Assembly (NCBI RefSeq): GCF_030867145.1
Contig: NC_134417.1
Span: 6,673,577-6,737,576 of the forward strand
Length of the DNA: 64,000 bases
Direction: 5' to 3'
From: Opisthocomus hoazin
Lineage: Eukaryota > Chordata > Aves > Opisthocomiformes > Opisthocomidae
This document shows, piece by piece, positions 1-64,000 of the stretch (position 1 is the stretch's first letter; each line of letters opens with the position of its first letter). Below the pieces are notes generated by a model, which made no database searches, had not been told where the DNA came from, and saw only the letters and a program-made list of their open reading frames with translations. The translations under genes and the position numbers were made by a program.

Positions 1-3000
1 GGGTCAAACCAATCTTTCAGCCCGCTTTTCCTGTTACTGGCAGAGCTGGGCCACAGGGGTGAGAGAGGAGGAAATCCCATCCTGCTTTCTCCACACGGAA
101 ACTCCTATTGCTGCTGCTGGAGGTGGAAGATCTCAATCTGGCTGGGCTCCTCACTCGACACAGCAGAGCGCACCTTACACTCTTGATCACACAAGATGTG
201 GTAGGGCAGTCCTGAAGCAAGGGAAGAGCAGACATCTACCTGCTCTAGACCAAAGCTGGGCTGTGCCTGTGGCTGGTCCCTCTGCCCCAGGAGGGCTCCA
301 GCAGCCACCCAGCCCCGGGCAGGGCAGGGGAACAGGCCACAGCAGCCTCCATTCTGCACTTTTCCAGGACATCTTCTCCATTAAGTTTTCTCTCTCAAGG
401 ATTCCCTTGGCAGGAGTAGAGGAGCACAATCCACTGGAAGGGCAGTGTCTCTGCCCCCTGTGATGTCCAAACAAGGGTCAGGGTGACACTAGCTTGACGC
501 ATCCCTCAGCATGCGCTGGAATTGCATCTGGCCAGTGCACATGAGCAGAGAAGACACATTGCCTTGCTACAAATTCCTCAAAACGGCTGGCTGCCATCCA
601 CATTGGGTGAACTGGGCACTCACCACCAAGTGAGACAATCTATTTACAGCTTCCCACTGTGCAGACTAGCATGCACAGGAGCTAATGACAAGAGGGAATG
701 GAAAAGTAGTCCAGAAAGGACTGATCACAACAGAGAAAGCTCTGAAACTTCTGCTTAGAGATGGAACAAAAGGACATGGAAAAAGTGAAAAGCTGTTTAG
801 AAGGCATTTTAAAAAACAAGAAATACAAGTTGCAGACTCAAGGCCAGTCATAGAGCTGAAGGTATGTAAACACTGGCGGGCCCAGGGGAAAATGAATTAG
901 CAGGAGAGGACCGCTCTTGAAAGTGTTCCCACTGCATATCAGCTTGCCTGCCCCAGGGGAGAGCTCAAGAACCCATGAGACACAACTGTGCAGAGTCTCA
1001 GAGCACCGCACTATCCAAGATTACTCAAATAAACTTCCCTCCTCAACACTCAGCATCAAAGCCTAACTTGCAAATCAGACCCAAGAGCAACGTGACCAAG
1101 TGCCACATTTCAATAGCTGGGAGAATACAGCCAGACATGATATTCTTTCCTCTGGTGGAGAGAAAGAAGCCAAGAAGGACATGCACAAGGCAGGAAGCTC
1201 AACTCGTAAGGCCTAAGCGATGAGGAAGCAGTGGGATGCACTTCTAACGGTATTTGCTCCTGCAGGGGAAAGTATTTTCTCCCGAGAACCCGTTAAACAT
1301 GCATTCCCATTGTACAGGGCTCACTTCAGCCCAAGTGCTCTTGATTAAAAACTGACAAGTACCCAAATCCATACAAAACCAGGATGAAAGCTTTGAGAGA
1401 GCCCTCGTACCTAGCAGCTCTTACCAACTGGAGGCAACTGTTTCCTTTAGGAAAGGAAAATGCATCTCCCTTTTCTTCTTCTGTTTTTCCACCGAATGAC
1501 CCCTTCCTTCTGGGATTTATTTAAACAGCTAATGTAAATGCCAGCTCAGCCAGGCCCCAATCCAAAGCCTGTTAAAGTCAGTGGAAAGTCTCCTGCTGGC
1601 TGCAGAGCTGCTTTGGACCACACACCAGAGCCAGTGGTATTGTCACAGAGGTGATGCTTTTGCAGATCCTTCAACATCCAAAGCAAGTCAGGGCTCTGTG
1701 GTGCCAGTCTCCACACAGAAGGGCTTTCCTCACCCTGAATAACTAACAGGATCTGTGGAAACAGGGAAGCAAAATACAGCTTGAGCCTTACTATGCTCTG
1801 TGCCCTGTTCACTTTCTGCCTATATTCTCAGCCATTAATCTTGCTGTAATTGGGATTCAAGCTGTCCTTGCTACACCAGAGAAAAGCCAAACCTGAGATA
1901 ACTGGAATAGAGCATGCTGTAAAGTCGAATATAGCACAATGTACCCATGCAGTGGGACCAACAAGGATGCCAGATGTCCTCAGTCTTGCCTTCTTGAGGT
2001 CCATCAGGGCTTGTGCTTAGTCAAGACTTGTAGACGCTGTGGGCAGGAAGTGAGCACAGACAGCGCTAAAGTGTGAAGACTCAAAACCAGACCAGGGTGT
2101 GGAAGACGGCATGTAAGAGATTAAGGAGAAAAATCTCTCCAGCAAGATAGGGTCAGAATCCCCCACTCCTTTGCGGAAAGGCGTTGCGAGTGACTAACGG
2201 GGCTCCCCAGACTGTCTAGGCACTGCAGTGTCAGCCTGTAGCTGTTTTCTTAAGAAGCCTGGACAGTGAAAAACAGGCTGAGATGCTTTAGCCATTGGTA
2301 ATTGGCATGAAAACTCAGACTGCACTTGAGTCTCTGGTTTCCTTCGCTCAGTAAGCGCCTCTTTCCTCTGAACTATGAAAAAAATAGGAATGATGTCTGG
2401 CTACCACAGCCAACTCCGATTTGCTGGATTTAGCATTAAATGCTGAGTCCTGAGACTGCAGTTAGGATCAAGGAATGTTAAAAATCAGCAAACTCCTCCC
2501 CCTCTGCCACTCAGCAACCTTCTAGCAAGAGAAGTTATAATAATGAATTGATAAAAAGCAATTCAATACACAACTCCAGCTTCATGCTCACAGGTTATCC
2601 TGTTAGTTGCTCTAAGGCAGAGATGAGAGAGAAGCAAAAACAGAGCATACAGAAGGAAGGTTTGAATCCACCCCCTGTGCAGCCATCCAACTGCCAGCCA
2701 TTTATGCAGCATGGTGTCCCCAAATGAGGGACAGCACTGGCAACAGAGCTTAAGCCTGGGCTTCTATCACATTCCCAAAGTCTGTAGCATTGCCAGCCTC
2801 AAAGGGCTGAGTCTGGATCCCATTCTGACTACCTTGAACACCCCAAGCTTAGAACCAAGAGTTACAATTCCTAGCTTTACTTTCAACAAAATCATTTTAA
2901 ATCATCCATACTTTTCACTTGACTCCTGAGCTGAGAAGGTGAAGAACACCAAAAAAATGCAGCTCTCAATGAAACTGTCGATATACATTGGTGAGAACAG

Positions 3001-4763
3001 GACTCCCAGAAGCCAGCAGGGCTTTCTCCCCAGCATCACATTTATGCAGCGTAGCAGCATGCAGAGTCTGCTCCACCCGCAGCCATCCACCTTTACAGAA
3101 TCATAGAATTATGGCTTAATTCCCTCTGTCACTTCAGCTTTGGAGGTGGGCCAGTTCTGATGTAGTCAGCTACAGTCATCTAAGAAGATAACCTACTTAG
3201 CTGCAATGCAAATACCTGAGCCTGCAAACTTCACCTTCATTTTTCTGTAAGCCTTGACACAAATAAAGCTCAGCATTAAGTGACAAGGCAAGGCACCTGC
3301 ACTCTGAACACAGCCACACTCATACATTTCCGCCATACTTGCCCAGCTCTTACTTTCTGAGCCCACATGGCCTCCCAAGGCAATCTGCATTCCAGGCATG
3401 CTCTGAAAGGATTTCGAGGGCTGCAGTACTAGCTACAGAATCCAATTACGTCCATTTGCTACGACAAAACTTCAGTTCCCCTGATCCAGGGAGTAAATCT
3501 GCCATGCTCCATCTGCCAGGAGCCCTGCCCGAACAGCCCCTCTTGGAGACCTCTCTTGTTATCTGTTGTGGTTCTGGAGAGGACTTGTGTTCTCCACCAC
3601 AACACACTTCAGATCTGAAGTCCAGGATGTCAGCATGGGGCTTCTCTAGGGTGTCAGGGTTCCCATGCAGGTCATATGCATAAAGAAACATAGCTGACTG
3701 TGAAGGTAAAAAGCTTTTGAGTGAGAAAGCCTATTTGAAAGCACAACAGAAACCTGGACTTCTATCCTGTACCAACTACTCTCAAAGTAACAAAAATCAC
3801 TGCCTCCTGTGACACTTGTCAATGTCACTAGATCCAGCGTTTTCACACTACTATGCTGCTAAGCAAGTAGCTTGCTTTATTTTTTTCCTTTTTTTATTCT
3901 TTAATTTTAATTTTTTGTTTCCAGTCTTTAACATCTCCCGTCCCTTCCATGGACAACAACAAGACACTGCAGAAAACCTACAACCATGTCAGGACTTGTG
4001 TGACAAATCTCCATGTAAAATATTTCTCTTCCTTTGATTCCCCTAGACTGCACTCCCAATTGCAGGCAAGGACTGTTTGCAGGGAAGCAGAGGTTCCCCC
4101 CGCAGGAACAAAGCACAGAGTGTACCTTCGCTTTTGACAACCATCTCTGGGACCGGTCAAACAGAAGCAGAACATTCACGTCCAAGCAGTGAGAAAGTTT
4201 CTTGTCTGGAACTGCTAGCCTTGAGGGCCAAGGCTCCTGTCTCTCTGAGTACAAAAAGTAGAAGCAGCAATAGAAACAGCAAGCTCTGTTGCAGTCCTGG
4301 CTATTACTGCGGGAAAGGAAGCCAGAAAGAGAGGAACTCCCTTGTGATGAGTTGGTTCTGGCTCCTAGCATCAGCAGTGTGAGCTGGAACAAGGGAGACT
4401 CCCATGTAATGAATCTTCTCTGGCTGCCAACAGTGAGCAAAGGAGCTTGGAATGAGTGACCTCCCTGTGCAATAAGGTAACACCATCTCCAAAAGAGGAA
4501 GGGCAGGAGATGCCTTCTAGAATGAGTGAGAACCTGCCAGGAGGATATAATAAAACAGGGCATTTCCCTGCCAGAACAACAGAGCGTAGAGGAGCTCTCA
4601 TTAAATCATTAAAGCAGGGCACACTGCCAAACTGCCCACAGCCCTTTCAGAAACCGTGCCCCATCTTGCAGGCCATCCCAGAAACACGCCTTCTCTGAGA
4701 GAGGTGGCTCCATCCTGTTCCTTTCCACCCAGCCCTGTCTGCATATCTGTCAGGGCACAGTAC
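1..4763. other. BOK intron after the second visible coding exon
   Basis: No exon was recognised on either strand. Contents seen: a decayed tandem repeat at about 4330-4620, a T-rich patch near 3876-3920, and a tiny CR1-tail-like scrap near 3098. It is taken as intron because BOK is still open at 4764. Confidence 0.7.
4330..4620. repeat. Decayed tandem repeat, about 62-bp period
   Basis: Related blocks recur near 4335 (gaactcccttgtgatgag), 4397 (gactcccatgtaatgaat), 4458 (gacctccctgtgcaataa), 4529 (gaacctgccaggaggata) and 4591 (gagctctcattaaatcat). The spacings are roughly 62, 61, 71 and 62 bp. The first two units also share a following ctggctcc/ctggctgcc and a cagtg block. The copies are diverged and were aligned only by eye. 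Confidence 0.55.
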
Positions 4764-4892
4764 CTGCAGTGAAAATCTGCGCAGCTACTGCCAGGAAGGC
4801 GTCCGTCACCACTGTCTCTGAGTGCAGCGAGATGTTCAACTGGCGGGCGATATTCCGGTAGACGGTGGGGCGAATGTATTCCAGCTCATCCC
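4764..4892 (-). CDS. BOK: BOK second coding exon (BH3 end to BH1 approach)
   Basis: 129 nt. Acceptor TTTGTTTCCAG|GGGATGAG, donor ACTGCAG|GTACTG. It encodes DELEYIRPTVYRNIARQLN, then NISLHSETVVTDAFLAVA and QIFTAG. It ends one base into the next codon, just before the expected BH1 motif. Confidence 0.95.
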
Positions 4893-7800
4893 CTGGAAAC
4901 AAACAGTCAGGAGTCAGCATGCAGAACACCAAGTCCTGCTCTCACTGTGTAGGAATTACAGCTGGGGCCACCCCACGTATCCCTCCAGCCAAAGAGGCTT
5001 AACCCCAGCTCCACCTTATTTTAAAAAGGCGGCAGAGCGCTTAGGGTCATTTCAATGCAACCCCCTGCCACCCACTTTCCTAATATCCCCTGTGCCTAGG
5101 ACTTCTAAAGGGAGTGGGGACAGGCAGTAGCCCTGTACTAGTGGTGTGGCTGCAATAATCCACAATACAAATGATAAACCCAGGCTGGCTGCCTGCCTTT
5201 CCTCCAACACAAGAGACAGGGCTCAGATAAGCAAAGCCACCTCATTTTTCTTCAGAAGTGAAAAGAAGGCATGTACATCTCATAAGCTTTTGAGAGATAC
5301 GCCCTTTCTCAACACCCCATCAGACTTGTACAAAAAAGCCTGAAGATGAGAGCAACTCAGGAATGCTGGAGGGTGATGAAAGCCAAGGATCCACCCAGAG
5401 CTGCACAACATTAATTGAGCAAAGAGACTATCAGCTCAGCTATTTTACCCTCATACAGGCACTGAGTGACAATCCGGAGTTCTTCCTCTCCTCCAAATGG
5501 TTAAAGAGGTGTTCATTTGCCTGGCTGTGCCTCAGCAACAAGGTTCCTGACACACACACACAGACACACACTTTCACCTCCAGGTTGTTTTCTCCCCAGC
5601 TGGGAAATGGTTGGAGGTGTTAGGCTATTTTGAAGACCAAGACGGAAATACCAAGGACAAGCAGAGAACCTCCTCCCACATATCTGAGCTATGGAGCTTG
5701 GGCAACAGCAGTAAAGCTTTTCCTCTGTAGCAAAACAAACCATTTGTGAGCAGTAGGATGAATAAAGCCCAGGTTCCAATGGATTTATCTCCCTAAAGGG
5801 GTTCACAGATACTTAATGAGGCTTGCCCAGCTGCTGTAGGAGCACCACACAATGCAAACCTTGCATGGGACCAAGGCCCTCTGTGCGTGGAGTGTCCTGT
5901 TTGGTTTAGGTTTTAGAAGAACACTCTGTGTCCTCCTCCTGCAGGAGAGTGCTCTGGAGCACCCAGGGGAGAGGAGAGCTGTCACGACAGCTTTACATCC
6001 CACTGCAAGACCCAGATGACTTGCCCCAGACAGAGAGCAACTGATCCTTCTGAAAATTTTACTCAGATGGGAACTGAAAAGGAAGGTGCCTCTCCAATCA
6101 GAGTCATTAGCTACCGAACCTTAACTCATCTAACTGGTCACTGGCACTCAGCACAGGCACAGCCCAGTTCTACCGAGCTCTCCGGGATTCTCCAGGCCCT
6201 TTGTGCATATGGGATTGCCCCACACAATCTGACAGCAAGAGGAAACCCTGCAAACATATGGCCAGCCCTGATAAGAGGAAACATTACTTGCACTACTCAA
6301 CAGCTGTTTTCTCCTCACAGGGAGCACACGGGCTTCCCCGTAAATGGGAGGAAATGGGGATAGCCCTGCCTGTGGTTAGCCCAGAGGGAGGCATGGGAGG
6401 CTGGGATCAGCACTTGGTAGCCTGCCATTGCTACAGCTTTTAACAAGCAGTGCCTGGGGGCCCCAGATGAGCTCAGGGCCCGTTTTGGTTGGAGGCATAC
6501 ATGCTGCTAAAGCAGGCCCTGCCCTGCAGCAATGCACAGGGCAGACAAGAGCAGCCAGGGAAGAAAAGCACAGGAAAGCAGTCCCAGGCTCATGGACACT
6601 CCCTGCCCCAGCAGCCCTAGGACCTCTCCAGCAGCACATTACATGGGTGGCAGCCTTTGGTGTCCATATTCCGATGCCCAGCTGTGCACTTCACAACATT
6701 GAAAGCAATTTCTGTGCTTCTCTTTCCTCCAGTAATCATGGAGGAATAAGTAGGGCAGCAGTGAGTTTCCACACAGGGAAGCTCAGTGTAGAGGTGAGAG
6801 GGCACTTACCTGGGTCTGGGCTACAGAAGACACAAGTTCAGATAAACCAGACCTCAGACACATATGGCAGGTTGGTCTGGGGTGTCTCATTTGGCCATAC
6901 CATTAGGTTTTACCTCCTCTGACTCATTAATTGCAGGAATTCGCTGCTAAGCCGCACTGAGCTGACAGGTTCTCGCTCCCCAAGACTTTGCAGGTGCATT
7001 GCTTGTGCCCAGCTCCTCTGCTAGCCCACCAGCCAGTTCATCAGACTCTACTGCCTTGGCACATGCAAGAGGACGGACTAGGAAATTTTTCTACTTCTCA
7101 TCTCCACAGGCTTCTCAGCACTATCATGCAGAAAAAAAATGGTCTGGCTTGTTGCATTGCTTAGTAAGCAGCTAAGGACTACGGTTCCTGGCAGGTGGCT
7201 GGATACCATACGGCCTTGTACTGGTTTATAGCCTCAAACTGGAAAAGAAAGGGACAGGCCATGTGGCAGGCAGCATTTCTGAACAAACAGGATGGAAACA
7301 ACTCTTCATTCTAATAAGAAGGACTGCTAACTCTTCTTGTTGCATGGGTGCCACATGGCTCTCTCCAGACAGATTTGCTCAGAGAAAGCGCCAAGTTCCT
7401 GGGACTATCAGCCAATCTTTCCATCTGGACACAAATAAGTTACAGGAGAGTCATCCAGGAGACGCCTTCAGATCCAGTCTGCCACCTGCTTGGCCTTTAA
7501 CATGCTCCTGGCCACCCACAGAAGATCTGGTCGAAAGCAAACAAACCTCAACCCCCAATCCAGGCAGAGAAGAAAAGGAGGACAAAAAGGCAGTAAGATT
7601 GAAAGAAGAAGAAGAAAAAAAACACAAAACAAAAAAACCCAAAAACCCAAAGACCAAACAACCACTGGAAACAAAAACAGAAGAGAAGTAAGCATGGGAG
7701 AGAAAAGTGAAAAAGAATTAATGAAACTAAAGTCAGTTAAAAGAAACACAGCCACGCCTTAAAAAGAAATTTGGGATAATATCAAACAGAAGTAGAAAGA

Positions 7801-9105
7801 AAGAGGAGAAAGTGGGGAGACCAGCCTGGTCCTGAGTTTGTTAGGCCCAGCTAAAGGTTACTGCACCAGACTTCTTTAAACTTCAGTGTAATTAAATCCG
7901 ATGCAAATGCTAGTGGTAATTTCCAGGCAAAAGAGGGATGCTGGAAGCAACTTCCAAGAACGAGGGTGTCAGGATCCCAAAAGACAAATGGCTAGACTTG
8001 AGCACGCAGGAGGCTAAAATCTAAAACAAAAGGCCAGGCACCTGTCAGCATTTAGAGGGTGCTCCTGGTACAAGCACAGCTCCAGAGCATGTCTCCATGC
8101 AGCAGCCTACAGGTATAACCTTCAAATCGCTCTCCCTGTAGCCCCAGCAGTCACCTGGCCATGGGGGGAGCTGGCTACTTTGGGCACTGAATGGCAGTGT
8201 ATGCTAGGCAACATCAGCCAACTCCTCCTCGCTCCAACAAAAAGCAAGAAAACTCATGTATTGCTGAATTAATAAGTAGGCAAATGAAGATTTACACACT
8301 GTCAACACAGTGTCATTGCAAAGTGGCTTTATAAATATCTCCAAAGCACACGGTCTAAGCAACTACCCCCAAATTAAACGTCCTTGCAGCTGGGCAAGCA
8401 ACTCATGAAGCCCAAGTCTAGCGGTAGCAGTACTCTACTAGATGCCAGCTTGGGCTGCATCACGGCAGCCAAGTCGCCTGTGTCTGGAGAAAACACTGCA
8501 AGACCTGTTAAAATGCCAAGCAGGAAAGACTACTCGAACTACAGTCAAAACTGTTACACAGCTGGAGTTTTATGCAGGTAAAATTAGTTTGCTGTTGTGC
8601 TTTCTTGGACTGCATTGTGATTTTAAGTTGTTCCAAGTCCTCACAAAAAAGTAGCTCTGCAGAAACACTGTACTCCAGTGCTCCAAGGGACAGAGGAAAT
8701 GCAGGTAAAGGAGCTCTTCAGGGAAGATCACCAAAACCAAATCTAAATGCCAAAAGCAGAGAAGAAAAACCTCTATATCATGACATGAAAAGCCTCTTGG
8801 CACTCTTCAGTTCCAGAAACCCTGGTCTGGTCTGAATTGCTCCCTATAGTTTCAGTTCTCACCCATACCTGCAGGGACTTACCTAGTCGCAGCAATATGG
8901 TGGACACCTCGGCCAGCTTACCCCCTGGCACTGGGGCATTGTACTCGGGTTTGCTCCAGCTGACACCCGCTCGAATTAGCCTCGAATTTATGTAGTCTCT
9001 GCAGAGAGCCTTGGCTTGGGACACAAGCTCCTTGTCGGTGGGAGATCTGTCAAAAACCTCCATCACCTCTGCAGCAAAGACTGAGGACCGGCGTAGCACT
9101 TCCAT
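4764..9105 (-). CDS. BOK: BOK, BCL-2-related ovarian killer (5' coding part only)
   Basis: BOK is a multi-BH-domain BCL-2 family protein, known to sit mainly on ER and mitochondrial membranes and to promote outer-membrane permeabilisation. Two coding exons are visible: 9105-8883 (ATG at 9105-9103, residues 1-74 plus one base) and 4892-4764 (completes Gly75, then 42 further residues plus one base). They join cleanly (CTAG|GTAAGT to TTCCAG|GGGATGAG) to give 117 codons. The protein starts MEVLRRSSVFAAEVMEVFDR, and the BH3 core L-R-L-G-D-E is split by the junction at residues 73-77. The second exon carries DELEYIRPTVYRNIARQLN and the stretch VVTDAFLAVAAQIFTAG that leads into BH1. The family is about 213 residues long, so BH1/BH2 and the C-terminal membrane anchor are absent. 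I found no matching exon between 1 and 4763, so they should lie left of the window. Identity rests on recalled similarity to vertebrate BOK. Confidence 0.96.
5551..5571. repeat. Short (CA)n microsatellite
   Basis: Interrupted CA dinucleotide run (cacacacacacagacacaca) inside the BOK intron. Confidence 0.85.
7560..7690. repeat. Purine/A-rich low-complexity tract
   Basis: A long purine-biased stretch with GAA runs and A-runs broken by single C or CC, within the BOK intron. The open frames across it are compositional and not believed to be genes. Confidence 0.7.
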
Positions 9106-9142
9106 GCCTGGCTGGCTGAACCCACACCTCAGCATACACTTG
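8883..9142 (-). CDS. BOK: BOK first coding exon with short 5' UTR
   Basis: Coding part is 9105-8883 and ends in the donor CTAG|GTAAGT. The ATG at 9105-9103 is the conserved BOK start (MEVLRRSSVF). A longer in-frame reading back to 9210 exists, but its sequence is not BOK-like. A plausible acceptor (GCTTCCAG|CAAG) would start the exon at 9142, so the leader would be about 37 nt on this exon; that boundary is inferred. Confidence 0.93.
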
Positions 9143-10199
9143 CTGGAAGCAGCCTTAGATGAGAATCTGCAGAAGCTGTGTGGTAATCCTCTGGTCTCTC
9201 GGTTTGTCACAGCTCCCAGCAGCTATTCTCAGAAGGCCAGTTTTTTGTTTTACCTGGTGAATAAAAGTTATCTGTAAGTCCTCTAGCATTGCAAAAATGT
9301 AAATCAGAAACCCAAGTATTATACCTCAACAGTTCTGCTAAAGTCAGTAGTATCATATTTGCAAAACATCTGTCTCTGCGCATCTCACAGACAAGGGGCA
9401 AAGTCTTCTGTCTTCCAGCCACTCTTTCACCAGCAGTGTGACTCACAGGAGGGCTGCTCCTTTGAACAATCAAGGTGTTTCCTCTTTTCCAGTTCAGATT
9501 CAGCAGTCCTAGAATTACCCTTCAGAGACACTAGATGGTCAGAGCGTGGAAACAATTCATAGAATGTGCAGACAACCTCAGCTTGTTTCAATTAAACTGG
9601 AAAAATACCCCAAATCCCAAATACCAGCTGCAGTAACCTCAACCAGATGTCAACAGACATTCCAGCTCAGTAGGTCATGGATCTTTCAGAAGAAATGGCA
9701 CTACTGCAAGAACAGGGGTACAGGAGCATTTGAAATGTCTCGCTGGAGACGGTTTACCACATTCTCAGTTTAGGTTTTGGTTCTGCCACTCTTTTTTTTT
9801 TTTTCCCAAAGCTACATGCATATTACTTCTCGAAAACCTCTAGCAACAGCAGAGAAAGCAAAACAGAAAAGCAGATTTTTAAAAACTTGTCAGGTGTGAA
9901 CGCCTAAAGAGAAAATTCAAAATTTCTTCAGAGACTACTCAATTCATCTGCTGATTTGACTTTTTAATGCAGTGCTGCTTCTGAAGTCATTATTCAGATG
10001 TTAGTCACTGTATTTTTCAGTCCCCAGTTTTAGACATCTACTTACAGTAATGATTTTCAAATGAAATAAAGCCAGTTATTCTTCGTTTTCCCAATGAAAA
10101 ACATATTTACCTCTCATGTTGCACTCTTTCCCTCTCAGTGATTTCTTTTTGGGTTTGGTTTCATGTTTCTTTGGAAGATCTGTGTCAATGAACACCAGG

Positions 10200-10800
10200 T
10201 TTTGGATTCATAGGCTACTGTCACACTTCTCCGGAGAGCACCAGCCTTCTCTGCCGTGCTGTCCGCAGGGCTCCCGCCAGTGCCTCCAGCCCCACCGCTC
10301 CCACCTCGCATCCCGGCTGCGCTCCGCCGGGATCCTCGGGGCTTGCTCTGCTGCTTTTAAGGGACCCAGCAGCAGGGGAAAGCTGCTAGCTTTAGCCTTG
10401 TAAGGAAGATGAAATAAGCGGGAGGTGGGGCTACTAGAGCCGGAGAGCAGCACTTTCTCCTCCCCTTGCTTTCTCTCTTAAGGAGGTTCTCCCTCGTTCT
10501 GCTGCCAGCCTGCAGGGACCTCGCTCAAGGACCAGTCTTTGGGGTAAGGGCAGGAGCAGAATTTCTGGGCCGGGTTTCCCCATGTAACAGACAGGGTTGG
10601 ATGCACTGATGAAATAGGAATATCTCCCGTGGCCGCTTTTGCCGGGTGGATGCTGGCCAGGCATTTTCAGACGGCAGCCGAGCTGGGGAACTGCAGCAGG
10701 TCGTACTTCAGCGGTGGGCTAGTCATGCCAGTTCAGTCCCAGGGGATGGAGGGGATAAACAGAGCGCTACACCTCGGGGCTAAAGCGAGTGGGACTTGCA
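10200..10800 (-). promoter_or_regulatory. BOK: Small CpG-rich patch, candidate BOK promoter / first exon
   Basis: CpG dinucleotides cluster at about 10215-10350 and again at 10625-10785, in otherwise CpG-poor DNA, about 1.1-1.7 kb upstream of the first BOK coding exon. The position fits a non-coding first exon of BOK read leftwards. A possible donor is GATGCGAG|GTGGGA near 10308. No TATA box or transcript evidence is seen, so this is inference. Confidence 0.4.
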
Positions 10801-11534
10801 TTCCCCCAAACTATGCGTACACTGGTTAAAAAAGAATGAAGTGTGTTTGCCGATAGGAAATAGTTTGTCCAGGATGAACTGGAACATGCCCGTTTCATCT
10901 CAGTGTGTTAAGAAAACTAACATATAAAGTTGAAGGAAAACATTTTGATTAGTTCCGACATACTTACAAATTAATTTCAATATCAACTTCTTGTTGCAAC
11001 AGTATCATAGTGATGCCACAATGCTCAACTTTTTTTCCATGTCTGTGCAATACCATTTCAACTCAACAGAGCACATACAAGTGTTGGCTTTTTGCGTTAT
11101 GATTTGAAACAAAAGAAGCTTCAGAAATAGAAGCTTCCTGCAGACAAGAAGTTGTACCATCTCAAACACAAATTCTCCTCAACAAATAACAATTTGTATT
11201 TGGTGTGTTCAAAAGACAGCCTTTCCAAAAGGAGGTCAGAAGCAAGAGGTTGCCATTTGAGGTAAGTACACCTCGCCAAGGTGCTGATCGCAAAAAAACC
11301 CCAAGCACAACCCCCCCCACTGCCAGTCTCAAAATCGAGCGATAAAAAGAAACAAATGAATTGCATGTAAAAGCCTTATTATATGATGTATCAGATAGTC
11401 TGGCCAGCATGAACGCACAGCTCATGCACAGGCTCAAAACAGAGCATGTGTTTTGGTCTGCCATGAACTGGATTGCTTTGCTGTGTTGGGAAGGGGGCTG
11501 CAGTAAAGCCCGTTCTCCCTCCAGCGACAGATCC

Positions 11535-11690
11535 TCTTTCTGAGCCAGCTTCTCTGGAGATATTCAAGACCCGCCTGGACAAGGTCCTCTACAACCTACT
11601 GTAGGTGACCCTGCTTCGGCAGGAGGGTTGGACTAGATGACCCACAGAGGTCCCGTCCAACCCCTACCATTCTGTGATTCTGTGATTCTT
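11535..11690 (+). mobile_element. CR1 LINE 3' fragment
   Basis: Severely 5'-truncated CR1. It starts around tctctggagatattcaagac, continues through ttcggcaggagggttggact, and ends in the avian CR1 tail attctgtgattctgtgattct. Sense orientation is plus. Confidence 0.93.
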
Positions 11691-14600
11691 CTGAGCAAGG
11701 AGCAGGGTTAAGGAGAGGTATGTGTATGCAGCATGAGTCAGCTGGGGACCCCTGGCCTAGCTTGATATGATCATGTTAAGATGGCAATAGTGGCTGTGCA
11801 TCTCCAGCACCAAAAGTATTTGCTCAAAGATTCTCTCAGAAATTTTTGTCCGCTAGCCTTCCTCAAATTGTAGTACAAGTCACCATAGACAGAGGCCCAT
11901 CCTACAGAAGATGAAATGAAGACTGCAGAGTTCCTGTGCTATTGCCCGTCCCTAGCCCACCCCTTCTCTGCAGAGTGGGCATGATGGTCTCAGGGAAAAT
12001 CATATTTTTGTCTTTGCAGATCTGATGGCTGAAAAATCATTAAAAATTACATCTTGCTTCCTGCAGCAGCTGACAGCTTGAAACAGTAGCCCTATTTAAA
12101 CTGTCTCTATTCAGTAGAGCTCTGAAAACGAAGATGAATGCTTAAATATCAGTATTGCTTAACTAATGATGTTTCCCAGAATTCTGGCAAATATGCAAGT
12201 GCCACAGTGCCTCCCAGCTTTCTGCGGGTGCCAAACCCATCCCATGTGTTCCCTGCCCGACAGCACCCGCTCAACTTCCACCCTGCAGCAAAGACAGAAA
12301 AACTAGAAACACGACAACTGTGCATAATAAACCAAACTTTGTATTTAAAAAGATCAAAAATCACAACAACAGTGCATGGTATTCTACCTATATTATATAC
12401 ACACTAAAAATGCAGCTTCACATTGAAAGATACCTCTGTAAGTAAAAAAAAAAAAAAATAGATGAAACCATGGCATATAGCGCTCAGCTGACCACAAAAG
12501 AATAGGCTGTTACCATCCAAGGAGCTGCCAGTGTAATTCAAGCCCCTTTTTACTATGTTTGGGCTACAACACTTAGCATTTACATCTACACTGGCAAAAC
12601 CCTTGTGGCAACGGAGTATCATGAAGCAGTGCAGAAACAGCTCATATCACCCAAAACCAGTGCTCCCAGTGTAGCTGTTACTGACATGACAGTGTTCTGG
12701 CTGGAACAACAGGATCCACCCCACAGCTCCTGCCTCTCTCCAACGGGGTGACCAAAAGAGCTCAGAGCATTCAGTTAGAAAAGCCAGGGGACCACAGAGA
12801 TATGACTACATTTTATAAGCACACCAAGTAGAACCAAGCCCTGGAGAAACCACACCAGTGAGAATACAACAATAGTGTAAATGAGGACAGCTTATGCTCA
12901 ATATTAAAAAGTTCAACCATTGCAGAAGTAAGTCTTTGAAAGGGCCTTTTAACAGTTGCCGTGGAAGCAAAATAGCTAGGTGATGGTGAGCACACTAAGC
13001 TTATGAAAGGGTCTGCACAATACGGTTTCCTGCAATAGCAGGAGAATAACCCTGAGTGCCCTAGGAGGTCATTTCCATCTTTGTGTTCACACAGCCTGCT
13101 TTCTGTCAGAGGTATTGTGTTGTTTCGCCTCATGGTGCCAATCCCAGCCGCTTCACACAGCCTACAACAATTCCATCAGAAACTACACACTGTAACACAG
13201 AGGTCTGATGTTCTAGAACACCTGCAGAGTAAGTGCTCGGAGAAGCAGAGGGATGCCAGAGGCACACAGTTAACAGCCAGGGAGCCTGGGGAACAAACCT
13301 GCCTGCTACAAGAGGTTTCCCTTCAGAGAGAAGGTGCTCTGGTAAAACACTGGCGCTGTAATCAGACCAAAGCCTTCTACCAAACCGTTCCTCCTTCTGC
13401 ATTATCTCGGCCAGTTTTAACATACCATCTTCTCCCCACTGCCTCTTCCTGCCCGATTTTTGCAGCACAACTTCAATTCTGTGTTTGTGAAGTTATCGCA
13501 TACCACTGTGAAATCACCTACAATGCCAGGCTTTAGGTTGCAAGTCCATACAGGAGGATCAGGAAGGCTGGAAGAAGCACTTGTTTTTATACAGAAATAT
13601 TTTGCCAGCTGCAACAGAAAAACAATACATGGAAGTAGCAGCTTAATGGGACCCAAGCAAAACACTGAAGTTTTTTGAACCTTCCTCTCATTTCTTAAGG
13701 GCTTGATTCAAACCTCCTGAACGCCAAGCAGTTATTTATATTACTTGCATGATGAGATCACCCTGGAGCAGGATTTTGCAGTGCCAAGTGTCACCTGCCA
13801 GACCGAAGAGGATGCGTCACAGTGAACTGGTCTTTCACAGCCTTTAGACTGTTCTCCTTCATGAGGATGCAGGTCTAGTGACTTAAATGCATAAAGTTGA
13901 GCAACCAATCCATTACTTAGGTTCCTGACATAGGTTAACACTGATACTGAGTGTTTTCTTCTCTTAAGCTGATGCTGTGCTCACTACCACTGTTTGTAGA
14001 CACAACTTCCTTGTTATATGTATGTTTTGACATAGGCAGAGAAAAGATAGGGTGTATTCCAGAACTGATGTACAAACACACTGAAGAGGAAACTGTAACA
14101 CGAATTTAACATTAGCAAGGAGTGCTATGAGTTGAATCATAGAATATCTCTACCTGTATTCCTGAATCTTATTCTGGAAACGTTGCCTGAGAAGAGTGTA
14201 ACCAAGCATTGCTACTCGGGTGTCACGCCAGCAGCTGCCCACTGTACAACAGCAGCTTGTAGCTAAATCTTGTACTTAGGCTGACGATGCAGCCTCAAAG
14301 AACATAACTGAGTAGATATATCTGTTTTGGTTGTTATCCTATCCTCTACTTTGCTTCAGAATGAAGCATTTTACTGAACAGATCATCTTATAAGCCAAGA
14401 AGGTAAACACACAGAAGAAATAAGAAGTTTTAAGTTGTTCAAAAGCTATAGCTTTGTTTTGAAACACAAATAAAACATTTACATATTGTACCACCAAAAC
14501 AGAAAAGGCAGACAACACCTAATGACCTCGCTATCCCCAAGAGACCAAAGAGGACTCTTCCCTTTCAAGCTCTAACCCAAAGGCAGAGAATGAGCCTTTG

Positions 14601-17204
14601 TCTTATTCTAGTGAGTGAACACATGCAAGGTTTGGGAATCACTTCCACGCAGGATACGGGCACGTGGACAGGCAGGTGCCTCTGCCTGCAATGATTCCGA
14701 AATCTCAAGAGCCTGAATTGGGTGCAGGCACTCCTGCACTGGCTCAGCAGCATTTATGAGCTCTGACGCATTTATCCACTGCTTCGAGACACATGCTGGG
14801 GCACGGACATGTCCTACAGAGGCAAAAGGGTTGCTGGATCTGATAACCACTAGGCAAGATTCTTTACCCTGCACACATCTTCATGCCCTAAACATGCTCC
14901 AAGGGATATAGACTCAAATTTTGCATATGCAGAATGTAGTCCTACTTTTAATTAAACCCTTACTGACTTTCAGAAAGGCTCTTCAGTCTTAGTGTCTAGT
15001 GCTGGGCAGGGCAGCAACTATGCTTTTAAAAAAATCTGTCTTTTCAAGTTTTCAGACAAGGAAGGTAGGCAGATGTCTGTAGTCTGCACAGATCAAATTC
15101 GGAGCGCATGATTGCTTCACATGCGGTTGATGATACCTTACAGCATTTCAGCCATTAGGATGCAGTTCCACCCTGACTGCTAGTAAAGCATTTCTACACA
15201 CTCAATACACCTCAAGACTTTGTGGAACTCCATGTTGACAAAAATTTTCCTGAAGATTGCTTTGGTTAACAAGATTTACACCTCTAACTCAGTGGGGCAG
15301 TATAGGGCTGTTTTTTTCAGCAGCAGAGTCAGCTAAAGCAACCTTCACATCCAGCTGCTCATACCCACTCCCAAATTGTCTTTCCTAATTGCACTGCTAT
15401 AATTTTGTGTTTGCTGGCATTGTGGACTGGTTCAGGGAGCCAGCTGGTTATTTTTCATCCGGATGTGATAAACCTTCCATCCAAAGCACATCTGCAGAGT
15501 TGTATTACTGCAATGATGGTGGCTAGAAGGAAAAAATTTTAGTTCTGCCATCAAGATGAACATCAATGAAACTATAGCACTAGTATTGTTTTTGCATATA
15601 AAATGCAGCTGTGGTGATCTGGAGCTTCCTAGTTCACTGTAGAAGAAAGAGAAGTTCTGACAGAAGGTAATCAACAGATTCTTCTGCAAGACCAACAATT
15701 GCTCAGCATGGCTGGGTATCCTAGCACTTTTAAGATGACGGCTTTCATGGCTTCTGATGGAAGAGACTTTAACTAAAAAAAGGGGGAGGGCACAACACAA
15801 AGAAAGAAGAAAAGAAAAGGAGATGTCAACTTTTTGTTACCTGACATTGAGATATCCAAATCAGGCATGTACAACAGCCAGGAGAAAAGCAACTCCTTCC
15901 TTCTGGCTGAAGCATGAGCTTGATCAAGTAGGTGTCCAAAGCACCATGTCCAAAGCAGGGATAACTTACATTCGTTGACTTTGAATTCCATCATTTCCCT
16001 TATTTTGACTGGAAATCTTTGGGCCAGAGTGTTTACATGACTCTGAAAGGCAGTTGGGTGCAGTAGCTGCTCTGAGTGTTTGCAATGAGGTGAGACATAT
16101 GCCCACCCCTGCTCAGGGAAGAAGGAAAACCCCACCATCATCATCATCAGTGGTCCCTTTGTAGGCTCCACAGTGCATCCAGGTTATTTTTCCAGGCTCT
16201 CAGGAAAGATCTGCTGCCGGTCTTGGACCATCAGTTCAGCAAGAGCCAGGAAGCTCTTAGTGCTCAGCTTCTTGCCCAGCCTGCTCCTCTCCTCCAGTGC
16301 ATCAGACTCTAGCATTGCACACTGGCATGACAACAGCAAACATCTGGCCAGATGTTAAAAGCCATTGCCAAATATTCTCAAGGTAGACTCACTTCAGTCA
16401 AAGTGATTCAAGTCAATTTTAATCATATGTAAGAATCAGCAAGCAGGAAATCTTGTTTGAGGTCACTGATGTTAATCTGAGTTTACACTTGTTTCTAAGA
16501 GAGGATGAGTCTCAGACTTGCAGAAATCAAGGCCTGTTTATTTGCATCCAAATACAGCTCAATACTATGTTTTTTTCTCAGCTATAAAGGGGGGAAATGA
16601 TGTATATTTAAGCAATTCTACAGCTGATACAAGTCAGAAATCTGAATGTGCCCAGGGTGTTTTCTACTTAGTAGGCTATTTTTACTTCATGTTGCTAGTG
16701 TACACCATCTTGAACATTCATACAAATGCAATTAAAAAACCCCAGAAATAAATGATGTTATTATGTGCTAAATTAATCTAGAAAACATGAAGTTGAAAAG
16801 GTTTTTAGAATGCAGAAGAGCACCCAAGAAAAAGAACCACAACAACACAAAACACTTGTCATTCAACTACTGAACTGAGTCAACTGTTGAAACGAATAAG
16901 CAGCTTGAGACCAACAGCCTTTTCTGGGGATGAAGTCAAAACTTCAGAGAAGTTGCAGTCTCAGGTCTTTCTTACTGAGCTAGTTCAGTTTGTACTTTGA
17001 GGAGCTGGGAGCCAGGAGGGTCAGGTGGGGGGTGATCTACTCTGTATTGGGAAGACGAAATACTTTTCACAAAAAGCCTGAAGAATGCTAGTTGCTTGTA
17101 TTTTGCAAGACACTCACATATCACACTGCTGTGCTTTACATCACTTCAGAATTTCAACAGATGCTCACAGCTCTAATATTTTTGTTTTACAGCAAAGAAA
17201 GGGC

Positions 17205-17262
17205 TTAAATTGGACTCAGTGATCTTAAGGGTCTTTTCCAACCTAAATCATTCTGTGAAATA
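17205..17262 (+). mobile_element. Short diverged CR1 tail fragment
   Basis: The sequence ttggactcagtgatcttaag followed by ggtcttttccaacctaaatc and attctgtg is the last roughly 60 bp of a CR1 copy, more diverged than the others. Confidence 0.75.
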
Positions 17263-20200
17263 TTTACTTACCTACATGAATAAACGAAGTGAAAGCTTGC
17301 ACTAAAAGTTCCCTCTAACATTCCAGAAATTTCACCCCAGGAAGGTATATGTGAACGGGTAATAAGAGTGCAGTATCCCACAGCTCATACAGAAGAAACA
17401 CCAGCAGCAGCACTCTAGCCAGCTGAAACCTGGCGTCACTCAGCAGCAAGGAGGAGGCTGATCACCGAAACCAGAAATAGGGGAAGTGTTTTCAAATAAC
17501 GAAGCAGAAATACACAAAGCGACATTTCTGGGGAAGAGAGATATCTCATTCAAATGACTGGTTTCAGCTGAAGTCCATAGAGGAAGTTTCAGACCCAACA
17601 AGACACTTCAATAACTGTAAATCAAGGGTTAGTGGTTTTAAGGGAGGGAGTTGGTGTTGTTTAGCATCATTTAGTGTGGCAAAGACAGCGAGAAATAACA
17701 CATATACAATTGGATCACACATTTAAGAGCAGCTGCATGAGGGAAGCAAGCAAAGCGAGAAACCCTCCCAGGTGTAGTGAGCTTTCCACTACAGGCAAGA
17801 GACTGGGAGCAGTTAAGCTCACCTCCTCTCACAGCCCTCCATGAGGAGGACAAGCAGCCACTGTGCTGTTTTGTATGCTTCCTGCCAAACCTTTGTTGTG
17901 TGAGGGACAGAGATGCCCCTCTTTTAGAGGTCACAAAGTAGGGTAGACGTACGGCATGAGTCAATTAACAGACATAGCTTCTTGATTTAAAAGAAGTAGA
18001 TGATGCTCATCATGAGTTGTCAGTGCAAAATCAGCTTCACGCAGACCTCTAGAGGGTCTATGCCCTATTTCTCTTGCATACTCCCAAAGTGTATTTTCAC
18101 TCAAAGTCTGATTTCTCATTCCTGGTAACCACAGACCGGTTTCTCTGGATAGAAGCCAAAGCAGCACAAAATTTCTTGCTGGCACTAACACACATACAGC
18201 CTTTTGTTAGGAGAAATACAGTCTTTGTGGTCTAAGGAGAACTTCAGTTCTAGAAGCAGCCATGAGATCAGGCTACTGCAGTGTGAGACTACACAATTCA
18301 CATAAATTATCACTGAACCTTGCAGAAACTCACGTGACAGAGCTGTTAATAGGAGCTTTGCTCCAGACAGCAGAGGCCAACGAAGTGTTCATTAATAAAC
18401 AGAAGTTCGACGCTAGCACTAAGCCCCTCATCAGAAACAGACATAAAAGAACAGGTAGCTTTGCACCTCCGTATTTTACAAGGGGACAGAAAGACTTCTC
18501 AGAATCCTAATTCAAGCAACTATGCACTCAATCAGGTAACTCTGCATCTTCCTGTTTAAAAATGTTTCTGGGCAAATATGAGCAAAGAGGAGTCTTTCCT
18601 TAAGAAAACATGGATTACTAGTTTTCACTTCCATGAGGTGTCTCGGATGTAGCATAGGAGTTCTTTTCTTCAAAGTCCATGCATCCTAGTAATTGGCTTT
18701 CTTTAGTGTTGTATTTTAGTTTACTGGCATGAAAAACATGTACTGATAAGAAAATAATTTTCGTCAGCAAGGGGAAAAACAGCTGCCAAGTCACCTGGGG
18801 AGAGAAGACAGGGTTTTTCTCTCTAATACTAAACTAAACTCAGACCAAGGGATCAGTGCTATAGTGGATTTACTCCACTGGAGAAACTGTGGTTCTCAAC
18901 ACGCAAATGAAACCATGAGTTCCCTGTCCAAGGAGTCTCCAAATGGCTCCCACGTATTGGGGCCGTCCTCACAAAGCAGGTCAGCTCAGACAGTAAAAGC
19001 TTCAGAAAGATGCAGTAGAAGTTTCACAGAGGAAAGCTGGAACACAAAAGGGGTCAGAAGCATCTCAGAAGAATGAGCTAGGCTGTCATTTTGAACAGCA
19101 GAAATCTTTGTAACCACAAGCACGACCGCACTGTGGTTTTATCAGAATCATCGCTGGGTACTCCAGTTCTTAGTCTGGGCATGGGTGAGAAAGCAGGTGT
19201 TTGGCCAATCTGCACAGGCAATAGACAGGCAATTAAAATAAACTTCTTTTCTCCAGTAGTTCTGGATAGTGCCATCTCTTTCTCCTCATTTTCCTGGGTG
19301 GAAAACTCCAGGTGGATTCAGCCACATTTAGCAGCTCCAGTTTAAAAGCAGGTAGGTATCTGAAGCCTAATGTCATGCTATCAGTTCCAGCAGAGCATTT
19401 TGTTCTCTGTTTCAAGGAGTATTTACACCAATTTCGATAGGTACTCTGTGGTTCCACACAGGACTCTCTCTTGAAGCATTCAGTGAGTGCCAAGTCCACC
19501 CCTCAGATAAACTGTATGCCAGCACTTATACTTTATTGCTCAGTTTAACAGGGGTCCACGCACTCATGCACGCATGCAACTTCCAGAGTAGTCAGAAGAG
19601 ACTAGCAGGAAAGAAAAAAAAAAAATCTCTCCAGGAATGACATCAGCCACATCCATTCCTGCCTCAGCAGAGGCCAGAGGTCTCCAAAGGCCCAGTATTC
19701 AGCTTCACCTTCTTAAACTGTCTTCTACCACTAGACAGGAACATGGCTTGGAAGAGCAAGCACTCCATGCTTTTGGCTTGGAAGAACCCTAGCTTTATTT
19801 AGAGATTAGTCACTGTGGGAAGCAAAGGGACGCTGAGCCAACAGGAGAGTCAGCAGCACTCTGAGCTTTACAGCTGCAAATGTCCCTCTTGCTTATCCAC
19901 TTTGCCAGCAGAATTGGGAGATAAAGGCTCTTTTCTTTGCTGAACACTCAAGACAGCCTTAAGAGCCACAATACCAGCAGAAAGAAAGCTCCATGCAGTC
20001 AATATTGCAAGATTTGTAGCAATAGGGTCTGAAAGCAGGAAGGAGAGTACTTTAGCTTTAACAGTCTGCTGCAGTCTCCATACAGGCAGGAATCTCATGA
20101 AGAGCTATCATCAAAGCAAGTGGATTTCTACATTATCAGCTCAGTCTGATCTATCTTGTAAGGGTATGGATTCCCCTTTGAATTCCTCCTTGCACTCCTA

Positions 20201-21466
20201 CAAGGAGCATGGTTTAAGGCCTACAGCAGTACCTTACTGCCAAAACAAATCAGTCACTTTATGCTTATCAGTAGCTGCGATGCACCCAGGTAGAGCAGAA
20301 TTAATTGGCCCTATGCCTCACACCAAAGGGAAGAGAAATTTAGATTTAGAGCTCACTCTCCCACTACTTTGCTTTGCTAAATTCAGATGAGGTATGATAC
20401 TTACTGTTGCAATTTAAAACCTTCACCAAAAAGATAGGTGAGTGGGGAGAACATCCCCATTTAAAATTATCATTGTAGCTTCCAAGTTCAAGCAGAGATT
20501 ATTTCAGCATGAGCTTGAGCAGCGTTGATATACAGAAGCTCAGTGGCCAAGTCCAGACGTAGACTAAAGACCACAGCAAAGAGGAAAACTGCCAGTCAAG
20601 TCCAACTCTTGCTTCTCTCTGTACAAATGCATTACTTCCTAAGGCCTGAAAGCTCCACTTTGCACTGGGAAAAAGCATATACCTTGGGAAGGTGACAAAT
20701 TGAAAAAGATCATCCTGGCAGGAAGATAACTTCCCTTCTATTCCTGTAGTGTTACTGCTTAACTGCAGAATGCAGCAGCAGTGCTCTTCTGCACCGCTGA
20801 TCTCCAGAAGTACAATACAGAAACCCACTTCAGCCTCTCGGCATACTAATGGAGTTAGAAACAGCTCCTCTCCAAACAAGCACCGCAGCCGTGAGAGAGT
20901 TATTCTGTCGCACTTTTTACAGTAAAGTTTTAACCCATCTGTCCCGCTAAGTAACTCTGCCTTCAGGGAGAGCACTTCACACCCGGTGCATCCTCCAAGG
21001 CTCACCGCCGTGCTCCGCAGCTCTCTTTACGTTAGGAAAGTACTACCACTTTTCAGGGCTCTCCAGGCTCCAGGCGCCTAAGCCGCATCTGCAAATAACG
21101 TCCCATAATGACCCCATGGAGCAGCAGAGAAGTTGAGGTGCCAGACCTAATGTCACCCAGCCACCGTGTAACCCAGTCACTTCGCAGCTGTTTCCATCTC
21201 CGTGCACAGTCATTGTCACCCTCCGTGACACACTCTTTCCTCTCTGCTGTTGCACCCTCGCTGTGCCCAGATTGCCGTTGCCATACCCGGGGCAGACCCG
21301 AGCACCTGAGGGGGGTTCGGCAGGAGTGGGTGCCGCAACGCGCTGTTGCCACCTGGTGGCACCAACACCAGAGCAACCCAGGTTGGCTTCCAAAACCGCC
21401 TGCCATGAAAGCTCTCGGACAGCTGCGTCGCAATGAGTTTCTCAAGAGGTACAGAACAACGCAAAT

Positions 21467-22335
21467 CATAGAATCACGGCACGCCTTGGGTTGGAAGGGA
21501 CCTTCAGAGGTCACCTACTCCATCCCCCCTGCAGTGAGAGGGACATCTTCAACTGGATCAGGTTGCTCAGAGCCCCGTCCAACCTGGCCTTGAATGTTTC
21601 CAGGGATGGGGCATCTCCCACCATTCTGGGCAACCTGTGCCAGTGTCTCACCACCCTCATGGTAAAAAATTTCTTCTTTATATCTAGTCTAAATCTACCC
21701 TCCCTGAGTTTGAAGCCATTACTCCTTGTCCTGTCACTACAGGCCCTGCTGAAAAGATTTTCCTCATGTTTCCTTTAGGCCCCTTCAGGCACTGGAAGGC
21801 TGCTATAAGGTCTCCCCAGAGCCTTCTCGTCTCCAGGCTGAACAGCCCCAACTCTCTCAGCCTTTCCTCACAGCAAAGGAATCATTGCTTCCAGCCCTCG
21901 GATCATTGCTGTGGCCTCCTCTGAACCCACTCCAACAGCTCCGTGTCTTTCCCATGCTGAGGGCTCCAGAGCTGGACGCAGGGCACCAGGTGAGGTCTCA
22001 GCAGAGCAGAGAAGAGGGGCAGAATCCCCTCCCTCGCCCTGCTGCCCACGCTGCTGGGCATGCAGCCCAGGAGACGGTTGGCCTTCTGGGCTGCAAACAC
22101 ACATTGGTGGATCATGTCCAGCTTTTCATCCACCAGCACCCCCAAGTCCTCCTCTTCAGGGCTGCTCTCAATCCATTCTCTGCCCAGCCTGTACTGATAC
22201 CAGGGGTTGCTCTGACCCAGATGCAAGACCTTGCACTTGGCCTGGTTGAACCTCATGAGGTTCATGTAGGCCCCCTTCTCGAGCTTGTCCAGGTCCATCT
22301 GGATGGCATCCCATCCTTCTGGGTGTTCTGAGTAA
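21467..22335 (-). mobile_element. CR1 LINE, 5'-truncated, antisense
   Basis: The plus strand opens with tcatagaatcacggcacgcc and ttgggttggaagggacc, the complement of a CR1 3' end. Read on the minus strand, 22335-21905 retains the C-terminal part of the CR1 reverse transcriptase ORF (motifs such as [26 protein letters not shown] and LRPHL), followed by the 3' UTR. The element is cut off upstream of the RT catalytic motifs and is non-autonomous. Confidence 0.92.
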
Positions 22336-25169
22336 TTCATACAGAAAAATCTATCAGTGCTTGAACCAACCACGAACAGACATTTTCCTGGAACAGTTTC
22401 ACAATCCAGAGCAGGTAAGATGTAGAGCAATAGCTCTTGAGGTCCTTTCCTCATGGTTTGTTTTGGCCATAAATAGTTACAGGCCCAGGCAAGCCTGCAG
22501 AGGCTGTCTGCTCATCATTCTTTGCTTTTATCAGTAGACTGGGCTCCATGCTGACCCTCCTTAAGATGTCTTATCGTGCTTTTTAATACACACACCCCCT
22601 CTTTCTGTCTGACCCAAGCAAGTCAGGGATACAGAAGTATGACTGCAGTACTTTTACCTTGAAGAGGGCAAGTAACTCAGATGTCTCACTGAAGAGTTTC
22701 TTGTTCTCAAAAGCATCTGGTGAAGGGCAGCGAACAGCAGGAGAGCAGGCTACGGGACTCCTCGCGGTCCACTCAACGCTTCCTAGCGAAAAGTAAAAGC
22801 TGTATTACTTTGGTGGAACATTTAAGAACACATCAGTTAAAGTTTCATGTAACAACTATTCACGCTCCTCTCTGGACTTCACAGAAACATAGCCAGATGT
22901 ATCAGCTTATTGGGCAAAAGTTGTAAATGCCTCTGTCAAGATTCCTCTGTTGTGAGATAATCACATGGGTTATCTCAAACTGTGTCAGTGCCACACTGCC
23001 AGCAGAATAGAAGTTTTCCCAAATAATTACTTTTTTACAGAGAGAAAGTTCAGCAATTTTGACCCACTCATCTCCAACAAAGGCTGCAGTTTTGTAGATG
23101 GGAATGGAGGAGACTTCACAGTCAGGCAAAACTTGACTTGGGAACGGGGACTGGAGTACTGCTTATTTCTAAGCGGCTTGCAGAACTGAGCTGGGGGTTT
23201 GGGGAAGGGAAGTGGTGGAGTTGAGCAGAAGACTTGTTTAAGTAAGGTGCTTTTTTGTCACCAGCTTCTAATATATTTTTTTCTTTATTCTTCAGGTTTA
23301 TACCTCTGCTTTAACAGAAAATAAATAGAAAAAAGGAAAAGAAAAAAGTTAACTAAACTATCTCATCCCCTTTAAAATAGTACTTTAAAAAGTTATTTCT
23401 TCACTATTGTGAGAAGAAACCCCAACAACATACACAGATGTCTCTGTTTTTTAGCCTTATTTCCCCACAGCATCCAGGCTTGGGCAGCCATACAGCACAC
23501 ACAGATAGAAAATACTTGTGCTTACATGCATAGGTATTTGACTCTTTCCTGCTTATAGTTTTTGACCAATTTTAATTAGATTGGGAAAAGAAGTAGGTAC
23601 CACCAAAGCACAAAGTTCCTACAATTTTGTAAAGCAAAAGGTAAGAATTTACTAATACTGCTCTGAAGGAACAGGCTAACCATCAGCATCAGAACTGGCA
23701 TAGAGGAAAGGGATGGCAGCAAGGCTGGCTCTGCTACTAGAGCTGCCTGCTCCATCAGCCATGCCCGCTTTCATGCCTACCTGCTTCAGGATCAAGGCAA
23801 TCCTCCGTACTACCCCGAGAGACCCAGGAGGAGCTGCCTGCTTACACTGACAGCCAGAGTCAGGAGACAACACAGTCCTGCCCAACACTCCCTTTCCCAC
23901 AGCCCTGCTTCCCAGGGCCAAGTGAAAGCTTTAACCCTCAATAGCAAGTGACAGACATTTTGTAGGCCTGGGTACTCCAGTATTTAACTAACTCTCTGCT
24001 GCTTTCCTCTAGCCAAAATATTTCCTCTTTTGCACTTACTTAGCTGGCTTTTTTCAAACATAGATCTCTTGAAGCAGAGACTGGGTTTCTTTCTGTGGCG
24101 GCAATTTGTTTCTGCATTCTTTTGAGCACATTAGTAATCCTCTCCTTGCACAAAAAAATCACAGAAATAACTGCTTTATAACAGAGCAATCATCTCCAGC
24201 CCTACACATACAACTTGCCCAAACCAAAGTGACCAGCTACTGACCTGTACCTGGTTTCTTCTAGGTGATGACCAGAGGACAACTCCCACACAACCTCTCC
24301 TGCCCATCCATGGGCACCGTTGCTATGAGGCAGACTACCCACAGGTCCCAAACAAGCAGGAACACCAACCTACATTTGAACCCCCTCTGTCTCCTGTGCT
24401 TCTGGGCCAGCTCTAAAACAGCTGGCCAGCATTTGCAATTTAAGATGGGCATGCCATGCTAATCCCACGTGCTGATCACCCTTATTAACAACTTACCCTA
24501 AATTAAGATGACAAAACAAGTTAATTGCTGCTCCTCCCTGCAGTCATCCCACTGTTATCTGGACACGGTACCGCCCTAAGGTCTATGGGTGACGCTTGTG
24601 AGACAGATTTTTGATGTATGTTCAGACTTGGCACATTCATTAACATAAACATTTTTGTGAGACTTTTGCCCTCTTGCCTGATGCCAAGAATGAAACTACA
24701 TGGCTAAATTAACGAGTGTCCATGACAGCAGGTGGAGAACCGAGCTGTCGGGGTGAAACGATTCCTGCGTAACATCCACAGGGACTCACAACTTACCGCC
24801 CTCCGGGGTGACGCGTGTGCGGGCAGACAGGGAATGGGTCACCCCTTGGTGCCTGCTGCGGCAGAACTCCCTTCTCTTCCCTCTCCCGCTTCACAAGGAA
24901 GCTTTGATTCCTCTGTGGGCTCCTAGCTCTGCTAAGTCCAGGCGTTGTGCTGGAACAGGGGTGTTTATGAGACAAGATGGTTGTATTCTGTGGGGCTAGA
25001 AGACTGGTCCTGCAGGTATAAACTCCAAGCTCCAGCAATCCAGGGGTCCGACAGGTAAGCCCTTGGTTGAAAACCTTCCAGCCAAGAGACAGTTCATTTA
25101 AATACAGAGATATTATGTCATTACAGGGGTATTTGACACCAGTCCTCTGTCAACAGATGTTTACTCAGG

Positions 25170-26460
25170 TGCCTCCCGGTGCCGGGCAGTCCGATCGGGG
25201 GGCTGGGAGGCAGAGGGGTGCGACAGCCCCATCCGTCCACGCCGCGACACAGGTCACGGGGTTGGTCCTTTGGCCACAGCTCCTCACGAAAGCAGCACAA
25301 ATTCACCACGGGAGCAGAAGCAGTATAGGACGAAGGCTTCGGGTGCAGGCAGCCATGCAAGCGCTCGTGTCCGTTTTGTTAGCTACGGGGAAGGACGCTC
25401 AAGCCCCGTTTTAAAGCTGACTGGCAGCAGAGGTTGCGAGAATCATTTTTTCCTTTGAAAATGTGACTCGGTCAGTGACACTAAGGCTGGCGGAGAAAAA
25501 AGCCAACCCCGCGGAGGCAGCCCTGGGAGCAGGGCTCTGCCCGCCCGCCGAGGCCCCAGCCCCTCGCCCTCCCGGCGGACTGCGGAGGAGCCGAGGACGG
25601 GGCGGCCGCCCGGCTCCCGGGGCGGCCCCTCAGGAGGGCCCCGAGGCGGGCAGCGGGGCCGGCCGCACAAAGCGGGTCCCGGCCTGGACTCCCCGTCCCG
25701 GCAGCCCCCGCGCGGGCGCTGCGCCCTCCCCTCCCGCCCTCCCGCCCGCGGCCCGCCGGGCTCTGTAGTCCACATGGCGCCCCCGCGGCCGGCCGGCCCC
25801 GCCACGGAACTACATCTCCCGGCAAGCAGCGCGGCCTCCCCGCCCCGCGTCCCCCGCCGCGCCGTGTTGCTGCGCCCGGCCCGGCTCGGCCCTCCGCCCC
25901 GCTTCGCTCCCGGCGCCGCCGCCGCGGCCGAGCTCGGTGTCCCAGGACAGCCCGGGGCGGCCGCGGCTCCGTGTGCCAGGGCCCGGCATGGCACCGCGCC
26001 GCCCTTCGCCCGGGGACCGCTGGCCGTAGGTGCGGCGGGCGGCCGGGCCAGGGCGGGGATCCGCCGCTGAGGGGGCCGTGCAGGGCGGGGGGGCCGGCGT
26101 GGGGCGCTCGGAGGAGGCCGGGGCGGGGCGGGGGGCCCTGGGGGACCGTGAGGGGACTGGGAGGGGGGGGGGGCCGTGAAGTGGGGCGGAGGGTCTCTGA
26201 GCGGGGCCGAGGGGGGCTGTGGGGAGCTGAGGGGGCCGCGCTGGGGAGCGCTGGGGTCGGGGATGCCCTGAGGGGACGGGGCTGGGCGGAGGGGCCGTGC
26301 TGGGTGGGGGCTCTGGTGTTGCTGGGGCGGAGGGGAGCCCTGCGGGGAGCAGCGTGGGGTCCGGGGGCAGAACTGGGGAGCGCTGGTGGCATGGGCACGG
26401 CGTAGGGTCGGGGTTCCCCGAGGAGGAAGAGGTGCGGTGGGGAGCTGAGCTTTGCAAGGG
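25170..26460 (+). promoter_or_regulatory. STK25: CpG island with STK25 promoter
   Basis: Very GC-rich, CpG-dense DNA immediately upstream of the first STK25 coding exon, as expected for a housekeeping-type promoter. Within it lie an ACTACA-type element at 25808-25830 (aactacatctcccggcaagc), resembling the ZNF143/SBS consensus, and a partial opposite-strand counterpart at about 25761-25772 (ctctgtagtcca). An ACATGGCGCC element is similar to YY1 sites. No TATA box is seen. The long open frames here on both strands reflect composition, not coding. Confidence 0.8.
25830..26029 (+). other. STK25: Probable non-coding first exon of STK25
   Basis: The first coding exon has a good acceptor just upstream (26937), so a 5' non-coding exon must lie further left, most likely in the CpG island. 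GGCCGTAG|GTGCGG at 26029/26030 is a reasonable donor. The start is unknown; the value given is only a guess downstream of the ACTACA element. The short ORF 25988-26029 (ATG, 13 codons, TAG) ends exactly at this donor. Confidence 0.35.
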
Positions 26461-26937
26461 GGTGTACTGGGGAGAATGGGAGCAGGGGGATGCTCCCAGT
26501 GAGAAGATGACTGGCGAGCAGTAGCAGGAAAGGAGAGTCTGAGGACAGCGCTGTGGGCTGTGCTGGGGAAGATGCTGGGAGGGGTGGTGAGGGCATAGTG
26601 CTGCAGGGGCAGCTGTCATACTGGGGAGCACGCTGAGGTGACGGTGGGGAAAATGGTGCCCGAGGCTTCGTCAGTAAAGGGAGGTTCCTTGATAATGTGG
26701 AAAGAATTGAGAAATGGGGTTTACAAGGAGGGGCTGGCAGAATGGCCTGGTAGGTTCAAGGAGAACTGCAAATCGAGGAGAAAAATGGTGCAGGTAGCTC
26801 TTCTGGGAATGAGCCAGGCTCCAAGAACCTCAAGTTAGAGCTGTTGTGTTCTTGCTTGTTGCACTTGACCAGTGGATGAGAAAGCGTCGCTTTCCTGCTG
26901 TGCTACGACATCCCAGCCCTCCCTGATTTTGCAACAG
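26030..26937 (+). other. Inferred STK25 intron 1, strongly G-rich on plus strand
   Basis: 26060-26400 is made of repeated G-runs (up to about 12 G) separated by short GC-rich words such as ctgagggggccg. This gives marked G-over-C skew on the non-template strand. The rest is unremarkable. The intron end at 26937 (gattttgcaacag) is a clear acceptor; the start is inferred. Confidence 0.5.
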
Positions 26938-26961
26938 CGGATGTCTGACCATCCTGTAGGC

Positions 26962-44709
<17,748 letters not shown>

Positions 44710-46830
44710 CACCTGCATTCCCGGCTGCTGTTTTGAGGGGGGAAGGATTTTTTTTCCAGCTTCATAAGAACGCCATCTCTAATCCAGACCACCATCTGCT
44801 GTTGGATGTAACAGTGTGTTACAGACTCCAGAACATTTCAGAGCCTTCATACTACACGTGTTTCCATGATAACCCGGGGTGGGGTTTGCAATGCAAGTAC
44901 AATTTAGACCTTTTGCAGAACCCAAGATGGGTGGTCTAATTGTTTTTACAATGTAATCAATGCAGTTTTTAATTGTTTCCCTATGGATGTATCCATTTTG
45001 GCTTGGTTTGATTCACAGCTTGTTACTGGTAAATGCCTAGCTGCTGGAAAAGGGGGAGATTCTCTTCCATTGAGAGATGTTTCGAAGGCGAGTCCGATGG
45101 GTTTAGCCTCCTGCTCTTCCTGGAGAAGCAGTTGTGAGCAGTCGTGTGTGAGTGTAGGTATGTTTGGAAGCTCTCCATGCATTACAGCCTCTGGGAAAGT
45201 TAGACCAGCTCTCCAGTTTTTCTGGAGGATCGCTTCAGCTCCTTCACGCGCTGGTAACGAAAAGCTTTGAAGCGTAGCAGCAGCTGAGCTAACACGCTGC
45301 TGCTGTCTCCCAGCTTGTCGTTTCACAGGAGGGTGGGTTCGCTGACTGTACCTTTTTTGGCTCTGGGACAACATTTTGGTTTAGGCCTTGGTTCATCTAG
45401 TGCAGGCAACAGCAGAACTGCCTCGGAAGGCAAAGTGGTTACGTTAGGTTTGGGAGCTGGTGGAGTTCCTTTCCTTGCTGCTTTCTGCAACTGAAGCAAC
45501 TAGATACACAGGTCTGGCAGTCCTCGTCTCTAAGCGGAGCAGGCACCTCCTGTGTGTGCCCAAAGGTTGCAGAAGGAATTAACAAAAGGGGGCAGGGGGA
45601 ACGCAACAGCCAAAGGCACCGACAGGGCTCCTGTTCAAAAGGCAGACTGGGGGCAAGAACCCTGTCCCCTCCAGAAAGGTGTGAACTGGGTGGCTAGCAG
45701 CAATGGTACCCACGTGTGCGGCTGGGGGGTCGCAAAAGCTGCTCTAGGTCTCCATCCCCTTCTTTGCGACTTGCCCTTTCTGGCTCTGCTTTCAGTCTGG
45801 GATCAGAACTGGCTGAAGCCAGGGCTCTGCTCCAAGGGACAAGCTGCGGTGGTGTTTGCTAGCAGAGAAATTAAAGCATCTGCTGCCGTCGTGGCCGCTT
45901 AAGGTATTCCAGTGGAGCCATCCCCAACTAGCTTTGCTTTCTGCATAATACTAGTTTATAAAGCAAATTTTTAATTCAGGTAAATGTACAGATCTTAAAT
46001 CTATACTTTAAAGATCTAGAAAAATAGACTTAGGCAAATAAGTTCTGATCGCTGGTTGCCTAGAGACCTGCTCTCTAATTGTAAAGATATTCCCATGAAG
46101 TCAGCAAGACCTTAGGTCTCCAGATCTTTCTGTCTGGGTGTTTGTGGTGTGAATGATGTGGCTCACCCCAAAGCCACTCAGAACAAAAGCTGTAGCTGTT
46201 CAGCGTTTTTTTTAAAGATCGGCCACTTCGTTAGTAACATGGCTTGAGTTTTGGTACTTTGATGCAGACCTGCAGATGGTAAGTGCTGGGCTAAAAGTAG
46301 CTCAAAAGGACCACAGGTTCCCTTATCCCGGTGTGCGATGTTCACTTAAGCTGATGATGATCCTTGACTGTTCCTCTCCGATGGATAAGTGCAGTCTCAG
46401 CAAACACTATGAACTTGTCCAGTAGAGAAGAGGTGCTGCTGCTTGATCTTGCTGCAGAGGGGCGTCTCTCTGTGGCAAGAGCCATCTTGGAGCCTGCACT
46501 GATGAAGAGCAGAACAAACCGGTTTTTTTCCTCAGGAGAAGGAGTTGACGAACAGACACAACATTTGCTGAGGCAGGAGGCAGAGGCAGAGAGGCAGCTG
46601 AAGGGCTCCTGCTGCTTTTAAAGTTGCTGCTCGTGACAGTAGCAAATGGTGTCAATAAGGTACCTTGTATTACTACTCACAGGCACTGCGAGTGTAATGA
46701 GAAAACTTTTTAAAGGAAACAATCCCCACAAGCTTTGTCCAGTATTCAAAGCAACAATGGTTTTAGTTTTTAAAAACATTGAAAGGGATCTGCCACTTTC
46801 AATAAAGTAACAAAAGAAATGAGGCTGCTG
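44710..46830 (+). other. STK25: STK25 3' UTR, extent inferred
   Basis: The UTR starts after the TGA at 44709. Candidate poly(A) signals on the plus strand are ATTAAA near 45872 and AATAAAG near 46800. The end is not fixed by sequence alone. Confidence 0.5.
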
Positions 46831-49589
46831 TAACTTTGTATTACGAGGGGAAAAGTATTTGTTTAAGCCACACTTTCTGTGCGTTCTTGGTCTTGCCGTG
46901 CGCCTTCCTGCCTCACGTACATCTGCCTGTGGCGTGTGACACAGACCCATTTAAATGCTCTGGGGAAGGCTTCGGTGCAGTTTCTGCTGGAGTCTGTTTA
47001 TTGATGTGCGGTATTCACACTCGGTTGGACTGTGAAAGCTGACAGCAGCACCTCCCTGCCTTCGTCTTTCCACCTTTGCCGTTGTGAGGATGACTGAGCA
47101 CTGGCACATGTTGCCCAGAGAGGCTGTGGGGTCCCGGTCCTTGGAGATAATCAAAAGCTGCCCAGACACGGTATTTTGTGTGGGTGACTGAAAGTCTGCC
47201 ATGTAAAATGAAAGCTCTCACACTTGGTATTTCCCCAGCTGCCAGACTCTCTGCACCTTCACAGCAGAGTACTTTACTTTTCACTTTGCAGCAGGCCAGC
47301 AGCACTCCACCTGCACCCGAGGTCCGAGCGCAGCTGGAGGCCGAACACCTCGTGTACGCACGCATTGCTGGCCCTTCGGCGGGGATAAAGCTCTGGTGAT
47401 GCAGCATCTCCGAAAGAGGGAGGCGAGTTAGCTGGTGTCAGAGGGGAGACAAAGGGAGCAGTCACCAGAACAGCTCCACTACTTCGCAATAAACACGTGG
47501 TAGGAACTACTGCAAAACCTGACTTGCTCTGGTTTCTTAAGCAATGAAGCAGGACTGTTGCCCCGCGTGAAGGACAGCCAGCCAGTCCTGCGGGAAGCAG
47601 GGAAAACACGTAGTGTTTACCAGAAACGACGGCTTTTTGAAATTAAGTGAGACCAGGGATATTAAGCCATGAGGTTCCAAGAGCATGGGTTCATCTCTCC
47701 TCTAACGTAGATCCTGCTAGCAAGAAACTAATGAGTAAGGACCAATTGTATCCTGTTCTTTCCTAGTGATTTTGTTCAGGAAACTGCTCGTGGTTGTAGC
47801 AGAGCAAAATGTACTCCTGCAGCATTCCGCTAAAGTAAAAATACTACATGGTTTCACAGAAGAACCGATCTGTCACCGAAATCCTCATCAGTTTGAAAAC
47901 TTGCCAAGGTGAGATGCAAGCAGTTTTGCCAGGAATAATGAAGTTTCTGGCTTTTGTAGCATGTGCTCCTGCCTTTTAAAGGCACAGACATTTGAGCTTG
48001 GTATGCTCCACCCACGAAGGGTCTCTGCTGCCTGCTGCCCTTCCCGGTTTGTGGTCAGCTAGCAGCAGAGGCTCCTCTTCCAGGGACCACACCTAAGCCA
48101 CTGCAGGTAGCACACAGCCAAGACAGGAGATACAGAACTGTGGATTAAGCACATGAGCAACTCAAGGACCATCCGCTCGTCCACTGCTCGAAAATCTTAA
48201 GGAAGGCCTCTTGCTCACTGCCCCTCTCCTGTACCAGGAGCTGTAACAGCACTGTTCTGCTAGGCAGAGGGTGACGGGAGGCTAGCGCGTGGGTGCTCCA
48301 ACAGTCTGTGGATTAGCCATGGAAGTACCTACCCATCATGTACTAACACCTTTAGGGTGTGTCCTGCCACTGTTCTTTGATCATTTTTCTAAATGTCCGA
48401 AGTTGTTCCCGTGTGTTACAGGCTACAGCAGCATTCCCTGTGCCATGAGATGGAAAAACGAGTGCAGGGGGGAAGCGGCTCCGTGGGAGCCTGCACAGGA
48501 GTGTACAACAGCGGAGCTGCCACAGCACCTGCTGAGGGCCAGGCGGCCTTGTGCAGTTCCGTCTCCCGCAGCCCTTGGAACAGGTCAGCCTGGGCTTTAA
48601 CGCATGGTGCTGGGGAGACCCAACACCTGATTTATGGAGGTAGCTCAGACAAAGTCTAGCTGAGGTAAGAGTAAGCTATCACTGTCGGCTAGTTTAATAA
48701 AAAATTAAAAACACCAGGGCTAAATACCAAGCTGTTTCACCCCTGGCAGAAAACCCTGTGCTCCCTCTTGCGCTGCGCCTGCAGAAACAAACTGCTCTGC
48801 TCTTCTACCCTTGTCTCTTCTGGCAACGAGCCAGGTCAGCTTTTGTCACAGACATGCTGAAACGCGTGCACTGCCCTCAGGGCCTCTGCCCCACGGCTGC
48901 AGAGACTCCAGCCTGTGCTGCAGAGGATACTCTGTCCTCTGCACAAGACTGCGTTTCTCTGTGTTGAATTTCAGGTGGTGTTTGTCAGTCCGTCCCTCCC
49001 ACCCTGCCCTGGAGCTGCTCCCCCAGCCTGGGGGCTCTCACAGGCTCCCGAAGGCGGCTCTGCCACCCCCTCCACATCATTCTCGCTCAGCACCGTCTCT
49101 CTGCTGCGGATGGAGCAGAGCTGGGTGCTGGGTGAGGCAAGAACCAGTGTCTTGGAAAACTACCGAGTAACTTGAACACTCTAAAAGCATTTCGAATCCT
49201 GGCACTAGAAAGCCCTCCTGCAGTAGGTGAGCACAACTAAAGGCTAAGGGCCACGATCCCAGCTGCTAATGGAGACCCCGCTCCTCCTCTTGGCAGCCTG
49301 CTCCTGCAGAGCTTCCCCGCAGGAGACCAGCAAAGGGCACTAATGGCACGGGTGAGTTCTGATGAAAGGGGAGAACGCTCCTGCAAAGAGGCTCCAGTAC
49401 ATGACGGTGACAAAGGAACAGACAGTTACCGTCCACGAAAACTGCTGAGTGCAGAGACCCCTTCATCAGCAGCGTGAAACCTCTCCTCTCGGTTCTGGGG
49501 AAAAGCAACACCTCCATGCAGATGCCGTCTGTCTTCCCACGAGCGTGGCCACGGATGGATGGGGATGGTGGGCTCAGGAATAAGAGGCT
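46831..49589. other. Intergenic spacer between convergent STK25 and FARP2
   Basis: Apart from the CR1 scrap at 47.1 kb and AATAAA-type signals on both strands (minus near 46997, plus near 47490), nothing is recognised. Short open frames look random. Confidence 0.5.
47085..47172 (+). mobile_element. Diverged CR1 fragment
   Basis: gactgagcactggcacatgt, then tgcccagagaggctgtgggg and ccttggagataatcaaaagc followed by tgcccagacacggt, matches the 3' part of the CR1 ORF end and UTR (compare 58535-58630). The tail is missing. Confidence 0.75.
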
Positions 49590-51179
49590 GAGAGAGTTTT
49601 ATACCAAGATGCTATTTACTTTCAACAGTCACATTCAGCTGCGATATAACAGATCTAGTCAATCCAATGTATACACCTACAACAGTTAAAAAAAGGACAC
49701 TAATAAATTAAGTACATTTAACTTACATGGGACAATGGTCATTGTGACAGTGGTAGTGAAGGCTGGACCTGCAGTCACTTGTCTTCTCTAGGATGCAAAC
49801 GCCAAGCGAGCAGTCTAGAAAATCCCTCTGGAACCCCAACCTCCATTCTGCCCGTGTTTTACACCGCAACCTAAATCAGCCTTGGAGAATGCACATGCTG
49901 GCCTCCTGCTTTCACAGGGATCTCCATACTCCTCCATCCTCGCAACACGCAACACTTTCCTTTTGCTTTCACTATACCACTTCATTGTTCCTTCTTCTAG
50001 TACACAAATACTTTTCTATCTAATATAAAAGCAGAGTCCCTAGAGGCCACCAAAGCCACGTCCAACAGCATCTTGTGGCGCTGAGCTTGTTTCAGTCCTT
50101 CCATGGAGGCAACCAAAGGTGACAGCTTTGCAGAAACAGAACAAATGGCAAACATTTCAGATTTAATATAGAGATTTAATAGAGTCCACAGTTGCTAATG
50201 CTCCATCTGGAATCCAGTGACTTTTACACCTTCATGAGAAATGGAAGATGGATCCCACCCCAAATTTAAAGGTAAGAATAGGGATTTTCAGGAGTCTTTA
50301 CATGACGCAGAAACACAAGTAACGGTGCCTTTCGGAGAAGCTTGTTCTCTTATATTGCTTCACTGCCTTGAAAACATCACGCACATCAGGGGGGAGAGTG
50401 TGTTTGCCATCCCATGCCTTAAGTAATGTCTACTACTGGATACAGAAACTCTGGAGCTGTAATATGAGAACAGCAATTGACCCTCTCAGCATGCGCCATA
50501 GCAGAGAAAAAACCACGCACCCTACCTGTACCGACCCACAAGATACGGAAACCTCGACAGCTTATTTCAGTCTTCCTGCTTCCCCCGGAGAACTGCCGCC
50601 ACAGCAGTTTCCAAAGAGCAGAGCTGCAGTTCCTGTTCAAAATGAACTGTGTGTGAGCTAATACATCTGTGGATCCTGTTAGTCTGACTGTGCCAGCAGG
50701 CTGACGTTAACAGCAGCAAGACAGCAGCTGTATAGCCAGCCATGCTGAGCATCTGGGAGGCAGCAAGCCCTGGCACCAGCAGCCGTGAGCCAGCTGCACC
50801 ACTGGCAGCTGCTGGTTTTCTTCCAGAGACGCTGACCATCCAGTCAAAATGTAAAAACAAGGTGGCGTTTGCCTTCAGGGCAGCCAAGGGTGTTACTGTA
50901 CAGGTACAACCGGAACAATAAGCCTTCCACCATGTGTGTGTGCATGCTGGAGCTCTGCGGTTGTTAGGTTCTCCCTAAGTAGGTTCAACTGGAACAGACT
51001 TGACCCTCTTCCACACCGTTTGGAATGGATGCGATCCCCGTCAGCAACTCCCTCGCTCCTACTTTCCATACCAGGTAGAAATCAGCTTCGTGCTTCTTTA
51101 CTTTATCAACTCCAGAGACTCCTGTTTCCACCTGCCTCTTTTGTTGATGTTTACAGCAGAGACCCAGCTCTGCCCCGCT
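49590..51179 (-). other. FARP2: FARP2 3' UTR, extent inferred
   Basis: Sequence following the FARP2 stop at 51182-51180 on the minus strand. Possible variant poly(A) signals (reverse complement) are ATTAAA near 50162 and 50175 and TATAAA near 49598. The true end is uncertain. Confidence 0.4.
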
Positions 51180-51267
51180 TCAGTCTGTGTGGCTGTCCTT
51201 CTCCTTCGGAAGCAGCAGGCTTGACCTGGCTGGAGAGCTGGTGGCTCTCTTGATCACCTCCATCCAC
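51180..51267 (-). CDS. FARP2: FARP2 last coding exon
   Basis: Acceptor CCTTTCTTGCCAG at 51268, completing Arg, then [16 protein letters not shown] and [12 protein letters not shown], with TGA at 51182-51180. WMEVI is the end of the PH2 helix. The short tail is lineage-variable. Confidence 0.95.
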
Positions 51268-54200
51268 CTGGCAAGAAAGGATGGGAGAAATGCTCAACCC
51301 CTCACTCACAGGTGCATAATCTCATCCTTCAGTTATGAGCTGTACCCTTTTCACCAAACTTCACAAAACATCTGTTTTCTACCTTCCTTTTACAGTTTTT
51401 CTAGGAAATGAGTTCTTCAAATGAATAGCCTGAGATGGGGTAGATACACTGCCGAACACGGCTGCCTGTCCACATAACAGCTCTACAGTGCTTTGAGCTC
51501 CAGAGAGCTCTTACGAGAGCACGCCGTATTCTCTTTTAAGTGTAGAGAAAGTGTTTACCAAGGAGGACAGGCTGACAAAAATTTTTCCTAGACAATGGAT
51601 TCCTTTTCTTGCAATAAATTACATAATGGACTTCCTCATACGGAAGAAAGCAAAGCAACAGCGAAAAAAAAAAGACAAAGATCCACTGTGAATTAGACAT
51701 TTTTCCCTTGAAATCACTACATGAGCCCACTACAAGAGCACAACTCTGCTGTCTCAGGTAGCTGATCTGTACTTTGCTCAGAAGTGTGTGATACTCTCCG
51801 AGGAAGGGGGAAGTATGTGACGCCTTCTCAATACAACCACACTCCAAAAACAACCAGAACATGCTCCAAAATAGACCCTGCACAGCAGAACACAATGCAA
51901 GGGTTTTCAACAGCTAATGGAAGAGCAAAGTTTTGTACGTGATGCATTTTAAACATGATTTGCTTTGGACCACGTGTGGAAGCCCCTAACAGCACTGCTA
52001 AACATAATTATGGAGAAAGCAATAAAGGGAAAAGCAACGCTACGCTTGTGGCTCTCAGCCTTGTGTTGTAAGTCCCATTTCCAGAGATTGAGAAGGGGGG
52101 GGGAAGTATTCTTACCAGAACTCTCATTAAACTAGAAACGTGACTCCCAAGACCTAGTGGCGCTGAGCATCTCACAGCCCTTCCACCTGCGCTGCTCCCC
52201 ACCTCCAAGGAAGCCCCACGCTCCTGAGACAAAGCAGAGCCTCCAGCTCTAGGTGCAACCACCAGCTCTCCACCCTAAGGAGGACGGTTCTGGCAGAGGA
52301 GGGATCGCCAGACATCATCGGTAGGAAGAGGATGGGAACTTTATTACTGAGAATGTGCTGTAAGGTCGCTTGGACTAGGAGGCAGTCAGGAGGAAAGAGA
52401 GGGCTCTAGATGATCAACCAATGAGTTAACAGCATGTTATATACAGAGACAGACAGAGAAAACAGAAAATTACCTCTCAAAGGTGTATTTGCTCTCAGCC
52501 CTGAAGAAATACACATGGGACTTGAACTGCAGCTTGAAGACATAATCCTTCTGAATGCCGTCTGCCTCTGCAGGGCAGCTGACCACATAGCCAAGCAGCG
52601 GGAGACTGGCCAAGGGATAATCGTCCTGGAAGAGCCCAACAGCCCAGCCTTTAGTGCAAGGCATCCCCTGCCACACAGTTCATCCCAACGCGCACTCACT
52701 CTTCTATACTGTACAGGTACGGTCTTTGTGGTTTTGCTTAGCAGAGAACAGGAGGAGCAGCGGCCGTTACCTTCCGCAAGGCCTCCGATGGCTTATAATG
52801 AAACCTTCCCCCAACTCCTTTCACTGTTTTCACAGAGTTACTTGCTTCTATTCCCCTGCCCCTCGCTGTCTCCTGGACTCCCTGCTTCCCCCTCCGCACC
52901 CCCTCTGGAACTCCACACACAGATGTGACATGGAAGTTAAAATATCCCTCCCAAAAGAAATGTGTCCTCAAGGCAAGAAGCCTGAATGAAATAAACAGTT
53001 TATTGGGTTAATAATGAAATGGCACAGGTTGCATTGCAGCACAGTCCGTTACCAAACAGGCGCTGAAGGCACCACGGGCAGAAAAACCCCTGATGCCTGT
53101 TTAACTCTGCTGAAGCCCAACAGGGAGAGAAATGGACAGGGACTGCCCAAAGGCTGCTGATTCCCTCATCTCCGTTAGTCACTGCACGAGAAGACATTTC
53201 CCCCCCTCACCCACAGAAGGTCAGTATCATCAACAGAACTAAGGAATCCTGATTCAATTCTGCATGAAGGGCCTGTGGTCTTACAGAGACTGGCTTCATT
53301 ACAAACTACCTCCTCTGCCACTTGTTACTCTCCTTCAAAGAGCAGTGAGCTGGAGTCGGAGCAGAAAGCTAGAGCAGAAAGCCAAGGACCTCCAGGTTCC
53401 CCCCGACACCCCAAACATTTGCTCACCTGGTGCGTTTTGTAGAAGAACAAGCAGAAGTTGGTGAAGACGACCCACAGCTTCTGCCAGCCGTTGCTGTTCT
53501 TGAATTTCCTCAGCAAGTATCCAGAGAGCTGGTTCTAGTGTAGAGTGAAAACTATCGTGAAACCACAGGTCCCTGTCCTTTGGAAAAAGGCAGCTGCCGC
53601 AGATAAAAAGCTTGAGGCTGCCTGCTATAGCCACTCCTGCACTTGTTCCCCTCTCATAAAAGCCCTCCCAGAGACTTCACATGGTGACTGAATGACTTTG
53701 TATCTTCACTAATTCACAACTATCTTATGAACAAAACAGCGATTTCTCTCCACTAACAGCAAGTTCCCCTTCACGTCTGAGTGCCCGCCATATCCCAGCG
53801 CAGTGTAGGGCAGCGCACGGGAGGGTGCCGCGCTGACCCACCCCTCCAGCAACCGCTCTCCTTCGTGGCCTACGGTCAGGAGAAAGGTGGCAGCCACAAG
53901 GGCATTCATCACTTCAACCACCTTTTTTTACATGCAGAAAAAACACATAGAAGATGCTGCGTGAGAAGGAAAATAAAGCAGACGAGGAAACAGAGGGTGT
54001 CGGAGTTGCAGACAAGCTACGTGTGGCAGCTACGCAAACGCAAGCCTGGCGTGGCAAGCAGGCTGCAGGGAAGCTGAACATTGCCATCTCGGAGACAGAG
54101 TCACCGAGCGCTTGTGCAGAGGGATAAGGAAACCTACAGCAAGTGGATTTTGTAATTAGAGAAAAAGACAGAATACGCAGCAGAATTAGACAGAGAACCA

Positions 54201-57200
54201 TTTTGGGAAGCAGAACTAGGAGGAAATCCTGTATCAAAAAGGCAACATCACAACGCTGCTGCTGCTGGCTGGGGCATCCTCCTGCCAGCACACGTGGGCT
54301 CGCTGAGCAATTACACAGCAAGCGGCAGGACACTTTCCTTGGCAGCCCATGGTTCCTCCCCACCAGCGCAGAACTTGCGAGGCATTTTTACCTGGATCAT
54401 GCACAGGTAATCAGACAGGGATAGGCTCTGGTTCCGGTACCAACAAACATGGGTGATTGTGTTGGGCCGTTGGGCCTGGCCCAGCAAATAGCGAGGAGGA
54501 AGCTCTGGAGAAACAGCAAGAGAGCAGAAAACTGAGCAGAGAAAAGGGGGAGAGAAAGAGAAAAATGGAACGTTAGGATAAGGGAAGTGATGCAAGAAAG
54601 GCGTCTGTTAAAGGAAAATGGATTGTGGAAAAAAAATGATGGTATTAGAACATGGAACACATCAAAGCAAGAGGGAGCTGCAAGAACTCACACGTTTAAT
54701 CCCAGAGTCTGTAGCAGGGAGGTCTCATTATCCACGTACAGAACAGCAAGATGGTGCCTTTCATAAGGGTATTGGCAGGGAAAGCAAGGCTCGTCCCCTC
54801 TGATAGAAACCACTTTCTTTGCCAGCGCAAGTGCCCAACTTCTGGACCATAAGCCATGGTAACCCCTATAGGACCTCCTTTACTGAGCCGATTGATACGC
54901 TTTCTCCATCACAAAAACCCAGGAGCCTCAGTGCCCAACGCCCAACTTTGAACCCCTTCCAATAAACAGAAAGTGCCTTAACAGCACAGCAGGAAAGGTA
55001 GGAAGGTACAAACACCCGGGTGCGATGCCCTGCCCCACTGCCACCTGTCTTAGTGACCTCCTTGCTCTCTCCATGGCATTGGGGTCCTTCTCACTTCTAG
55101 AAGTCTTCCAAGCATGCCAGCCTCCAGGAAGGTGTCCTACCCAACCGACCTGGCCAAACTGCTGCCTAAGGTGAAACTGTAGGGCCCATGCAAGCAGCGC
55201 TCTGCGCAAGGAGCGGTGAGCAGACATCTGCCTCAAAATCTGCAGGACTCAGTACCAAAACGTGCCACCACCGCTGCATCAAGCTGTGCTGAGTGGTAAG
55301 AGCCAAGGTAACAGCAGCTCAGCGGGTACATAATAAACGTCTGTTCAGCCTAACACGACACTGCTGTAAAATGGCACTTCCTAATGCTTGCTGCTCACCC
55401 TTGCCAGTGAACGAAGGGCAGAGCAGTCTTATTCCCACTGAGCTTAACTCTGAATTCTAGGGCCAGTACAGTAGGTAACCAGACCTCAGTACAGCAGTCA
55501 TTCTCTGAAGGAGAATATCGTGGACAGGTAACTTATCCTCCAGCAAGGCCCATGAAACCAAAGGAACAACCCAGTCCTAAGATGTCCTGGGTTTCCTTTA
55601 AAATTTTCCTCCTTCAGTGCCTTTGCTACAGCAAAGCCCTGCTGCCAGGAGAGCCGAGTATGTGTACGCGGACACGTAGACATGCACAGAAAGGGGCAAA
55701 CATGCAGCGGCCTTTTGATGGCCCATGCTCTCCCGCGGATGCAGAGACACTGCGAAGGCGAAATGGGAGATGGAGCGGCGGCCGAGCGAGCCAGGATGGA
55801 CAGAGTGAGATGCGAGAGCTGCGCCCTGGGGGTACCTCGACAGCCACACTGTGGTCAGTCATGGAGACACTTGTGTTGCGGTACCAGCACACGTGCATGG
55901 TTGTGTTGGCACGGTGGTGGCTCTGCCTGTCCAAGGAGCTATGAGAAGAGTGTATGTCATCTTCGGACTCCTGTTCTAGAGAGACCTCGTCAGAGGATCC
56001 TGGGAGGGGAGAATTCAGCAGCGGTTTAAGACAACTGTGCAATACAAAGAGCAAGAGAAGCAGAGATTCCTGAGAAAAACTGTTTTCTCTTGCCATGCTC
56101 CAGTTTTAAAATAGGTCAGCTTGAACTGGCTACCCAGCTCCTAAAGGCCACTCGGAGCAGGTTGCTCTGGCTTTCATTACTCAGCTCTGCTTGGGGCAGC
56201 TGACTCAATACTCTGTAAAACAAACAAACAAAAAGCCCCACACTTCATCTTCAGTTGATTCTTAGCGAGGAATAGGAAGAAATGCTCCAAGAAGGGATGC
56301 TACATGTCTCAGCAAATCCGTAACACCACCAGAGACAGGCACAAGAGTGCTGGGCTATAAAAGAACATGCTCCATCCCAAAGACACCACATTTCTGGACA
56401 AGAAAACACACTACATGGTTAAACTGAGAAAAATCTATGTAAGAGAACAAGGAGGGACTTGTAACTTGTAACACACAAGGAGGGACTGGTTGACGATATG
56501 CAGGTTGGAGGTAGACTCGGCTGCAGTGACCATGAAATGGTGGAGTTCAGGATCCTGAGCGGAGGAAGCAGGCTGATAAGTAGGATCAAAACCTTGGACC
56601 TCAGGAGGGCTAACTTTGGCCTTTTCAAGGAGCTACTTGGAGGAATCCCATGGGCCAGGGCTCTCGAAGGCAGAGGGATCCAAGAGTGCTGGTCGCTGTT
56701 TAAACGTCACTTCCTCCATGCTCAGGATCGGTGCATCCCCCTGAGAAAGAAATCGAGCAAAGGAGGCAGGAGACCCGCATGGATGAGCAAGGAGCTTTCA
56801 GTGGAGCTCAGGTAGAAGAGAAAGGTCCATGGAATGTGGAAAGAGGGACAGGCCACTTGGAAAGAGCATGCAGAGATGCAACGAGGAAGGCTAAGGTCCA
56901 CCTGGAATTGACGCTGGCAAGGGATGTCAAAAACAACAAGAAGGGCTTCTTCAACTACATCAGCAGCAAAAGGAAGGCTAGGGACAATGTGGGGCCGCTA
57001 CTGAACGAGGTGGGTGTCCTGGTGACGGAGGATGCAGAGAAGGCAGAGCTACTGAATGCCTTCTTTGCTTCAGTCTTCAATGCCAAGGCTGGCCCTCAGG
57101 AATCCCAGGCCCTGGAGGTAAGACAGGAAGCCTACAGAGAGGACGACTTTCCCTTGGTCAAAGAGGACTGTGTGAGGGATTGCTTAAGCAATCTGGATGC

Positions 57201-60200
57201 CCACGAATCCATGGGCCCCGATGGAATGCACCCATGAGTGCTGAGGGAGCTGGTGGATGTTGCTGCTGAGCCACTCTGCATCATCTCTGAAAGGTCCTGG
57301 AGGACAGGAGAGGTGCCTGAGGACTGGAGGATAGCCAATGTCACTCCTATCTTCAAAAAGGACAAGAAGGAGGATCCAGAGAACTACAGGCTAGTCAGCC
57401 TCACCTCCACCCTGGGAAAGATGATGGAACAGCTCATTCTAGAGGCCATCATCAAGCAAGTGGAGGAAAAGAAGGTTATCAGGAGTAGTCAGCATGGATT
57501 CACCAAGGGGAAATCATGCTTGACCAGTCTGATAACTTTCTATGATGGCATGACTGGCTGGGTAGATGAAGGGAGAGGCGTGGATGTTGTCTACCTAGAC
57601 TTCAGCAAGGCTTTTGACACTGTCTCCCATAACATCCTCCTAGGGAAGCTCAGGAAGTGTGGGCTGGATGAGTGGTCAGTGAGGTGATTGAGAACTGGCT
57701 GAATGGCAGAACTCAGAGGGTTGTCGTCAGCGGCGCTGAGTCTAGTTGGAGGACTGTAACCAGTGGTGTCCCTCAGGGGTCAGTACTGGGCCCAGCCTTG
57801 TTTAACTTCTTCATCAGTGACCTGGATGAAGAGTTAGAGTGTACCCTCAGCAAGTTTGCTGATGACACCAAACTGGGAGGAGTGGCGGATACACCGGCAG
57901 GCTGTGCTGCCATTCAGTGAGACCTGGACAGGCTGGAGAGTTGGGCGCAGAGGAACCTGATGAAATTCAACAAGGGCGAGTGCAGGATCCTCCACCTGGG
58001 GAAGAACAACCCCATGCACCAGTACAGGCTTAGGGCTGACCTGCTGGAGAGCAGCTCTGCGGAGAGGAACCTGGGTGTCCTGGTGGGACGACAGGTTGAC
58101 CATTGAGCCAGCAGTGTGCCCTGGCTGCCAAGGCGGCCAATGGCATCCTGGGATGCATTAGGAGGAGTGTGGCCTGTAGGTCGAGGGAGGTTCTCCTCCC
58201 CCTCTACACTGCCCTAGTGAGGCCCCATCTGGAGTACTGTGTCCAGTTCTGGGCTCCCCAGTTCAAGAAAGATGAGGAGCTACTGGAGAGAGTCCAGCGG
58301 AGGGCTACGAGGATGGTGAGGGGACTGGAGCATCTCTCCTACGAGGAGAGGCTGAGGGAGCTGGGCTTGTTCAGCCTGAAGAAGAGAAGGCTGAGAGGGG
58401 ACCTTATAAATATCTCACGGGTGGGTGTCAGGAGGATGGGGCCAAGCTCTTTTCAGTGGTGCCCAGTGACAGGACAAGGGGCAATGGGCACAAACTGAGG
58501 CACAGGAAGTTCCATCTGAACATGAGGAAGAACTTCTTCCCTCTGAGAGTGATGGAGCCCTGGAACAGGCTGCCCAGGGAGGTTGTGGAGTCTCCTTCTC
58601 TGGAGATATTCAAGACCCGCCTGGACAAGGTCCTGGGCAGCCTGCTTTGGAACACCCTGCTTCGGCAGGGGGGTTGGACTAGGTGACCCACAGAGGTTCC
58701 TTCCAACACCTAACATTCTGTGATTCAGTGAAGAGAAGAATAAGGACCTTATAATCCTTCCAACCCCTACCATTCTGTGATTCTGTGGTTCTATAAAATC
58801 AGTAATTCTGCAACTGGAGCATCTCTGCTACATTTAAAGCTACCAGGAACATCAGTCTAGGAGAACAAGTATATTTCTTTTAATTGAAACAAAACGAAAG
58901 CACAATAATTATTCATTACTAGATAAATTATAAAAATATTCCATTTATGTCATCAAATTCACAACTGGAAAAATGAAAAAGAAATGACAATGGATGCTTT
59001 TCAAGAAGGCAGGGAACACCACTTACTGTTGGAGCGATTGCATACTGAATTTTCCAGAAGCATGTCAGATTTCTCAGCAGATTTCTTGGACATTTCAATC
59101 GCCATGTTTAGGTCTTCCATCCACTTCCCCATCTCCATGCGGGTACTGCAAGACAAATGATGTGAATGGAGACCACCCCAGCCTGGAGCCATGAGAGTGT
59201 GCTAGTTTGCTGAAGGAAGGCACCAGTCACTGCCCAATACAAGAAGCAGACCCTTTCCATTAAATAAAAAAATAAAATTCCTCCAAACCATAACCTTTTC
59301 TGGATACGAAGCTGATCTCACACAGCCTTCACCTCTATTTTCAAGCCTCGCAACAAGACTAAAATAACCATTAAAAACTTGGACTTTACAGCAAACAGAA
59401 TGAATATAGAGCCAGAGGGCCCCATAACATTCCCCTCTGGAGCTATCAGACTCAGACGAGGAATTATGCGGTCTAGGCCATCGCTGCTCTTCAGAGACCT
59501 TCATAGCTGGTGGGTTATTTATAACACGAAATCATGTTTTCACTCCAAAACGCATTTTGGAGATGGGTGGTATGACCATACTGGAAATGATTTTTTTTGA
59601 AAGATAAAAGGCAACCTGAAAGACAGCACATCTTTTAAAGGGGAAGCAGGATTTACCTCACATCTTGAGCAAGTAAAGCACAGAGTGCAGGAAGATGAGG
59701 CCTTCTTTCACCCCACATAGTTTCCGTTACAGGTTACACGGCTCATGCCATGATTACAGGGTAAGAGCTTCACAGCTCATTTACGTGTATCTATACCCAT
59801 CGGTATGCACCAGTGTAAGGTTTTCCTTTAGACATGGCCACATGGCCGTGGCATTTCTTTTTTTACCTCTGGCTACATTCCCTGGGTGCACAATTGTTGT
59901 TTGAAGCACCATATACAGTTACATGCTCTTGTGTTTGCTTGAGAGGGTCTGTGAGACTTTTTTGGTAACCACCTCTTTTTTCTGAAAGTTTTTAATTTAG
60001 ACTGAAAATTCCATGCATGGTCTAAGCCCAGCAGCAATTTTTTTTTACAGATAGAGAGAGGTAACTTCAGAAAAACAACCTTTGAGCTATTTCTAAGTTA
60101 TGACAAGGTAAAGATTATATTTATGTTTCCAAATTTAAGAACCGTGCAAGCACTTTTTGATCCCCAGCTGCTGAGAAGTGGTCGATCTTAAAAATAATTG

Positions 60201-63200
60201 ACATTTTGGGGTATTAGGCTCGAATTAAAAAAGTTTTGCGTGCTGAATACGTCTGCATACCAAAATGACTCACTCCCATGCCACTACATACCTGATCTAT
60301 AAATATTCAGTAATGTTTATTTCTCAAGAACAGGTTAGCAAGCAGTATAAACCCTATAAATTTAAGGTTGAGATTTAGTCCTCCCATTCTGCATTCTCAG
60401 CATCCCCAACTCCAGCTGCCTTCTAGGGGACCTGCAGGGGGACAAAATCTCCTAAAGCTGATCCTGAGAGAATACGTGTAGTAGACATCCCAAGTATATT
60501 TCAGCTCTAAAGTAAAAAGAGACATCAAACTCGCTGCACAGGGACAAGTTACACTGAAAAGGGATCGGTTTTCTCTCTAAGTCAGCCTTTAGGTCGAACT
60601 CTCCCTTCCCAGCTTCCTCCATGAGACCCATGCAGGAACCCTCCCCTTCTTACATCCATTTGCATGTTCTGGATTTTAATTCTTTTTGGGTCTCTAAAAT
60701 ATTTGTATGTTTAGATTTCATTTTGTCTCCTGCTTTATAGCAGTTGTTTTAAGGATGACACCGACAACTCAGCTAACTAGAAAACAATACAATGGCAATG
60801 TTACTGCTGCTGCTGTGTCTTTAATAACACGCCGTTCGGTGAGATAAACTACTCCTTCTCAACATCTTTCAGTGCTGTGTTTTGTGAAGTGCCCTGTGCT
60901 TGTTTTGCAGTCATGCTTTCCAGAGGATGCAGGAAACACCCCCCTGGCTCTGCACCACACAATCAAAAAAGCAACTCTTTAGCAAAGGTATCTATCAAAC
61001 CTACAAGCAATTGAGGAAAACGAATGTTACCTTGCTGCCACCACTATAGTTTTTTGTGCTGAATAGATGGTGAAGCAGTGCGGGACGGCCCATTCATTCT
61101 CACTCTCCTCCACCTGCAGAAAAAGAAAAGGTTTTTCTCATCACTACTCAATCATTGATAAACACTAAAACTGTCCTCCGTGGCTGGCTAGGAATTTGAG
61201 TCGCAGTATGGTTACAACCCAGCTGCACGAAGTGCAAAACAGCTACTCTTTTATGAATACCACCTACTTCAAGTCTATTTTGGCTCTATATGAAAATCTG
61301 TATCATGTATTTCTACTGCTGCATCTCTAGCTACGCAGTACCACATCCAACAGGGCAAGAGAAGCAGGGTTCTGAGCAGGATTTGGCTTATTACTTACCG
61401 GTGGGTCGAGCACTATCAGCTGCAAATCAAACACAGAAAGAACAGTCCCATTAGAATAGGGGGGAGGGGAGGCAGGAGGATCGATTCTATGCCTAGGTGT
61501 GAGCACAGGGGAAAAATGGCAGGACAAATCCCTGTTTCCAGATCAGCCTCTCACAGCAGCATGAACAGGAATGGTCAAAAGGGTGTGCTCCAGCTGTTCT
61601 TCTAATGTGATGAAAGGAATTAAGCTTATCGCCTGTGGACAAGCCTTGGTCTGACACACAGGCTGGGGCACGTGAAGGTCCAGTCTGCGGCCAGCAGCAC
61701 CGCAGGCTGCTGTCAGTGGCCTGGGAGCAGCTTGAGGCTTTGGTCCTTGTGCCTCAACTTGCCTTCAGGCAAAGCCATTTCCTTAACGCTGTGATGCAAC
61801 TTGAAACTACTTACCAACATGCCATGCAGAGGCAGATGTCCATGAACTTTGAATTGATTTGTCCCTGTAACCCCTTTGCTCGTGTACAGTAACATATCTG
61901 AGAACTGAAAAAGGCAGGAAGCATACTATCAATATTCTGAAGACAGCAGGTAGGACCAAAGTATTTTTTGACATCATCTTTAAAATCTGTTTTGAATGGC
62001 CACTGTAGATGCATGAACAAACACCATTTCTCAGACAATTTGGCATACTTTCCTTAAAACCTCTTTTGTTTACTTACAAGAGTGGCAATTAATTTAAAAA
62101 TACTGTTAAAACTGTGTGCCATTAAGGAAACAAGCTGAACAGACAGTATTGCCACAGTTGTGCTATAAAAACTCCTCAGAGTGAGTCTGCAGTTACATAT
62201 GGTGATTTGCATCACAAGCACATGAAAACACACCTTCCTGACAACTTTATCTTCAAGACTTCGTGTTTATGAAAACCAGAAGCACCACTCACCAGAAAGA
62301 ACATCCGCTGCTGTAAACCCTTCTTAGTGAGCTTGTACAAGCAGCCTTCCCGGATAAACTCCTGCAGTGGAAAATAAAAAGTCAGGAAAAGCTTGATCTT
62401 TCCCAAACACAGACAATTTTAATGGTTCCTTTTTTTCATCCCAGAGTATGCAGATGTTGATTGGTGCCCAGCAATGATCGCTAACAGACTGGTTAAACAC
62501 CAGATGACACTATTCCTTCTGTTTTGCAACATGAATCAACTCCTTGCTGCAGCCAGCATTCAAATCAATGAAGCAAAAGAAGGGAAAGGAGCAGAGCTCC
62601 TGTTGGACACCAGCAGTTCACCTATTACACTTACATCCCACTGTAGTGATTGCCATAGCATCCCAAAAGCAAATGTGATGTTCCTGGACTTATGCTCAGT
62701 ATATCTATCAAAAACAGAAAAAAAACCTAAAAACCAAGCAGGAACTATGAACTCCTAGAAAAACAGTGTCACCGATACCAGTTTTGCCCAGTGACGTGGC
62801 TGTCACCATCGCTACGTTCTTTGTGCAGTCTCAGTCCACAGAGAGATTGCATCACACAGACATAAGCAGAGCTGATAGTGTATTTCCTGTCGAGTACATG
62901 ACACACCGCTTCCCACTCAAACACAGAGCATCGTACCCTAGCGCACCCAGTACCTGCTGTACTGGAAACACCAAACTGCAGCCAGAGTCTAAGCAGAAGC
63001 ATTTTTGATCTATTCCCCAGGACACCACTGAGGCCCCCATGGAACCTACTATGCAGAAAATTATACAAAGACTTTACAGGCGTTCCATAAAATAGAGAGG
63101 CAGTGATGGCAAATATATGGTTGAAAGGCACTTCCTTGGCAATAAAACCAATAAAGGCTCTAAAAACTAAGCTAAGATACTTACCCTACCCGGTGCCGTG

Positions 63201-63315
63201 AGGTTATCTATACCAATCAAGTCATGCTGCAGCTCTGTCAGCTTCTGGAAATTCTCCAGGCGGATGAGACTGTGCTGCAGCTGAGATGTCATTTCTGTGA
63301 CTTCCCTCAGTGCGT
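51180..63315 (-). CDS. FARP2: FARP2, FERM/RhoGEF/PH protein 2 (3' third)
   Basis: FARP2 is a FERM-DH-PH-PH protein known to link semaphorin-3A/plexin-A signalling to Rac1 and to act on Rac/Cdc42 in osteoclasts and neurites. Standard path (minus strand): 63315-63185, 62361-62293, 61904-61815, 61113-61031, 59145-59027, 55999-55836, 53534-53427, 52625-52474 and 51267-51180. This totals 1004 nt, or 333 residues plus TGA. Exons in order give the DH end ([14 protein letters not shown]), PH1 ([20 protein letters not shown] to [19 protein letters not shown]), an acidic linker ([11 protein letters not shown]) and HVCWYRN. PH2 follows ([20 protein letters not shown] to SKYTFERWMEVI), then a short basic tail ending KDSHTD. 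FARP2 is chosen over FARP1 because of [32 protein letters not shown] and the STK25/BOK neighbourhood. FERM and most of DH lie right of the window. Two further exons (54392-54504 and 61399-61419) appear to be alternative. Confidence 0.97.
52474..52625 (-). CDS. FARP2: FARP2 exon: PH2 second half
   Basis: 152 nt. Acceptor GGGCTCTTCCAG, donor [54 protein letters not shown] and [10 protein letters not shown] plus two bases. Confidence 0.96.
53427..53534 (-). CDS. FARP2: FARP2 exon: PH2 first half
   Basis: 108 nt. Acceptor CTCTACACTAG|AACCAG, donor [32 protein letters not shown] then [16 protein letters not shown]; phase 0 at both ends. The upstream AG is chosen over a second AG six bases later because NQ is conserved in the family. 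Confidence 0.95.
54392..54504 (-). CDS. FARP2: FARP2 alternative linker exon (alternative B)
   Basis: 113 nt. Strong acceptor CTCTCTTGCTGTTTCTCCAG, donor [23 protein letters not shown], then [17 protein letters not shown] and LSDYLCMIQ. The second half aligns with alternative A at 13 of 26 positions, including an unbroken HVCWYRN. It has the same entry phase (1) and exit phase (0), so it can replace A exactly. It reads on into [10 protein letters not shown] of PH2. It looks like an old tandem exon duplication kept under selection. Confidence 0.8.
55836..55999 (-). CDS. FARP2: FARP2 linker exon, standard form (alternative A)
   Basis: 164 nt. Acceptor TTCTCCCCTCCCAG, donor [32 protein letters not shown], then [17 protein letters not shown] and MTDHSVAVE. 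Enters in phase 1 and leaves in phase 0. It matches the form I know from mammalian FARP2 ([26 protein letters not shown]). Confidence 0.95.
56475..58735 (+). mobile_element. CR1 LINE, long 5'-truncated copy with dead ORF2
   Basis: About 2.26 kb, antisense to FARP2 inside its intron. It begins in the C-terminal endonuclease part ([13 protein letters not shown]). It then carries reverse transcriptase motifs ([69 protein letters not shown]) and the 3' UTR, and ends with a CR1 tail cattctgtgattcagtg. The reading frame is broken by a frameshift near 56.8 kb, an in-frame TGA at 57235-57237, a frameshift near 57.68 kb and further stop/frame changes near 57.92-58.10 kb. It cannot encode an active enzyme. 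It is flanked on the left by a 13-bp direct repeat of its own start (acaaggagggact at 56447-56459 and 56475-56487). Confidence 0.95.
56498..58498 (+). pseudogene. CR1 ORF2 (endonuclease/reverse transcriptase) remnant
   Basis: Coding remnant of the CR1 above, spread over at least four open pieces (56498-56815, 56731-57237, 57238-57687, 57672-57920) plus a C-terminal piece at 58103-58400. The RT palm motif F-A-D-D is still visible near 57855-57870. Multiple lesions make it a molecular fossil. The C-terminal open frame after about 58400 runs into the non-coding CR1 3' region. Confidence 0.9.
58750..58795 (+). mobile_element. Second CR1 tail abutting the long copy
   Basis: ttccaacccctaccattctg followed by tgattctgtggttct is another CR1 3' terminus immediately right of the long element's tail, in the same orientation. 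It is the remnant of a separate, probably older copy. Confidence 0.8.
59027..59145 (-). CDS. FARP2: FARP2 exon: PH1 C-terminal helix
   Basis: 119 nt. Acceptor TTTGTCTTGCAG, donor [31 protein letters not shown] is the PH1 helix, followed by [14 protein letters not shown] and CNRSN. It ends one base (A) into a codon that either downstream alternative exon can complete: AGA with 55999-55836, AAG with 54504-54392. Confidence 0.96.
61031..61113 (-). CDS. FARP2: FARP2 exon: PH1 later strands
   Basis: 83 nt. Acceptor CTTTTTCTGCAG, donor [31 protein letters not shown] and KTIVVAA plus two bases of the next Ser codon. Confidence 0.96.
61399..61419 (-). CDS. FARP2: Candidate 21-nt microexon in FARP2 PH1
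   Basis: It lies between two certain PH1 exons in a 701-nt intron. A pyrimidine-rich acceptor (TTCTTTCTGTGTTTGATTTGCAG) is followed by 21 nt encoding LIVLDPP, then a strong donor CCACCG|GTAAGT. Both flanking junctions are phase 0, so inclusion adds seven residues between HGML and VEESENEW without changing frame. As I recall, the human protein joins GML directly to VEES, so this would be a cassette exon. It is unproven without transcripts. Confidence 0.6.
61815..61904 (-). CDS. FARP2: FARP2 exon: PH1 middle
   Basis: 90 nt. Acceptor CTGCCTTTTTCAG, donor [30 protein letters not shown] and [12 protein letters not shown]; phase 0 at both ends. Confidence 0.96.
62293..62361 (-). CDS. FARP2: FARP2 exon: PH1 first strands
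   Basis: 69 nt. Acceptor ATTTTCCACTGCAG, donor [32 protein letters not shown] then FFL; 23 codons, phase 0 at both ends. Confidence 0.96.
63185..63315 (-). CDS. FARP2: FARP2 exon: end of DH domain
   Basis: 131 nt. Acceptor GTTTCCTTACAG|ACGCACTG, donor GGTAGG|GTAAGT. Encodes [15 protein letters not shown] and [17 protein letters not shown], the last DH helices, then NLTAPGR leading into PH1. Starts in phase 1. Confidence 0.96.
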
Positions 63316-64000
63316 CTGTAAGGAAACCACACCGAGCGGATCAGAACAGAGCAGACAAACACAGGCCACCAATTTTATCCCTGGAAAACTGAATCTGAAA
63401 TTTACAGCCAGATTTAAAATAGAACAGAATAGTTCAGTTGGAAGGGACCTACTGCAATCATCTAGTCTAACTGCCAACTTCTTAAAGCACACTTTATAGC
63501 TACCTAGGGGCAAAACGGAGACTAGCAAGCAACTTCATAGCGTTCGTATGCTTCTGGAGATTACTGGGTATCTGCGATTTTGTGCATTATAAATTATTTA
63601 CCACGTAGCCAAAAGCAAATTAAAAAATTAATGCCAACTATTTCTGCCAAAGATTACCATATAAATCAATAGAACTTACTGTGCAAGCTTTTGATGCTAC
63701 AAAGCAATTATTTTTCATCACAGTTTTACTTATAAATGATGAAGGGTTCCTAAAATACGTACTTTTTTCCCCACTAAAAAAGAGGACAAGAAAAGGACCA
63801 GTTTTCTAGCTTTGCTTGAAACATTAACATCCACCAAGATTAGTGTGAGAAAAACACTTTCTGGCATGCCAGAAAAAGCATTCATTCTATGCAAAGAGAA
63901 CAGTCTACACCTAAGTTAATTTCTGCGTTTTCCACACTAGCAGGTAAGGCAATTTCTAGCTGCTGCAGAATGCTTTGGAGCCCTGCACCAGAGCACAGTA
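63316..64000 (-). other. FARP2 intron within the DH-coding part
   Basis: No DH exon was recognised up to the window edge. A short antisense CR1 tail remnant lies near 63.43 kb. Otherwise AT-rich, unremarkable sequence. Confidence 0.75.
63423..63478 (-). mobile_element. Diverged CR1 tail fragment, antisense
   Basis: gaatagttcagttggaaggg and acctactgcaatcatctagt then ctaactgcc resembles the complement of a CR1 3' end (gttggaagggacc…atctagtccaac). Only about 55 bp remain. Confidence 0.7.

Follow-up and report, generated by a model that had tools for sequence, protein, structure and literature searches.

Human mutually exclusive exon (MXE) clusters, as described in PMC5740500, consist of neighbouring homologous exons of the same phase that are swapped between isoforms. 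Joint inclusion of such exons can shift the reading frame, as 377 of the 629 clusters (60%) contain exons whose lengths are not divisible by three. Tandem duplicated exon substitutions, described in PMC9741552, are likewise homologous neighbours swapped between isoforms. In the case of U2AF1 exons Ab and 3, according to PMC5224494, the homologue whose splice signals are less favourable dominates, and use of the other is kept low despite its long polypyrimidine tract; exon Ab has weak, clustered branch points. At the protein level, PMC6041286 describes the crystals of FARP1 and FARP2 as autoinhibited, with the GTPase site blocked by PH2 together with other elements. The same paper presents both proteins as proposed pseudo-GEFs whose true GEF status and activation are debated, and lists roles of FARP2 in plexin-dependent axon repulsion, dendrite development and bone homeostasis.

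The window, by which we mean the whole stretch of 64,000 nucleotides that was analysed, contains the 3' end of FARP2, a Rho-GEF gene with a part in remodelling the cytoskeleton, on the minus strand, with the last exons spanning positions 63315 to 51180. Two of them, exons A and B, are adjacent homologous exons that share the same phase. The features are as follows.

63315-63185, minus strand: e1, FARP2 upstream exon (e1 to e4 encode the end of DH and PH1)
62361-62293, minus strand: e2, FARP2 upstream exon
61904-61815, minus strand: e3, FARP2 upstream exon
61113-61031, minus strand: e4, FARP2 upstream exon
59027..59145, minus strand: e5, 119 nt, the exon upstream of A/B, ending one base into a codon (..CCAACA at 59027)
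55836..55999, minus strand: exon A, 164 nt, acidic linker plus core, the form present in both solved FARP proteins
54532..54604, minus strand: long pyrimidine tract 5' of exon B, with a branch-point-like site, TCCTAAC, at -42 from 54531
54392..54604, minus strand: candidate extended exon B, from a third acceptor at 54604, its frame open and continuing that of exon A
54392..54531, minus strand: exon B, long form, 140 nt, encoding (I) plus 46 residues
54392..54504, minus strand: exon B, short form, 113 nt, the version of the original prediction
53427..53534, minus strand: e7, 108 nt, downstream of A/B, start of PH2, phase 0
52474..52625, minus strand: e8, 152 nt, FARP2 PH2
51180..51267, minus strand: e9, last coding exon, stop TGA at 51182-51180

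The assignment of the gene to FARP2 was confirmed. The spliced exon-A protein matches FARP2 (4gzu) with 318 bits over the DH-PH-PH part, ahead of the 289 bits obtained with FARP1 (4h6y), and nearly all relatives among the matches listed carry the name FARP2. Pfam identifies FERM, FA, RhoGEF and two PH domains in P0022, a duck relative of the B form, the window itself holding the last exons only.

Exon A begins with GATCC after ag and ends with GTCGAG before gtaccc, and short exon B begins with AGCTT after ccag and ends with ATCCAG before gtaaaa. GT-AG sites are present throughout A, B and the neighbouring exons. The lengths, splice sites and phases first proposed for exon A and short exon B thus agree with the sequence, and realignment reproduced the proposed identity of 13 of 26 residues. 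The resemblance lies in the second half of each exon alone, and the two lengths differ. The Smith-Waterman score of A against B is 83, and the highest among 20,000 shuffles is 46. When exon B alone was compared with PDB, it matched 4gzu (E 2.8e-4) and 4h6y (E 7.6e-4), both at the stretch encoded by exon A; these were the sole chains at E<=10. In tblastn searches of the window, A and B each find the other, and a third copy above background was not found. Judged by sequence, A and B are homologous.

As a kind, such a pair is ordinary, namely mutually exclusive exons whose joint inclusion shifts the frame. Use of A only, or of B only in its long or short form, leads to the normal stop TGA at 51182. 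Joining A to B through the usual sites leads to TGA at 54399; this stop lies 265 nt upstream of the last junction, so that the product should be a good substrate for decay. With neither exon, translation meets TGA at 52497, and the skipped product might escape decay because this stop is merely 21 nt upstream of the last junction. The prediction that exactly one exon must be used therefore holds at the usual sites, where the A+B stop at 54399 is present, but strict exclusivity was an overstatement, as an open frame in the phase required after A runs from the acceptor at 54604, and both exons occur in 21 of 146 B models among the matches listed. Among known means of enforcing exclusivity, steric hindrance (less than 50 nt between the A donor and the B branch point) and U2/U12 incompatibility were ruled out. 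Steric exclusion is inapplicable because about 1.3 kb separates the A donor from the B acceptor, and all sites are GT-AG.

Exon B has tandem acceptors at 54531 and 54504, 27 nt apart and in the same frame. The start first proposed, 54504, is the downstream one of the two, and the longer form was missed. Among the matches listed, many B proteins begin exon B nine residues earlier than the short form, with starts such as IFSSPAVSPE in fish and IFCSSTASPE in a shark before L-P, and acceptor 54531 of the window encodes a long-form start of the bird type. The long form (54531, 140 nt) is thus the widespread form of B, and the 113-nt exon is a shorter variant. The short start, KLPP or KLSP, is found in 15 proteins among the matches listed, by name from turtles, lizards and birds; for duck and for falcon, models with long B and models with short B exist side by side.

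To follow exon B beyond the window, we assembled 194 distinct proteins from three queries: the last part of exon B together with the first part of PH2 (best 120 of 1830 matches), duck exon B (best 120 of 145) and possum exon B (all 3 of 3 matches, representing two marsupials and the axolotl). All figures refer to the matches listed, and all proteins with B are predicted from gene models. Exon B is present in 146 of these 194 relatives and 48 have A only. Judging by protein names, B among the matches listed comes from 18 bird species, 4 turtles, 4 squamates, the axolotl, 9 frogs, 2 marsupials, 6 sharks and numerous ray-finned fish, with sturgeon and paddlefish among these. We compared the 37-residue part of duck B that is common to both B forms. 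It is identical (37/37) in falcon and rhea, and is conserved at 36/37 (97%) in a gecko and at 33/37 (89%) in a turtle and in zebrafish. The axolotl has 83% identity, the two marsupials have 81 and 75%, three sharks 29-30/37 (78-81%) and a frog 51%. Elsewhere in the protein, duck and zebrafish or sharks share 43-46% identity in the FERM-DH linker, 69-71% in FERM and 87-90% in PH2. The identity of exon B between duck and sharks or zebrafish (78-89%) is therefore close to that of PH2 and far above that of the FERM-DH linker. This is the pattern that a used coding exon would show. Loss of B in related species had been named at the outset as an observation that would speak against the pair, and predicted proteins were found to keep B from sharks to birds. 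Conservation of both A and B at the protein level suggests that each has been under selection. The frog FARP2 models P0063, P0065-P0069 and P0071-P0073 have an unusually diverged DH (45% against duck in Hyla), and their exon B is diverged as well.

Among the matches listed, no B was found in eutherians, in FARP1-type proteins or in galliforms, where chicken, turkey and golden pheasant are represented with A only; galliform B may have been lost or may merely be unmodelled. The search seeded with possum is weak evidence of loss in eutherians or monotremes, since it failed to reach even birds. A snake entry named FARP1 (P0134) has A and B of the FARP2 type.

The swap had been placed just before PH2, and this position was borne out. 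As exon B ends directly before the residues of P0022 that match PH2 (930-1023), the swap is limited to the PH1-PH2 linker, the same position as in the FARP1 and FARP2 DH-PH-PH crystals 4h6y and 4gzu. Both of these chains contain exon-A sequence, and no PDB chain carrying exon B was found. The FARP2 structure was reportedly published by He et al. in 2013. AlphaFold jobs for the B form (51 proteins, P0022) and the A form (31 proteins, P0100) gave mean pLDDT values of 45.7 and 48.7; over the swapped segment pLDDT was about 22-42, which is too poor to judge the PH1-PH2 packing change first suggested, and the models were used for no claim.

Exon A carries an acidic stretch, and exon B does not. Exon B instead carries LPPRY, a PPxY motif, which is a type of ligand for WW domains. 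Among the matches listed, PPxY is found within the 32 residues preceding HVCW in 122 of 146 B proteins, within 60 residues in none of the 48 A-only proteins, and elsewhere in 7 of the 146 B proteins. The 24 B proteins without PPxY are those of all six sharks, all nine frogs, five turtle proteins, one of the two marsupials and three odd joins, and PPxY is possibly a later gain, as it is missing from these proteins. An SPE site, part of long-form B, is present in 110 of 146 B proteins among the matches listed.

Two further observations concern exon A itself. Its core reads HVCWHRN in a fish, a tunicate, an insect and FARP1 (P0117, P0101, P0111 and P0042), and HVCWYRN, like exon B, in birds and reptiles; the difference could result from one substitution or from conversion from B. 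In several bird models (P0081, P0088-P0090, P0092-P0094, P0096, P0098, P0099 and others), exon A begins differently (LKPLPNSPPPGSSDEV...), and in the window 16 in-frame residues are readable upstream of A. This start is perhaps a variant A acceptor or an artefact of annotation.

With respect to splicing signals, exon A has a weaker donor and a weaker tract than exon B, resembling the dominant U2AF1 homologue described in PMC5224494. Scored with generic base frequencies, the A donor has -1.1 bits, the weakest of nine scored, and the B donor 3.2 bits. The last 60 bases before B are 83-87% pyrimidine, and no further AG occurs upstream of B back to 54604. Unlike the weak, clustered branch points of U2AF1 Ab, the branch-point-like site TCCTAAC of FARP2 exon B looks strong. 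PTB-type motifs before B number 12 against 10.3 in dinucleotide shuffles, with 160 of 500 shuffles reaching 12, and the UGC motifs in the same place do not exceed the shuffles either. A PTB-type repressor is therefore a guess, as its motifs are no commoner than in shuffles. One UGUGU lies before B, which is above the shuffles (25 of 500 reach it), and one UGCAUG is located 455 nt into the 857-nt intron between B and e7.

The explanation that we favour, and consider very likely as a whole, is that an ancient exon duplication gave rise to A and B, which FARP2 uses as alternatives, swapping a segment between PH1 and PH2. Our confidence is strongest for the exon-pair part, which we regard as highly probable. 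Exon A would be the default form. Exon B, preceded by a long pyrimidine tract such as polypyrimidine-binding repressors occupy, would be used where repression is lifted, perhaps by tissue or stage as first suggested, and nonsense-mediated decay would eliminate messages in which the usual sites join A to B. In the protein, A would give a longer acidic linker. B would give a shorter, non-acidic linker that keeps the core and adds PPxY, together with an S-P-E site when the long form is used. With PH2 unchanged, B may re-tune the hold of the linker on the autoinhibited DH-PH-PH module, or change which partners or kinases release it. This protein-level part, the re-tuning of the autoinhibited module by linker B, is a guess that we put forward tentatively. 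We think it rather improbable, going further, that the B isoform is a readily activatable FARP2, in which the non-acidic linker, the WW-docking motif and the S-P site let partners or kinases lift the PH2 lid, kept since before the split of sharks and bony vertebrates and lost in eutherians. On that proposal, structural work on the A form would explain the pseudo-GEF look of mammalian FARP2.

Exon B could also be an extra cassette, joined to A in frame via the upstream acceptor at 54604 so that both cores are present in the protein. Among the matches listed, A and B lie in one frame in the 21 models mentioned above, and partial A is found in two further B models. The pigeon model P0001 joins A to an extended B equivalent to the join that is open at 54604 in the window, and seven fish models (P0121, P0122 and P0128-P0132) have a similar short bridge. 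We nevertheless judge this unlikely, since the A core is absent from 125 of the 146 B models among the matches listed, the usual sites lead to the stop at 54399, and the bridges vary in sequence and length across species and mostly resemble translated pyrimidine tract. Exclusivity of A and B is thus strong, but not absolute.

That exon B is a decayed or unused copy surviving in gene predictions alone would agree with its absence from the galliform and eutherian proteins among the matches listed and with the seven matches listed for the sources 'lgn' and 'jgi' (P0075-P0078, P0080, P0101 and P0117), all of which have A and none B. We consider this very unlikely, because B in the window is open with intact splice sites and because its conservation between duck and sharks or zebrafish approaches that of PH2 and far exceeds that of the FERM-DH linker. 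Least probable in our view is that B is a regulatory poison exon, included together with A to destroy the message and lower FARP2. The A+B stop, 265 nt before the last junction, is well placed for decay, but a pure poison exon has no need of the frame of B and its fit to PH2 that are kept from sharks to birds.

Compared with the human MXE clusters of PMC5740500, the pair of alternative exons favoured here differs in its absence from the eutherian proteins among the matches listed and in its unequal lengths, with the second halves alone alike. A search of the literature by title and abstract found no description of the FARP2 A/B pair, and the main texts of PMC9741552, PMC5740500 and PMC5224494 do not contain 'FARP'. 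PMC6952364 gives Farp2 primers with which a novel exon was to be validated. The original remark that the pair had not been described agrees with the papers searched, but databases already list predicted B-bearing FARP2 isoforms (under names such as X2-X7). The pair stands out for the age of B, for its location within the linker of an autoinhibited module, for the two acceptors of B in tandem and, among the matches listed, for the lack of B in eutherian and galliform proteins. Because nature itself swaps the PH1-PH2 linker, and has conserved the swap deeply, the pair offers a ready-made test of how the GEF module of FARP2 switches on. If eutherians do lack B, work in mouse and human would miss it, and the suitable model species would be zebrafish, ducks or opossum.

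Other elements were observed in and around the gene. The intron between e5 and A contains a long stretch, 56460-58790 (approximate, by eye), resembling a retrotransposon remnant, which we take to be of the CR1 type; CR1-type remnants are common in birds. Long open frames overlap on both strands at 25446-26755, which is probably a GC-rich stretch and not genes. On the plus strand, 33601-34089 is a protein-kinase exon (Pfam Pkinase), presumably of STK25 or a close relative, which would lie tail to tail with FARP2.
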